Source: a virus
DNA length: 49,191 nucleotides
IMG/VR virus record: IMGVR_UViG_3300020140_000001
Span: 1 to 49,191 of that record
Direction: 5' to 3' (one strand)
The translations under genes and the position numbers were made by a program. Of the stretch, positions 1-49,191 are shown in pieces. The notes under the pieces were generated by a model. It saw nothing but the letters and a program-made list of their open reading frames with translations. It was not told where the DNA came from and ran no database searches. Within the stretch, counting starts at the first letter, position 1. Every line of letters begins with the position of its first letter.

Positions 1-453
1 CCCGACCGCACCAGCACCACCCCCCCCGCCATAACCGACGAGGTTCGCGGGCAGTCCAGTCATGGCGAATGTAGCATTCCCTCCAACCGAACCGTTCGGC
101 CCGGTTCCACCGACGCCAGCACCAGCGGTAGCTGTACACTGCGTGCCAATAGTCACGGTGCCGGTCCCAGATAACTGTGAGACCGGGAACCACCCGGTAT
201 CCTTTGAGTAACCGCCGCCGCCGCCGCCGCCGCCAGCGCCGGTAAACGGCGTAGTAACGCCGGCGCCTGCGCCGCCGCAGCCGCCCTGACCTTGGGCGAT
301 GATGCGAACCATCGTTCCAGACAAGACGATACCACTGGTTGTGGAATTATACGTTGTGATTATAGGCGAACTGCCAAGAATGCTCGACTGAGCGTTTGCA
401 GGTAGCACCAGCCCGGAGAACCCGACAAAGGCGAGTAGCCGTAACCATTGCAT
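1..453 (-). CDS. Glycine-rich secreted tail-region protein (3' end beyond window)
   Basis: The reading frame is open to the left edge, so only the first 151 codons are visible. The N-terminus is a clear Sec-type signal peptide: MQWLRLLAFVGFSGLVL followed by a likely cleavage site at ANA-QS. The mature part is rich in Gly, Thr and Ser with runs of up to seven glycines, as in glycine-rich tail-tip or adhesin domains. I chose the ATG at 453 because an AAGAAGGA ribosome site lies about 8 bases upstream and because it places the signal peptide at the very start. An in-frame ATG at 537 overlaps the stop of the previous gene (ATGA) and would add 28 charged residues in front. It is the last visible gene of the leftward tail operon. 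Function as a tail or host-contact protein is inferred from position. Confidence 0.7.
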   Translation of the reverse strand, partial: MQWLRLLAFVGFSGLVLPANAQSSILGSSPIITTYNSTTSGIVLSGTMVRIIAQGQGGCGGAGAGVTTPFTGAGGGGGGGGYSKDTGWFPVSQLSGTGTVTIGTQCTATAGAGVGGTGPNGSVGGNATFAMTGLPANLVGYGGGGGAGAVG

Positions 454-533
454 GAGATCAGTCCTTCTTCGGAGTAACTGCTGGCGTCTGATGGCGCCTA
501 GCCGATCACGAAATTCCATCCATCCAGGCTCTA

Positions 534-2210
534 TCATGTAAGCGCCACTGTCTTGATGCTCCCTGCATCATTGACAGCCAGCACCACAGCGCCCGAGCTG
601 GAGTTCTTATAGATGCCCCACTCTCCTGCCGCTAAATTCCCCGTGTTCGGAATTGCCGCTGTCGTGGTCAGATTTCCTTTGACACCGCGGGCGCCCTGAC
701 CAGCCAAGGACAGGTACACATCCGTGTCAGAGCCCAAGGCTTGCATCTTGGGATTATTTCCGGTGCCCGCTCCCGTTACACGAATATTGTTGGCGCCTGC
801 GGTTCCCATCGTAACCGTCGGCGCGAACCGAAAGTCCGACGTGTCGCTGTTCTGAGTTATCGCGAAGAGTACCCGCTCAGACACCCCGTCACCGGCGATG
901 CCTCGCAGCACTAGGTTATTGTCGCTCTGGAGAAGCAGTTTTACCCTCCCAGTACCTCCAGAATTGAACAACCCCAGAATTTGATTGTTGGCCATGTTGA
1001 AGCCGAATGTGCCAACCGTGTTGACGCCCAGGTTAACCAACCCGTTTGAGATGATGTTGCCGAAGACGGTTCCAGGGTTGGTGGGGGCGCCAAGTCCAGG
1101 AGCCGTGTAGCCGTTGCCTAGGATTTGATTGTAAACGAACTGCCAATCAGTGGCTACGATCTGAACCACGCCAAGCCCCGTCGTGGTCGTGGCGTCTTCG
1201 ATTGTGTTGAAAGCCACGCTAACACCGTCTGGAACATCGGGCGACACAGTGTTGAACACGATAGCCTGGGAGGCGTTCAGAAATCCTTTGAAGGTATTAA
1301 AGGCGACCTGATAGTCCGAGATATTGCCTCGGCAAACCAACCATACATTCTTAAATTTGTTGCCGATGACTTTTACGTTGGTGATTGTCGAGCCGGATCC
1401 GCCTGCACCCAGAGGCTCAAGTTGGATTGGCGTCGCGGTCGCTTCGGTGCTCTCAACCGTGTTGCCCTCAAGCAAAAATCCTTCGCCATGCCCCACGCTG
1501 CCATCCACCGCAATGGCGTTAAAATTCACCATCTGCGAGGCGGTTGTGGTGCGGATGATACAGTCCCGCACGATACCATTCTGGGGCGAATCATAATGAT
1601 CTGCGCCGCAGTTGCTAAAGTTCTCAAGATAGCAGCGCTCGACGGCAGATCCATCGCACCTAAGATGCGCGACAGAATCCCCTCCTCCTAGTGTTCTGAT
1701 GTCCCGCACCAGCGCATTGCGGACGCTCCGGAGATTGATGATGTGCGAGGTCGGTTGTGGCGACCAATTGAAGTATCCGCCAAGGATCGTGATGTTCTGA
1801 TCAGTGATGACGCTGGCGCCCCAGTTTGCGTTCTGGAATCCGAATAGGACGCCAGCAAATGGCGGTGTAATCCACGAAGCGGAACTGGTGCACGTGATGA
1901 TCGCCCCATATGCCCACATTACGGTATTGCCGTGTAACTTGATCGTATCATTCAACAGAAAGGTATGAGCGGACGGAAGGACTAGAACTCCACCACCAGT
2001 TAGAGAAGCAGCCGCGGCATTAATTGCCGCGGAGTCCGGCACGACACCGCCGCCTGTAGCATTAAACGGAGGCGACATGACATTTACCGATGGGAATACA
2101 GCGCCTCCTAGAAGGGTCCGAAGAGTGACAAAATTGCCCGAGTTCGGCGGGAAATACATCCCCGCACCGGAAACGTCGGTGTCATCCATCGTGTCCGGAG
2201 AAAGCGTCAC
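534..2210 (-). CDS. Right-handed beta-helix tailspike-like protein
   Basis: A 558-residue protein whose first 120 residues resemble the head of phage pectate-lyase-like tailspikes: a region of the form DSAAINAAAASLTGGG-VLVLPSAHTFLL, then a long stretch of short hydrophobic strands spaced about every 20-25 residues (for example VRDIRTL, VERCYLENF, VRDCIIRT, LEGNTVES, VIGNKFKN), typical of parallel beta-helix repeats. The last 120 residues are Gly/Asn/Thr-rich and could form a trimerisation or intramolecular tail domain. Such spikes bind or degrade host surface polysaccharide. Start is GTG at 2210, with a GGGAAGGG element upstream; an ATG at 2189 is an alternative. No signal peptide, unlike its neighbours. 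No catalytic residues could be assigned with confidence. Confidence 0.7.
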   Translation of the reverse strand: MTLSPDTMDDTDVSGAGMYFPPNSGNFVTLRTLLGGAVFPSVNVMSPPFNATGGGVVPDSAAINAAAASLTGGGVLVLPSAHTFLLNDTIKLHGNTVMWAYGAIITCTSSASWITPPFAGVLFGFQNANWGASVITDQNITILGGYFNWSPQPTSHIINLRSVRNALVRDIRTLGGGDSVAHLRCDGSAVERCYLENFSNCGADHYDSPQNGIVRDCIIRTTTASQMVNFNAIAVDGSVGHGEGFLLEGNTVESTEATATPIQLEPLGAGGSGSTITNVKVIGNKFKNVWLVCRGNISDYQVAFNTFKGFLNASQAIVFNTVSPDVPDGVSVAFNTIEDATTTTGLGVVQIVATDWQFVYNQILGNGYTAPGLGAPTNPGTVFGNIISNGLVNLGVNTVGTFGFNMANNQILGLFNSGGTGRVKLLLQSDNNLVLRGIAGDGVSERVLFAITQNSDTSDFRFAPTVTMGTAGANNIRVTGAGTGNNPKMQALGSDTDVYLSLAGQGARGVKGNLTTTAAIPNTGNLAAGEWGIYKNSSSGAVVLAVNDAGSIKTVALT

Positions 2211-2238
2211 AGCTTCGGCCCTTCCCTGGTGTAACGCT

Positions 2239-3831
2239 TCATATCGGGAGCCATGTCGTCGTTGCGAGATTCCACAGCCAACGGACCGACAAGGCTGGGC
2301 CGCAGGTTGTGGAACCGCCGTTAACTGTCTGGCCAGAATTCGGGGCGAAGGTAAGCGCGGTCACGGTGCCGTTGCAGGTTATGGTTAGCACCTCGTTCAA
2401 CGTCGGATCGGATGGAGCTGTGACGGTATAGCCAGCAATGGTGCCAGGAGTCGTATTGAGCTGCATGAACCCCGCATATGGCTTGGCCGTTATCGACCCG
2501 CCATTGCCAGCCGCTATCACGCGGACCGCATCGGATGCTATCTGTTGCAATACCGTGTCGGTAGCGAAGACGGCTGAATACGGATCTCCAATGGTACCAT
2601 AGATGGTGTTGTTGATGATCCTGTTGCCGGTTCCTGGAGTACCTCCGACGCCGAATGCCATCGTAGGGGAGCCCTGATTATCTCCCAATGTGTTGTTCTG
2701 GAATGTGCACCGGACGCAGCTTGATCCCACTTGGATTCCTACGCCGAGACCGCTCGACGGCTGCCCTTCGTTGAGGATGAAGTTACCATCCACCATAATG
2801 TCATTCGACGCGCCACTGGCCAGGATGCCATAGCACGGAGTGCTTACTGTCGCATTCCCGTCGTTGCTGATGTGATTGCCAGACACCAGGACTTCTTGAG
2901 CATCAAGGATACGAATGCCACAATATCCATTGAGCGTTTGGATACCGTCCCCTGACATGCGGTTGTTGGATATGACTATATCGTGGTTTTCCGCTCCGCC
3001 TCCTAGCCTGTTTATTCCAATGCCAGCCTGCGCCATTCCGTTGATGACGTTGTCGGCGATCACAATGTCATGCGAAGCCACCGTCTGTCCGCTATCACTC
3101 AGAACGATTATTCCGTCGATGCTGCCGCTCGTCAGATTGCTGTTGGTGATCTCGCAGTTGAACACACCGCCGTAGAAAGCGAACGAATAGTCGGAATTGT
3201 TCGATATGTTTAGGCCGCTGGCGTGGCAGTTATTGGTCCCCTGGGCGAACTCAGCCGAGTTTCCTGCGTCGTTCATCGTAAGGTTAATGAGCCACGCTCC
3301 CGTGGTGTTGACGATGTTCACTGGCCAGTTGCGCATGTGTTGGATAGTCAGATCCTTGACCACAACCATTGAGTTTCCGAGCCCGGTCATCACTCCGGCG
3401 CCGCGCGTGGTTTGCGTGGCCCTGTTGCCGTCGAGGATGCCATGTCCTTCGATGACAATGTTCGATGCGTTGGTGACAGTGAACAGCATGTCCTGATTGA
3501 CACCGGCCTTCATCAGGATCGTGCCATCGATGATCAGATGTGTGTTGCTTGGCACATTCAGCCGGGCGGAAATCAGACAGGCTGAACCGGTGTTGGGGAT
3601 ATAATACGTAGCATTTCCCGCTGCTGCGGTGATCCCGGCTTGGATGGTCGCCGTCACGTCGGTCGTGCCGTCACACACCAATCCGGCATTGAGTTTCAAT
3701 AAGCCTCCCACATAGAGGTTATTAACGCCAGGAGACCCGCAGGCAGTAGGATTAGTTGGTGAGCATTGCGCACGCGTGCTGGTTGGCCAGAAAGCAGCGG
3801 CGAGAACGAAAGCCAGGATCACGCCACGCAT
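2239..3831 (-). CDS. Secreted right-handed beta-helix (polygalacturonase-like) protein
   Basis: A 530-residue protein. It begins with a strong Sec signal peptide (MRGVILAFVLAAAFWPTSTRA, cleavage before QCS). Residues about 60-400 contain many parallel beta-helix repeats of the PbH1 type, seen as hydrophobic-x-hydrophobic-x-N patterns such as NIVIEGHGILDGN, DIVIADNVINGM, DIVISNNRMSG and EVLVSGNHISND. The GHGILDGN segment is like the GH28 fold core. The last about 90 residues look like a short beta-sandwich. The start overlaps the previous gene by 13 bases. Likely a depolymerase or receptor-binding spike, but the catalytic Asp set of GH28 could not be identified. A signal peptide on a virion spike is odd, so it may instead act in the host envelope. 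Confidence 0.7.
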   Translation of the reverse strand: MRGVILAFVLAAAFWPTSTRAQCSPTNPTACGSPGVNNLYVGGLLKLNAGLVCDGTTDVTATIQAGITAAAGNATYYIPNTGSACLISARLNVPSNTHLIIDGTILMKAGVNQDMLFTVTNASNIVIEGHGILDGNRATQTTRGAGVMTGLGNSMVVVKDLTIQHMRNWPVNIVNTTGAWLINLTMNDAGNSAEFAQGTNNCHASGLNISNNSDYSFAFYGGVFNCEITNSNLTSGSIDGIIVLSDSGQTVASHDIVIADNVINGMAQAGIGINRLGGGAENHDIVISNNRMSGDGIQTLNGYCGIRILDAQEVLVSGNHISNDGNATVSTPCYGILASGASNDIMVDGNFILNEGQPSSGLGVGIQVGSSCVRCTFQNNTLGDNQGSPTMAFGVGGTPGTGNRIINNTIYGTIGDPYSAVFATDTVLQQIASDAVRVIAAGNGGSITAKPYAGFMQLNTTPGTIAGYTVTAPSDPTLNEVLTITCNGTVTALTFAPNSGQTVNGGSTTCGPALSVRWLWNLATTTWLPI

Positions 3832-4262
3832 ACAAAGCCACCATTCAGGAAGAGTTGGGTTGAACCAGGGACAGCCGACGAATTAACGATCGTGCCAGGC
3901 CCAAACGTAAGTAGACCGCTCGCGCTCAGCCCTGGAAAGAGAAGAGGCGGCGTAGACGGAGGAGATGGCTTAGCTCCTGGCGTGAGGCTCACGAAAAGCC
4001 CGTTGGAGTAGAACGATCCGGGAGGAAGCCCAGCATCGGAATCCGGATAGCCGAACGTCTCCCCCGCCAGCATCAGGAATCCGCCGTCGTTAATCAGGCC
4101 ACCGGACGTTGGCGGCCCATACATGGGGATCGTCGCGTAAAACAGCCGCCGGTTGCTGAACTCATAAATCCACGGTTGCAGGTTGTCTCTCTGCCAATTC
4201 GGATCGGCTTCGAGGACAAGCTGCTGCCAGGACAGGAGCCGAGGGTTTTGAGGCGCGGTCAA
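3819..4262 (-). CDS. Tail-region hypothetical protein
   Basis: About 147 residues, not recognised as a family. The start is uncertain. A TTG at 4262 overlaps the upstream stop as TTGA, matching the ATGA/GTGA couplings used across this operon, and gives an N-terminus LTAPQNPRLLSWQQLVLEAD. The frame is also open upstream to an ATG at 4364, but that would overlap the previous gene by over 100 bases and yields arginine-rich sequence, so I rejected it. The C-terminal half is hydrophobic with Gly/Ser/Pro (PGLSASGLLTFGPGTIVNSS). Its place between a small secreted protein and two beta-helix proteins suggests a tail accessory role. Confidence 0.5.
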   Translation of the reverse strand: MTAPQNPRLLSWQQLVLEADPNWQRDNLQPWIYEFSNRRLFYATIPMYGPPTSGGLINDGGFLMLAGETFGYPDSDAGLPPGSFYSNGLFVSLTPGAKPSPPSTPPLLFPGLSASGLLTFGPGTIVNSSAVPGSTQLFLNGGFVCVA

Positions 4263-4621
4263 TGTTGGTAAAACCCCGCGAACGTATCGCTCGTTGTCGA
4301 TGTCGTTATGGCGATGTTGTCCGTCGCCACGATCGTCCCGCCTTGGTTCGAGCAGTAGAACCACCCGAGCGGCGCTACTTGGAGGCTATTCGAGGTTGTC
4401 GCGCTGGCAGTCGCGCCGAGGTAGAAATACATCGTATGCGTGCCTGTGTTCTGGATCGCGCAGGCCGTGCGATTAGAATCCGCCGCCAGAACGCTCTGGA
4501 ACGTGTTGCCAAGCGTGATGGTGCCGCTCACTGGTATGGACGTTCGTTGCCCCGGCTGGATCGTCACCTGAGCCGCCGCTGGCCATGCCAGGAGACAAAA
4601 GAGGAAGGCGAGTTTTCTCAT
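4259..4621 (-). CDS. Small secreted protein of the tail module
   Basis: A 120-residue protein with a Sec signal peptide (MRKLAFLFCLLAWPAAA, cleavage before QVTIQPG). The mature part of about 100 residues is Thr/Ser/Ala-rich with alternating hydrophobic residues and two cysteines (ACAIQ and FYCSN), suggesting a small beta-sandwich that could form a disulfide in the periplasm. The gene starts ATG at 4621, overlapping the stop of the previous gene by 4 bases. It is the first of three signal-peptide-bearing genes at this end of the virion operon. Family not recognised. Confidence 0.65.
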   Translation of the reverse strand: MRKLAFLFCLLAWPAAAQVTIQPGQRTSIPVSGTITLGNTFQSVLAADSNRTACAIQNTGTHTMYFYLGATASATTSNSLQVAPLGWFYCSNQGGTIVATDNIAITTSTTSDTFAGFYQH

Positions 4622-7600
4622 TGGTGGCTTTCCTGTGAGTTTGCCTGAGACGCGGTGACGGCCAGCAAGTTATGTGCGATGCGACGCTGAAGGACATTCC
4701 CGATGGTCGCCTGCTTCGGTCGCGCCATCAGTTCGCGCGCCAACGATGGATGCAGCATGGCCTCTCGTACCAGATCGTTCGTAGTCTGGATGCCACGCTG
4801 ACGCAGGGCATGCGCCAATACGGGAAGCGCCATGCCAGCGGCTTCCACGCCAAGGCCCGCAACGCCATGCATCCCAAGCGCCCCCGCGCCAGTCTCCGCA
4901 ATCTTCTCCCCGAGGAGCGCCATGACGGTCGGAAGATGTTGGCGCAGGAGCGATCCATGCTGCTGGGCAGCAATGCCACGCTCGACCGTCGGAGAACCCG
5001 ATGATGCAATCCCACGCAGTTGCTGCCGCCGCAGGTCGGCACCGACCATCTCCAGCGACTGCATGCCCTGACCGCCGAATAGGCGCTTGAGCCAGGGGTT
5101 ATTCGCCGCCACCCAATCCTTGAACGCATCGGGCCGCAGCGATCCCACGTCGGTGATGTTTGGCGCCGCAGCATTTCCCTCTGTCGCCTTCGGCGAGTTG
5201 GTCAACTTGTCCAGGATGTAGTCGATGACGTGGCCCTTGAGGCTAGCGACCGCATCGGGGTTACCCTGTAGCCGCCCGATCGCCTGCTGCATCTGCTTCA
5301 CGCGATCTGCGCTGCCGAGGATCTTCTGCACAGCGCGGCCCGGCTCTTCGTTCAAGAAGTGCTTGGCGACACCATTCTGGTAATCCTTCAACGCTCCAGC
5401 ATGAGACGCCTGCACATCATTGAGCGTTCGCTGGGCTGCCTCGACGCCCGCGAACTCCTTCCCCAAATCTGGAAACATCTTGATTGTCTCGCCGCGCTGC
5501 TGCTGCCATGTGGCGAACTGCTTTGCGTTCAGCGTTCCGTCCTGGTCGATGATGCCGCGGCGCCGAAGATCGCTCACTAGATAGTCACGGGCGAGCGCCT
5601 CGCCGCGTGGGGTGCCAACAGCCTTGAGGAAGCTTTCGACCTGCGCCGGCTCAGATGGGCGCCCAGTGAAGAACTTCGCTGGCACATCTGCATCGAGAAC
5701 ATTGTTCGGCGTTCCGGCTTTGCCACGCGCGAGAACTTGCCCAACTGGGCCTCGGCCAAAGCGTTCTTTCTCGCGGAATGTGGCCTCACGAGCTACTGCA
5801 TCACGTTCCGCTGCGGCCGCATCGAAGTTCGCTTTTAACCCACCAGAAATTGGCATCTCTGCCTGACGAGCGGCGAATGGAACACCAGTCTGTCCCATAT
5901 CAGACAACTGAGCATTTCGCGTAAGGAGCAACTCTTCGCCCGTACGAACAGCTTCCCTAATCGCCTGCTCAGGATGCATACCAAGCATGGTAAGTCTGGT
6001 GGCATGATCAATTTCCAGATTAGACAGCCGCGCGCCAGCATCGGATTCGGCCATGCCGACAGCCGTGCGCGCTCGATCATACTGCACAGCCTCTCTGGCT
6101 GCATCGGACCGCTGATTGGCATACGCCTCTCCAGCAGCTTGCTCTGACAGGCGATAGGTGGGACGTCCTCCAGTTTCATTCGCGATGGAATCCAATAGAT
6201 CAGCAGTTGTCGAGTTTGGTCGCAAGAATCCGGCTTCTTCTGCCGCCTCACGGGCATAATCGAGTGGAACGCCCTTAGGATTTACCAAGCGGCCGCCCTG
6301 TCGATGATGCATAGCATCGGCGCCAATCGCACGCAGATCGCCGCCCTGATCCTGCACACCTCCCTTGGCAATAAGGAAGTCGGTTAGGCTTTCCGGCTTT
6401 CGCTCAGTTGCTGGGCCAGTCTCCACTCCGCCAGCGCCTGCAATACCTCCCGATCCTGGTGCTCTAGCGCTTTGCGCTCTGCTCGCGCCAGAAACACTAG
6501 CCGCTCCGCCAACGGCACTCCCTCCAGCGCTTTCTCCACTTCCGACACCAACAGGAGCTTGACCAAGTTGCGTCAACCTTTCAGCGACACCAGGATCTGA
6601 CTTTGCCGTATTTGAGACCGCGTCGGCAACCGATTGATCGACGGCGTTCTTCATGATCGTCAGCCGCCGCATGCCCTGCGTACTCAGCGGCTCGCCAAAT
6701 GCCGACTGTCGCTGAGCGCTGAGGATGTTCGATCGGAAGGACTGAAGCTCGGAATACGGTATCGCGCCATTCCGGCCAGCGATGTCCTGCGCATGTGCGA
6801 GAACAGCTTTCTCGCCGCCCGTCAGTGCATCGCTTGGCGTCAGCTCCTGCGTGATCTGATTGAAGGCATCCCGCACCGGATCGGCATGGAGCGCTAGCGT
6901 GCCGTCTGGATCGACCGCATTCCACAGCGCGCGCCGCTGCGCTTGGACGGGATCAAGCGCGCCCTGAATGGCGCCGCGCATCTCCTGTCCATACGCCGCA
7001 GGAGTCCCACGGCCACCAAGGGCTTCGGTCGATTGTTGCGCTGCACCACGTTGCGCTCCGACCTGCTGCTCGCCAGCGGCATCGAGCGCCGCCATCTGGT
7101 CCTTGAAGAACTGCCCCACCGCAGCCGGATCGGCCTGTGGCTTCAGTCCCTGGATAGCGCCAACACGAGCGGCGTTCTGCTCCTCCGCTCGCTGCATAAA
7201 GGTTGGGCCGCCGCCAGTCGCCCGAACGGTATCCTCCAGCTTGGCAATACCTGGCAGTGGCGCGACCTGTGCCGTCGTTGGCTGCGAACCTGGCACGATC
7301 TCGTTTGGCCCGGTGGGACTGACAGCCTGCGTCGCCGCGGACGATTGCGACGGCTCCAGCATTTGCTGAAACCGCGTCGCACCGCCGGGGGTTTGATTGG
7401 CTGCCGCCTCGATTTGCCCGCGCGCTGCTTGCACCTGCTGTTCGGTTGCCCGCACCGCATCCCCGCCCGGCGCCTGGAACGTCGTATGCGGTGTCAGCCC
7501 CATTGACCCAGCAGCACGCCAGCCTCCCCTGGCAAGCCCCTCCCCAAGCGCCTGAACGCCACCTACGCCGCCACCGGTCGCCAGCGCCCCCAGCATCTGC

Positions 7601-8190
7601 GCCGCTGGCTTCAGCGGCTCTGGCGCTGCCTCTGACGCTGCCTCGCCACCTACCTGCCCCACGATGATCGGAGCGGCGTTGGACAGCATCGAGCGCCCAG
7701 CCGCCGCCGCGCCACGAAGCAGCGTCGGAGCGGCTGCAGCTTCTCCAGCGCCGAGCAATGGCAGTGTCGGTAATCCTTGCCCGATCGCCCGCGCCGCGCT
7801 TTCACCGAAGCCCTGTGGTTCCTGCGCGATCGGCGCCTGGAATTGCTGGACCGGATTTTTCAGCCCGAGAGCGCCGGTGGCAAGATCGGTGATGGCATGC
7901 GGAATCGCAGTAGCCGTATTGGCAAGGCCCATCACACCCTCTTTGAGGCCCTGACCCAACCACGGAAGCATGCCCATCGGAGGCGGTTGCGCAGGAGCCT
8001 GTGGGGTAGATGCTGCTGCCGCGGGCAGTGACTGCCACCACTCGCTTCCGCCGCCTTGCGGAGACGCAGCCGCCTGAGGACGCACCGTGATCGTCGGTAT
8101 TCCATCATCAGGCCCGGCTGCTGGCGGAGGCGCGGCACCCCCTTGTGCTGGCGGGAGAGACTGCCACCAAGCTTCTGTCTGCGGCGTCAT
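4618..8190 (-). CDS. Large internal virion / DNA-ejection-type protein
   Basis: A 1190-residue protein, the largest in the window. The first 70 residues are Pro/Ala/Gln-rich and contain the same short element twice (AWWQSLPPAQGG at the N-terminus and EWWQSLPAAAAS about 45 residues later). Next comes a Gly/Ala-rich hydrophobic stretch of about 100 residues (LPTLPLLGAGEAAAAPTLL), then long Ala/Gln/Arg/Glu-rich segments that look mostly helical, with a low-complexity Gly/Ser segment near residue 570. It lies directly after the transglycosylase virion protein, the place taken by ejected core proteins in T7- and N4-like podoviruses. Assigned by size, composition and position, not by a catalytic motif. 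Start ATG at 8190 overlaps the upstream stop by 4 bases. Confidence 0.5.
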   Translation of the reverse strand: MTPQTEAWWQSLPPAQGGAAPPPAAGPDDGIPTITVRPQAAASPQGGGSEWWQSLPAAAASTPQAPAQPPPMGMLPWLGQGLKEGVMGLANTATAIPHAITDLATGALGLKNPVQQFQAPIAQEPQGFGESAARAIGQGLPTLPLLGAGEAAAAPTLLRGAAAAGRSMLSNAAPIIVGQVGGEAASEAAPEPLKPAAQMLGALATGGGVGGVQALGEGLARGGWRAAGSMGLTPHTTFQAPGGDAVRATEQQVQAARGQIEAAANQTPGGATRFQQMLEPSQSSAATQAVSPTGPNEIVPGSQPTTAQVAPLPGIAKLEDTVRATGGGPTFMQRAEEQNAARVGAIQGLKPQADPAAVGQFFKDQMAALDAAGEQQVGAQRGAAQQSTEALGGRGTPAAYGQEMRGAIQGALDPVQAQRRALWNAVDPDGTLALHADPVRDAFNQITQELTPSDALTGGEKAVLAHAQDIAGRNGAIPYSELQSFRSNILSAQRQSAFGEPLSTQGMRRLTIMKNAVDQSVADAVSNTAKSDPGVAERLTQLGQAPVGVGSGESAGGSAVGGAASVSGASRAQSARAPGSGGIAGAGGVETGPATERKPESLTDFLIAKGGVQDQGGDLRAIGADAMHHRQGGRLVNPKGVPLDYAREAAEEAGFLRPNSTTADLLDSIANETGGRPTYRLSEQAAGEAYANQRSDAAREAVQYDRARTAVGMAESDAGARLSNLEIDHATRLTMLGMHPEQAIREAVRTGEELLLTRNAQLSDMGQTGVPFAARQAEMPISGGLKANFDAAAAERDAVAREATFREKERFGRGPVGQVLARGKAGTPNNVLDADVPAKFFTGRPSEPAQVESFLKAVGTPRGEALARDYLVSDLRRRGIIDQDGTLNAKQFATWQQQRGETIKMFPDLGKEFAGVEAAQRTLNDVQASHAGALKDYQNGVAKHFLNEEPGRAVQKILGSADRVKQMQQAIGRLQGNPDAVASLKGHVIDYILDKLTNSPKATEGNAAAPNITDVGSLRPDAFKDWVAANNPWLKRLFGGQGMQSLEMVGADLRRQQLRGIASSGSPTVERGIAAQQHGSLLRQHLPTVMALLGEKIAETGAGALGMHGVAGLGVEAAGMALPVLAHALRQRGIQTTNDLVREAMLHPSLARELMARPKQATIGNVLQRRIAHNLLAVTASQANSQESHQ

Positions 8191-10316
8191 TGCGGGGGCG
8201 CGCCCAGCGCTGGTTGCTGTTGCGGCATCTGCAACGGAATTTCCGTATCGCCAGGGATGACGCGTGGTGTCTTCGTCGGATCAGCCTTCACGATAACCTG
8301 CGTGCCTGGCAGAAACCGCTTCAGCTCCGTTGGATTGCTGCCGGGTATCTCGTACGGTTGTACCTGAGAGATGCCGCGCCGTGTATACATCTCCGGCCGG
8401 TACTGCTGCGTAAATGCAACGTCAGCCCCCACCATATTTCCGGCATGCTGGGCGTACCAGTTGGTCATGAATGCATGCTGGTCCATCTGCCAGCGCGCGG
8501 CTTCCTTGTAGCCGTTGACTAGCAGCTTGAAACCCTGCGGCGTGTTCTCGATGTTCGGCACCGCCGCCTGTGTGGAATGAATGATCGATGCAGCTTCCTT
8601 CGATCCTCCAAACATAGTCGAAAGCACTTGCATGCCAGCTAGCTTGGCCTGCTTTGTTACATCTTCGCCTGCGGCTAGCTTATCAATATCAAAAGGCCCG
8701 GTACCTAATCCAGTCGATTGGGCAAGCCCATTTATTGTCTTCGCAAATTCCAGTTTGGCAGCCGCACCAGCACCGGTATTGTACCAGTTAGGGCCGCCAG
8801 CGTTAAGCCTATCGACCTGTTGCTCCATATCTTCCATAGTTCGGACTGTGCCGGCAGCGCTCGCATATTGTGCCCGAGACTTTTCACCAAATGCATCAGC
8901 GGCAGCATCGGTGACAGCAGTATGTTCCCCAGGGGACGGCTCGGATAATGTAACAGACAACGTGCCAGGGGGCGCCCAAGCGGGAACACCCGCAGGACGT
9001 TGATAAGGTTGCCCTGTCTCAATCGCATTCTGCGTGATGCGATATTTCCGCATATCCGGGCCAGTCGTCTCGTATTCGAGCGGCGATTGAATGACGCTGC
9101 CGGTTGCCGGATTGATCGAGGCTGATCCAGGCCCGCGAATCGTGGTCGGCTGGGTCTGTTGCAGAAGCTGCTTCTGGCCATACTCCTGCCATGCGGCAGC
9201 CTGCTGCGTCGCTGGCGTAGCGTCGAAGCCTAGCATCTGCAATCGAATTGCTTGCTGGCGAGACGCCTCCGCTCGCTGGAACGCCTGCTGCGGCGTGATA
9301 TAGCCAGGAGAGAAACCGCCCTGTCCTGGCACCACGTTGCCCTGTTGCGGTTGATTCTGTGCCACTTGCGGGGCGCCTTGAGAAGAACCACCGCTGGATT
9401 GGGGAACTGGGATAGGACCGTTCCCAGCTTGCGCCACCTGGAATGATGGTGGAGTTGACTGCGCAGCACCGCCCGCGACCTGCGTATTCTTCGGCAACCA
9501 GCGAGCCACGTTCTGTACATAATTCGGATCGCCGCCGCCGTTGTATGCCTGGAGAGCGATCCCCCATTGCGATGGATCGTTCCAGTTCTTTACGCCAGCT
9601 TGGTCACCAGCCTTTCGAAGATACTGCAACGAGAAGTCTATGTTCTTCGTCGGATCGGTTAAGTCCGCACCTGAAAGTGGCGTCATCCCGTAGCCTGGGT
9701 TATTCGCTGTCTTGAACGTGATCTGACCGATATTTCCCTTCGCTGCCGGATTGGTTCCGAACGAACTCTCTTGCTGGAGATAAGCATTCGCCAGAGGTAG
9801 CGGGATGCCATACTGCTGCGCCTTAGCCGCAACGATCGGCTGAATCGCTGGATTGTTCGCAATCGAGCCGCCACCTCCTGCAAATGACGCCGGTGCCTGA
9901 GATGCGCCTCCTTGCGGTGTTGCGGCTGACTGGTCCTGTGGTAATTGCGGGGCGCCTCCTAGAAGTTGTTGCAGAAGGGCCGGGTCGCTTGCTGCTTGGG
10001 CGCGCAAGCGTGCCATTGGCAGTCCAAGGGCCGCTAATTGGTTCTGGATCTGCCGCCCCTGCGTATCTGCTCCTTGGGCAGCGATGGAAGATTTCGTTTT
10101 CGCCGTCTCCAGGCTCTGCTGCCCAGTCTGCTGCAAAGCGGCTCCAAACGGACCGGAAAAGTCGCCTCCGTAAGTCAGGAACCCTTGGCCGTTGCGTGCG
10201 TTGGCCGCAGTAGCCAGACCACCGCCAAACATCATCAGGTTGTGCCAGAAGTCCGGCGATACGCCGCCGCCCTGCGCGGGCTGGTCTGCGTTGGCGAGAT
10301 CGAATGGATCGGCCAT
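8187..10316 (-). CDS. Virion-associated lytic transglycosylase (SLT domain)
   Basis: A 709-residue protein with a soluble lytic transglycosylase fold at about residues 155-270. The catalytic glutamate is probably E183 in YLQQESSFGTNPAAKGN, followed by GNIGQIT (the usual G-x-x-Q element) and AYNGGG near 257, all in family order. Such domains in podovirus internal proteins cut peptidoglycan locally so that DNA can cross the cell wall (as T7 gp16). The rest is Gln/Ala/Pro-rich and poorly conserved; the last 300 residues are more regular and helical. The start ATG at 10316 shares one base with the upstream TAA stop (TAATG). It sits between a low-complexity virion protein and the 1190-residue protein, and is the only peptidoglycan-acting enzyme seen in the window. 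Confidence 0.85.
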   Translation of the reverse strand: MADPFDLANADQPAQGGGVSPDFWHNLMMFGGGLATAANARNGQGFLTYGGDFSGPFGAALQQTGQQSLETAKTKSSIAAQGADTQGRQIQNQLAALGLPMARLRAQAASDPALLQQLLGGAPQLPQDQSAATPQGGASQAPASFAGGGGSIANNPAIQPIVAAKAQQYGIPLPLANAYLQQESSFGTNPAAKGNIGQITFKTANNPGYGMTPLSGADLTDPTKNIDFSLQYLRKAGDQAGVKNWNDPSQWGIALQAYNGGGDPNYVQNVARWLPKNTQVAGGAAQSTPPSFQVAQAGNGPIPVPQSSGGSSQGAPQVAQNQPQQGNVVPGQGGFSPGYITPQQAFQRAEASRQQAIRLQMLGFDATPATQQAAAWQEYGQKQLLQQTQPTTIRGPGSASINPATGSVIQSPLEYETTGPDMRKYRITQNAIETGQPYQRPAGVPAWAPPGTLSVTLSEPSPGEHTAVTDAAADAFGEKSRAQYASAAGTVRTMEDMEQQVDRLNAGGPNWYNTGAGAAAKLEFAKTINGLAQSTGLGTGPFDIDKLAAGEDVTKQAKLAGMQVLSTMFGGSKEAASIIHSTQAAVPNIENTPQGFKLLVNGYKEAARWQMDQHAFMTNWYAQHAGNMVGADVAFTQQYRPEMYTRRGISQVQPYEIPGSNPTELKRFLPGTQVIVKADPTKTPRVIPGDTEIPLQMPQQQPALGAPPQ

Positions 10317-11605
10317 TATGCAGTCGCCGACGATGGATTATAGGCAGATCCGCCAAAGGGCGCAGCAGCTGTCGCCGAGCCTCCCGAAGAACCACCTAGT
10401 AACCCAGCCAATCCAGCGAACGTGCCAAGATTGCCGGCCAGTTGGTTGGACTGTGGCAGCGTCAGTTGGTTGACCATGTTGTAAGGCGAGTTCGACAGCG
10501 CCGATTCCATCACGTTGAGGTTCTGGTATGGCCACTGCACCTGGTTCTGATACTGTTGATACGCGGTGTTGAGCGCCTGCTGTGCCAGTTGTTGCTGTTG
10601 CTGACCCACATCATAGATCGCATTCGCACCCTGCAACCCAAGCGATTGGTTAAGGCCAGCAAGACTGCCGAGTTGCGCGCCGCCCTGGAGTTGCTGGTTC
10701 GATTGGCTCAGCCCGGTATTGGCCAGCGCCTGCCCGATGCTTCCAAGAGCCTGTCCGCCAGTGAGACCGAGCTGGCTTTGCTGTAGCCCAGCATTGGTCA
10801 GGGCCTGACCACCAGACAGTCCCAACTGACCCTGGCCGAGCCCGATATTCGCCAGCGATTGTCCCGCCTGTTGGCCGAGACCTTGCTCTGTGGTCGCCGT
10901 CTGGAGCGCGTTGTTATAGGCCGTGTTGTAGCCCTGACCGAGCAGCCCCGACAGCGACTGGTTGCCGTAGAAGTTGTTCAGCGCGTTCTCGGCGCCCTGT
11001 CGCGCATCACCGAAGGCGCCTGCCTGCGTGGCCTGTGCATTGGTCTGCTGCTGCTGTTGGCCGAGCTGCGTGTTAAGCGCGGTAATCTGCGGTTGAAGCG
11101 CGGCCTGCACGAACGGCGACATGTACGACTGGATCACGCCTGGGTTGGCCGGATTGTTGGCCGCCGACGCGCCAATCGTATTGACGCCGGCCGCCGTGAT
11201 CGGATTGAAGCCGGTGGATCCCGCGATCTGGCCCACGCCTGCGTTGGTATAGGCATTCGGTCCGATCGAGTTGCTGATCTGGCCAGTCGCACCCGCGAGC
11301 GTGTTGACGCCAGCCTGCGTCGTGGAGTTCGGCCCTAGCGCCCCGAGTGTCGCCGCTTCGGCGCCGGCCAGATCCGGAGCATATGAGCCGGCCGTGTTGA
11401 TCGCGGCCTGCTGCCCAGCCTGCTGTGTCGGCGTCTGCGGTGCAACCAGTTGGCCTTGGTACGCCGGATATGGCTGTGCAGCCAGAGATTGAGCGATGTT
11501 CTGGTTGTTCTGAGCGTAGCTCTGTTCGAATTGCGGGATTTGTTGTGACTGTGTAACTGTCTGGGTGCTGCTTCCCCCACCCCCACTGCTGCCGCCACCC
11601 ATCAC
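10316..11605 (-). CDS. Low-complexity repetitive virion protein
   Basis: A 429-residue Gln/Ala/Gly/Asn/Leu-rich protein. It opens with a Gly/Ser run and then TQTVTQSQQIPQFEQSYAQN. Two repeat sets are visible. Residues about 85-150 carry copies of a GPN-x-AGVN-x-IAG type unit (PNSTTQAGVNTLAGATG, PNAYTNAGVGQIAGSTG, FNPITAAGVNTIGAS). Residues about 240-330 carry a GLGQ-GLSGGQALTNAGL-QQSQ type unit repeated at least four times. Such regular heptad-like repeats could form long helical or rod assemblies. Starts at GTG 11605 (GTGA overlap) or ATG 11602. Position before the transglycosylase suggests an internal virion or tail component; the family is not certain. Confidence 0.6.
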   Translation of the reverse strand: MMGGGSSGGGGSSTQTVTQSQQIPQFEQSYAQNNQNIAQSLAAQPYPAYQGQLVAPQTPTQQAGQQAAINTAGSYAPDLAGAEAATLGALGPNSTTQAGVNTLAGATGQISNSIGPNAYTNAGVGQIAGSTGFNPITAAGVNTIGASAANNPANPGVIQSYMSPFVQAALQPQITALNTQLGQQQQQTNAQATQAGAFGDARQGAENALNNFYGNQSLSGLLGQGYNTAYNNALQTATTEQGLGQQAGQSLANIGLGQGQLGLSGGQALTNAGLQQSQLGLTGGQALGSIGQALANTGLSQSNQQLQGGAQLGSLAGLNQSLGLQGANAIYDVGQQQQQLAQQALNTAYQQYQNQVQWPYQNLNVMESALSNSPYNMVNQLTLPQSNQLAGNLGTFAGLAGLLGGSSGGSATAAAPFGGSAYNPSSATA

Positions 11606-12039
11606 TTATCTCCTGTGGTGGTGCGCATAATGGCGCCCTCGAAGCGCAGATCGCGGAAGCGTCGAAGCCACCCAAGCCGGCCAATGATCTCGTAGCCCTT
11701 GCAGTCCTCCGCATCGCGAAATTCGGCCGTGGCATCCTCGAACCGATCGTCATCGAGAATGGCGCCATCAGCAGTGCTGGCGAGCCAAAGCCGCAGCCAG
11801 CGACCGCGGGGATAGTTCACGATCTCCGAGACAATGAACGCCTCCAGCGTGCCGCTCCACTGCACCCAGAGCTGCGCATAACCATCGGCCACCACCTGGC
11901 GCACATCTTCTGCATTGTGCGTCTCGACATGGCGCAGTGCGCGCTTCAGCAGCGGTTCCCAGTGTGGCCAGAGCGCATCGAGATTGCCCGGCGACACCAG
12001 CACGATCGTCGGCCGCTGGATGGTCATAGCGTCCATCAC
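11602..12039 (-). CDS. Conserved phage protein, GNAT-like
   Basis: A 145-residue protein with the layout of a small phage family often found among virion genes: an N-terminal LWPHWEPLLKRALRH segment, a central beta-hairpin rich in Trp (QLWVQWSGTLEAFIVSE) and a C-terminal AEDCKGYEIIGRLGWLRR segment. The last part, in which an xxC/G-x-x-hydrophobic-x-GRxGW motif closes the fold, resembles the acetyl-CoA-binding end of GNAT acetyltransferases, though no clear P-loop-like Q/R-x-x-G-x-G/A is present. Enzyme activity is therefore unproven. Start GTG 12039 or the ATG immediately after it. Genes on both sides overlap it. Confidence 0.55.
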   Translation of the reverse strand: MMDAMTIQRPTIVLVSPGNLDALWPHWEPLLKRALRHVETHNAEDVRQVVADGYAQLWVQWSGTLEAFIVSEIVNYPRGRWLRLWLASTADGAILDDDRFEDATAEFRDAEDCKGYEIIGRLGWLRRFRDLRFEGAIMRTTTGDK

Positions 12040-12569
12040 TGACCACTCCCGTCACCGCCGCCAGACTGGACGAAGCTCTGTAACGCTTGCGCCAATTGCG
12101 GATTGACCGACGACGGAGCCGGTGCAGCAGCGGGAGGCGCTATTTGCGCGAGGCTGGTGATACCGGGAGGTGCCTGTTGCGCCGGCGCTCCCGCCGATGC
12201 CAGCGAAGCCGGATTCCAGCCGATCGGACTTGGGACGTTTGCCGCGTTGATCGGAGGCGCGCCGCCGCCGCCTGCGGCATGGATGGCCTGAAGGATGGCC
12301 GTCAGGTAGTTGGTATTGCCAGGCGGTTGCTGGGCAGCCTGTCCGAACATCGCGAGGTTCGGCGTGATCTGTCCGACCGACGGCTGCTGTTGTGGCATGA
12401 ACCCGTGGGGAGGCTGCGGTGGCGTGAATTGTCCCTGCTGCGGCATCATGCCCATCGAGGGCATCGGCGACATACCGTTCAACAGCGACGTGTAATTCCC
12501 CGCGCCAACCTGGCCCGGCTGCTGAGCCGCAGGATTTGTCTGCCACTGCGGCGCGATCGTGCCTGACAT
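12036..12569 (-). CDS. Pro/Gln-rich virion-region protein, paralogue of its neighbour
   Basis: A 177-residue low-complexity protein rich in Pro, Gln, Met, Gly and Ala. It begins MSGTIAPQWQ and has a motif TPNLAMFGQAAQQ near residue 70. The upstream gene (12569-13714) begins MSGTMQQMPM and has SNPNLALFAQAAQ in a similar context, so the two look like tandem paralogues that have diverged by length. The start overlaps the previous stop as TGATG. No domain recognised; position suggests a structural or assembly role. Confidence 0.55.
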   Translation of the reverse strand: MSGTIAPQWQTNPAAQQPGQVGAGNYTSLLNGMSPMPSMGMMPQQGQFTPPQPPHGFMPQQQPSVGQITPNLAMFGQAAQQPPGNTNYLTAILQAIHAAGGGGAPPINAANVPSPIGWNPASLASAGAPAQQAPPGITSLAQIAPPAAAPAPSSVNPQLAQALQSFVQSGGGDGSGQ

Positions 12570-13714
12570 CAGCTACTCACTGGGAAGAACGAGTAGCCGG
12601 GATTCGGTCCCATGACTGACGTGTATGGGTTGTAGTTCGTGAAGTTGGGCACGTTCGACTGATTCGACCCGAGAAGTTGTCCGAACTGGCGATTGAGCGG
12701 CGGCATCGGGTTGTTGAAGCCGGGGGGCGTGTTATCCACTGGCGTCTGTGGTGCCAGCGATTGACCGACTCCAGCGCCCCCTCCAGCGTATAGCGCGCCC
12801 ATTAACCGCTGGCCCCAACTCGGGCCGGCCGCCGCAGCAGTGCTTGTGACGCTGCCAGGCACGTTCAGGATGCCAGCAGGGTTATCCCCAGAGGCCAAGC
12901 GAGCCGCCAGGGCGTCTTGCCCAGCGGCTGCCCCCGCACCTGTGGCAGCCCCGAACGGCGCCGTGGTGGCGGCATCTGTCGCCGCTCCTGTCGCCGCTGC
13001 TCCTGTCGCTGCATTCGCGCCGCTGCCGAACAGTGACGATAGGCCACCGGATCCGCCGAGATAGCCACCAACGCCACCGCCCAGAGCGCCCAGCGCAGCC
13101 TCCGAAGGGTTCTTGTCGATAAGTCCCCCTGCAGCACCACCGAGGGCACCACCGACCGCCATACCGGCTGCGGTCCCGATACCAGGAATGAATGACCCAC
13201 CGATCGCCCCGAGCACCGGTAGGAGCGCCGCCAGGAGGCTAAACTCAGGAGCGCCCGTCACTGGATTGTGGACATTCTGCGGCGACCCTGCCGTGAAGGT
13301 CTGCGGCGATACACCCACTTGGCTGAACGCATGGTTCAGCACCGCCAGCACCTTCGGCGTCTGCAACTCGGGTGGGACCGTGATCTCTCCCGGCGACAGA
13401 TGCCCAACGACCTGATCGCCAAACCGGCCGAGCTTCGCCATCTCCTGCGGCGTAAGGCGCTGCGCCCCCTGCTGCTGCGGCATGCCGGGACGCCGCCCAG
13501 CCTGTGCGGCCTGCGCGAACAACGCGAGGTTCGGATTGCTGGCCGCAGCCCCGCCGACCACAGGCGGCTGGATCGGGGGTTGCTGCGGCATCTGAGGCGG
13601 CGGAGCAGCGCCTTGTGGAGCGCCGCCCTGTTGTGGCATCTGCCCCGGAACTGGCATCGGCATAGCCGGTCGCTGCTGCGGCTGCATCGGCATTTGCTGC
13701 ATGGTGCCGCTCAT
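12569..13714 (-). CDS. Virion-region protein with glycine-zipper hydrophobic core
   Basis: A 381-residue protein. The first 90 residues are Pro/Gln/Met-rich. Around residue 100 it has FGDQVVGHLSPGEITVPPEL, a GD-x-HLSPGE pattern common in phage internal virion or injection proteins. A long Gly/Ala-rich hydrophobic segment follows (residues about 155-290), with glycine-zipper repeats such as GGSFIPGIGTAAGMAVGGALGG, here abbreviated by its key GxxxG spacing. Such zippers can insert into membranes, fitting a role in DNA ejection. The C-terminal 80 residues are Asn/Pro-rich and end PGYSFFPVSS. Start overlaps the upstream stop as TGATG. Confidence 0.55.
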   Translation of the reverse strand: MSGTMQQMPMQPQQRPAMPMPVPGQMPQQGGAPQGAAPPPQMPQQPPIQPPVVGGAAASNPNLALFAQAAQAGRRPGMPQQQGAQRLTPQEMAKLGRFGDQVVGHLSPGEITVPPELQTPKVLAVLNHAFSQVGVSPQTFTAGSPQNVHNPVTGAPEFSLLAALLPVLGAIGGSFIPGIGTAAGMAVGGALGGAAGGLIDKNPSEAALGALGGGVGGYLGGSGGLSSLFGSGANAATGAAATGAATDAATTAPFGAATGAGAAAGQDALAARLASGDNPAGILNVPGSVTSTAAAAGPSWGQRLMGALYAGGGAGVGQSLAPQTPVDNTPPGFNNPMPPLNRQFGQLLGSNQSNVPNFTNYNPYTSVMGPNPGYSFFPVSS

Positions 13715-13986
13715 CAGTCTGTCCTCTTGGTAAGGGGCGCCGTGATGCCCTGCGCCTGCAATGCCGTCACGATCGTCGCGACAAAGTTGGATAGCGCATC
13801 AGTCCCTGTCACCGTATTGACGGCCGTATATGTGCCAACCACGAATGGCGAGATCGGCTGCGTGTTGGCAACGCTGTCCGTCTCCAACCGATGCTTGACC
13901 TGCATCATCCAACGATAGACCGCGAGGTCATAATCCGAGGAACCCTTTGGAGGGTCAGGAGGAATGGGAAGGACCGTCCTATTCAC
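13714..13986 (-). CDS. Small virion-region hypothetical protein
   Basis: A 90-residue protein beginning MNRTVLPIPPDPPKGSSDYD, with a helical middle (LAVYRWMMQVKHRLETD) and a Thr/Val-rich C-terminal half. Not recognised. It starts with GTG at 13986 overlapping the stop of the nozzle-like gene (GTGA), and its own stop overlaps the next start (TGATG), so it is translated as part of the virion operon. Confidence 0.55.
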   Translation of the reverse strand: MNRTVLPIPPDPPKGSSDYDLAVYRWMMQVKHRLETDSVANTQPISPFVVGTYTAVNTVTGTDALSNFVATIVTALQAQGITAPLTKRTD

Positions 13987-16001
13987 AGCCGCGCTCCGGA
14001 TGGCTGCACGTCTAGCCGCGGCGCCCCAAAACGGAAGGTGCTTCCGAGAATATTGGCAGACATGGACATAAAGAAGATCTTGCCATCGAGCCGTAGATCG
14101 ACGCGCCCCGTTGTGACAGTCAGCGGAAATGGCCCACTCGTGGTCTCGGTTGTGTTGGGGTACTCCTGCGTCCAGACGAACAGATTGACGTTGCCGCCAT
14201 CGTAATCGGGAATGAACCCAAAGATGTCAGCGTTTCGGTCGCCGTTGCTGATATCCATCTCAGACAACTGAAGGTTCCACGATAGCGCGGAACCGTTCGC
14301 ATCGGTGCCGTTCTCTTCGTAATAGATAGCCCCGGTCGTATCGCCACTGACCGGCGACACGCCAAGCTGCGAGTCGTAGGCTCCCGAGCGCCCGTATGCC
14401 AACGTGGAAAAGCATGGATCGTCATACTGATAGATCAGCCCAAGGTTATTCTCGCCATTCGGATTGGACGCCTCCGGATAGTACATCCGAAGCTGATGCT
14501 TCGTACGGTTCAGCACCACAACGCAGTTGCGTAGGAAGTCCGGATTTATGCTGTAGACGGTGTTCGGATTGAAGATCGCTGTCCGCACATCTTCACCCCC
14601 GATCTGCACCGCCGAGCCGTTCCACGTCCAGAAGGATGAGTCGTTGATCCAGTAGGCGATGCCACCCTCGACGGCGACTGCATTCGGCGACACAAGGCCG
14701 CATTGATCGCCAAAAAGCTGCGTGGAATACACCTCGAACGACCCGAGATACGCCATCTCGAAGGCACATTTGTCCGTCCAGATTATGGACACGCCGTCAC
14801 GCACAGCTTTGCCAGCCACGAAATAAGACCCGCCGACGAGTGTGCGCCCGCTGTTCGCGGTATTCGTCGGCGTGGTTGTCCAGTCCGTGTAATCCGACTG
14901 ATCCGCCCATGCGATCTGCATCAGGTTGCCATTGATGCCGAGCGCGACCACAAACCGCTCCGGAGTCACAAACATGGCCATCATTGTGGCTGGCGCGTTC
15001 TTCATAGGATATGCGCGCGTGTTCGGAAAAACCCGGTCGTAGACGTAGATCGTGCCGCCGATGGACGCCGCGAGTAACTGATTGCCATAGGCGTCCAGCG
15101 TCCAGCCATTCAAGCCCAACGGCGTAAGCGACCCGATCTGCGGCACATCATAGACCGCGGTGACATTGGCACCGCCGCCAGGTCCAGCGCTGGAAGTCGC
15201 CTGGATGCCGGTATCGATCGTGTAATGCTGATTATCGATCACCGTCACGATGACATAAGGCCCATTGATCGTCAGACCACCGACCGCCGTCGCGCCAGAG
15301 AACGTCACGAACTGGCCTGGGTATGTTTGGGTCACAGCAACATTTACATGGACGATGGATGACCCGAGCGTGGTTGTGAACGGATTCGCCTGCGTCGTCC
15401 GCGGATAGTTAGCGACGATAGCACCGCCGCCCGGCCCCGCATCGGCCAAAGCCGGCACTGAATACGTGATCGTATATCCAACGCCTGGATTCACACTCGC
15501 GACGTTGTACCAGCCGTTCAACAGGACATTGCTCACCGTCGTTGTGGCGAACAGCCCCACGAGATCACCGACAGCCCACACTCCCGTCGCATCGGCAATC
15601 GTCACAATCGCGCTGTTGCTGTGGACGGTAATGGCATCCGTTAGGCTTATCGTAACGGTGGTCTTCGGCGTGATGTCATGCAGCACACCGGCGCCATCGA
15701 GGTAATAGAGATGCGAGTCGGTCCCGATGCCTGTGTAGACGGTGCCATTCGACGCATCAGCCAGCCACTGCCGGAATGCGCGGGGAATGCCGATCGTCGT
15801 GCTCCCAGCAGCCGAGATCCACCCAGCGACCTTCTGCGGCTGACCGGAGATGAACTCGATATTGTTGGCGATCGTCCACCGACCGGAGCCCTGGCGAATG
15901 CCTGTGCCGATGCCGGTATAGCCGCCGCTCTTGCCGGCCGAGTAGGGCGAGCCAGTCAGGTAGACACCGACAGGTGGGGAGATGACCTGGAGCGTCATCA
16001 C
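13983..16001 (-). CDS. Tail nozzle / stabilisation-type structural protein
   Basis: A 672-residue beta-rich protein. It contains repeated blade-like units of Gly-hydrophobic strands (for example TIYVYDRVFPNTR, FVVALGINGNLMQIAW, VSIIWTDKCAFEMAYLGS, IAYWINDSSFWTWNG), a pattern seen in the beta-propeller tail nozzles of T7 gp12-type and P22 gp10-type proteins. Residues about 120-290 contain two similar immunoglobulin-like segments that each include a TI-x-YSVPA or YTIDTG-type element followed by AGPGGGA. It lies directly after the connector-like gene, as expected for a nozzle. Start is GTG 16001 (GTGA overlap) or ATG at 15998. Assignment rests on fold-like pattern and order. Confidence 0.5.
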   Translation of the reverse strand: MMTLQVISPPVGVYLTGSPYSAGKSGGYTGIGTGIRQGSGRWTIANNIEFISGQPQKVAGWISAAGSTTIGIPRAFRQWLADASNGTVYTGIGTDSHLYYLDGAGVLHDITPKTTVTISLTDAITVHSNSAIVTIADATGVWAVGDLVGLFATTTVSNVLLNGWYNVASVNPGVGYTITYSVPALADAGPGGGAIVANYPRTTQANPFTTTLGSSIVHVNVAVTQTYPGQFVTFSGATAVGGLTINGPYVIVTVIDNQHYTIDTGIQATSSAGPGGGANVTAVYDVPQIGSLTPLGLNGWTLDAYGNQLLAASIGGTIYVYDRVFPNTRAYPMKNAPATMMAMFVTPERFVVALGINGNLMQIAWADQSDYTDWTTTPTNTANSGRTLVGGSYFVAGKAVRDGVSIIWTDKCAFEMAYLGSFEVYSTQLFGDQCGLVSPNAVAVEGGIAYWINDSSFWTWNGSAVQIGGEDVRTAIFNPNTVYSINPDFLRNCVVVLNRTKHQLRMYYPEASNPNGENNLGLIYQYDDPCFSTLAYGRSGAYDSQLGVSPVSGDTTGAIYYEENGTDANGSALSWNLQLSEMDISNGDRNADIFGFIPDYDGGNVNLFVWTQEYPNTTETTSGPFPLTVTTGRVDLRLDGKIFFMSMSANILGSTFRFGAPRLDVQPSGARL

Positions 16002-16726
16002 CAGCCGCCCTGGAATGCTGGCAACGCTGTGGCAGCCCCACCAATCAGCACACCGGCATTCTCAATACCGCGTCGCGCTCGATCGCTCTCCTGCTGGGCG
16101 ATATAGATCTCCTCCTCACAGAGCTGATCCCAGTAGGTTCGATCAAAACTCCCTTGCCCGTTATCCTTCGCCCATTCACAGGCTGCCGCCATACAGGCGC
16201 AACGCATCATGCGCGGATAGGTCGCCGTGACGAAGTTGGTATCATTCGCTGCCGACAGCCCTGCCGGTTCCTGATAGTAGGTGATGAAACCGGGATAATT
16301 CTGGTCCGGTGGACTGTCCATCTGGATCGAGGTCTGGTCGAACCCGAAGATCACCGGTGGCTGCTGAACGCGCGTATTGTCGGCATTGTAGGCCCATGCC
16401 TGATAGACTTGGGTGGGCGTCTTCTGCGTCATCCAGTAAGGTGCGCCGCTGTTCAGATACCAGAGATCCATCGGCTCCAGAAAGCCGGTCAGGGTTGAGA
16501 TCGCGATGGTATCGACGCCCTGCGTCAGCGTGATGCCCGTAGGTGCCGTCAGCATCTGCCAATGGCGGAGGCGACGGTAAATCCAGGACTCAGCCTCGTT
16601 GATGATGAAGTCAGCCGGATTGTTAGCGCCAGCCGTCGGAGCGATCGTCGCCTTGTTCATATAATTGGCGATCGAGCCCGATGTGGTGGAAAGACCCGTA
16701 AGGATCGTCCAGCTCAATACGGCCAT
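15998..16726 (-). CDS. Head-tail connector / tail adaptor-like protein
   Basis: A 242-residue protein (MAVLSWTILTGLSTTSGSIA). It has a conserved-looking ADFIINEAESWIYRRLRHWQ segment, then GFLEPMDLWYL and a C-terminal helical region CEEEIYIAQQESDRARRG. This layout, an INEAE-type helix followed by a small beta domain and closing helices, is typical of podovirus tail adaptor proteins of the P22 gp4 / T7 gp11 class. I take the ATG at 16726; the frame is open further upstream, but that part lies under the opposite-strand HNH gene and reads as noise. The next gene (nozzle) overlaps its stop. Confidence 0.6.
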   Translation of the reverse strand: MAVLSWTILTGLSTTSGSIANYMNKATIAPTAGANNPADFIINEAESWIYRRLRHWQMLTAPTGITLTQGVDTIAISTLTGFLEPMDLWYLNSGAPYWMTQKTPTQVYQAWAYNADNTRVQQPPVIFGFDQTSIQMDSPPDQNYPGFITYYQEPAGLSAANDTNFVTATYPRMMRCACMAAACEWAKDNGQGSFDRTYWDQLCEEEIYIAQQESDRARRGIENAGVLIGGAATALPAFQGGW

Positions 16727-16772
16727 GTCATATGGCCTTGACTTGGATAGCGACATGTTCCATGTTAGGACC

Positions 16773-17258
16773 ATGCCAGCCAAGAAAACCGTCACTCCTG
16801 AAGTGATAGAAACCATGTTCTGGGAACGCGTTAACAAGAACGGCCCAAACGGCTGTTGGGTTTGGAAGAATAAACCTGGATGTCGCCAGGGATATGGGAT
16901 GCTCAACATTGGGCGAAAGTGGCATCACCTTGCGCACAGAGTTAGCTTCGAACTCCATAACGGGGCGCTTCCGCCACATTCCCACAAAGGGCCGTACGTT
17001 CTTCATACATGCGACAATCCGTCGTGCGTAAACCCAGATCACCTCTATCTCGGAACGCCGAGGCAAAATAGCGATGATATGATCGCCAGAGAAAGGCAAT
17101 GCAAAGGAACAAAACGGCCGGGCGCTAAACTTTCCGAATTGGATGTCATTGCCATTAGGGCAATGGAGGCTCCTGAACGAAAAATCGCGCGTATCTACAG
17201 CGTCAGCCCTGTGACGATTCACAAGATCCGCTCTAGGGAGAAATGGAAGCACGTCTAG
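16773..17258 (+). CDS. HNH homing endonuclease (opposite strand to virion operon)
   Basis: A protein of about 161 residues starting MPAKKTVTPEVIETMFWERV, with an HNH_3-type core: GCWVWKN, YGMLNIG, AHRVSFELHNG, VLHTCDNPSCVNPDHLYLGTPRQNSDDM. The paired His/Cys-Asn-Cys and Asn-x-x-His elements are the nuclease and zinc-binding residues. The C-terminal 50 residues (AKLSELDVIAIRAMEAPERK, then SVSPVTIHKI) form a small HTH for target recognition. It is inserted head-on against the late operon between the connector and the glycosyltransferase fusion, and is more AT-rich than its neighbours. Its stop and that of the convergent gene share one CTAG (17255-17258). Other in-frame starts lie at 16755 and 16665. 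Confidence 0.85.
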   Translation: MPAKKTVTPEVIETMFWERVNKNGPNGCWVWKNKPGCRQGYGMLNIGRKWHHLAHRVSFELHNGALPPHSHKGPYVLHTCDNPSCVNPDHLYLGTPRQNSDDMIARERQCKGTKRPGAKLSELDVIAIRAMEAPERKIARIYSVSPVTIHKIRSREKWKHV

Positions 17259-18883
17259 GCTGCTTTTTTAGCGCCCAAAGCAATCGCAATTGCTTCGAAC
17301 ACTCTATCGGGAGAAATCCCAGAAGCACACAAAGCAGCATTCGTATCAGGGTGTTGATGACAGGTTTCCCACCCATGGTGTAATTTGTGGCACGGAAAAC
17401 ATGGCGCAACTTCAGTGTCTGGCATTAAGACTTCTGCTATGCGCCAATCCCGAGTGAGGTTCGTATGCGACGAGTGCGAAAGCATGATGACCTTCGGCAC
17501 CGTCTCCATGCTCACCGCATTCAGCACGCCGGTCTCAGGACCGACAACGCAATCCGCAACTTGCGCGAACGCCAACGTCTGCCGCACGGTCCATTTCCCG
17601 GCCACTGCGAAGATCCGCGATAGGTCCGCGCCATCCTCCCGCAGCTTCTCCACGATCGCGTCCTGAAGGATGCGCCCGATCCCCGCATCGGCTGCCAGGT
17701 AGATGTGCGCTGGCGTGCGCTGCGCCAGCCACGCGGCAACGATATGCGTCCACGGCCATACCTTATGGGGGGATGAACCGTTGAGCGTCCACAGCACCAC
17801 CGGGCCGCCGCGCTTGTGCTTTTCGCCCAGCGCCCAATTGTGCTCGAACGCCGTCGAAAAGAACCGCGGCGCATACTCGTGCGGAACACCGGCAATATCG
17901 TGCGTGCGCTCGACATAGTTCACCACGCCGGCCATCTTGCGCCGGCAGTCATCTGGGTACTGGCTCTGGAGCCGCTCAGCGAGCATCAGGAGCGAGCCCT
18001 CGATGCTCTCGCACAGGTTCACCACCTTGTCGTAGCGCCTGCTCAGCGACCGCCAGTAGGGACCGAGTTGGACGTTCGGCACGAAGTCCGTAGCCTGCTC
18101 GATCCAGTCGTCAATGTTCGGATCGTGGCGAAGGATGTCCGCAGTGTCGGCCCGACAGTTCAGGGTCACATGATAGCCTTGCGCCTTGAGGTGCGGGAGA
18201 ACCGACGCGACCATGATCATATCGCCGATACCGCCGTAGCGGATCACCAAGCAGCGCTTCTTGCCCTCCGGATTGCGCTGCCAGACATTTTCCTTCCAGC
18301 CGCTCTCGGTCTTCCGCGCCACGACGAACAGGCTGTATTCATCGTCCTCGCCCCGCTCCTCGGACTCCAGCAGTTCCCATCCCCAGTCATTCACCGAGAC
18401 ATCATCTAATCTCTGAAATGATGGATCATAAGGAAGGTGGTTGCATCCACTTCGGAGGATTGCCTCGATGTCGCCAGGATAGATGTCCTGCTTGTGCGCA
18501 GGATTAGCGCCTGGCTCGCCGACCTTGGGATACAGGTTGGCACTCGGCACATAGAGCACGAGGTATCCGCCGATCTTGATGACGCGCGCCCATTCCGCCA
18601 GGATCTCTGGCGTCTGTTCGCGCGTGAAGTCCTCCAGCGCATGGCTCGAAAACACCGCATCCACGCTGCCATCAGCGAACATCGGCAGCTTGTCGATCGG
18701 AGCAAAGACACCCGCATCAGTGTTCGCGCCGAACGTGCGCCCATTGTCCACACCGATGACGCTTGGCCACACGCGCCGCATGCCGCACCCGAGATCGAGC
18801 GCAGTGCCGCGGAGATACGGCACCACGAGGTGGGCAATCTTGTCCTGCTCCATGCCGCGGGAGGTTTGGGGAGACCAAGTCAT
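17255..18883 (-). CDS. SAM methyltransferase fused to GT9 glycosyltransferase
   Basis: A 542-residue fusion. Residues about 10-195 are a class I methyltransferase: motif I is LDLGCGMRRVW (30-40), followed by VIGVDNG, APIDKLPMFADGSVDAVFSS and an EWARVIKIGGYLVLYVP element as in Methyltransf_11. From about residue 205 the protein reads as a heptosyltransferase-like GT9: CLVIRYGGIGDMIMVASVLP (the GxGD element), WTLNGSSPHKVWPW, HIYLAADAG and VVGPETGVLNAVSME with the GP-x-TG sugar-nucleotide motif. It may modify sugars on the virion or on host LPS; the acceptor is unknown. It overlaps the small genes on one side by ATGA and ends against the HNH gene. A two-domain arrangement in a virion operon is unusual. 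Confidence 0.85.
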   Translation of the reverse strand: MTWSPQTSRGMEQDKIAHLVVPYLRGTALDLGCGMRRVWPSVIGVDNGRTFGANTDAGVFAPIDKLPMFADGSVDAVFSSHALEDFTREQTPEILAEWARVIKIGGYLVLYVPSANLYPKVGEPGANPAHKQDIYPGDIEAILRSGCNHLPYDPSFQRLDDVSVNDWGWELLESEERGEDDEYSLFVVARKTESGWKENVWQRNPEGKKRCLVIRYGGIGDMIMVASVLPHLKAQGYHVTLNCRADTADILRHDPNIDDWIEQATDFVPNVQLGPYWRSLSRRYDKVVNLCESIEGSLLMLAERLQSQYPDDCRRKMAGVVNYVERTHDIAGVPHEYAPRFFSTAFEHNWALGEKHKRGGPVVLWTLNGSSPHKVWPWTHIVAAWLAQRTPAHIYLAADAGIGRILQDAIVEKLREDGADLSRIFAVAGKWTVRQTLAFAQVADCVVGPETGVLNAVSMETVPKVIMLSHSSHTNLTRDWRIAEVLMPDTEVAPCFPCHKLHHGWETCHQHPDTNAALCASGISPDRVFEAIAIALGAKKAA

Positions 18884-19215
18884 GCGGCAACTTTCCTCCC
18901 GCGCAGGAAGGCTATCGCCGCCTCCTTCGTCGTGTAGTCCTCGCCGTACTGCATCATCATCGCTTTCAGATGCCGCCAGTCCGCGTTGTCCAACTCATCG
19001 GCCGACGCCGCGACAACCACTGGCACAGGGGGCGGGTCTTCCAGCGCCGTGACGATCAAACGGTCCTGCGGATCGCCAGAGGCGTCCTTCTCCCCCGTCT
19101 TCTCCCACCGGTAGGTGACAGGACGGCCGACTGCATTATACAGACAGCCGTCCTGTGACCATGACACACCAGGAATGCCGAAGACCTGATCGCACGGCTT
19201 GGTGTGGTCAAGCAT
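18880..19215 (-). CDS. Small head-region protein with HeH/LEM-like C-terminus
   Basis: A 111-residue protein. The first 60 residues are polar with a Trp-rich start (DQVFGIPGVSWSQDGCLYN). The C-terminal 40 residues (DWRHLKAMMMQYGEDYTTKE then AAIAFLRGR) match the helix-extended-helix pattern W-xx-LK-xx-x-xx-G-xx-Y/Y-x-x-K-xx-A found at the ends of many small phage head proteins. It overlaps both neighbours. The function is not known. Confidence 0.6.
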   Translation of the reverse strand: MLDHTKPCDQVFGIPGVSWSQDGCLYNAVGRPVTYRWEKTGEKDASGDPQDRLIVTALEDPPPVPVVVAASADELDNADWRHLKAMMMQYGEDYTTKEAAIAFLRGRKVAA

Positions 19216-19489
19216 CTGACATCTCCTGCCAACGGTCGTTCATAAGCGTCTCCATACTTGCGCCCCGCGGTCTTCGGCTGCCGTATCTCCTGCCTTCAGA
19301 AAACCCGACGCCGGCACTTTCGAAGCACGCATCTTTCAGATTTTGAATAAACCATGGAGTCCTGGTCTCGATTCTCTTCTGAATGCATACGCGCTTAGCT
19401 TCGTCTTTGGTCAACCATTCGCTATCACCTGGACATTCAACCGAGTTGCCGTCCGCTGTGACGCGCCATAGATCGCTGGCCGAAGTCAC
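19208..19489 (-). CDS. Small head-region hypothetical protein
   Basis: A 93-residue protein beginning with GTG (MTSASDLWRVTADGNSVECP). It has a helical middle (WLTKDEAKRVCIQKRIETRT) and a basic, Gly-rich C-terminus. No family recognised. Its start overlaps the upstream stop by four bases (GTGA) and its end overlaps the next gene by eight, supporting translation within the operon. Confidence 0.5.
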   Translation of the reverse strand: MTSASDLWRVTADGNSVECPGDSEWLTKDEAKRVCIQKRIETRTPWFIQNLKDACFESAGVGFSEGRRYGSRRPRGASMETLMNDRWQEMSDA

Positions 19490-19719
19490 TTGCGCCCTCT
19501 GCGTTCCCCAGCGAGCTTACCGTATGCACAGAACCCTTGGATGAGATCGGCTTCAGACATGCGCTGCTCAGGATCGCCGCCCTCAATCGAGGCATCCACA
19601 TCGTAGCCAGGATCGAAGGACGCAGCAGCGACCTTCAGAGCCTCACCCTGCGACACCTCGATACGAGCGGTGCCCTGAACGTCACCGCCCTGCGGCCTGG
19701 AGTTCGCCATCCCGCTCAC
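19486..19719 (-). CDS. Small head-region hypothetical protein
   Basis: A 77-residue acidic protein (MSGMANSRPQGGDVQGTARI), ending with basic residues GERRGRK. It starts with GTG overlapping the upstream stop (GTGA). Not recognised. Position between the decoration-like gene and the glycosyltransferase fusion suggests a head-completion or assembly accessory. Confidence 0.5.
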   Translation of the reverse strand: MSGMANSRPQGGDVQGTARIEVSQGEALKVAAASFDPGYDVDASIEGGDPEQRMSEADLIQGFCAYGKLAGERRGRK

Positions 19720-20024
19720 TCCTTCGACATGCGACGGTCGGTCTTCTGCATCCCACCCCGACCGCTGTTACGAGCCTTGAGGGTGCCTGTCTCCTCAGTT
19801 CCCTCCAACTCGTCGTCCTCGCCGCCGCGCGCCGACAGATGCGCCTTGGCGCCCGTGATGTCGCCGCCATCGCCGAAGACCGCTGTGCGCGGTTGCCACT
19901 CAGGACCACCGCTATCGTCGCGCGGCAGCAACTCGTAGTCAGGGATGAACTTCGGCTTGATGTAGGCGGCATCGCGCCCAGAGTTCCAACCATCGCCATC
20001 GCGACGCATTTCTTTGGCCATCAT
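19716..20024 (-). CDS. Small charged head-region protein
   Basis: A 102-residue, very polar protein rich in Asp, Glu, Gly and Arg. It carries MAKEMRRDGDGWNSGRDAAY near the start and a disordered, acidic then basic C-terminus. No recognised fold. ATG at 20024 overlaps the upstream stop by four bases; an ATG three bases later is equally possible. Confidence 0.5.
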   Translation of the reverse strand: MMAKEMRRDGDGWNSGRDAAYIKPKFIPDYELLPRDDSGGPEWQPRTAVFGDGGDITGAKAHLSARGGEDDELEGTEETGTLKARNSGRGGMQKTDRRMSKE

Positions 20025-20452
20025 CCACGCTCCGTAGGTATGCGGGGCCGGGTCAGAAACCCGCGCGACCGCTGGTTGCGGCTACGGAAATCCCAGTGCT
20101 CTGCTGTGATGTCCGTCTGCCCGTTGTCATCGAACGCTTCACGAGGCTGCGTCCAACGCGACTTGTAATCGCTTAGGTCATACGCCGGATTCTCCCGGAT
20201 CGTCGGCTCAACGAACCCACGATCCAGATCCTCCGACGTGGCCCCATAACCGGCCATGTAGCGAACGTCGGAAGGCCCGCGGAACCGCTCCTCGTCGGTG
20301 GAGTAGCTCCCGAGCAGCCCCTGGTCGCTGTAGTCCGCATTCCCACGATCGGACTCTGGCACATTCCGGAAGTCCGACCGGTCGCTCTTATCGGGGTCCG
20401 GTCCGAAGACCGGGATCTGCCCGATAAAGGCTGGCGTGCGAGGGATTGCCAT
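20021..20452 (-). CDS. Head-region hypothetical protein
   Basis: A 143-residue hydrophilic protein starting MAIPRTPAFIGQIPVFGPDP. It is rich in Asp, Arg and Ser with no long hydrophobic stretch. The ATG at 20452 shares one base with the stop of the decoration-like gene (TGATG). The frame is open for another 95 codons upstream, but that part lies under the decoration gene and is His/Trp/Cys-rich noise. Function unknown. Confidence 0.55.
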   Translation of the reverse strand: MAIPRTPAFIGQIPVFGPDPDKSDRSDFRNVPESDRGNADYSDQGLLGSYSTDEERFRGPSDVRYMAGYGATSEDLDRGFVEPTIRENPAYDLSDYKSRWTQPREAFDDNGQTDITAEHWDFRSRNQRSRGFLTRPRIPTERG

Positions 20453-20841
20453 CACTCGACTCCGAGCCAGGTGCCCGTCGTCGGATTGATGTTGTACTCC
20501 ATCGCCACACGAGCGACGCCGGTAGCATCGGTGCCGTTCTTGATGGAGATCAACGTCCCAGCAGTGATCTTCGTCGCCAAGTCGCCTGTCGTGCCAGTGA
20601 CACCAGCAGTGCTGGTGCCATTGGTGATGGTGGAGTTCGCCACCGTCGCCGTGCCAGCCAGCAGGAACACCGTGGCGCCCGCCGTCGTCCCGGCCGTCAC
20701 AACGACGGACGAGAGCTGGTGAACGTCGATATCCCACGGCAGAGCTTTGATGTCAGACGTGCCGTTGGCGCCGGCAGTCGCCGTGAACATCAGTATCTGC
20801 CGGGTGAGGTAAGACGGGTGAGTGTAGTCGCCTTGTGCCAT
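20452..20841 (-). CDS. Capsid decoration-type protein
   Basis: A protein of about 129 residues (MAQGDYTHPSYLTRQILMFT), Thr/Ala/Gly/Val-rich and predicted all-beta, with repeated VVVTAGTTAGATVFLLAGT-like strands. This small beta-barrel composition directly after the major capsid gene fits a head decoration or stabilising protein. The start is uncertain between ATG 20850 and ATG 20841; the AGGAG element at the end of the preceding HNH gene is 8 bases from 20841, which I prefer. An HNH gene separates it from the capsid gene. Confidence 0.6.
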   Translation of the reverse strand: MAQGDYTHPSYLTRQILMFTATAGANGTSDIKALPWDIDVHQLSSVVVTAGTTAGATVFLLAGTATVANSTITNGTSTAGVTGTTGDLATKITAGTLISIKNGTDATGVARVAMEYNINPTTGTWLGVE

Positions 20842-20853
20842 TTCATGCACTCC

Positions 20854-21321
20854 TCATGTTACATGCACCCAACGCTGTCCCAGAGCGATTTTGCTGATTG
20901 TGCCCTGGGAAACACCGTAGCGCATGCCGAGTTCTCGTTGTGACACGCCGACCGTGAGCAGTGCTCGAATCTCTCGCACCTTCTGATCGGTCAGGACCGC
21001 GATAGCGTTTCGAACACCGTAGAGATGGCGCCCTTTCCGCTTCATGTCCTGATGGTTGTCGCCACTCGTGCCCACAAACAGATGCGCCGGATTGATGCAT
21101 CTTGGATTGTCGCACTTGTGGCATACCTGCCTGTGCAGGGGTATTTCGCCGAAAGCCAACTCGTAGGCTACGCGATGTGCATATGCCTGCACCCGCTCGC
21201 CGGTCTTTTTGAGCTGGCCGTACCCCTTCACATGCATAGACCGTTGCCACAGCCAGCATTCGTCTTCCAGGCCAACTGTGAAGCTTGCCTGAAATCGGCG
21301 GATCAGTCCTTCGTCCAGCAT
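20854..21321 (-). CDS. HNH homing endonuclease behind the capsid gene
   Basis: About 155 residues (MLDEGLIRRFQASFTVGLED). HNH_3-type core: ECWLWQRSMHVKGYGQLK, AHRVAYELAFGEIP, VCHKCDNPRCINPAHLFVGT, with the paired Cys/Asn/His residues of the family. The C-terminus is an HTH of the resolvase type (GVSQRELGMRYGVSQGTISK). It resembles the plus-strand HNH at 16.8 kb in architecture but is clearly different in sequence. I prefer the ATG at 21321 because GGAG lies 6 bases upstream; ATG 21333 is an alternative. It sits between the capsid and decoration genes on the same strand, so it is cotranscribed. Confidence 0.85.
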   Translation of the reverse strand: MLDEGLIRRFQASFTVGLEDECWLWQRSMHVKGYGQLKKTGERVQAYAHRVAYELAFGEIPLHRQVCHKCDNPRCINPAHLFVGTSGDNHQDMKRKGRHLYGVRNAIAVLTDQKVREIRALLTVGVSQRELGMRYGVSQGTISKIALGQRWVHVT

Positions 21322-21393
21322 CCCACTCTCCATTTTTAGGGGAGAGCATTATAGCCGGCGTTTGCACTTCCGCCAAGGTAGTAGTATTCCTCG

Positions 21394-21818
21394 TCACCCA
21401 GCAGAGGCCCATCTTACGATGCGGGTTTGCTTGGCCTGAGTTTGCGTAAGTGCAAACCCTCCCAAATAATACCAGGCGATACCCTTCGACCGACCGTAGT
21501 CGGACGGAATAGCGCCCCGCATTTCCTCGGGAACCACAATCGCCTCGGCCACCGTATCCTCGCCGAAGAAGATCGCGTTGTCGGAAAGACCGTTCGCCCA
21601 GGCCGTGAAGCTCCCGGAAATGTAGTTGCCGGAAACGTAGTTGCCCTTCGGCACGTTGGTCTGCTCGATGAAGCGCACACCCTCGAACTTCCCGATCTCG
21701 CCGTTGTAGATCATCTGGAAGCCTTCGTCGCGATACTGGTAGACCGACTCCAGATCGTTCTTCACCGGGCGCCATGTCGTTGGCCACGCGATGCCGAAGT
21801 ATTCGTCCGAAATGTTCG
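21394..21818 (-). CDS. Major capsid protein, 3' exon
   Basis: The C-terminal 140 or so residues of the coat protein. The sequence NISDEYFGIAWPTTWRPVK, then YNGEIGKFEGVRFIEQTN and a final RSKGIAWYYLGGFALTQTQ matches the C-terminal order of N4gp56-type major capsid proteins (a hydrophobic strand plus P-T-T-x-R, then GEIG-x-x-x-G-V-R-F-I-E-x-T). It has no start of its own; the upstream sequence is intron. If exon 1 (ending near 23001) is joined here, the frame is kept and the protein reads GGIAA(S)NISDEYF without a break. The stop is TGA at 21394-21396, but a +1 shift there opens 19 more codons to 21336 (see findings). Confidence 0.8.
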
Positions 21819-22058
21819 CACAGGCTCGCTATTTCCTGTACCGCTCCTTGCGGAACTGCTGACGGTCTCCCGCCAGTCCAGATCATATCATAAACCGACA
21901 CATGGTCGGTTCTGCCGCGCTTCGGCCCGCTTGGGCCTACTCCCCTCTCGGGGATGATCGTTGCACCTTCCGCATTTCTGCGGCTTGGCTCAGGATTATC
22001 CTTCTGCATTGCAGTTAGGGTTTTCCCTGAGTTCACGGCATTTTCACTCATGACTTAC
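21819..22058 (-). ncRNA. Group I intron B in the major capsid gene
   Basis: A compact group IA-type core of about 240 bases without an ORF. P element at 22018-22033 (AACTCAGGGAAAACCC) pairs with Q at 21982-21997 (AATCCTGAGCCAAGCC) to form P4. R is at 21950-21963 (CAACGATCATCCCC) and S at 21881-21891 (ATGATATGATC), giving P7 as GATCAT/ATGATC. Hairpins fitting P7.1, P7.2, P8 (ACCGAC/GTCGGT) and P9 are present, and P3 can form between TGCCGTG and CGCGGCA. A P1 helix CTCATGGT/GTCATGAG with a terminal U-G pair marks a likely 5' splice site at 22059/22058. The 3' end is inferred near 21819-21817. Confidence 0.8.
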
Positions 22059-22868
22059 ACCATGAGGGGGCTGATTTTGTAACCCATATACGGCCTGATC
22101 TTCATGCCGACTCGCTAAGTCGGCATCGCCGCCAATGGCGGCTGCTGCATCTTTCGATGCAGAGGAGACTATATCACAATCCGTCTCTACGAGACGGATC
22201 CCGTGTGCTTCGCTCCGCTTGGAGCTACTCCCATCTCTGGGATAGTCGTTGAAGGGACTTCCTAGCGCATCTTGCCATCTTATTGCGTGGTGGCGCACGT
22301 CGTAATTAAGCTTGGCCTTTTTGTTCATGTTGATGGTGGCAGGAAGATACTGAAGATTCTCCGCTACGTGCCATCCCCCCTTTGCAAGAGGGACTATGTG
22401 ATCAACATGATAACCGTCGGGACATGAGACATAAATCTGCGCGATAAGCGTTATCTCGCCTTGATCTCTCGTGCGCCTCATCCAAGCTTTTAACTTGGCT
22501 TTGTAGACCACGTGAGCCGATTTATGCGACGCTTGCCCTTCTGGGGTCTTGGCCCAAACCGCTTTTACCGCTGCTTGTTTTGCTGCAAAAGCACCCCCGG
22601 GGGCATTGACCTTTGCAACATAAGCGCGATGATTTTCGGTATTGCTCTTTGTGCATTCAACACATCGGCAACCGAGAATGTAACCGGTATAGCTGTGGGG
22701 AAACATGGGATGGCGAGGATCGCCACCATGCTTGACCTTGGCACCCGGCTTGCTCGTTAGGCGACGACCAAGCTTCTGAGAACGCAGCTTCTCGTACTCG
22801 GAGTTGGCTCCGCGGCATTCGCCGCAGCGGCATCCCTTCTTGTACGAAGACCGAGTTCCATGAGACAT
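22044..22868 (-). CDS. HNH homing endonuclease encoded in group I intron A
   Basis: A 274-residue ORF. It opens MSHGTRSSYKKGCRCGECRG and has a second CRC-x-EC unit (YILGCRCVECTKSNTENHRA), probably two small zinc knuckles. The HNH core is CPDGYHVDHIVPLAKGGWHV then ENLQYLPATINMNKKAKL, with the His-His and Asn residues of the family. The ATG at 22868 follows the Q element and lies in the P6 loop (P6 strands at 22872-22883 and 22254-22262), a standard place for intron ORFs. The frame stays open through the R and S core elements and past the likely 3' splice site, so the last about 70 residues double as ribozyme sequence and may be non-essential. Confidence 0.85.
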   Translation of the reverse strand: MSHGTRSSYKKGCRCGECRGANSEYEKLRSQKLGRRLTSKPGAKVKHGGDPRHPMFPHSYTGYILGCRCVECTKSNTENHRAYVAKVNAPGGAFAAKQAAVKAVWAKTPEGQASHKSAHVVYKAKLKAWMRRTRDQGEITLIAQIYVSCPDGYHVDHIVPLAKGGWHVAENLQYLPATINMNKKAKLNYDVRHHAIRWQDALGSPFNDYPRDGSSSKRSEAHGIRLVETDCDIVSSASKDAAAAIGGDADLASRHEDQAVYGLQNQPPHGVSHE

Positions 22869-23000
22869 ATAGGAAGTATACCCTGCTGATTGCCCAATCC
22901 CCACACTTTTCCAGCCGTCGCGCCCACGGTTACCCGTCACGCTGTGGCAGTGAGGCTCTAAGGGTGTTCCAGCAATTCGCACGGTTTTCATTCGCAGCTT
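22100..23000 (-). ncRNA. Group I intron A in the major capsid gene
   Basis: About 900 bases with an HNH ORF. P element at 22966-22977 (AATTGCTGGAAC) pairs with Q at 22881-22891 (AATCAGCAGGG). R at 22239-22252 (CAACGACTATCCC) and S at 22167-22175 (GATATAGTC) form P7 as GACTAT/ATAGTC. P7.1 (CCCAGAGATGGG), P7.2 (GCTCCAAGCGGAGC), P8 (ATCCGTCTC/GAGACGGAT) and three 3' hairpins follow, the same plan as intron B. The 5' end lies near the GCAGC-GTAA-GCTGC hairpin at 22994-23007; the 3' end is placed after the hairpin ending near 22103. Neither boundary is certain. Confidence 0.75.
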
Positions 23001-23001
23001 A

Positions 23002-23625
23002 CGCTGCGATGCCCCCGTAAATTGGCGCACTGCCGTTATCGTTGGCAGCTTGAGGGATATTGCGCTCCTTCATCACATCGACGATCGATTTGATGTGATT
23101 CTTGTGCAAGTTGACGCTGTTCGTCAGGGTCGTTGTCCCTGTAGTGCTCAGCGTGACGGCAGTCGTATCCGTCCCAACCGTCCCCGAAGCAGCGGATGCG
23201 ACCACCAAGAGTAGGGTATTGTAGAACTGGGTCCACGCCTGGCCATCCAAACCCTTCTTAGCGTCGTTCTTCAAAACCTTGTTGATGATCTCCTGGACCG
23301 GATGCTTTGATAGATTATCTAACATTCCGGTATATGGCACGGCATTTCCCAACTCAGTAACGGTTCCTGTTCCCTGAGCAATAGTGAAGTTGGTCACAGG
23401 TAGAGTTGAAGTCTCCGTAAGTGTAGTTCCCTGCGCGGCGACATCATTGTACACATTCCAGGTGAACAATTGCCCCTTGTGAAGTCCCTTGTCTGTGAAA
23501 TCTTTCGCGTCGCAGAACTGGCGATACTTGCAGAGGGGTTGTACTGCTGTTCGCAGGATATCCGATAGTTCCAGCGAGTACATATACCCACCGAGACTGT
23601 TAACTGCCCAAAGCTGGCCGGCCAC
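23002..23625 (-). CDS. Major capsid protein, 5' exon
   Basis: The N-terminal 208 residues of the coat protein. It reads MAGQLWAVNSLGGYMYSLEL, with LRTAVQPLCKYRQFCDAKDF, then GTLTETSTLPVTN-like and SKHPVQEIINKVLKNDAKKG segments, the order found in N4gp56-type HK97-fold capsid proteins. The start is GTG at 23625 with a strong GGAGG site six bases upstream. Without splicing the frame ends at TAA (22999-23001) just after IYGGIAA, far short of a full coat protein. The missing half is found 1.2 kb downstream behind two group I intron cores. Spliced length would be about 350 residues, normal for the family. Confidence 0.8.
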
Positions 23626-23636
23626 TGTGGCCTCCG

Positions 23637-24731
23637 TTAGTTTAACGGCGGCTGATGCCTTGCTCGTCGAAGCTGATCGACAATCTGCGAATTGGTCGGA
23701 TGCGCCCTTTCAGGTTCTCCGAGGTTCGCAGCGCGAGACACGCCTACCGGATTACGGGGCGCCGCTCGCTTGCGCTCTAACCGGTTAGGGTCAGGCGCCG
23801 CCTGAAGGGCGGGCGAAGGACCATTGCCGCCCGGCTGAGACTGCGAAGGTGGCGCAAAAGCGTTACGCACCAAGGATGCAGCCTCCCGGTACTGATCAAT
23901 GGGAAGGCGACTCTGACCAGTAGCGGCATCGCGCTGCCTGATCTGAGAGAGGTGAACCGCTGCGGTGATTGCGCGGGTCTGGTCGTTGAAGACCTCGGGG
24001 AACTCGCGTCCGATGGTCTGAAGGTCGTTCTCCAGCCTGATCTGGTGATAGGCGTGTTGGCTCGCCGCCTGGATGATCTGCTGCTGGTCGATCTGCGGCT
24101 GTGCTGGCGCCTGAAGCGTCTCCGCCAGCTCCAGCAGCGCAGCGGCGCCATCATCGGGGGAGCCGTATGTGAGGCGCTGGACGAACTGCTGGGCGCGCTC
24201 ACGATCCAGGCGCGGCGCTGCCGTCGGTGGAGGCGCTACCGGCGCTGGGGCTTGCTGTGGCGCCTGTTGCTGATGCAGCGCCATGTTGGCAACGGCACCA
24301 ATGGTGGCAAGCCGCTCGAACTGCTCTTCCGTTACCCAGAGCTGCTGACCCTGGACGTTGACGGCGCGGAGTTGTGGCGCGACCGGCGCCGCTTGATGCG
24401 TCGGTTGTGGTTCGGGAGTGGCAACGGGAGAAGGTGCCGGTGGTGTTAAATCCGCCGCGGGCTGGTGGGACGCAGCGGACGGTGCCCCCGCCGAAGGGTC
24501 AACGACCTCGGCTCCTTCTCCCGTATCTTCCTCATGTGGCGCCCGATCCCGAGCGTCCTGAAGCAACTGCTCGCCATAGGCAATCTCGTCGCCGCGCGTC
24601 TTCTGCTCGTAGTTCGCGGCAATCTGCCGCATCATCGCATCGCGGGGGTTCTCCGCCCGCTCTCGCTCTTCACGAGGCGGCGCGTCCTCCATCAGACCGG
24701 TATCTGGGATATGTAGTTCTGTGCCACTCAC
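23637..24731 (-). CDS. Putative capsid scaffolding protein
   Basis: A 364-residue acidic/Gln/Pro-rich protein. Its N-terminal 100 residues are charged (EDAPPREERERAENPRDAMM), the middle is Pro/Ala-rich, and the C-terminal half is helical with heptad-like segments (RLENDLQTIGREFPEVFNDQ, QIIQAASQHAYHQI) and ends with a basic tail RRARHQPPLN. This composition and its position directly before the major capsid gene are typical of scaffold proteins. The start is GTG at 24731 (GTGA overlap with the upstream gene). No protease domain was seen. Confidence 0.6.
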   Translation of the reverse strand: MSGTELHIPDTGLMEDAPPREERERAENPRDAMMRQIAANYEQKTRGDEIAYGEQLLQDARDRAPHEEDTGEGAEVVDPSAGAPSAASHQPAADLTPPAPSPVATPEPQPTHQAAPVAPQLRAVNVQGQQLWVTEEQFERLATIGAVANMALHQQQAPQQAPAPVAPPPTAAPRLDRERAQQFVQRLTYGSPDDGAAALLELAETLQAPAQPQIDQQQIIQAASQHAYHQIRLENDLQTIGREFPEVFNDQTRAITAAVHLSQIRQRDAATGQSRLPIDQYREAASLVRNAFAPPSQSQPGGNGPSPALQAAPDPNRLERKRAAPRNPVGVSRAANLGEPERAHPTNSQIVDQLRRARHQPPLN

Positions 24732-25048
24732 GAGCTTACTCGATCCTCTGACATCACTTCACGCTGTAGTGACTCGCCGGTCGCAAGTATGCGGTTGAAC
24801 GTCTCAAAAGCATACCTAAACCGAAATACCCGAGCCTGCAAGTCTGTTATTGCCATAGTGTCTCCAGGGTTAGCCGTGGAGAACTCGGCCATTGCCTTCT
24901 CGGCGTCTTCACGCAGCGCCGCCATCAGCAGGAACAGCGGACGGTTCTGCCGCAACTCCTCCTCGGTCTCAATCCCGAGACGAATGAGATGGAAGCGCCG
25001 GTCGCGCCGCTGGGCTTCGGCCATGAACTCGGGGGATAGATCGCTCAC
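24728..25048 (-). CDS. Head-module helical hypothetical protein
   Basis: A 106-residue protein (MSDLSPEFMAEAQRRDRRFH), mostly alpha-helical, rich in Arg, Glu, Leu and Phe. It reads LRLGIETEEELRQNRPLFL-like in the middle and ends MSEDRVSS. No family recognised. GTG start overlaps the FkbM stop (GTGA) and its stop overlaps the scaffold start. Its placement suggests an assembly accessory. Confidence 0.5.
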   Translation of the reverse strand: MSDLSPEFMAEAQRRDRRFHLIRLGIETEEELRQNRPLFLLMAALREDAEKAMAEFSTANPGDTMAITDLQARVFRFRYAFETFNRILATGESLQREVMSEDRVSS

Positions 25049-25839
25049 GACACCACCAACTCAGCCCGGATCGGATCGGACGGATGAATGGCCAGATGGT
25101 TCACCCCAAGCGGCAGCCGCTCGGTATACCCGTGCTCCTCGAAGAATGCCTCAAGCAGTTCCGGAAGCGCCTTGATGTGCTCCACCAGCAGCACGGGATG
25201 AAAGCGCCGGATGGTCTCGGACGCGCCCTTTAGCGCCTCCATCTCCATCCCCTCGACATCGAGCTTCAGGAAGTCCAGCCGCGCCAACCGCAGCGAGTCG
25301 ATCGACAACTGGCGCACCGGCACGAGACCGTCCTCGTAGTTCACCAGTTGTCCGATGGGCTCCAGCGACGTGAAGGGCCGCAGTTCCAGGCTCCCGAAGC
25401 TGGTGGGCACGGTATAGTCCAGTAGCGGCATGTGAAGCACGCCGCACTCGTTGCTCACTGCCGCATGCATCGCGTGGGCATTGGCGCAGTTGTTGAGCGC
25501 GATGTTCCCGCACAGCGCATAGAACAGCCGCTCCTGCGCCTCGATCGCCACAAGCTGGCCCCAGCCCGTCATGGCAATGGCCCACCGCACCGAATGCGCT
25601 CCGATGTGGGCGCCGCAGTCCAACGCCCAAACGCCCTTGCCGTGGTGCTTATGCCGCAGCTTCAGCAGCGTGCAAATCACGTCAGCTTCGTTGTCGGCGT
25701 AGCTGCTATCTTCCAGGATCTCGAAGCAGACGCCATACCCAGGCTTGCCATTGACCTCGCCATAGTCCAGCCGATTCACGATCATGGAGCCGTGGTCGGT
25801 GGCAGCTAGAACGAAGGCAGCTTTGCGGTAAGTGGTCAT
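25045..25839 (-). CDS. FkbM-family methyltransferase
   Basis: A 264-residue protein with FkbM signatures: WALDCGAHIGAHSVRWA (SAM-binding motif I), LVAIEAQERLFYALCGNIAL with the acidic ribose-binding Glu, HAAVSNECG, then DFLKLDVEGMEMEALKGASE, the LDVEG-x-E element that defines the family. Members methylate hydroxyl groups, often on sugars or polyketides. The ATG at 25839 overlaps the stop of a 21-residue membrane peptide; a TTG at 25866 is possible but less likely. It stands between portal and scaffold, where modification enzymes are uncommon. With the methyltransferase-GT9 fusion at 17.3-18.9 kb it suggests virion or surface glycan decoration. Confidence 0.85.
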   Translation of the reverse strand: MTTYRKAAFVLAATDHGSMIVNRLDYGEVNGKPGYGVCFEILEDSSYADNEADVICTLLKLRHKHHGKGVWALDCGAHIGAHSVRWAIAMTGWGQLVAIEAQERLFYALCGNIALNNCANAHAMHAAVSNECGVLHMPLLDYTVPTSFGSLELRPFTSLEPIGQLVNYEDGLVPVRQLSIDSLRLARLDFLKLDVEGMEMEALKGASETIRRFHPVLLVEHIKALPELLEAFFEEHGYTERLPLGVNHLAIHPSDPIRAELVVS

Positions 25840-25901
25840 GCGTACCAGATCATCCAGACCAAGCAATATACCGCAACGCCGAATGCCAGCATTCCGATCA
25901 C
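25836..25901 (-). CDS. 21-residue hydrophobic membrane peptide
   Basis: A very short ORF starting GTG at 25901: MIGMLAFGVAVYCLVWMIWY plus a final Ala. It is almost entirely hydrophobic and long enough for one membrane pass. It is coupled on both sides: its GTG overlaps the portal stop (GTGA) and its TGA overlaps the FkbM ATG (ATGA). A GGGAGG element lies about six bases before its start. That exact fit argues for real translation. It is too short to classify; it could be a membrane-active peptide or simply a coupling leader for the methyltransferase. Confidence 0.6.
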   Translation of the reverse strand: MIGMLAFGVAVYCLVWMIWYA

Positions 25902-28093
25902 CCTATCCCTCCCGGCGCTGGCCTAGGCATCGCCATCTCGTGCTGCTGCGACGCGCGATCCGTCACAATCCGATGCGCATGGTCGGCGCCCTTGTTGTGC
26001 AGATCGACCTGCGCCTGAAGCCACTGCCGCCAGTTCGCGGAATGCTCCGCAAGCTGATCCCGCTGCAATTCCATCTCATCCGAGCGACGGTCGTTGTCGT
26101 TCCTCATCTGCTGGATTTGCTGCGCCGATTGGGTCTGAAGCTGCGCCGTCTGCAACCGCATCGGATCAGGCGCCGCTCCCTGTCCCGCGCCTCCCTTCTG
26201 CTGGAGCTTCTGGATCTGCTGCTGCAACTGCGCCACCTGCGGATCAAAGCCCTGCTTGATGAAGCGCTCGCCATCCTTGTAGCCGGCCAGTCCGAACAGC
26301 TCCTTTGCCACCTCTTCGAAGTTCGCACCCTGTGCCGCGATTGGGCCGAATATCTGCCCAAGTCCCTGCGCCACATTCATCAGGTTGGCCATCTTCAGCC
26401 GTGGATTGGTGGCGCCGGTCCCGACATTCGCACGCGTCGTCAGGGACTGGCTCAGCAGTTCGTCCGTGATGTGGTTTAGCCCGAACTTCTGGAACAACTG
26501 CGCCTGGCGCCCAGCAATCGCCAGGATGACCGGATCAGTCTCGTATGCCTGCTCCAGCTTGATCAGCAGCCGGATCAGCGGCTCAACGAACGTCGTCGCG
26601 AACACCCGCAACTCGTACTCTCCCAACCCAGAAGCCGCCCCCGTCAATAGGTGCATGCCGGTGGCCGGCGCCTCCCGAAGCTGCGATGCCTGCACCGAAG
26701 CAGCGTTGAAGGTGCCGCTCAGCTCATCCCAGTCCAGGTTGATCCGATCCTGCTCGGCGTAGGCCGACTCCCCAGGCTCAGGCGGCCGATCCCAGGTAAT
26801 GATATTATTCGCAATCGGTTCATCTTTCGCAGCAGTGACCAGGATTACCTTGGCTGGAGCAAACCGGGTGAGATCCTGGTTCTCCAGCCCATGTCCCGTC
26901 TTCACAAACTGCCGCGGATTGAGCGACAGCTTCACGTTGTCGAAGCGCAAGTTCCAATCGTCGTTGCCAGCGCGCTGGAGATCGGAGACCAGTTCCACCT
27001 TTGACGATGGGTAAGTCTTGTGCGTCTCCAGCACAACCATTCCAATCACATAGGGCCGCTCGCCATGAAGCTCGACCTCCTCCAGCGGCTTCGGATCTTC
27101 CAGCAACTCGCCGTCAGATCCCAGCGTGTGGTAATGCCAGTCGCGGCCCCGATACTTGATGATGTTCCGATGCACCCACGAGATATCGAACGCTCGCGGC
27201 TTCCAGCTATCGCTATCCTTCCCTGGCACTCGACCCTGCTCGCGTGCACGCCGCGTTACATCATCAGCCCGATCGGTTGATGACCGGAGCGCGCTCTCGG
27301 AAATCTTCTTCCACTCGCCCGTGTCCATCCGCTCAGTCACGTCCTGGATGTACATCGGGATCAGTTCGACCAGATACGGACTGTCCTTCACCGGATTGCG
27401 CCAATCCGCGCCCGGCTCAAACCGGATGTTCTCTGGCGCCAGCAGGTTGATGAACGGTTCGTCGAACAGCTTCTTCATCACGTCGCTGTCCTCGAACGAG
27501 AAGCCGCCATCCTCCCCAGGCACAAGCCGCTGCTCAGTATGCGAGAATGCCTCCTCGTACTTCCACCCCGCCCGCGCGCAACAGATGCCCATCACATCGC
27601 CGTCCTGCCGCGCGCCAATCACCGTCAGAAACCACGGGATCGTCTTGGTAAGCCGGTATTGCAGCAGCGCCTTCATCAGCTCGGCGCTGGCCACCTGGAA
27701 CTGGTCGTCCTGATCCTCTGGATCGATGCTGACCACGTCTTCGTTGGAGAAGAACGCACTGGCCGTCACGCTCTCATCGTTGCGCACCATTGCCCGCGTC
27801 TTCGGCCGAAACAGATTCGACCGATAGGCATAGTCGCGCGTCAGATACTTCGACCCCGTGGGGAACTGGTTCTGGAATGCACGGAGCGAGTCATTCCACT
27901 TGGCCCGGCGCCCCGCGTTGATCCAGTTGGTGGACGAGGAGAATATCTCCCGCGCCAACTTCTGCGCCTCTTCGGGCTCCAGGATGTCAGGGCCACTGCC
28001 TTGGCGCTCCTCGAAGTGCGAGATAGCTCCGGGCTCCCAGCCGTATGGGCCTGATTGTATGTCTGGTGGAGTGTCGCGACCGTTCAGGCTCAT
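25898..28093 (-). CDS. Portal protein
   Basis: A 731-residue protein. The first 150 residues (INAGRRAKWNDSLRAFQNQF, TRDYAYRSNLFRPKTRAMVR, NDESVTASAFFSNEDVVSI) and the wing-like part are characteristic of large podovirus portals, which form the dodecameric DNA gateway and bind terminase. Residues about 480-530 (LREAPATGMHLLTGAASGLG) match the clip/stem helices region of the family. The last 150 residues are Gln-rich coiled-coil (LQQQIQKLQQKG, MELQRDQLAEHSANWRQWLQ), like a portal barrel. ATG at 28093 overlaps the upstream stop. Long for a portal, in line with relatives of the P22 gp1 size class. Confidence 0.75.
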   Translation of the reverse strand: MSLNGRDTPPDIQSGPYGWEPGAISHFEERQGSGPDILEPEEAQKLAREIFSSSTNWINAGRRAKWNDSLRAFQNQFPTGSKYLTRDYAYRSNLFRPKTRAMVRNDESVTASAFFSNEDVVSIDPEDQDDQFQVASAELMKALLQYRLTKTIPWFLTVIGARQDGDVMGICCARAGWKYEEAFSHTEQRLVPGEDGGFSFEDSDVMKKLFDEPFINLLAPENIRFEPGADWRNPVKDSPYLVELIPMYIQDVTERMDTGEWKKISESALRSSTDRADDVTRRAREQGRVPGKDSDSWKPRAFDISWVHRNIIKYRGRDWHYHTLGSDGELLEDPKPLEEVELHGERPYVIGMVVLETHKTYPSSKVELVSDLQRAGNDDWNLRFDNVKLSLNPRQFVKTGHGLENQDLTRFAPAKVILVTAAKDEPIANNIITWDRPPEPGESAYAEQDRINLDWDELSGTFNAASVQASQLREAPATGMHLLTGAASGLGEYELRVFATTFVEPLIRLLIKLEQAYETDPVILAIAGRQAQLFQKFGLNHITDELLSQSLTTRANVGTGATNPRLKMANLMNVAQGLGQIFGPIAAQGANFEEVAKELFGLAGYKDGERFIKQGFDPQVAQLQQQIQKLQQKGGAGQGAAPDPMRLQTAQLQTQSAQQIQQMRNDNDRRSDEMELQRDQLAEHSANWRQWLQAQVDLHNKGADHAHRIVTDRASQQHEMAMPRPAPGGIG

Positions 28094-28329
28094 TGCATTG
28101 CAGCCATCGCCATATCGAGAACGAACCTCTCACGCCGTTGCGCGCATTTTATCAGATGGTCCGCCAAAGCTCGGCTTGACAAATCCCCATTGGAATCCCC
28201 ACCGACGATCCACACTCCGTCATGCATACGCGTCTGCGTCCGGGCTTTCAGACGGACCTCGGTTAGGCGGCAGCGCTGCACCTTAAGTTCGTCGTTCAGT
28301 TCCCGAATGGCCCGCAATGGCAGTTCCAT
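28090..28329 (-). CDS. Small hypothetical protein
   Basis: A 79-residue basic protein (MELPLRAIRELNDELKVQRC), with a helical N-terminus and a central beta segment (MHDGVWIVGGDSNGD) and a helical end. Start ATG shares one base with the upstream stop (TGATG), and its stop overlaps the portal start. Not recognised. Confidence 0.5.
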   Translation of the reverse strand: MELPLRAIRELNDELKVQRCRLTEVRLKARTQTRMHDGVWIVGGDSNGDLSSRALADHLIKCAQRRERFVLDMAMAAMQ

Positions 28330-28610
28330 CAGACGCCAAACCCACGAAACAAAGGCCGTGCCTCAGTAATGAATCTATCCAAAGCCTCCGGCTCCCGATT
28401 AAGATCGAAGCCGCTACGGCCATCCTTCAACGCTAGAATACCAATCGACTTGTCCCACCCGTCACTGCTGACGGCAATCTTCGCCGTGCACCCGTAATCG
28501 TTCTCCCATCCCACCCGCACGGCAGACTCGCCGAACTCTTCCACGAGACGGTCTATTGCCCAGCGATATGCGTCTGGTCCGCAAGCCGGCCTTAGGTATC
28601 CATTAACCAT
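28329..28610 (-). CDS. Small hypothetical protein
   Basis: A protein of about 93 residues starting MVNGYLRPACGPDAYRWAID, with a Trp/Asp/Gly-rich centre (VSSDGWDKSIGILALKDG) and a C-terminal Arg-rich helix. I chose ATG 28610 because AAGAGA lies a suitable distance upstream; an ATG at 28652 would overlap the previous gene by 11 bases. No family recognised. Confidence 0.45.
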   Translation of the reverse strand: MVNGYLRPACGPDAYRWAIDRLVEEFGESAVRVGWENDYGCTAKIAVSSDGWDKSIGILALKDGRSGFDLNREPEALDRFITEARPLFRGFGV

Positions 28611-28641
28611 GCAAAAGCATCTCTTATCATGGATCAAGCAA

Positions 28642-29034
28642 CTATGTGCCATCTGCCGCCTTCTTCTCCACCCACGCGCCCTCAGCAGTATCCCCAGCGA
28701 TCAGCCCGTTGTCCGCTGCCCGCTCACCGCTGCCCTTGCGAGCCCCCTCACGCGGTAGCCCGAACCGCTCCAGCAACTCGCCTCCAGCCTCCATCACCCG
28801 ATGATGGCCTCCCGGTCCCATGAGCGTGGCTGGGTGCAGCAGATAGGCCATCTGCTGGAGGTGAACCGGCTTCTTGTAGCCGAGGTCGATCACCACAGAC
28901 CCCGCAACCAAGTCGGCGCCAACACACCAGGGATGGCCGGGGTAATGCTTGGTCAGATCCTCGCCCACCGCCTGGCATAGGTCTTCCTCCTGCATCGCCA
29001 TCGGGCCGGAGAAATCGGCGCGGTAGTCTGTCAT
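28642..29034 (-). CDS. Hypothetical protein
   Basis: A 130-residue protein (MTDYRADFSGPMAMQEEDLC) with CQAVGEDLTKHYPGHPWCVG and VVIDLGYKKPVHLQQMAYLL; the C-terminal 40 residues are charged and probably disordered. The ATG at 29034 overlaps the upstream stop (ATGA), which decides the start. Unknown family, in the run of small genes between terminase and portal. Confidence 0.5.
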   Translation of the reverse strand: MTDYRADFSGPMAMQEEDLCQAVGEDLTKHYPGHPWCVGADLVAGSVVIDLGYKKPVHLQQMAYLLHPATLMGPGGHHRVMEAGGELLERFGLPREGARKGSGERAADNGLIAGDTAEGAWVEKKAADGT

Positions 29035-29165
29035 GGGCGTCCTCGTATCTCCTGGATTCGATTGCGAAGCCACCGTAATTCCAGCTCGGTCACCCCAGCG
29101 ACGTAATCGCTTCCATCACGAGTCTGGGCAATCCGCTGGGCTAGCCTCTCAAGAGCTTCGCTCAT
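29031..29165 (-). CDS. Small helical hypothetical protein
   Basis: A 44-residue protein starting MSEALERLAQRIAQTRDGSD, probably two helices with a basic C-terminus (RWLRNRIQEIRGRP). The start is set by the ATGA overlap with the gene at 29162-29401. Short head-region accessory of unknown role. Confidence 0.45.
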   Translation of the reverse strand: MSEALERLAQRIAQTRDGSDYVAGVTELELRWLRNRIQEIRGRP

Positions 29166-29401
29166 CCCTTTACCCCGAAGCTGCCGCGGTCCGTCTTCAC
29201 TGGCGTGGTGATCTGCGGCTTGTGGCCACCGTGCTTCCACCCTTCCATCGTCTTGGCGCGCTCAGCGTCCCGCTTGATGGTTGGATTGCTGGACTTCATC
29301 GCCTTCCCCAGCTTCTTCGCTGGTATCTTCTGCCCGACAGGAACGCCAATCTCGCGGTGCAGTTTGCCCGGCGTGCCGCCTGGATTGAATGGTTTGGCCA
29401 T
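29162..29401 (-). CDS. Small basic hypothetical protein
   Basis: A 79-residue, Lys/Gly/Pro-rich protein (MAKPFNPGGTPGKLHREIGV), probably largely disordered or nucleic-acid-binding. GGAGA lies upstream of the ATG at 29401; a GTG precedes it at 29404. No family recognised, although small basic proteins of this kind are frequent next to portals. Confidence 0.5.
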   Translation of the reverse strand: MAKPFNPGGTPGKLHREIGVPVGQKIPAKKLGKAMKSSNPTIKRDAERAKTMEGWKHGGHKPQITTPVKTDRGSFGVKG

Positions 29402-29412
29402 CACGCATCTCC

Positions 29413-29757
29413 TCAGAAGACGATCGCGCCGCCGCCGACCTTGACCTCGCCGCCATCCATGACTTCGGCCGCGCGCTGCTCACCAGGAGACATCGGCATC
29501 GGCAGCGGCTCGGTCTCAGCCACGCCGACCGGTACCAATCCAGCGCCAGGATCCGACGAACTGTAGCTGTGATCCACCGCTGGCTCGGGCGCTGGCAGTG
29601 TTCCAGCCGCCGCCTGCATCATGTGGCGGAATGTATTGCGCCCCAACTCCTCACCAGAGTCCTCGTCTGGCTGTCGATCCCAGTTACGTGGCCGGCTGTT
29701 CAGCGCGTGGAGCGCGTCGAATGCAGCGCGCGCGGCGGTCTCGATGTCAATGCTCAT
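29413..29757 (-). CDS. Hypothetical protein
   Basis: A 114-residue protein (MSIDIETAARAAFDALHALN), helical at the start and Pro/Glu/Gly-rich from about residue 50 to the end. It overlaps the previous gene by 11 bases. Eleven bases separate its stop from the next start, one of the few gaps in this operon. Not recognised. Confidence 0.5.
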   Translation of the reverse strand: MSIDIETAARAAFDALHALNSRPRNWDRQPDEDSGEELGRNTFRHMMQAAAGTLPAPEPAVDHSYSSSDPGAGLVPVGVAETEPLPMPMSPGEQRAAEVMDGGEVKVGGGAIVF

Positions 29758-29932
29758 GCTGGGTCTCCAGTAGCTGTGAGATGAATTGCCGCACCTCGAC
29801 TAGATCCTCGCTGAGATGCTGATACTCGATTAGCAGGTTCCCGGCGAGGGCCCTCGCTTTGTCCGCTGTCCGTTGCGCCCGAGCACATCGAACAAATGGT
29901 TCCCACCCGGCTTTACCTAGGCGAATGTTCAT
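29747..29932 (-). CDS. Small helical hypothetical protein
   Basis: A 61-residue protein starting MNIRLGKAGWEPFVRCARAQ with an amphipathic helix toward the C-terminus (LSEDLVEVRQFISQLLETQH). Its ATG directly follows the stop of the upstream gene. Family unknown. Confidence 0.45.
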   Translation of the reverse strand: MNIRLGKAGWEPFVRCARAQRTADKARALAGNLLIEYQHLSEDLVEVRQFISQLLETQHEH

Positions 29933-30235
29933 TCAGTCCGCATTCCCAATCTTGCTATAGCCCTGCCGCATCACCTTCCGATGCGCGGTCGATTTCGATA
30001 CGCCGTGCTCACCGGCTACTTCGCGGTAGGTCAGCCCCTGCCCGCGCCGCTTAGCCATGTGCTCCGCTGGCGACTTTGGTGAGGCTCCTGCGTGCTTATT
30101 GGTCGTAGCAATGGCCTCGCCTTCTGGCACTCCAGCCCGAACCATCGCGGTCGCCTGCTTGGCAGCGCTGGAAGCAGCTTCGCCGCTCAACTTGTGGTTG
30201 TGCCGCGCCGCGAAGGTTTTGCCAGTCCAAGGCAT
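29933..30235 (-). CDS. HTH-containing small protein
   Basis: A 100-residue protein starting MPWTGKTFAARHNHKLSGEA. Residues about 20-50 are an Ala-rich helix (SSAAKQATAMVRAGVPEGEA). The C-terminus has QGLTYREVAGEHGVSKSTAH then RKVMRQGYSK, a clear helix-turn-helix of the resolvase/Trp-repressor kind. TAATG overlap with the upstream gene fixes the start at 30235. It may be a late-gene regulator or part of terminase recognition of DNA; neither can be proved here. Confidence 0.55.
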   Translation of the reverse strand: MPWTGKTFAARHNHKLSGEAASSAAKQATAMVRAGVPEGEAIATTNKHAGASPKSPAEHMAKRRGQGLTYREVAGEHGVSKSTAHRKVMRQGYSKIGNAD

Positions 30236-30450
30236 TAGGAACCAGTCTCCGCCATCACCGCAGCAGCGCGCCAAACGTTCGCGCACATATGAAGCGTGGA
30301 GAACCGCTGCTGCGCCATCTGCGTTCCGCGCTCCCCGAGCCAGTGGACGTAGGGCATACCGTCATCCTTGCGGGCCTGCGCTGCCTCCGCGTCGAGTGCG
30401 CTGGCCTTTGACCAAAGGGCCGCAACCATATTGTTGGCCACCTCAGTCAC
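30235..30450 (-). CDS. Small hypothetical protein
   Basis: A 71-residue protein (MTEVANNMVAALWSKASALD), mostly helical, with Met/His/Cys near the end (RFSTLHMCANVWRAAAVM). Starts by ATGA overlap with the upstream gene and ends by TAATG with the HTH gene. Not recognised. Confidence 0.5.
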   Translation of the reverse strand: MTEVANNMVAALWSKASALDAEAAQARKDDGMPYVHWLGERGTQMAQQRFSTLHMCANVWRAAAVMAETGS

Positions 30451-30920
30451 CGTCCGGCCTGATCGACCAGATCGGCCTCAGCGCGCGCGGAAAATGACAA
30501 CGCTCTGCCGATTGCCGCATCGGTTGCTGGCGACACACGCTCGGCGCGCTCCGTGGCCGTGTTCAGATCGCGGCGCTGGGTCTTGGTCGTGCGCCCGTTC
30601 AGCAGATGGTCAAGCGTGCGATCAATGTCGATCTGGACCGGATTAACGGCGGGACAGTCATCCTCGACGCAGTTGAGTAGAGAGCGCAGGCGGCGGTCCT
30701 CGGCTTCGGCCGCGATGAGGCGACCGGCCAGTTCGGTGAAAGCAGCATTCAGTGTCCGGATTTGCTCCGCCTGGTTGGCGTTGCACTCGCGCAATTGCTG
30801 CAATTCGCTCATGCCGAGATCGTGGAATGACTGTGCCACATGCCCCAACGCAATCGGAACTGGCACTGCGTCAGCCATAACCTTAGCGTAAAGCTGTTGA
30901 TATAACCGCTGCATCGTCAT
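30447..30920 (-). CDS. Coiled-coil hypothetical protein
   Basis: A 157-residue protein starting MTMQRLYQQLYAKVMADAVP. The middle reads as a long helix or coiled coil (LQQLRECNANQAEQIRTLNA then AFTELAGRLIAAEAEDRRLR). It contains a CVEDDCPAVNPVQID segment. The ATG at 30920 overlaps the stop of the HNH gene in exactly the way the TerL stop would do if that HNH gene were absent, so this was probably the original neighbour of TerL. Function unknown. Confidence 0.5.
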   Translation of the reverse strand: MTMQRLYQQLYAKVMADAVPVPIALGHVAQSFHDLGMSELQQLRECNANQAEQIRTLNAAFTELAGRLIAAEAEDRRLRSLLNCVEDDCPAVNPVQIDIDRTLDHLLNGRTTKTQRRDLNTATERAERVSPATDAAIGRALSFSARAEADLVDQAGR

Positions 30921-30946
30921 CGGTCCCAATGCTCCACCGGTTCGAG
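30917..30946 (-). repeat. 30-bp direct repeat, downstream copy (end of HNH gene)
   Basis: This segment is 26/30 identical to 31521-31550. Both copies encode LEPVEHWDR plus stop in frame with their own gene, and all four differences are third-position or first-position silent changes (Pro, Val, His, Arg codons). The two copies bracket the HNH gene, so they look like a target duplication or a recoded tail copy, not a chance match. Confidence 0.85.
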
Positions 30947-31561
30947 CGCATGTTTATCCGCGATCACGCGGCACCATCTTACGAAGTCTTCCTGGGGAAG
31001 GTTGTTCTTCATCAGATTAGCCGCCAGGCACACGAGCTGGACATTATTAACGTCATATCCACGCGATGAGTCTACCCGATCAACAGAGACATTTGTCCAT
31101 ACTCGTCCGCGAGTCAGTGCTGTTGTCATCCGCATCCCAGATAGAGCACAGAGACCTTCTTGCCGTTTGTGAATGGCGAGCAAATCATCCACTGTCAGCG
31201 CGCCTCCACGTCTACGGCATAAGATGAGAAGACGCATAAATGTCTGTCGTGTGCCTTCTCGCCAGGAAATGTCGGCACGCAGCTTACATGTGTCGGAACA
31301 ATATCGCTCTGCTGGTTTAGCGATGAACGGTCCCTTGCATATCCCACATACTTTGGCGCTTTTCCTTTTCGCCCCACTAGAAGTGACGGTGTTGGAACAG
31401 CGCTTAGAGCAGCAATTGTTCTTTCTTTGTTTCCATGTAATGAGAGTGCCACATCGAATGCACGGTTTAGGCTGATAGGTAATCCTACCAATGCTGCGCG
31501 GTCTGCCTGGGCCACGATGCTCATCTGTCCCAGTGCTCGACTGGTTCGAGGCTTCGTACAT
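30917..31561 (-). CDS. HNH endonuclease with zinc fingers, inserted behind TerL
   Basis: A 214-residue protein. It has an N-terminal zinc-ribbon pair (CIRCGTLITWKQRKNNCCSK; CGICKGPFIAKPAERYCSDT) and a C-terminal HNH core: LCALSGMRM, WTNVSVDRVDSSRGYDVNNV then QLVCLAANLMKNNL. The ATG at 31561 lies inside the end of TerL in another frame. Its last nine residues, LEPVEHWDR, are identical to the last nine of TerL, and the underlying 30 bases match at 26 positions with only synonymous differences (see findings). This suggests a free-standing homing gene that carries its own copy of the TerL end. Confidence 0.8.
   Translation of the reverse strand: MYEASNQSSTGTDEHRGPGRPRSIGRITYQPKPCIRCGTLITWKQRKNNCCSKRCSNTVTSSGAKRKSAKVCGICKGPFIAKPAERYCSDTCKLRADISWREGTRQTFMRLLILCRRRGGALTVDDLLAIHKRQEGLCALSGMRMTTALTRGRVWTNVSVDRVDSSRGYDVNNVQLVCLAANLMKNNLPQEDFVRWCRVIADKHALEPVEHWDR
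31521..31550 (-). repeat. 30-bp direct repeat, upstream copy (end of TerL gene)
   Basis: The upstream copy forms the true 3' end of the TerL gene and also holds the start region of the HNH gene in another frame. See the partner at 30917-30946. Confidence 0.85.
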
Positions 31562-33230
31562 CTGTAGCTACTGGCCCTCTCGCATCCATATCGTATATTC
31601 TCGATGTAGAGTCTATCAGATCGCGCCATTGACCAAAAGGAAAATACTTGTATTCCTCGATAAACCAGGACGTCAGGTCATACATCCGACCCTCTTGATC
31701 CACGCACCGGATCGAGCGGGATATCAGCTCCGGACTACCGCCCTCGACCGCCCGCATCTGCTGCGATGTCAGGCCCTGGTGCTCGTGATAGACGATCTCG
31801 CCGAAACTCTTGCTCTCCGCATCGGTATCAACGGACCAGGTCATGGCGCGGCCCTCTCGCCAGATCTCGCGCGGCAGAAAGAACCGCCCATTGCGGAAGT
31901 CCGGCTCTAGTCGCTCGACGCGCTCTTTCTTTGAGTCGCCGCCTTCACGTGGCCAGTTTAGTTCCTGGATGACGAAGTGGCTGTCCGGTATCTTGCGCTT
32001 GGCGTCGATATCCATCTGCTCGGCGAAATACTCGTCGTCCGACTGCGCGCCATACCGCTCGTACCCGACCGAGATATGCTGGACGCCACGCATCGCGCCC
32101 CACTTGCGTCGCAGGTTGCGGAGCGATGTCCACCGCTGGCTGAGCGTCATCCGGTGGCACACGCCATCGAGCAGGAACTTCGCGCCGGCCGATGATACGC
32201 CGATCACTGAAATCGCGGTGTTGTCCGAGGTAGCCGATTTACCACGGCTCGGATCACACATGATGTAAACGTTAAGCGTGCGGGGGCGCACTTCGTAGTT
32301 GCGGAGCCACTGAGTGCGGAAGGTGGCGGCGGAGTCTGCCATTGGGTTTTGGAGCAGTTGTGCCGCGATAGTAGCTCGGGACATTTCTCCGAGCTTAGCG
32401 GACCATTGAGCGTTGGTCAGGAATACCGGGCGTCCGTCAAACCTACCATTGTGCGTCGCTGGATATACACGAGGAGTGACATTGCCTCGCGCTAGGATCG
32501 AGGAGTAGCTATCATATAACGAATAACGCGTGCCGATGAAGCGCTTGGAAGCGTTCGCCGCACCAAGGTTATAGGACAGTTCGAGCGCCTTAGTCGTCTT
32601 CTCGATCTGCTCGCCAGTCGAGACATTCTCCAGCGTGACCACGTCATCATAGACCAGCTTGTTAAAATGCTTCGATGTTGGCTGGCCGTCTACTAGGCCC
32701 CATGCCTCGATCGTGCTTTCCTTCGGATTGCTCTTCCGCTTAACGATTAGGCCGCCGTCTTCTGACCAGCGTGGGCTTTCCTTATGCGGCAGCGCATAAA
32801 GCACATCGGGATATATTGCCTTGAGTATCTCGTTCTCTTCCAGCTCGCGCTTGATCTGGACGAGAAAGCCCTTCGCAATAGGACGGGTATGGCTGAAGAT
32901 CCCGAACGTTTGCTCCGGGTCGCAGAGAATGTCTTGGACCGTTTTGCCAAATGTCTGAATTGTACTTTTATAATGGCCCCGAGCCCATAGGTCCAAACAT
33001 TCATCAGGGGTAGCTTGCACTTCGCGGCATCGCTCGAACAACCAATCGTTGTTAACATCTGGCCGACGCAGCAAACGGACCAGCAGGTAAAAAAGATCGG
33101 CACGTCCGAGTTCAGCTTCTACCTGGTGCCACTCAAGTCGCTTGCTACCAGTGAGGCAATCCGCCTGCATGTCGGCGTACCACTGCCACGCCTCACGTCG
33201 AGACTTTGGAAGCTCAATGCTGAGTTGCAT
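31521..33230 (-). CDS. Terminase large subunit
   Basis: A 569-residue packaging motor. It starts MQLSIELPKSRREAWQWYAD. A Walker A-like element is WARGHYKSTI (about residues 82-91), the aromatic-spaced variant typical of many TerL proteins. Walker B is KLVYDDVVTLEN (about 190-200), followed by coupling motif-like ASKRFIGTRYSLYD. The RNase H-like nuclease domain begins near MCDPSRGKSATSDNTAISVI with the first catalytic Asp; DGVCHR and later Asp residues follow. It cuts and pumps DNA into the prohead through the portal. The frame is open to 33299, but 33230 is the better ATG and overlaps TerS by 17 bases. The C-terminus LEPVEHWDR is duplicated in the next gene. Confidence 0.9.
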   Translation of the reverse strand: MQLSIELPKSRREAWQWYADMQADCLTGSKRLEWHQVEAELGRADLFYLLVRLLRRPDVNNDWLFERCREVQATPDECLDLWARGHYKSTIQTFGKTVQDILCDPEQTFGIFSHTRPIAKGFLVQIKRELEENEILKAIYPDVLYALPHKESPRWSEDGGLIVKRKSNPKESTIEAWGLVDGQPTSKHFNKLVYDDVVTLENVSTGEQIEKTTKALELSYNLGAANASKRFIGTRYSLYDSYSSILARGNVTPRVYPATHNGRFDGRPVFLTNAQWSAKLGEMSRATIAAQLLQNPMADSAATFRTQWLRNYEVRPRTLNVYIMCDPSRGKSATSDNTAISVIGVSSAGAKFLLDGVCHRMTLSQRWTSLRNLRRKWGAMRGVQHISVGYERYGAQSDDEYFAEQMDIDAKRKIPDSHFVIQELNWPREGGDSKKERVERLEPDFRNGRFFLPREIWREGRAMTWSVDTDAESKSFGEIVYHEHQGLTSQQMRAVEGGSPELISRSIRCVDQEGRMYDLTSWFIEEYKYFPFGQWRDLIDSTSRIYDMDARGPVATDVRSLEPVEHWDR

Positions 33231-33612
33231 CTTGCTCGTGGGACTTAACGAACTCTGCCAGATAACCAAGCACCACCGGCCGATTATCCTCCACGTCATT
33301 GATCGTGACGTTGGCGTTGAGTTCCGTCTCCTGCTTCACCTTGCCGTCCACGCGGTCGAAGATTTCGCGGGCGGCGGTCATATCGCCACCGATTGCTGCC
33401 TCGACCACGGCGTCGGCTACCATCGCGAGCTTTTTGGTGGGTTTTCCTTCCGCATCGACGGCGGCACGGTGGAGCGCCAGCATGAGGGCGTCCTTCATCA
33501 GCTTGTCCGGCTTATGGCCGACAGAGGGTGTTTTTCGCGCTGCCACGTCTTTAGCCCATAAACCTTTGAACGGTAGGACATCGCCGCTAGCATATTCCGT
33601 CCCGCCGCGCAA
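33214..33612 (-). CDS. Terminase small subunit-like protein
   Basis: About 132 residues just before TerL. The core KPDKLMKDALMLALHRAAVD then LAMVADAVVEAAIGGDMTAA then REIFDRVDGKVKQETEL matches the small terminase / DUF5681-like layout with a central helical repeat and an acidic tail. TerS binds pac or cos DNA and delivers it to TerL. Start uncertain: the TTG at 33612 reads LRGGTEYASGDVLPFKGLWA, which looks natural. No strong ribosome site was found. Overlaps TerL by 17 bases. Confidence 0.65.
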   Translation of the reverse strand: MRGGTEYASGDVLPFKGLWAKDVAARKTPSVGHKPDKLMKDALMLALHRAAVDAEGKPTKKLAMVADAVVEAAIGGDMTAAREIFDRVDGKVKQETELNANVTINDVEDNRPVVLGYLAEFVKSHEQDATQH

Positions 33613-33781
33613 GGATGTTTCGTTGTGGAGCGCGGCGACGGATTAACACGCTACACCGCCCAGGAGCGTCCCACACGGCGTCCAGCACCCGAACCATGCC
33701 TGAACCCGTCTGCCGGCTCCTGCGCCTTGTGGCGCGTCCTGGCGTCCGGCAATGGCTGGATGAGATGGTTCGGTAGGTCAC
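33587..33781 (-). CDS. Possible small arginine-rich protein
   Basis: A 64-residue frame beginning at GTG 33781 (VTYRTISSSHCRTPGRATRR), in GTGA overlap with the upstream stop. It is very rich in Arg and Ser and overlaps the TerS start by 26 bases. The overlap style fits the operon, but the composition is also what a shadow frame in GC-rich DNA looks like. Another frame (33651-33857) is open here too. I rate it as possible only. Confidence 0.3.
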   Translation of the reverse strand: MTYRTISSSHCRTPGRATRRRSRQTGSGMVRVLDAVWDAPGRCSVLIRRRAPQRNILARRDGIC

Positions 33782-33918
33782 TGGTAGCGGCCCTGGGCGT
33801 CGAGGTAGTCGGAGTGATGAAGCCGCCAGAATATCTCCCGCGGCATGCACCTGGCAAAATCCCGGTTGCATCGGGCTCGCCAATACCGCCGCAGCCGCCA
33901 GCCGTCGTAGCTGGTCAT
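33778..33918 (-). CDS. Small Trp/Arg-rich protein
   Basis: A 46-residue ORF starting MTSYDGWRLRRYWRARCNRD and continuing FARCMPREIFWRLHHSDYLD. Aromatic and basic residues make it look like a genuine small protein. Its ATG overlaps the upstream stop (ATGA at 33915-33918). Unknown function; the first genes of the packaging operon are often small and unclassified. Confidence 0.5.
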   Translation of the reverse strand: MTSYDGWRLRRYWRARCNRDFARCMPREIFWRLHHSDYLDAQGRYQ

Positions 33919-34121
33919 GGTTCATCCACCGAGTGATCGAACCACCACTTGCAGGCCATCTGCTGGGGGAGTTGGTGGCCACGGAGCATGGTCCAGCCCA
34001 TTGCGATGCGGGTATCGGCCTGCCACCTGGCCCAGCGCTGGGAGCGGCGGCGCTGGAGTTCGTCGGACACCACGACAACTGCCACGAGGATGGCGGCCAG
34101 GGCGGCTACGATGGCGGTCAT
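33915..34121 (-). CDS. Single-pass membrane protein
   Basis: A 68-residue protein with one N-terminal membrane helix (MTAIVAALAAILVAVVVVSD) followed by a charged Arg/Trp/Gln region (ELQRRRSQRWARWQADTRIA). Start fixed by the ATGA overlap at 34118-34121. The N-in membrane anchor with a polar C-terminus is compatible with an i-spanin or accessory lysis role, but no lipoprotein partner was seen nearby, so this is only a guess. Confidence 0.55.
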   Translation of the reverse strand: MTAIVAALAAILVAVVVVSDELQRRRSQRWARWQADTRIAMGWTMLRGHQLPQQMACKWWFDHSVDEP

Positions 34122-34528
34122 GGCTGCACCAGCAACGCGATAGCTGCGGCGCGGAGGGCTGGGTCTGCGGTCTCGTGGGCGATCTCGCAGAGGCGGTAGC
34201 GCTGCTGCGGGGTGAGGGCGCCTGATGAAGACTTCAGACCGCCGCAATCGCATGGACCGGGCTCATAAGCCGGCCCGTTGTAGATGGCGCAATCACACCA
34301 ATGAATAATTGGATCTTCGCACTCAGGCGGGGTGAGGGGCGCGTGCATCTGCGTGTAGGCGCCGGAAGCGGAGGGGAGGCTGTGCTGGCCCAGCAAGGCG
34401 CCGAGGTCTCCCAGTTGCTGACCGGCGGCGGTTGTAACCTGGAGGTTCCTGTAGTCCTGCGGCATTTCGGCCCCGGCTAGCTTACCTAACAACTCCAGGT
34501 CACGGAGGTATGCGTGATTTTTGGTCAT
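34118..34528 (-). CDS. First gene of the late/packaging operon, hypothetical
   Basis: A 136-residue protein (MTKNHAYLRDLELLGKLAGA) with DPIIHWCDCAIYNGPAYEPG and CDCGG, four Cys and a His that could bind a metal. AAAGGA lies nine bases before the ATG, and no overlapping gene precedes it, so this is probably the first gene translated from a promoter in or near the CGTATC repeat region. Function unknown. Confidence 0.6.
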   Translation of the reverse strand: MTKNHAYLRDLELLGKLAGAEMPQDYRNLQVTTAAGQQLGDLGALLGQHSLPSASGAYTQMHAPLTPPECEDPIIHWCDCAIYNGPAYEPGPCDCGGLKSSSGALTPQQRYRLCEIAHETADPALRAAAIALLVQP

Positions 34529-34564
34529 GGGTGTTGTCCTTTCTGTGCGGGGCAAAACACGGCA

Positions 34565-34739
34565 CGTATCGTATCGGCGGGGACCCCTAGGAAAGGGAGC
34601 GATACGATACGCACCCTCCTAGGGCCGCTGCGTATCAGCAACGTATCGCGATACTCGTAGCTATTACAGTAGGTTAGCGTCATCTGTCACCGTAGCAAAT
34701 AGGGCTGGCGTATCGGTTTCGTATCGCTTGTCTCGTATC
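34565..34739. repeat. CGTATC iteron array (candidate origin or operator)
   Basis: This 228-base intergenic gap holds nine exact CGTATC copies: plus strand at 34565, 34570, 34631, 34642, 34709, 34720 and 34734, minus strand at 34601 and 34606. They form a 12-base inverted repeat CGTATCGTATCG (34565-34576) / CGATACGATACG (34600-34611) and the palindrome GTATCGCGATAC (34643-34654). Two pairs are spaced exactly 11 bases (34631/34642 and 34709/34720), about one helical turn. It lies between the end of the primase-helicase gene and the packaging operon. Replication origin iterons or a late-promoter operator are both possible. Confidence 0.8.
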
Positions 34740-34756
34740 GTCAACAAACATATGGT

Positions 34757-36691
34757 TCATTCCGGATCGGACTTGTTTAATTCGGCCTTCCCGGTATCAG
34801 TGATCACCCACTTGCGGCGGTGGATCTTCACCAGCTTGTCCATCTTCAGTCGCTCCAGGCAACGCTGCACCTTGGCCTTGAGAGGTATGCCGCGCTCATT
34901 GGTCCACCCTGCGCCGTCAGCGATACCGGCCAGGGAAATTCCTGGCTGAGTTCGGAGCCAGAGGAGAACCGCGTTCTCGTCGCTTATCGCTTGCTTGGCT
35001 CTGTTCGCCGCCCCCTCGGGGGATTGTGGCTCAGCGATCACAGAAACGAGGGGGCGCTTCTTGGCGTCGAGGAGGGTGGGGACGCGGATAGGACGAAGAA
35101 TGAATGGGATGGGGTCGAAGTCCGCCCCACGGAGTTTCCCCTGCCAGTGCAAGGTAGTGTTTTCCCCTAGCGAGTCCGACCACAACGTAAGGTTGCCGTC
35201 TAACTCGTTGAGGAATGCGCCCCCTCCTCGTGGCAGGAGGTTATCTCGGTCTGCGGCTTTCACGGGATGGGACAGGACGACAACGGCAGGGTTGCCGGTG
35301 CAGCGGTTGAGAATGCGGAGTGTGCGGCCATACTCTCCCATCTGGACGTTGCTATTGTCATCGTCGCCGGGGAAGTAAGCGGCGGCCGTATCAGCCACGA
35401 TCAGGACAGGATCGAGGGCGAGCGCGTCTATATCATCCTTCAGACGCGCGGCTTCCTCTGGCGTCATCGGGAAATTCACCGGTAGAACATGGGGCGCTCG
35501 CTGGGGATCTATGTTGTATTCCTGACAGGCGGCGTGCATACGGCCGCAAAGGTCATCTGGATTTTCGCCGGCAAGAAATACAACGTTGCCTTTGGTGGTT
35601 TCCAGCGGCCCGATATGCCTGCCAGTCGTGACCATGCAGCTCAGATACAACCATACCGCGGTCTTTCCATGCCCGGTTTTGGATGTGCAGGCATAAAGTC
35701 TTGTGCGCTGCACAATACCGTCGATGATGTAGTCTGGGGCGACAAACGAAGCCATGAACTCCTCTCCCGTCTTGATGCGGGAGAACGGTTTCTGGATCCG
35801 AAGCATAAGCCACCGCTCGGGTTCCAACGGCGTAACATCGGCGGCGTCGGCCCCGTCCAGCAGGTCATCGACCCGTAGGGTAGACGCGCGCGGGAGTTGG
35901 GTGGCTAGGAACTTTGCTGCCTTGTGCCCTGGTTCGTCGTTATCCGGCCAAATCACCACCTTCCGCGTGAGAAGCGGACCAAGGTCTGCCTTGTCGGCCG
36001 ATTCTGCTCCATTAGGCCACGCTAGGCAGGCATAGGATGGTAGAAGCGCCTGAGCGGCGTCGGCAGCCTTCTCGCCCTCACAGAGCACCACGGGGGAAGT
36101 AGGACGGGCAGCCAATCTACCCAGGCCATAGAGCGGGCGCGGCGCTAGCGGAGACTTCTTGTGCCACCCTGCATGACCCTCGAACGTGCCATAGGTGACA
36201 GGAACAAACCGCTTGCGCTCAGTGCCGCGGGCCTCGATGCGGCCTACGTAGTGGGTAATGGCGCCACTGGCGTCTGTGTACTCGTACACCACGTCCATGC
36301 TGTCGAGCAGATCGGATGGACGTCGCACACCTGCTGGGGGCGGCACGATCGGATGCCATCCTGGTTGCCTGGAATGACCATTGGCCTTCTTCGGCGGAGG
36401 GGGAGCGTCTGTGATGCCAAGAGAAGTGGCAAGCTCGCGAGCGGTGTCCCCTAGTGATTTGTGGAGGCTGGCGGCACGAAGGTCAATGAGATCGGCACCC
36501 TTTTGGCCGGTAGCGAAGTCTGACCATACACCGGTGTCGAGATTGACGGAGAGGGACTCGCCCGGCTCTCCAGATACATTTCCAATCTTGAACTCGCGCC
36601 CGATCTTACGGCCGAGGGGAAACCACGACGCTAAGAGACTGTCGGCTTGCGAAAGCGACGCCCTTTTGATCTGGTCGAAAGGTATGGGCAC
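34757..36691 (-). CDS. Bifunctional primase-helicase (TOPRIM + RecA-like ATPase)
   Basis: A 644-residue replication protein. The first 100 residues contain VWSDFATGQKGADLIDL, as in DUF3987/RepA-type primase fronts. A TOPRIM domain lies at about 198-270: PVVLCEGEKAADAAQALLP and KVVIWPDNDEPG carry the Glu and Asp-x-Asp residues. An AAA_25/RepA-like ATPase follows: Walker A TSKTGHGKT (336-344) and Walker B PVLIVADTAAAYFPGDDD. The C-terminal 70 residues form a winged helix (GIPLKAKVQRCLERLKMDKL). It would prime and unwind phage DNA. It is the last gene of the repressor-side leftward operon and abuts the iteron region. Confidence 0.85.
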   Translation of the reverse strand: MPIPFDQIKRASLSQADSLLASWFPLGRKIGREFKIGNVSGEPGESLSVNLDTGVWSDFATGQKGADLIDLRAASLHKSLGDTARELATSLGITDAPPPPKKANGHSRQPGWHPIVPPPAGVRRPSDLLDSMDVVYEYTDASGAITHYVGRIEARGTERKRFVPVTYGTFEGHAGWHKKSPLAPRPLYGLGRLAARPTSPVVLCEGEKAADAAQALLPSYACLAWPNGAESADKADLGPLLTRKVVIWPDNDEPGHKAAKFLATQLPRASTLRVDDLLDGADAADVTPLEPERWLMLRIQKPFSRIKTGEEFMASFVAPDYIIDGIVQRTRLYACTSKTGHGKTAVWLYLSCMVTTGRHIGPLETTKGNVVFLAGENPDDLCGRMHAACQEYNIDPQRAPHVLPVNFPMTPEEAARLKDDIDALALDPVLIVADTAAAYFPGDDDNSNVQMGEYGRTLRILNRCTGNPAVVVLSHPVKAADRDNLLPRGGGAFLNELDGNLTLWSDSLGENTTLHWQGKLRGADFDPIPFILRPIRVPTLLDAKKRPLVSVIAEPQSPEGAANRAKQAISDENAVLLWLRTQPGISLAGIADGAGWTNERGIPLKAKVQRCLERLKMDKLVKIHRRKWVITDTGKAELNKSDPE

Positions 36692-36701
36692 AACAGCGCC
36701 C

Positions 36702-36917
36702 TCAAATTGGGGTAACTATCACCGTCTCAAGGCATTCCCGGTCCATAGTGGTGCCGACATAACGGCCGAACTTCCGCGCGTCGTCCACGGCCTGCATGAT
36801 GCCAAGGGCACGGCGAATAATGGCGGATCTGGTTAGACCATGCTCAGTGCCCAAGCGGTCGAGAACTTCGCGCGTCGCGGGGGCCATCCGCACATTGACC
36901 ACGACTGTCGCGTCCAT
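36702..36917 (-). CDS. Ribbon-helix-helix DNA-binding protein
   Basis: A 71-residue protein (MDATVVVNVRMAPATREVLD). The pattern of a short beta strand (VVVNVRM), helix (PATREVLDRLGTEHG), turn and helix (TRSAIIRRALGIMQAVDD) is that of Arc/CopG/MetJ-type RHH regulators, which dimerise and insert the strand in the DNA major groove. It has its own upstream gap of about 115 bases with an inverted repeat, fitting autoregulation. It precedes the primase-helicase by 10 bases. The frame could start at 36947, but ATG 36917 begins the RHH fold. Confidence 0.75.
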   Translation of the reverse strand: MDATVVVNVRMAPATREVLDRLGTEHGLTRSAIIRRALGIMQAVDDARKFGRYVGTTMDRECLETVIVTPI

Positions 36918-37032
36918 TGACCGTTTCCCCACCGCTATGCACACCAAATGTATATCATCGTGGCATACAAATTAGGGGTTGGTCAAGTGTCTTTTCACAT
37001 CCCTGTTATCGTGCGCTTAGTCGCGCCCGAGG
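36918..37032 (-). promoter_or_regulatory. Putative promoter/operator before the RHH gene
   Basis: This 115-base gap is non-coding and more AT-rich than its surroundings. On the minus strand it has TTGACC followed by an AT-rich stretch with TATGCC and TATACA. The inverted repeat TGTAT-N11-ATACA (about 36952-36970 on the plus strand, TGTATATC...GGCATACA) could bind a dimeric RHH protein. The spacing of the -10 to the -35 is not ideal, so the promoter is only tentative. Confidence 0.35.
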
Positions 37033-37971
37033 TCAACGGGAGTCTACCACCGCGCGCCCGATCAGTTCCGCGATTTGCGGGACGAGCGAGTTGCCGAGAG
37101 CTTTAACTCGCTCCACCCGATAGGAAGGCCCATCATCCATTCCAAGAAGCGCGGGTTCACTTGGCCACTGTGATTGCCAGACATCCCCGATAGCTGCTCG
37201 TTCAGCGGCCTGGTATTCCTCTCGTGTGTCTTCTGACTGGCATTTCCACTTCTCCAATCCATCGCGGTAGGCCTGGCCAGCGTGCCAGCGTGTCGCGTCT
37301 CGTATCCACGCAAAACTGTCAGAAGGTCGCCGCGCCCTCCCCTGTCCCCGTCCGACGCGCGTGGTGTTGGCAGCATTCGGGCGATAACTGTCTCCAGGTT
37401 CGGAAATCTGTCCCAAGCTTTCGCCTGTGCTTCCAGCGTAATAGTCGCAGCCATTGCGCTGCAAGCTCTTGGCGTCGGCAGCATCGTGCGCGACGATCCA
37501 AACACGGTCGCGGTAGTGAGGGGCGCCGACGGCGCTCGCCGGTACGCAATCCCATTCAGTGTCAAACCCGATCTCGGCCATTTCTCCGAGAACGACATCC
37601 AGCCCATCTCCAACGAGCGCTGCCACGTTTTCCACGATCGCGTGCTTTGGTCGTACCAGGCGAATGGCTCGCACCAGTTCCCGGTAGAGTCCTGAATTGG
37701 AGCCGGTAAGTCCGGCGCGCTTGCCAGCGCGGGATACATCCTGACACGGGAAGCCTCCGCAGATGACATCAACTCGAATGCCGTCATGTCGAAGCTGGTC
37801 AGCGGTGAGCGTCCGAACATCGTCATAGCAGGGCACCTCTGGCCAGTGTTTTGCCAGCACGCGCTGGCAGAATGGGTCGGATTCGCAGAATGCAACGGTG
37901 CGCATGCCAGCGCGCTCCAGACCTAGGGAGAATGCACCAATGCCTGAGAAAAGGTCGAGGATACGCATCAC
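37033..37971 (-). CDS. DNA (cytosine-5) methyltransferase
   Basis: A 312-residue C5 methyltransferase. Motif I: LDLFSGIGAFSLGLERAG (5-22). Motif IV with the catalytic Cys: CGGFPCQDVS (71-80; C76). Motif VI: AIVENVAALV (ENV at 114-116). Motif VIII: YRDRVWIVAH near 155. The target region is short, and the C-terminus has the motif IX/X pattern VERVKALGNSLVPQIAELIG. Orphan phage enzymes of this kind protect DNA from host restriction. The last 250 codons also carry a second open gene in another frame (37062-37826). Starts at ATG 37971 (or 37968), overlapping the previous gene. Confidence 0.9.
   Translation of the reverse strand: MMRILDLFSGIGAFSLGLERAGMRTVAFCESDPFCQRVLAKHWPEVPCYDDVRTLTADQLRHDGIRVDVICGGFPCQDVSRAGKRAGLTGSNSGLYRELVRAIRLVRPKHAIVENVAALVGDGLDVVLGEMAEIGFDTEWDCVPASAVGAPHYRDRVWIVAHDAADAKSLQRNGCDYYAGSTGESLGQISEPGDSYRPNAANTTRVGRGQGRARRPSDSFAWIRDATRWHAGQAYRDGLEKWKCQSEDTREEYQAAERAAIGDVWQSQWPSEPALLGMDDGPSYRVERVKALGNSLVPQIAELIGRAVVDSR
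37062..37826 (-). CDS. Overlapping-frame phage protein within the C5 methyltransferase gene
   Basis: A second frame is open on the same strand inside the methyltransferase gene (about 254 residues from ATG 37826; open to 37895). Its sequence is not random: EPFAWYDQSTRSWKTWQRSL then FSEKWPRSGLTLNGIAYR, LPTPRASDGDRGGRGDLLTV and VNPRFLEWMMGLPIGWSEL follow the order of a known phage protein family that is often found next to cytosine methyltransferases (FxWYD-x-x-T-x-SW, SGLxx-NGxAY, LPTPxAxD, LNPxFVEWMMGLPxGW). The methyltransferase frame has its own family motifs over the same bases. Role unknown. Dual coding over about 770 bases is rare. Confidence 0.7.
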   Translation of the reverse strand: MTMFGRSPLTSFDMTAFELMSSAEASRVRMYPALASAPDLPAPIQDSTGNWCEPFAWYDQSTRSWKTWQRSLEMGWMSFSEKWPRSGLTLNGIAYRRAPSAPLTTATVFGSSRTMLPTPRACSAMAATITLEAQAKAWDRFPNLETVIARMLPTPRASDGDRGGRGDLLTVLRGYETRHAGTLARPTAMDWRSGNASQKTHERNTRPLNEQLSGMSGNHSGQVNPRFLEWMMGLPIGWSELKLSATRSSRKSRN

Positions 37972-38675
37972 TCAGCGTCCCTCAAGCTGTCCAGCACCGG
38001 TAGCGTGGGCGCGCGCCCGTAGTAGCGTGGACGCTCGATCGACGGCGCCCTCCTCCGCGCGGTGCGGTGGTTGTACTTCGGCTGCCCGAGCCCGAGCTTG
38101 GCGATGTGGTGGGAAACGGCGTGATAGCTCAGCCCTAACTCGCGCGCCATTGCGTCGATGCGCGGCCGCGGCACTTGTGCTACCAGCTCGTGGAGATGCG
38201 CCTCGCGATCGGCCGTCCAGATCCAGTTGGGGCGTTCCGACGAACCAACCGGCAGCGTTATCGCGTCTTCAGCGTTCCACCTGTGCTCGATGCGCCAGCG
38301 AAGCAGGCTCAGTCTGACCAGACACCTCGCGTCGGACGCCCACGCCTTACACGGTTTGGTTTCCCCGAGGGCGGTAACCGGGAGAGCGTTCGTCGGATTG
38401 TCGCGTGACTTGTCAACGAACCTACAGTTCGCCGGGCTGTAGCCGGCTTTGCTATCGATCCTGCTTAGTGCCAGCCCTGGCTTGAAGCCGTTCCGGTTGG
38501 CCCAATCGGAGAAGGCGGAGAAATCCAGCCACTCCTGACAGACGGTGATGCCGCGCGCCCCACAACTCGCGTAGCCTTCGGCGCGAGGGTTGGTGCACCG
38601 CGTCTTCATGTGGTCCCATACGCTGTAGAGCGATGAGACCTTGCCCCCGCTCGCGTGCCCGTGCTTGTAGCTCAT
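37968..38675 (-). CDS. Homing-endonuclease-like protein (AP2/HNH-type front, HTH end)
   Basis: A 235-residue protein (MSYKHGHASGGKVSSLYSVW). The front half has the signature of a widespread phage family related to HNH/AP2 mobile genes: YSVWDHMKTRCTNPRAEGYA, GITVCQEWLDFSAFSDWANR, then LSRIDSKAGYSPANCRFVDK. The back half includes NWIWTADREAHLHELVAQ and a HTH (PRPRIDAMARELGLSYHAVS). Probably a mobile endonuclease inserted in this operon. The frame is open to 38789, but the region before 38675 codes for another small gene. No introns were found around it. Confidence 0.65.
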   Translation of the reverse strand: MSYKHGHASGGKVSSLYSVWDHMKTRCTNPRAEGYASCGARGITVCQEWLDFSAFSDWANRNGFKPGLALSRIDSKAGYSPANCRFVDKSRDNPTNALPVTALGETKPCKAWASDARCLVRLSLLRWRIEHRWNAEDAITLPVGSSERPNWIWTADREAHLHELVAQVPRPRIDAMARELGLSYHAVSHHIAKLGLGQPKYNHRTARRRAPSIERPRYYGRAPTLPVLDSLRDAE

Positions 38676-38682
38676 CGGCCGC

Positions 38683-38859
38683 TCACTTCGCACTGTCGAT
38701 CGCTGGAAGATGCAAGCACTCTGGCGGGTCGCCGCCACCAGGCTGCAGCGTACCGTGAAGCGTGATTTTCCAGCCCCAACTATCGACAAGTTCCCCGACG
38801 ACAGTTCCGGGCTCGATGCCCTTGGCCAGCGTGCCGGTCCATGCAGGATTTCCGCTCAT
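38683..38859 (-). CDS. Small hypothetical protein
   Basis: A 58-residue ORF starting MSGNPAWTGTLAKGIEPGTV with VVGELVDSWGWKITLHGTLQ, a small beta-rich sequence. Its ATG overlaps the stop of the VRR-NUC gene (ATGA), and the endonuclease gene follows eight bases after its stop. Unknown family. Confidence 0.55.
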   Translation of the reverse strand: MSGNPAWTGTLAKGIEPGTVVGELVDSWGWKITLHGTLQPGGGDPPECLHLPAIDSAK

Positions 38860-39446
38860 CCCACCAACAACCTCTCCCGCGCCCAGCCGAACTTCCGCTG
38901 CCCGGCCGTGGGCCGAGAGCGGGGGCGCGACTTGCCGGGTTTATGCGGCGTCTCGGCTTTCAGCTCAGCAGTACGAACCGCAGCCTCAGCGCGCGCTTGG
39001 TACTCGACCGTAAGGCTGTCGATGTTATGGGCCAGTTCAATCCCAGCAAAGTCGAGATAGTATCGGACGTGTGCGATCGACCACGCCGTCCCACGAGGAA
39101 CTTTGCATGCGTCCAGGGCGTGAGCTACGGACTTCTGGTTTTCGGAAAGGCCGTTCTTGCCCCACTTCAGCTCCAACCAACACGATTTGGCAGGCAACTG
39201 CACCACGTAGAGGTCCGGCAGTCCGCTCACCATGCCGCGCAGCTTTGCCCTAGCGCGAGCGTTCTCCGTCATCTCGTTCTCGTTGACGGTCGCCGCCACG
39301 AACATGGGACCGACAACGGCGCGCTTGATGAAAGCTACCGCAACCTTCTGGAACTCCTGTTCGCGGTGCACAATCCGGCGCGGACCGCGAATCTCCTCGT
39401 CTTCCATGAGCGCGGGCGCCGGCACGGTCGGATGGTTATCGGCCAT
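38856..39446 (-). CDS. VRR-NUC domain nuclease
   Basis: A 196-residue protein. The VRR-NUC (PD-D/ExK type) core is at about residues 60-130: ARAKLRGMVSGLPDLYVVQL with the G-x-PD element, then CWLELKWGKNGLSENQKSVA with the E-x-K pair, then HALDACKVPRGTAWSI. Phage VRR-NUC proteins are small structure-specific nucleases linked to replication or recombination. The C-terminal 60 residues are basic and disordered (KPGKSRPRSRPTAGQRKF). ATG 39446 overlaps the next gene upstream by 11 bases. Confidence 0.85.
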   Translation of the reverse strand: MADNHPTVPAPALMEDEEIRGPRRIVHREQEFQKVAVAFIKRAVVGPMFVAATVNENEMTENARARAKLRGMVSGLPDLYVVQLPAKSCWLELKWGKNGLSENQKSVAHALDACKVPRGTAWSIAHVRYYLDFAGIELAHNIDSLTVEYQARAEAAVRTAELKAETPHKPGKSRPRSRPTAGQRKFGWARERLLVG

Positions 39447-39699
39447 CTTTGGCTTTCCTTATCGCAGCGAGGGCCGAGCGGCATTTGACGAGAGCGCCCT
39501 TGCACGGCATCCCGAGCATGTCGTTGTCACTCAGGTCTCCGAAGTGGTTCCACATCGCTTGTAACGCATCCTCGGCCTGACTGATGAGGGATACCCATGC
39601 GTCGTGATGCTCGATACTTCTCGCCGCTCTGGCTGCATCAAACATCGTGTCTTGCAGGCGCTTGGCGGCCTGCTGGGCGGTCGTCTGTCGCTCGCTCAT
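39436..39699 (-). CDS. Small helical protein
   Basis: An 87-residue protein (MSERQTTAQQAAKRLQDTMF), all helical by appearance, with LISQAEDALQAMWNHFGDLS and a basic tail. Start set by ATGA overlap with the gene at 39696. Function unknown; next to VRR-NUC. Confidence 0.5.
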   Translation of the reverse strand: MSERQTTAQQAAKRLQDTMFDAARAARSIEHHDAWVSLISQAEDALQAMWNHFGDLSDNDMLGMPCKGALVKCRSALAAIRKAKDGR

Positions 39700-39965
39700 G
39701 CGATCATCTCCACGCTCACGGCCACCCGCACCACGCGCGGCATGCGCCAGCCGTGCGGTTCCCGCCGAAGATCCGGCCGCTGCGCGATGTAGCCCCACCT
39801 AGCTTTGAGGGCCTTACGCGCCTCATCCCGCGACTCGAAGAGCAGCGTCCGCGAAGGATGCCCCGTCGTGCCGGCGAAGTTCGAACGATCGCCGTCCAGG
39901 GCGTTGACGCTGTGGTGGAGAATGGCCCAGCAGGTGCGCTTGTGGGTCGGACGACCATCAGCCAT
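39696..39965 (-). CDS. Small hypothetical protein
   Basis: An 89-residue protein (MADGRPTHKRTCWAILHHSV), basic, with TLLFESRDEARKALKARWGY in the middle, a small alpha/beta layout. It overlaps the DUF4326 gene by 8 bases. Family not recognised. Confidence 0.5.
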   Translation of the reverse strand: MADGRPTHKRTCWAILHHSVNALDGDRSNFAGTTGHPSRTLLFESRDEARKALKARWGYIAQRPDLRREPHGWRMPRVVRVAVSVEMIA

Positions 39966-40242
39966 CTGCGTTCTCCAGATCCGCGGCTAATCGCAATAAG
40001 GTATCCCCGTGGCACGGGGTGCCGACTTTGCACCAGCAGACAAGCGTCTTGCCGCGAAGCTCTGACACATCGAGGCTCATCGGCAGGTTGGCGACAAAGG
40101 CATCGAGCGCGGCTTGCGCATCTGGGATGAAGCACGTGCCGACGCGATACGGGTTGCCCCACTTCGACGGACGCCCGACGTAGACGCTGTCGGGCGGCAG
40201 CTTCGATCCCTTCGCCCTGCTCCGCTGGATGCGCTCAGGCAT
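39958..40242 (-). CDS. DUF4326-family protein
   Basis: A 94-residue protein. It shows the DUF4326 signature: DSVYVGRPSKWGNPYRVGTC near the middle and LRGKTLVCWCKVGTPCHGDT at the end (the CWC and CHGD elements). Such proteins occur in many phages and bacteria; their biochemical role is not established. It starts MPERIQRSRAKGSKLPP at 40242. Confidence 0.85.
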   Translation of the reverse strand: MPERIQRSRAKGSKLPPDSVYVGRPSKWGNPYRVGTCFIPDAQAALDAFVANLPMSLDVSELRGKTLVCWCKVGTPCHGDTLLRLAADLENADG

Positions 40243-40291
40243 TGTGCGCCCGGCCCCAGAAGGTGCTCTCGTGGGCGGGTGGTTCAGCCAT
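40235..40291 (-). CDS. Possible 18-residue coupling peptide
   Basis: A very short frame MAEPPAHESTFWGRAHNA. Its ATG overlaps the end of the upstream gene and its TGA overlaps the DUF4326 start region, so it bridges the two. Other overlaps in this operon suggest coupling, but no independent evidence of translation exists. Confidence 0.3.
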   Translation of the reverse strand: MAEPPAHESTFWGRAHNA

Positions 40292-40499
40292 TGCTGTTTA
40301 CATCCTCCTCAAATCTGCGGCGCGCGTTGTAAGTACGGTTGTCGTATGGCGCACCCACTCTGGTTAGAAAGTCATCTGCCACCAGTCTGATATGCCGCAC
40401 CTTGTCAGCGCTGTCCGTCCGATTGTCCTGGATGTCGCACCAACGACGGATGGCTTTCAGCGCGGCCAGCATATCGGAAGCAAGCGCCCTATCGTTCAC
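40284..40499 (-). CDS. Small hypothetical protein
   Basis: A 71-residue protein starting with GTG at 40499 (VNDRALASDMLAALKAIRRW), overlapping the upstream stop as GTGA. Helical first half (CDIQDNRTDSADKVRHIRLV) and a polar tail. Not recognised. Confidence 0.5.
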   Translation of the reverse strand: MNDRALASDMLAALKAIRRWCDIQDNRTDSADKVRHIRLVADDFLTRVGAPYDNRTYNARRRFEEDVNSNG

Positions 40500-40675
40500 T
40501 TCGGGTCCTCCATGCCGCCAGACAGGCACACTGGCGGTTCGTCCCACACCTCGCCAATCAGTTTTTTTATCTCCTGATACATCAATTCATAGACCATCGG
40601 GTCGCTCGTGCATTCCACACGGATGACGTAGACGCGCGGTGGCTTTGTGGTCGTTGGGGATTTGCCCTCGCTCAT
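40496..40675 (-). CDS. Small hypothetical protein
   Basis: A 59-residue protein (MSEGKSPTTTKPPRVYVIRV) followed by ECTSDPMVYELMYQEIKKLI, one beta strand and one helix. The frame runs further upstream as arginine-rich noise under the PEP-CTERM gene, so I use the ATG at 40675, which overlaps that gene's stop (ATGA). Confidence 0.5.
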   Translation of the reverse strand: MSEGKSPTTTKPPRVYVIRVECTSDPMVYELMYQEIKKLIGEVWDEPPVCLSGGMEDPK

Positions 40676-41025
40676 GACCGCCTCACCACCGCCAACGCCA
40701 GCACGCCCAGCCCCAGCAACGCCAGAGATCCGGGTTCCGGCACTGCCACAATCGCCGCGCTCGCCACAGGCGCCTCCGCGCCCCACCCTGGTAGCCACGG
40801 AGCCAGCGCCCATCCTACGCCGCCAGCAGCCACCGGAGCGGATACCCACACGCAGGCAACGCCAGCGCGCCACGCGGTCGCTGCGGCGCCAGGAGACAGG
40901 CCCCAGTGGCGTAGCCGATGCCGGCCGTGGTGCCCGATGCCGTGGCGATGCGGCGGGAGCGGTAGAGCGTGCGCTACCGGCTGAACGGGCGTAGGCAGGC
41001 GCGAGGGGAAGCAGAGCCAGGGCAT
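40672..41025 (-). CDS. Membrane protein with PEP-CTERM-like C-terminus
   Basis: A 117-residue protein starting MPWLCFPSRLPTPVQPVAHA. It has a hydrophobic stretch in the middle (VACVWVSAPVAAGGVGWALA) and ends with AVPEPGSLALLGLGVLALAV plus VRRS. That ending is the standard PEP-CTERM form: VPEP, a hydrophobic helix, then basic residues. In bacteria this tag is recognised by an exosortase system. The gene is coupled to both neighbours (TGATG at 41025, ATGA at 40672), so it is likely real. No exosortase gene is present in the window, so use of a host system would be needed. Confidence 0.6.
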   Translation of the reverse strand: MPWLCFPSRLPTPVQPVAHALPLPPHRHGIGHHGRHRLRHWGLSPGAAATAWRAGVACVWVSAPVAAGGVGWALAPWLPGWGAEAPVASAAIVAVPEPGSLALLGLGVLALAVVRRS

Positions 41026-41273
41026 CACGAGGCGCCTTCCGTAAACTCCTGCCAGTCGCGGCAGTCGAGCGTCCATGTCGTCTCGCCGCACCATTCCGGC
41101 TTGTTGCCATTATGCGTGATGGTCTTCGCCAGGATGTTCTCTTCACCCACCGCGGTGATTTCGATCACGGTCGGTCCCCATCCCTCATCGCCCACGAGCC
41201 GTGTGCCAGCGGTCCAGCCTCGCTCGCGGCAGATGACCGCTTCACGCCTGCCGGAGTTCAGCGTGCTGCTCAT
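41025..41273 (-). CDS. Small hypothetical protein
   Basis: An 82-residue protein (MSSTLNSGRREAVICRERGW) with GDEGWGPTVIEITAVGEENI and a C-terminal Trp-rich element (GETTWTLDCRDWQEFTEG). Probably a small beta-barrel. Three bases separate its start from the upstream stop. Not recognised. Confidence 0.55.
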   Translation of the reverse strand: MSSTLNSGRREAVICRERGWTAGTRLVGDEGWGPTVIEITAVGEENILAKTITHNGNKPEWCGETTWTLDCRDWQEFTEGAS

Positions 41274-41276
41274 GTC

Positions 41277-41771
41277 CTAGCCCCCAATCATGGCAGAGTT
41301 CAGCCAAGCCCACCGCTGCCCTCTGGCAATCAGCCCGATCATCGACCGGTGCACGCCGTATAACTGCGCACAGCTCACCCGGCTCATCATCTTGCCTGCA
41401 ACGAGGGTGCGGATTGCCAGCACTTCCTCAGAAGTCAGCTTCCGCGGCGTGGCCCGCTTTGTGGCGGATCTCCGGGTGCCAACGTGGCCACGAGGCGCCA
41501 TTCCCTCTTCCCGGTATCTTTGCCTTACGGCAGCGGCAGTCCTGCCAAGCTTGGCGCCGATAGCAGCGAGCGTCAGGCGGTGGGAATGGAGAGCGCGCAA
41601 CTGTTCCAGTTCGTCGGGTGTCCATGCGTGCCGGGCGAAAGATGGCTCGTGCCGGAGGATGTATCCAGCGCGCGATCGCGAGATGCCGTACTTGTCCGCG
41701 ATCTCCTGGACCGAGGACCCGCTATGTCGGAGCGCCAGCATTTCAGCGTTGCGCTCGTGCTTGGCGGTCAC
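41277..41771 (-). CDS. Multi-HTH DNA-binding protein
   Basis: A 164-residue basic protein with three helix-turn-helix-like units: SSVQEIADKYGISRSRAGYI, a Myb/SANT-like ELEQLRALHSHRLTLAAIGA with KLGRTAAAVRQRY, and EEVLAIRTLVAGKMMSRVSC with QLYGVHRSMIGLIARG. It starts with GTG at 41771 in GTGA overlap with the GcrA-like gene. Likely a transcription regulator or nucleoprotein; it could also be the DNA-binding half of a mobile endonuclease. Confidence 0.65.
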   Translation of the reverse strand: MTAKHERNAEMLALRHSGSSVQEIADKYGISRSRAGYILRHEPSFARHAWTPDELEQLRALHSHRLTLAAIGAKLGRTAAAVRQRYREEGMAPRGHVGTRRSATKRATPRKLTSEEVLAIRTLVAGKMMSRVSCAQLYGVHRSMIGLIARGQRWAWLNSAMIGG

Positions 41772-42250
41772 GCCGCGGCTTCCTGATCGGAGCTGCGCCA
41801 CGTTGCATAAGCCTTGCGGCTGTGCGCCTCACAATATGGCCTGCCAGGCGTGGCATTCTCCGTGCATCTCACGAACGGCTTCTGGCCCTCCAGCCATTCA
41901 CACTGCCGATTTGTTTGACGCACGGCTGGACGTGGCGCCTCGACAGGTTTTGGTGGTGCTTTCTTCTTAGCTGCGTCGAGTACCGGAAGTCGGAACGAGT
42001 CGCTGCCCATTGGAGCCAACGTAACAGGCCCCGCGCGTTCGACAATGCGCCGCTTGTAGGGTCGGACTGGCTCGGAACCATCGCGCTTGATTGGAGATGG
42101 CCGGCCAAGCAAATGCAGCCTGCGCGCCCGGCCGACCACCGCATTCTTCGTTCGCCGCATCAGCCGGCCGATCTCAGTAGTGGATATTCCCGCTGTCCAC
42201 AATTCGCGTAGCCTCGCGATATCGACCTCTGGCCACTCGGGCGTGCTCAT
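41768..42250 (-). CDS. gcrA-like: GcrA-family cell-cycle regulator homologue
   Basis: A 160-residue protein with the GcrA layout: N-terminal HTH VDIARLRELWTAGISTTEIG then RRTKNAVVGRARRLHLLGRP, a variable linker, and C-terminal CEWLEGQKPFVRCTENATPG then RPYCEAHSRKAY, matching the family's C-x-W/P ... F-x-x-C ... PYC-x-x-H-x-x-AY zinc-like end. GcrA works with sigma70 at promoters with methylated GANTC in alphaproteobacteria. Its presence is the best clue to the host class. It probably lets the phage tap host or own promoters. ATG 42250 adjoins the upstream stop. Confidence 0.85.
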   Translation of the reverse strand: MSTPEWPEVDIARLRELWTAGISTTEIGRLMRRTKNAVVGRARRLHLLGRPSPIKRDGSEPVRPYKRRIVERAGPVTLAPMGSDSFRLPVLDAAKKKAPPKPVEAPRPAVRQTNRQCEWLEGQKPFVRCTENATPGRPYCEAHSRKAYATWRSSDQEAAA

Positions 42251-42358
42251 CTACTGAGGTTCCTGTTCTTCGCCAGACTTATAAATGAGCGGCCCCACGA
42301 TCAGCCCGACCAGGAGCGCGAGCAGCAACCATGCGAAGAGCCAGAGCGCGATGTTCAT
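42251..42358 (-). CDS. Small single-pass membrane protein
   Basis: A 35-residue protein (MNIALWLFAWLLLALLVGLI then VGPLIYKSGEEQEPQ): one membrane helix and an acidic tail. ATG 42358 overlaps the stop of the previous gene (ATGA) and its stop directly precedes the GcrA-like start. It could be a small inhibitor or an accessory membrane protein; no homolog named. Confidence 0.55.
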   Translation of the reverse strand: MNIALWLFAWLLLALLVGLIVGPLIYKSGEEQEPQ

Positions 42359-42615
42359 GGCTTCAGTGCCTCCCTGATATATACCTCCGGCTCCAGCCGG
42401 GGCTGTTGCAACGGGCGCCACCACAGGTTGGCCATGTTCATCTCGGGCGCCATATCGCTGATGCGAAGCACTTCGACGGACTGCCATTCGCGTCGCCACG
42501 CCTCGACGTAACGATGGCGGTAGGGCGATGGGCCAGCCATGCCGCAAACAGGCCAGCACCAATCACGCCATCCAGTTCCTGGAGGATGCGTCTGGAGAAC
42601 GCTGGTTGTCGCCAT
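42355..42615 (-). CDS. Small Trp/Arg-rich hypothetical protein
   Basis: An 86-residue protein (MATTSVLQTHPPGTGWRDWC) with WPVCGMAGPSPYRHRYVEAW and RREWQSVEVLRISDM. The initiation codon is ATG 42615 or the GTG right before it; both overlap the upstream stop. Not recognised. Confidence 0.45.
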   Translation of the reverse strand: MATTSVLQTHPPGTGWRDWCWPVCGMAGPSPYRHRYVEAWRREWQSVEVLRISDMAPEMNMANLWWRPLQQPRLEPEVYIREALKP

Positions 42616-42854
42616 CACGCAGCATCCTTGTCACAAGGGGCCAGCGGGCCGCCACGTGAAGCCCATTCTTCAAGTCTCTCTTGGCAACCACGATCGCGCT
42701 TCGGCCATCTGCCTGTCTTTGACACGCATGGCGCGGCTGGATATTCGACATCGCGTTGCCAACCTTCATGCGCTACATCGATATCGATCAGCACACCGTT
42801 GACACATTCAATATCGCTACCGAGCCAGCCGTTGCGGCAATGAGGACATGGCAT
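42615..42854 (-). CDS. Small Cys-rich protein, possible zinc finger
   Basis: A 79-residue protein beginning MPCPHCRNGWLGSDIECVNG, with CPHC near the start and further Cys residues (APCVSKTGRWPKRDRGCQER). It could bind zinc. The ATG overlaps the repressor stop (TAATG), so it is cotranscribed with the repressor. Confidence 0.5.
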   Translation of the reverse strand: MPCPHCRNGWLGSDIECVNGVLIDIDVAHEGWQRDVEYPAAPCVSKTGRWPKRDRGCQERLEEWASRGGPLAPCDKDAA

Positions 42855-43057
42855 TACGCAGCTTCCTTCCGCGAAACAGCACGGACAACATCCTTAACTG
42901 GCATTTGCAGAACGTCGGCTAACGGCTCTATCTTTTCGATAGGGAAGCGCTTGATGCCACGAAGCATTTCAGAGAAATGCGTCTGACTGATGCCGATCTT
43001 ACCAGCAATCCAGTTCTGCTTAAGGCCACGGTCGCGGATGATCTGCTGTAGCTTCAT
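42854..43057 (-). CDS. Cro/CI-type HTH repressor
   Basis: A 67-residue XRE-family protein: MKLQQIIRDRGLKQNWIAGK then IGISQTHFSEMLRGIKRFPI and EKIEPLADVLQMPVKD, a complete five-helix HTH_3 domain with nothing else. It lies at the divergence point of two operons, with likely promoters and a palindrome between it and the first plus-strand gene. It is probably the phage repressor or Cro. The start is likely leaderless (predicted -10 ends seven bases upstream of the ATG). Confidence 0.85.
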   Translation of the reverse strand: MKLQQIIRDRGLKQNWIAGKIGISQTHFSEMLRGIKRFPIEKIEPLADVLQMPVKDVVRAVSRKEAA

Positions 43058-43063
43058 GAAGGC

Positions 43064-43092
43064 ACCGTAAGCTGGTCAGTTCGGCTCGTCAA
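43064..43092 (-). promoter_or_regulatory. Putative leftward promoter of the repressor gene
   Basis: On the minus strand TTGACG (43092-43087) and TACGGT (43069-43064) are separated by 17 bases. A start site seven bases after the -10 falls on the repressor ATG, which would give a leaderless mRNA, as in some phage repressor genes. The -10 is imperfect, so confidence is moderate. Confidence 0.45.
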
Positions 43093-43112
43093 GGAGAAAA
43101 TACGGGGAAACG

Positions 43113-43122
43113 GGAATATTCC
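43113..43122. promoter_or_regulatory. Palindromic operator candidate
   Basis: GGAATATTCC is a perfect 10-base palindrome lying just before the -35 of the rightward promoter and between the two divergent promoters. It could be bound by the Cro/CI-type protein at 42854-43057. Confidence 0.45.
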
Positions 43123-43124
43123 TG

Positions 43125-43153
43125 TTGACTACCGTCCGCACCCTCTCTACATT
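43125..43153 (+). promoter_or_regulatory. Rightward early promoter
   Basis: TTGACT (43125-43130), a 17-base spacer and TACATT (43148-43153) form a sigma70-type promoter on the plus strand. The first gene starts at 43180 after a GGAGA element. It would drive the plus-strand operon through the ATPase and SSB genes. Confidence 0.6.
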
Positions 43154-43179
43154 CCCCTTCAGACGCACGGAGATCCCCT

Positions 43180-43338
43180 ATGTTTGAAATAAGAATCGGG
43201 CTGGCGAAGAACGGAAGTTGGGCCTACGCGGTGCATGAGTTCCTAACTGGGCGCTGCATTGCCACCGCCGCCGGCTTCGGTTCAGCGCAATTCGCCCACG
43301 AAGCTGCTGACGACGCCATGCGTCGGCTCTCGGTCTGA
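43180..43338 (+). CDS. Small hypothetical protein, first of rightward operon
   Basis: A 52-residue protein starting MFEIRIGLAKNGSWAYAVHE with FLTGRCIATAAGFGSAQFAH and EAADDAMRRL. GGAGA lies seven bases before the ATG. A small alpha/beta fold is suggested. Unknown function. Confidence 0.6.
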   Translation: MFEIRIGLAKNGSWAYAVHEFLTGRCIATAAGFGSAQFAHEAADDAMRRLSV

Positions 43339-43355
43339 GTCGCCAATTCCAGATA

Positions 43356-43559
43356 ATGCGCACAATCACCTCGCGGTTCTCGCCTAAACAGCCACTGCCT
43401 CCTGGCTATCAGGTGGAGTGGTGGGAACAAGATGAGCACTATCACTGGGTGCGCGAGAACGTCTACAGCGACGCTGCCTGCGAACGATGGATGTGCTGGC
43501 GAGGCGCTTGGGACCACTATCGCAGGACTGAAACCAGCAATTCTACCGGAAAACGATGA
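43356..43559 (+). CDS. Small Trp-rich hypothetical protein
   Basis: A 67-residue protein (MRTITSRFSPKQPLPPGYQV) with EWWEQDEHYHWVRENVYSDA and a Trp/Arg-rich end. Its stop overlaps the next start (ATGA). Not recognised, but aromatic content argues it is genuine. Confidence 0.5.
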   Translation: MRTITSRFSPKQPLPPGYQVEWWEQDEHYHWVRENVYSDAACERWMCWRGAWDHYRRTETSNSTGKR

Positions 43560-43882
43560 TGGCGGACAAGCAGTCCGAGACCAAGCCCGACCCGCGTTTA
43601 GATACGATCGGTCAAGCGCTGATTGAGCTTTACCATTGCGCCCAGGTCGGACCTCAGTGGTTTACGAATAACCGCCGCGGCCAAATGGATCATGCTAGAG
43701 CTTGGGTTGATCGCGCCAGGACTGCGATTACTGAGGTAGACTCTGCTCTATCGCAAGCAGAACGCACTGGCTACCTCGCTGCCGTGACAGCGCTGCGCGA
43801 GCTGGCGGACCACCTGCGCGACCCGGAAACGGCTGAGGTGGTTCGGATGTTGGCTACCACGCTGGAGGAGATGAAGCCATGA
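43556..43882 (+). CDS. Helical hypothetical protein
   Basis: A 108-residue protein starting MMADKQSETKPDPRLDTIGQ, mostly helical (DTIGQALIELYHCAQVGPQW; ERTGYLAAVTALRELADHLR). Overlaps both neighbours by ATGA. Unknown. Confidence 0.5.
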   Translation: MMADKQSETKPDPRLDTIGQALIELYHCAQVGPQWFTNNRRGQMDHARAWVDRARTAITEVDSALSQAERTGYLAAVTALRELADHLRDPETAEVVRMLATTLEEMKP

Positions 43883-44115
43883 CAACCACCGAATTACCGC
43901 GCACCTTATCACAATGGCATAACATGGTGCCTGCTGCTGTGTGCGACGGCAGCCCTGCACAGATCCTCCACTGTATTACCGACGCTCGCACGACGATACT
44001 TGCGCAATCAGCCAAGCTGTCGCGTTTGCGCGTTGCCTTGGATGAGATCGCGCGAATATCCGAACGCGCCGGTCTCGATGGCATAGCGCAGACTGCGCGA
44101 GAGGCTTTGTCATGA
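43879..44115 (+). CDS. Helical hypothetical protein
   Basis: A 78-residue protein (MTTTELPRTLSQWHNMVPAA) with a long helix toward the end (AKLSRLRVALDEIARISERA). ATGA overlaps on both sides. Not recognised. Confidence 0.5.
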   Translation: MTTTELPRTLSQWHNMVPAAVCDGSPAQILHCITDARTTILAQSAKLSRLRVALDEIARISERAGLDGIAQTAREALS

Positions 44116-44420
44116 CCACCCTCCCCGAGAACATCGCAGTTATCCGCCCCGAGCTGGCCGCTGCTGGCGAGCGGTTGGTGCGCGGCATGTGCGCCCGCTG
44201 GTGGGTGCCGGCCGACGGTGTGGCGGCTGTGGAGCGCGCGCTGGCGTCGGAGCGCGCGATACGGGAGCGCTGCCGGGAGACGGTGCACACTGCACACCGC
44301 ACGCCGTGGCTGATCGGATCGGTCGATGCGCAGCAGACCGCGGTGGCCTGGGCGCGCATTCGGCACACGGCCAGCGTGGAGCGCACGCGGGCGTTGCTGG
44401 TGGAACGGAGGGTGGGGTGA
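44112..44420 (+). CDS. Hypothetical protein
   Basis: A 102-residue Ala/Arg-rich helical protein (MTTLPENIAVIRPELAAAGE). It has WWVPADGVAAVERALASERA and repeated Arg-rich helices. Base composition is the high-GC type of this operon. Its stop overlaps the next GTG start (GTGA). Unknown. Confidence 0.5.
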   Translation: MTTLPENIAVIRPELAAAGERLVRGMCARWWVPADGVAAVERALASERAIRERCRETVHTAHRTPWLIGSVDAQQTAVAWARIRHTASVERTRALLVERRVG

Positions 44421-44629
44421 AATACAACATATTGGGCATGCTTCACAATGCCGCAATGCAGATCAAGCGTCGCGATGGCGGCACAGCATTCGCCCTTTTG
44501 GAACTTGCGAACAACCTTCGTCTCGTGATGCGAAGAGATGCGAGCATTGAAGACTTCATGGGAGCATACTGTGGAGAGGATGGCGCGCCGATCGACATCG
44601 ACGCAGTATTACCGCCGCCTCCGCAATGA
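44417..44629 (+). CDS. Small hypothetical protein
   Basis: A 70-residue protein from GTG 44417 (MKYNILGMLHNAAMQIKRRD), helical, acidic at the end (EDGAPIDIDAVLPPPPQ). The GTG is preferred over a longer open frame because it overlaps the upstream stop (GTGA), and the longer frame runs through the previous gene. Not recognised. Confidence 0.5.
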   Translation: MKYNILGMLHNAAMQIKRRDGGTAFALLELANNLRLVMRRDASIEDFMGAYCGEDGAPIDIDAVLPPPPQ

Positions 44630-45051
44630 CCCAAGAGCCAACCGAACTCCGCGTCAGAGCGGAAGTCTTCCAATCCCTGAGCGCGGCCTACGAGCGGCGC
44701 ATCCGGAGAGTGAACTCGCCCGTCGCGCAGGAGGCGTATGAGCGCGTGCTGGCGGCTGTGATGGAGGCCGAGACGGCGCTGATGTCCGCCGCTGATGCGC
44801 TGGACGAGCAGTTGCCGCTGCCTCTGGTGCGCGCCCACATCATCACTTATCCCAACGCTGAACAAGGCGACGATACGCTAGTGCGCCTGGTGGGCACCGG
44901 CTACGCGACCCGCTGCGCATCGGCTATCGTGCACGAGAACATTCCCGATGCGCTCTGGGCTTTGGAAGTGCTGAACCGCTATGGGCATCTAGTGCCGCAC
45001 CCGGCTGATCGGAACGTTGCGCTTGAGGCGCTGGCGAAGGTGGAGGGGTAG
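44626..45051 (+). CDS. Hypothetical protein
   Basis: A 141-residue protein (MTQEPTELRVRAEVFQSLSA). N-terminal half helical, C-terminal half with IVHENIPDALWALEVLNRYG. ATGA overlap with the previous gene. Family not recognised. Confidence 0.5.
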   Translation: MTQEPTELRVRAEVFQSLSAAYERRIRRVNSPVAQEAYERVLAAVMEAETALMSAADALDEQLPLPLVRAHIITYPNAEQGDDTLVRLVGTGYATRCASAIVHENIPDALWALEVLNRYGHLVPHPADRNVALEALAKVEG

Positions 45052-45279
45052 ATGGATAACGACGCCACGCCGCGTGGGATGCTCACGCTCTATCGGCAGA
45101 ATCTAGAGCCATTCACCGCGCAGCAGCGAGATCAGTTCATGGTGATGCCAGCTTCGGAACGGATGGAACTGCTATTTCTGATGATCCTTAACACCAATCA
45201 GGGCGTGCAGTTTGTCCATTCCCTGATTGATCCGAGCGTTAAGACTGGCAGGATGCCCGATCCAGAGGATGTGCACTGA
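45052..45279 (+). CDS. Small helical hypothetical protein
   Basis: A 75-residue protein (MDNDATPRGMLTLYRQNLEP) with ERMELLFLMILNTNQGVQFV. Directly follows the previous stop. Not recognised; possibly a small regulator. Confidence 0.5.
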   Translation: MDNDATPRGMLTLYRQNLEPFTAQQRDQFMVMPASERMELLFLMILNTNQGVQFVHSLIDPSVKTGRMPDPEDVH

Positions 45280-45491
45280 TGCAGCGCCCCATAGTTCGCA
45301 CCGTGACCTTGCCTGACGGCCGCTGGACGGTCGGCGCCGAAGTGCCACGGCCGCCACGTCCCTGGCGCCGCTGGATCGCCAACGCCGCGACGGTCGCGAT
45401 TGTTCTCTGCTCCGTCGCTGCCTGCACGTGGGTAGTGGTCGATACAGTGGCAGACATATGCAAGGAGAGTACAACATGCCATCCGAAGTAG
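45279..45491 (+). CDS. Single-pass membrane protein
   Basis: A 70-residue protein with a Pro/Arg-rich cytoplasmic start (MQRPIVRTVTLPDGRWTVGA) and one membrane helix (IANAATVAIVLCSVAACTWV) followed by a short tail with three Cys. It could act in superinfection exclusion or lysis control, but nothing in the sequence proves that. Confidence 0.55.
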   Translation: MQRPIVRTVTLPDGRWTVGAEVPRPPRPWRRWIANAATVAIVLCSVAACTWVVVDTVADICKESTTCHPK

Positions 45492-45718
45492 TGAAGACGC
45501 GGTCCATCACGCACCGAGCGACGGTGGATCTGACGGAAGCAGAGATCGCCGCCTATGTGATCGCTGGCGTGAAGCGCGACCACAAGGATCTGAAGGACCA
45601 CGATATGATGGTCGAGTTCTCCAGACTTCCAGGCGGTGAGCATGGCTCCTACATCCGCCACGGTCAGTGGGGGACGGGTGGGATGAGCGAGAACACAAGG
45701 AGCAACGAAGATGCCTGA
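45476..45718 (+). CDS. Hypothetical protein
   Basis: An 80-residue protein starting MPSEVVKTRSITHRATVDLT with EAEIAAYVIAGVKRDHKDLK. GGAGAG lies five bases before the ATG at 45476. It overlaps the membrane-protein gene by 16 bases and the ATPase gene by 8. Unknown. Confidence 0.5.
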   Translation: MPSEVVKTRSITHRATVDLTEAEIAAYVIAGVKRDHKDLKDHDMMVEFSRLPGGEHGSYIRHGQWGTGGMSENTRSNEDA

Positions 45719-46634
45719 TGGAATACAAACGAGACGCCGAACCACACGCGAACTCGGAGCGGTATCACCAGATACCATTGAGCCGAAGAAAGCTAAAACG
45801 CTAATTTTCGGGCCGCCTGGCGTCGGTAAGACGTACGAAGCAATTCGGTTTCCTGGCGTCTACTACTTTGACCACGAAGGCGGTGCAGATCAGGATGAAT
45901 ATCGCGTGCGCCTGAAGAACTCTGGCGCTGGCTACTTCGGTCCGGACCAAGGTTCGCTTGACTTTGAGACAGTGATTGAGGAGGTCCAAACGCTTGCAAC
46001 AATCGAACATCGATACAACACAATGGTGTTCGATAGCATGACCAAGCTATTCAACGCCGCTATCACGGAAGAACAAGAGCGGCTTGGCGACAAGGATGCG
46101 TTCGGCGCTTCAAAAAAAGGTCCAATCCGTCAGGTGACCCGTTTACTGCGATGGGTAAATCGTGCTGATATGAACGCTGTGTTCATTTGCCACCAGAAAG
46201 ATGAATGGGGCAAAGATGACAAAGGCAATCGTGAGGTCGTCGGGCAGACATTCGATTGCTGGGAGAAGTTAGCATACGAACTACATCTTGTTCTACGCAT
46301 CAGCCAGATCGGCACTGGTAAAGACGCCAAAAGGTTCATGCACGTTGGCAAATCGCGGCTAGCGAATTTCCCTTCGGCAGCACGGTTCGATTGGTCATAC
46401 GAGGAGTTCGCTGAACGCTATGGACGGACCGCCATCGAGAAGGCGGCGAAACCTATCATTCTCGCTGGAGACGAACAGGTTGCTGAGGTACGTCGCCTGC
46501 TAGAGATCGTGAAGGTCTCCGAGGATTGGTCGGAAAAGTGCTTCAAAAAGGCCAATGTTGATGATTGGTCTGAGATGGAAGCCGATACTATCGGCAAAGC
46601 TATTGAGTTTCTCAAATCCAAACTGACTGCATAG
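45711..46634 (+). CDS. Sak4-type AAA ATPase (recombination)
   Basis: A 307-residue protein of the AAA_24 / phage nucleotide-binding family. Walker A is LIFGPPGVGKTYEAIR (34-41 GPPGVGKT). Next come YYFDHEGGADQDEYRVR, Walker B NTMVFDSMTKLFNAAI, and VFICHQKDEWGKDDKGN, as in Sak4-like RecA-fold proteins. Phage Sak4 proteins support annealing and strand exchange and often sit beside an SSB gene, as here. The C-terminal about 70 residues are helical and charged. The gene and its two followers are notably more AT-rich than the rest of the operon, a sign of separate origin. Confidence 0.85.
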   Translation: MPDGIQTRRRTTRELGAVSPDTIEPKKAKTLIFGPPGVGKTYEAIRFPGVYYFDHEGGADQDEYRVRLKNSGAGYFGPDQGSLDFETVIEEVQTLATIEHRYNTMVFDSMTKLFNAAITEEQERLGDKDAFGASKKGPIRQVTRLLRWVNRADMNAVFICHQKDEWGKDDKGNREVVGQTFDCWEKLAYELHLVLRISQIGTGKDAKRFMHVGKSRLANFPSAARFDWSYEEFAERYGRTAIEKAAKPIILAGDEQVAEVRRLLEIVKVSEDWSEKCFKKANVDDWSEMEADTIGKAIEFLKSKLTA

Positions 46635-46643
46635 GAGGCATCG

Positions 46644-47132
46644 ATGCGCGTTACCCCACTTTCAGAAAAAGAAGCCGATGAACAGTCATCCAATCTCTGG
46701 GAAGCAGGTGATTATGAGTTCCAGGTGAAGACGGCAGTCGAAAAAGAAAGCGCCAACGGCAACGATATGTTCGCACTGGAGGTCTGGATCTTCGATCAGG
46801 ACAGCAATAAGAAGATGCTGTTCGACTATCTCGTTAATTCTGAGAAGGCGGCTTGGAAAATCAGGCATTTTGCAGCTTCATGTGGTCTGCTACGAGAGTA
46901 CGAAAAGGGCCTTCTTACCGAGAATGAGATGGCCGACCGCACTGGGCGTTGCACAGTTGGAGTTCAACCAGCAAAGGATGGTTATCCAGCAAAGAACGTA
47001 ATCCGCGGCTATATCAAGCAGAGTGGCTCATCATCACCAGAACGCGCGCCGGTGGCGAAGGCTAAGGAAATGGCACCAGCAGGAGGGGGCGACATAGACG
47101 ACGAAATTCCCTTTGGCCCATGCTGGCAATAA
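46644..47132 (+). CDS. SSB-like DUF669 protein
   Basis: A 162-residue protein. The N-terminal 110 residues form an OB-like DUF669 domain (QSSNLWEAGDYEFQVKTAVE; FALEVWIFDQDSNKKMLFDY; IRHFAASCGLLREYEKGLL). The end is a low-complexity linker then DDEIPFGPCWQ, which contains the DDxIPF tip typical of bacterial SSB proteins that recruit repair enzymes. A strong AGGAGG site is six bases before its ATG. Together with the Sak4-like ATPase it makes a recombination/replication pair. Confidence 0.85.
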   Translation: MRVTPLSEKEADEQSSNLWEAGDYEFQVKTAVEKESANGNDMFALEVWIFDQDSNKKMLFDYLVNSEKAAWKIRHFAASCGLLREYEKGLLTENEMADRTGRCTVGVQPAKDGYPAKNVIRGYIKQSGSSSPERAPVAKAKEMAPAGGGDIDDEIPFGPCWQ

Positions 47133-47647
47133 TAAAAGCCTGTATCGCTTGCGGCGGACGGAAGCCGATAGAAGACTTTTACACCCATCCGGCGATGTCG
47201 GATGGGTATCTTAACAAGTGTAAGGAGTGCTGCAAACAGCACAACAGAGAAAATCGCAGCACGAAGTTGGATTATTATAGACAGTATGATCGCAACAGGG
47301 CCAATGAACCATTGCGCTTCCTCGCTAGGATTGAATACGCAAGCACCGAAAGAGGCAAACAGTTAGACCAGGAAGATAGTAAAAGATGGATCAAGCGTAA
47401 CCCGGAAAAACGCAAGGCACATTCAGCTGTCAGTAACGCAATCAGAGACGGTAAGCTGAAGCGTCTACCCTGTGAGTTATGCTATGCCGAAAAAGCGCAA
47501 GCTCATCACGCAGATTATAGCAAACCTCTGGAGGTCCGTTGGTTTTGCACGGAGTGTCACGCTGTGATCCACAAAGATGAACGTGAGCAACGTAGGTTGA
47601 AAGCGGTGTGGCGCCCCGGCGATCGTCCATCGAAGGAAGCGGCGTGA
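47120..47647 (+). CDS. HNH/endonuclease VII-like mobile nuclease
   Basis: A 175-residue protein with an N-terminal zinc finger (CIACGGRKPIEDFYTHPAMS then NKCKECCKQHNRENRS) and a C-terminal nuclease core, CELCYAEKAQAHHADYSKPL then VRWFCTECHAVIHKDEREQR, with the paired Cys and His residues of HNH-type enzymes. It overlaps the SSB gene by 13 bases, and the SSB end is intact. AT-rich compared with the host operon. Likely a homing or free-standing mobile endonuclease. Confidence 0.75.
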   Translation: MLAIIKACIACGGRKPIEDFYTHPAMSDGYLNKCKECCKQHNRENRSTKLDYYRQYDRNRANEPLRFLARIEYASTERGKQLDQEDSKRWIKRNPEKRKAHSAVSNAIRDGKLKRLPCELCYAEKAQAHHADYSKPLEVRWFCTECHAVIHKDEREQRRLKAVWRPGDRPSKEAA

Positions 47648-47829
47648 TGGGGGCGCCCACCAGCCGCGCCGATCTGATCCGGCTAATAGCAGACTGCTTC
47701 GATGCGCAGCCCAGCACGCTGGGCGACCGGTCCGCTGTGCTGAAAGCGACCCGGATACTCGACGCCATTGAAGGTTCCGGCTGCGTGGTGGTGTCGAAGG
47801 AAGAGGAAAGGGTAAAGCCGCTAGCGTGA
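47647..47829 (+). CDS. Small hypothetical protein, last of rightward operon
   Basis: A 60-residue protein (MGAPTSRADLIRLIADCFDA) followed by QPSTLGDRSAVLKATRILDA, probably helical. TGATG overlap with the nuclease gene fixes the start at 47647. It ends eight bases before the convergent minus-strand gene; no clear hairpin terminator was seen there. Confidence 0.5.
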   Translation: MGAPTSRADLIRLIADCFDAQPSTLGDRSAVLKATRILDAIEGSGCVVVSKEEERVKPLA

Positions 47830-47837
47830 CTAGGTGG

Positions 47838-48077
47838 TCAGGGGGCGTTGCTTACATCCTCCACCAGCGAGTCCCACCAAGCTGAATCACGCACGAATAT
47901 TTTGGCGTGTCGAACCTGCTTAGCTCCGGCGTATGTGATTGCTGGCGTCAACGCCTCGACCGCTTCACAAGCCTCACGACTTCCCCGGTGAAGCACCTTG
48001 GTTTCAGCGGTTCCATCAGCCAGAAAGATCGCGACCGCGCAGACGTGCTCTCCGCAGGCGGTGGTCGGGTTACTCAC
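47838..48077 (-). CDS. Small hypothetical protein
   Basis: A 79-residue protein starting GTG 48077 (MSNPTTACGEHVCAVAIFLA) with HRGSREACEAVEALTPAITY, a small alpha/beta fold. It overlaps the next upstream stop by 8 bases. Not recognised. Confidence 0.5.
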   Translation of the reverse strand: MSNPTTACGEHVCAVAIFLADGTAETKVLHRGSREACEAVEALTPAITYAGAKQVRHAKIFVRDSAWWDSLVEDVSNAP

Positions 48078-48348
48078 CGTCGCCTCCTACAACCTTCAGT
48101 TTTGGCGTCTCGTGCAAGCCGTAATAAGCCGCTTCGTAAGTCTGTCCCGGCCGCGTCCTGAACTCGCAACCAACGATGCCACCAGGAACCTTACGGCTAA
48201 CTGGAACGATGAAGCGGAACCCGATTTCCTCATCAATCTCGTGTTCCATAATGCCCCGCGTGACTTCATATTCTAGTTCCCGCAACAATCGCTCGATGCG
48301 CTCCATTCGCATCGTAGCGGCGGTCGTTGGTTTTTCGCCATTGCTCAT
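48070..48348 (-). CDS. Small hypothetical protein
   Basis: A 92-residue protein (MSNGEKPTTAATMRMERIER), with an N-terminal helix and a beta-rich GFRFIVPVSRKVPGGIVGCE and RPGQTYEAAYYGLHETPKL. ATGA overlap with the upstream gene. Not recognised. Confidence 0.5.
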   Translation of the reverse strand: MSNGEKPTTAATMRMERIERLLRELEYEVTRGIMEHEIDEEIGFRFIVPVSRKVPGGIVGCEFRTRPGQTYEAAYYGLHETPKLKVVGGDGE

Positions 48349-48581
48349 TTCAATGCCTCACGATCTACCGCCGCGATCGGAATAAGCGGCCCTGCATGCC
48401 ACCCAGAACTGCCATCCTCGAACTCAACCAAGTACTGATCGCCGTTTTGGTCTACAAGTTTAACGGCTTGTGCTAGAAAACGGTGCGTCATGCGTAAACG
48501 GGGCGACCGCCACACAGTCGGGTCCCCGGAATTGCGATATCGATCGGCCGTGGTTTCAGGGTTGCTCTTTGGACTTTGCAT
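48345..48581 (-). CDS. Small hypothetical protein
   Basis: A 78-residue protein beginning MQSPKSNPETTADRYRNSGD with FLAQAVKLVDQNGDQYLVEF and DGSSGWHAGPLIPIAA near the end. ATG 48581 has AAAGGA eight bases upstream and overlaps the GIY-YIG gene by 26 bases. A second ATG at 48491 has no ribosome site. Unknown family, possibly a small beta-barrel. Confidence 0.5.
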   Translation of the reverse strand: MQSPKSNPETTADRYRNSGDPTVWRSPRLRMTHRFLAQAVKLVDQNGDQYLVEFEDGSSGWHAGPLIPIAAVDREALK

Positions 48582-49191
48582 CCTCTCTGTCCTTTCTCTT
48601 GATAGCGCGCTCCACCGCAGCGGATGCTTCCTCTTGGGTGACCGAGAACCACTCGCCTTGCAGCCGCCTCCCGCGCAATAGCTTGTGGGCCGCTAATTCC
48701 ACTTTGGCCGCCGCTTCGTGCCGCCATGAGTGTAGCACTTTCAGCTTAAACGGGTGGCCAACCTGTATCTCTACAAGCCGGCTCTGAGGATCGGTGGCGA
48801 TTCCGATTTTCATCGGGCCATCATCAGATCCTATTACATAGACCCACCCTGACACCTTGGCGCCACCGGTCTCCGGACGCACGTGCAGATTCTTGTAGAG
48901 CGTGGGCACAGAGAGGCCAACTTGCCGGGCAATTTGTGCGGTGGTGAGTCTCTGTGGACTTCTATCTCGCCACAGCGGTCGCGCCTCTGTCAGCTTAGAT
49001 TCCGTCTTTGCCCGCCTCAATTCTGCCGCTCTCCGATTGCCCTCGCCGCGGCCGGAGCGCGTTTGCGCTTCCAATTTGGATCGGCGCCAATCGGCAATAG
49101 CCGCCGCTGCTCCAGCCATCCCACTGCCAGGCGTCACCGAGACACCGCTATCGTGCGCAGTGACCGTGGCTCTCCTCTTTTCCGCAGCAGC
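48556..49191 (-). CDS. GIY-YIG (T5orf172/MUG113) nuclease-type protein with recombinase-like HTH (5' end beyond window)
   Basis: At least 212 codons, open to the right edge, so the true start may lie outside. Residues near the middle, SPQRLTTAQIARQVGLSVPT then LYKNL, are a Hin/resolvase-type HTH. The C-terminal half has GWVYVIGSDDGPMKIGIATD then PQSRLVEIQVGHPFKLKVLH and LLRGRRLQGEWFSVT, the GIY-YIG-related T5orf172 fold (VYVI ... KIG ... E-WF). The upstream part is Arg/Ala/Glu-rich. The first in-window start is GTG 49137. HTH plus GIY-YIG points to a DNA-cleaving mobile or regulatory protein; the N-terminal piece is needed to decide. Confidence 0.7.
   Translation of the reverse strand, partial: AAAEKRRATVTAHDSGVSVTPGSGMAGAAAAIADWRRSKLEAQTRSGRGEGNRRAAELRRAKTESKLTEARPLWRDRSPQRLTTAQIARQVGLSVPTLYKNLHVRPETGGAKVSGWVYVIGSDDGPMKIGIATDPQSRLVEIQVGHPFKLKVLHSWRHEAAAKVELAAHKLLRGRRLQGEWFSVTQEEASAAVERAIKRKDREDAKSKEQP

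Follow-up and report, generated by a model that had tools for sequence, protein, structure and literature searches.

A bacteriophage major capsid gene predicted to be split by two group I introns only 12 nucleotides apart

Results

A probable 12-nt exon flanked by two group I introns of a capsid gene

The major capsid gene on the minus strand of a 49,191-base virus record (the whole of which was analysed and is called the window here) very probably consists of three exons of 573, 12 and 414 nt, with two group I introns, A and B, lying just 12 nt apart and a predicted in-frame product of 332 residues (Table 1). The identity of the exons, the two intron cores, the adherence to splice-site rules and the reading frame can all be read from the DNA. 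Actual splicing with inclusion of exon 2, and the roles of the P10 and P1 helices in it, are predictions from the same letters. Both fragments of the capsid protein matched phrog_1357, the major head protein, covering residues 45-200 and 230-337 of the 356-residue profile. Among named sequences, exon 1 is related to proteins of Vibrio and Escherichia phages, of which one is annotated as "major capsid protein", and an SU10-type portal gene (25898-28093) lies upstream. An uninterrupted relative of the capsid gene with 50% identity is also present in L182 (PBIO01000021.1), a contig of 34,887 bases that had been assigned to a Halobacteriovorax bin. L182 is probably a phage contig, as an equal-sized contig, L099, stands in the viral set; its binning hints at Halobacteriovorax as the host group but is no proof.

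Table 1. Features of the split capsid gene and its introns (window coordinates)
Feature	Position	Strand	Details
Exon 1, major capsid gene	23053..23625	minus	573 nt, 191 codons; GTG start after GGAGG; ends AAU AUC CCU (NIP)
Intron A, group I	22094..23052	minus	959 nt; starts CAAGCUGCC, ends ...GAUCAGG (last base G); placed by relatives and the U/G splice-site rule
Intron A P10 strand UACGG	23015..23019	minus	5/5 pairs with exon 2 CCGUA
Intron A guide sequence GGGGGCAU	23009..23016	minus	P1 with exon 1 end AUAUCCCU: 7/8 pairs, U.G at splice site
Intron A core, 5' half (P3-P6)	22883..22984	minus	P3 (CCGUG), P4 (UGCUGG/UCAGCA), P5, inserted hairpins
HNH endonuclease-like ORF	22044..22868	minus	ATG at 22868, 274 codons; opens in P6a loop of intron A
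Intron A core, 3' half	22145..22247	minus	P7, P7.1, P7.2, P3', P8, P9
Exon 2, micro-exon	22082..22093	minus	12 nt, CCGUAUAUGGGU = Pro-Tyr-Met-Gly (PYMG), between the two intron cores
Intron B, group I	21808..22081	minus	274 nt, no ORF; starts UACAAAAUC, ends ...CAUUUCG (last base G)
Intron B guide sequence AGCCC	22068..22072	minus	P1 with exon 2 end GGGU/U
Exon 3, major capsid gene	21394..21807	minus	414 nt; GAC GAA UAC UUC..., 137 codons plus UGA
HNH_3 endonuclease gene, free-standing	20854..21333	minus	Directly downstream of capsid gene; PF13392 E 5e-12

Relatives with an uninterrupted gene fix the exon boundaries

Viral contigs were scanned twice, with the N- and C-terminal capsid fragments as queries, which yielded more than 100 loci, most of them carrying an uninterrupted gene. 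Residues 180-210 are spanned without insertion by 92 distinct relative sequences, indicating that both introns are insertions. The protein of the intronless relatives runs ...MKERNIP-PYMG-DEYFGIAW..., with MKERNIPPYMGDEYFGIAW in relatives whose gene is uninterrupted and ...MKERNIPPYMGDEYFGIAWPTTWRP... in the closest of them. Exon 1 is homologous to these proteins as far as NIP (CCU, 23053) and the match of exon 3 begins at DEYF (GAC, 21807). The intervening PYMG is uninterrupted in relatives such as L003, L007 and L012-L016; exon 2 shares 11 of its 12 bases with relatives such as L007 (CCGTATATGGGG), and all 19 close relatives aligned have four residues at this position. The boundaries thus fall at 23053/23052, 22094/22093, 22082/22081 and 21808/21807, and at all four splice sites the group I rule is kept, with the exon ending in U and the intron in G. 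Joining the three exons gives one uninterrupted 332-residue frame that reads ...NIP-PYMG-DEYF..., as in the intronless relatives. The spliced mRNA is predicted to contain the joins CCT/CCGTATATGGGT/GAC, and the peptide across them NIPPYMGDEYFGIAW.

An initial annotation of this DNA had described the ORF ends at 22999 and about 21816, as we find them, but had carried the N-terminal exon to about residue 208. The last 17 of those "coat" codons are intron A read to a stop, the TAA at 22999 falling within that intron. The junction proposed there, GCGT/CGAAC, makes a product unlike any relative, and the relatives place the boundaries elsewhere. Its suggestion of a micro-exon, by contrast, is borne out by the 12 nt encoding PYMG, which are conserved in relatives.

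The choice of joins was also assessed by enumeration between fixed anchors, covering 882,618 two-intron joins and all one-intron joins of the same length. Just one two-intron join combined the full consensus with the U and G rule at each of the four sites. Among one-intron joins of the same length, the best scored 15.3 of 17.8 and broke the rule. When the 91 nt between P9 of intron A and P2 of intron B were shuffled 100,000 times, no perfect rule-obeying join appeared. The arrangement is known from one contig; it is improbable that an assembly error would have kept the frame along with the rule at each of the four splice sites.

Both introns have a group I core

The Rfam group I covariance model (RF00028) detected core B (21859-22091, minus strand) with 57.8 bits (E 3.6e-12), above the gathering score of 50. 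The 3' half of core A (22145-22398) reached 28.5 bits (E 1e-4), below that score, which we attribute to the ORF that separates its 5' half from P7-P9. The helices P1-P9.2 of intron A were found, and 89 of 105 positions in its 5' half are identical to the corresponding half of an intron that Rfam detects in the capsid gene of a related locus, L096. This half also resembles, at the DNA level, the Twort nrdE intron that carries I-TwoI; a DNA pattern for it gave no matches in the pattern search. The unconstrained minimum free-energy fold of intron B displays P1-P6, P7.1, P7.2, P8 and P9. Thus, the earlier claim of two separate group I cores in the capsid gene stands, with the covariance model supporting B at the gathering level and A by a subthreshold hit to its 3' half.

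In both introns P3, P4, P6, P7, P8 and P9 occur in order, P3 and P7 are pseudoknotted, and P7.1 and P7.2 lie between P7 and P3'. In both, too, the U that closes the upstream exon pairs with a G in the guide. P7 pairs exactly, as GACUAU/AUAGUC in A and as GAUCAU/AUGAUC in B, and the two versions differ by matching changes; these pairs, like the shared P7.1, P7.2, P8 and P9, confirm what had been noted from the letters. P7.1 and P7.2 are a mark of subgroup IA, the type of the T4 td and Twort introns, and from their presence in both we take A and B to be phage IA introns. The parts from P7 to the end are similar, indicating that the two introns are related, whereas their 5' halves and guide sequences differ. 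The pentamer UACGG occurs once in intron A, just upstream of its guide, and the P1 and P10 of this intron have two G in common, so that P1 would have to shorten or slip before the second step. The P10 of intron B is weak.

Endonuclease genes in and around the introns

The HNH-like ORF of intron A opens directly after a strand of P6a (ACUUCC/GGAAGU, 22877-22872/22262-22257) and continues without a stop across A's 3' core and exon 2 until it reaches P2 of intron B. Its extension past the end of intron A is probably incidental; intron ORFs that overlap the core are already known (PMC3984707). The product matched PF14279 with an E of 0.004, below the cutoff, and phrog endonuclease families with E values down to 2e-8; it had no BLASTP similarity to I-TwoI. 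In 15 contigs with relatives of this ORF, some of which are near tRNAs, no group I intron was detected there by Rfam at the gathering threshold. These relatives are mostly not seen to be intron-borne, and intron A may therefore have captured a free-standing gene.

For the ORF-less intron B, the HNH_3 gene that immediately follows the capsid gene is a possible trans-acting partner. This gene has a counterpart (57-66% identity) behind the capsid gene in L005, L012 and L014, where the latter is intronless, and a 38% homologue within one of the L096 capsid introns. A second HNH_3 gene in the window (16665-17258, plus strand) is likewise 38% identical to it. A search of IMG/VR with the insertion-site DNA pattern of intron B gave nine matches, none in a capsid gene of this family.

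Introns at other sites in related capsid genes

Five related contigs have introns in the same capsid gene, all at sites other than those of the window. The most interrupted gene, L096:2774-6139, has five introns and six exons (L096 and L050 are one contig, IMGVR_UViG_3300027857_000018), against three introns in Twort orf142. Its internal exons measure 39, 48 and about 43 nt, plus one long exon, and a LAGLIDADG-like ORF (WLAGIMDGEG) lies in the first intron and an HNH_3-like ORF in the fourth. The L051 gene has two introns (617-1372 and 2085-2356), the first with a LAGLIDADG-like ORF (WLAGIIDGEG) and the second ORF-less and inserted near the C-terminus, not far from where the last L096 intron sits. 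In L028:2960-3536, two introns near the start of the gene are separated by a 69-nt exon; without the second (3303-3535, 233 nt) the protein is restored, although the Rfam group I model does not detect this intron. L038 and L088 each have one intron near residue 13. Nine junctions were examined in L096, L051 and L028, and eight of them restore the protein in keeping with the U and G rule. The exception is the last of L096 (5814-6066), where the protein is restored only if the intron ends ...AAUAUCA without a final G, unlike the gene's other junctions. Together, these loci show a capsid gene repeatedly invaded by predicted introns. Two introns in one phage capsid gene had been called unusual, which agrees with the published phages that we found but not with these relatives, which match that number or exceed it.

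Discussion

A model for splicing around the 12-nt exon

In the splicing scheme that we propose, each intron would fold on its own, with intron A recognising AUAUCCCU and intron B recognising UAUGGGU, each directly before its 5' splice site. Intron A would position its 3' splice site through P10 pairing with CCGUA, the first five bases of the micro-exon, and intron B would take the last four, GGGU, as its P1 substrate. Exon 2 would thus be divided between the two ribozymes, and either order of removal may be possible, since B is independent of exon 1 and A needs just the start of exon 2. The TAA at 22999 would halt ribosomes on unspliced RNA; stalling at intron stops has been discussed as a help to intron folding (PMC3984707). 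The HNH-like ORF may make intron A mobile, and intron B may have been gained in trans by homing or by recombination.

Several other readings of this region were weighed. A single intron that is spliced at or close to GCGT/CGAAC and leaves the second core a relic can point to the score of its best join (MKERNIPPNISDEYFGIAW, the 15.3 noted above). Such a join violates the U rule, however, gives no account of PYMG and makes a relic of the intact 57.8-bit core B; we give this reading virtually no credence. Nesting of either intron in the other, which would mean a single outer pair of splice sites, was the other arrangement raised initially. The two cores are indeed close, P9.2 of intron A nearly touching P1 of intron B. 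However, A and B have separate 5' and 3' splice sites, and what lies between the introns is capsid coding sequence that is conserved and in frame on both sides, which speaks for excluding a twintron and makes it scarcely credible to us. That the introns no longer splice is hardly more probable. A capsid protein is essential, which argues against a broken gene, and a capsid built from two separate polypeptides, for which the open frame in each half might be taken to speak, would be without PYMG. Moreover, the cores, guide sequences and terminal G are intact in both introns, although an unspliced intron-split phage gene, Aeh1 nrdA, is cited in PMC7344957.

The remaining reading, that a composite ribozyme made up of A's 5' half and B's 3' half joins exon 1 to exon 3, alone or beside normal splicing, is unlikely but carries more weight. 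A and B clearly resemble each other in their 3' halves, the 5' strand of A's P3 pairs at six of six positions with the 3' strand of B's P3, and loss of 12 nt (PYMG) would keep the frame. Skipping between tandem group I introns is also documented (PMC10136302, and for the SIOphi terminase PMC11878797). Against this, each intron has its own complete core and B's guide sequence mismatches the end of exon 1. A protein made by skipping would, in addition, be abnormal, given the four residues that all of the aligned close relatives have at this position. Inclusion of exon 2 by two independently acting introns is thus the reading that we prefer. It is quite improbable, if conceivable, that the micro-exon serves as a switch, with a composite A/B ribozyme skipping it in part of the transcripts to give in-frame capsid proteins with and without PYMG, or with the order of splicing setting the amount of late capsid protein.

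If spliced as proposed, the 12 bases would represent a tight natural limit on the spacing of two group I ribozymes in a bacterial virus, as this stretch must provide both the 3' splice-site partner of A and the 5' splice-site substrate of B. How short such an exon can be, and whether it is skipped, could be addressed directly with a single short transcript. In the related genes, where there are up to five introns, a structural gene is seen under repeated intron invasion. Capsid genes split in this way are fragmented by ordinary ORF callers and can escape virus surveys that use capsid markers.

Comparison with known systems

A close likeness is to Twort orf142, in which a very short phage exon is also flanked by two similar group I introns. 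According to PMC10136302, introns 2 and 3 of that gene (group IA2) are separated by a 23-nt exon and exon skipping occurs. The gene is a different one, and the exon described here is 12 nt; here, too, intron A has an HNH-like ORF and the guides of A and B are fully different. In Coxiella 23S rRNA, a 34-nt exon lies between group I introns and is subject to exon skipping (PMC10136302). Small exons between two introns, with skipping seen in cDNA, are likewise reported for the phiNIT1 ribonucleotide reductase and SIOphi terminase genes (Bastillevirinae; PMC11878797); these are other genes, and the available text of that source states no exon size. The Twort nrdE intron shares with intron A a similar 5' core half followed by an HNH gene, but the HNH proteins have no BLASTP similarity.

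Introns in major capsid genes are known from mycobacteriophage LittleE (Cluster J) and lactococcal phage Tuc2009 (PMC3706429). The LittleE intron, which is probably group I and has an HNH gene inside, is spliced in vivo (PMC3706429). In contrast to the gene described here, these are single introns without a micro-exon. Outside phages, a 1-nt exon lies between two group I (IB) introns in placozoan mitochondrial cox1 (PMC5436844), a micro-exon likewise between group I introns, but shorter, mitochondrial and in neither a phage nor a capsid gene. Exons of 3 bp in fungal mitochondrial genomes are cited in PMC12308204, which does not state the type of the flanking introns. Within a literature coverage that is incomplete, 12 nt is the shortest phage exon between group I introns that we found reported. 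Short exons between group I introns are thus already known, and the 12-nt exon of this capsid gene is an extreme variant of them.
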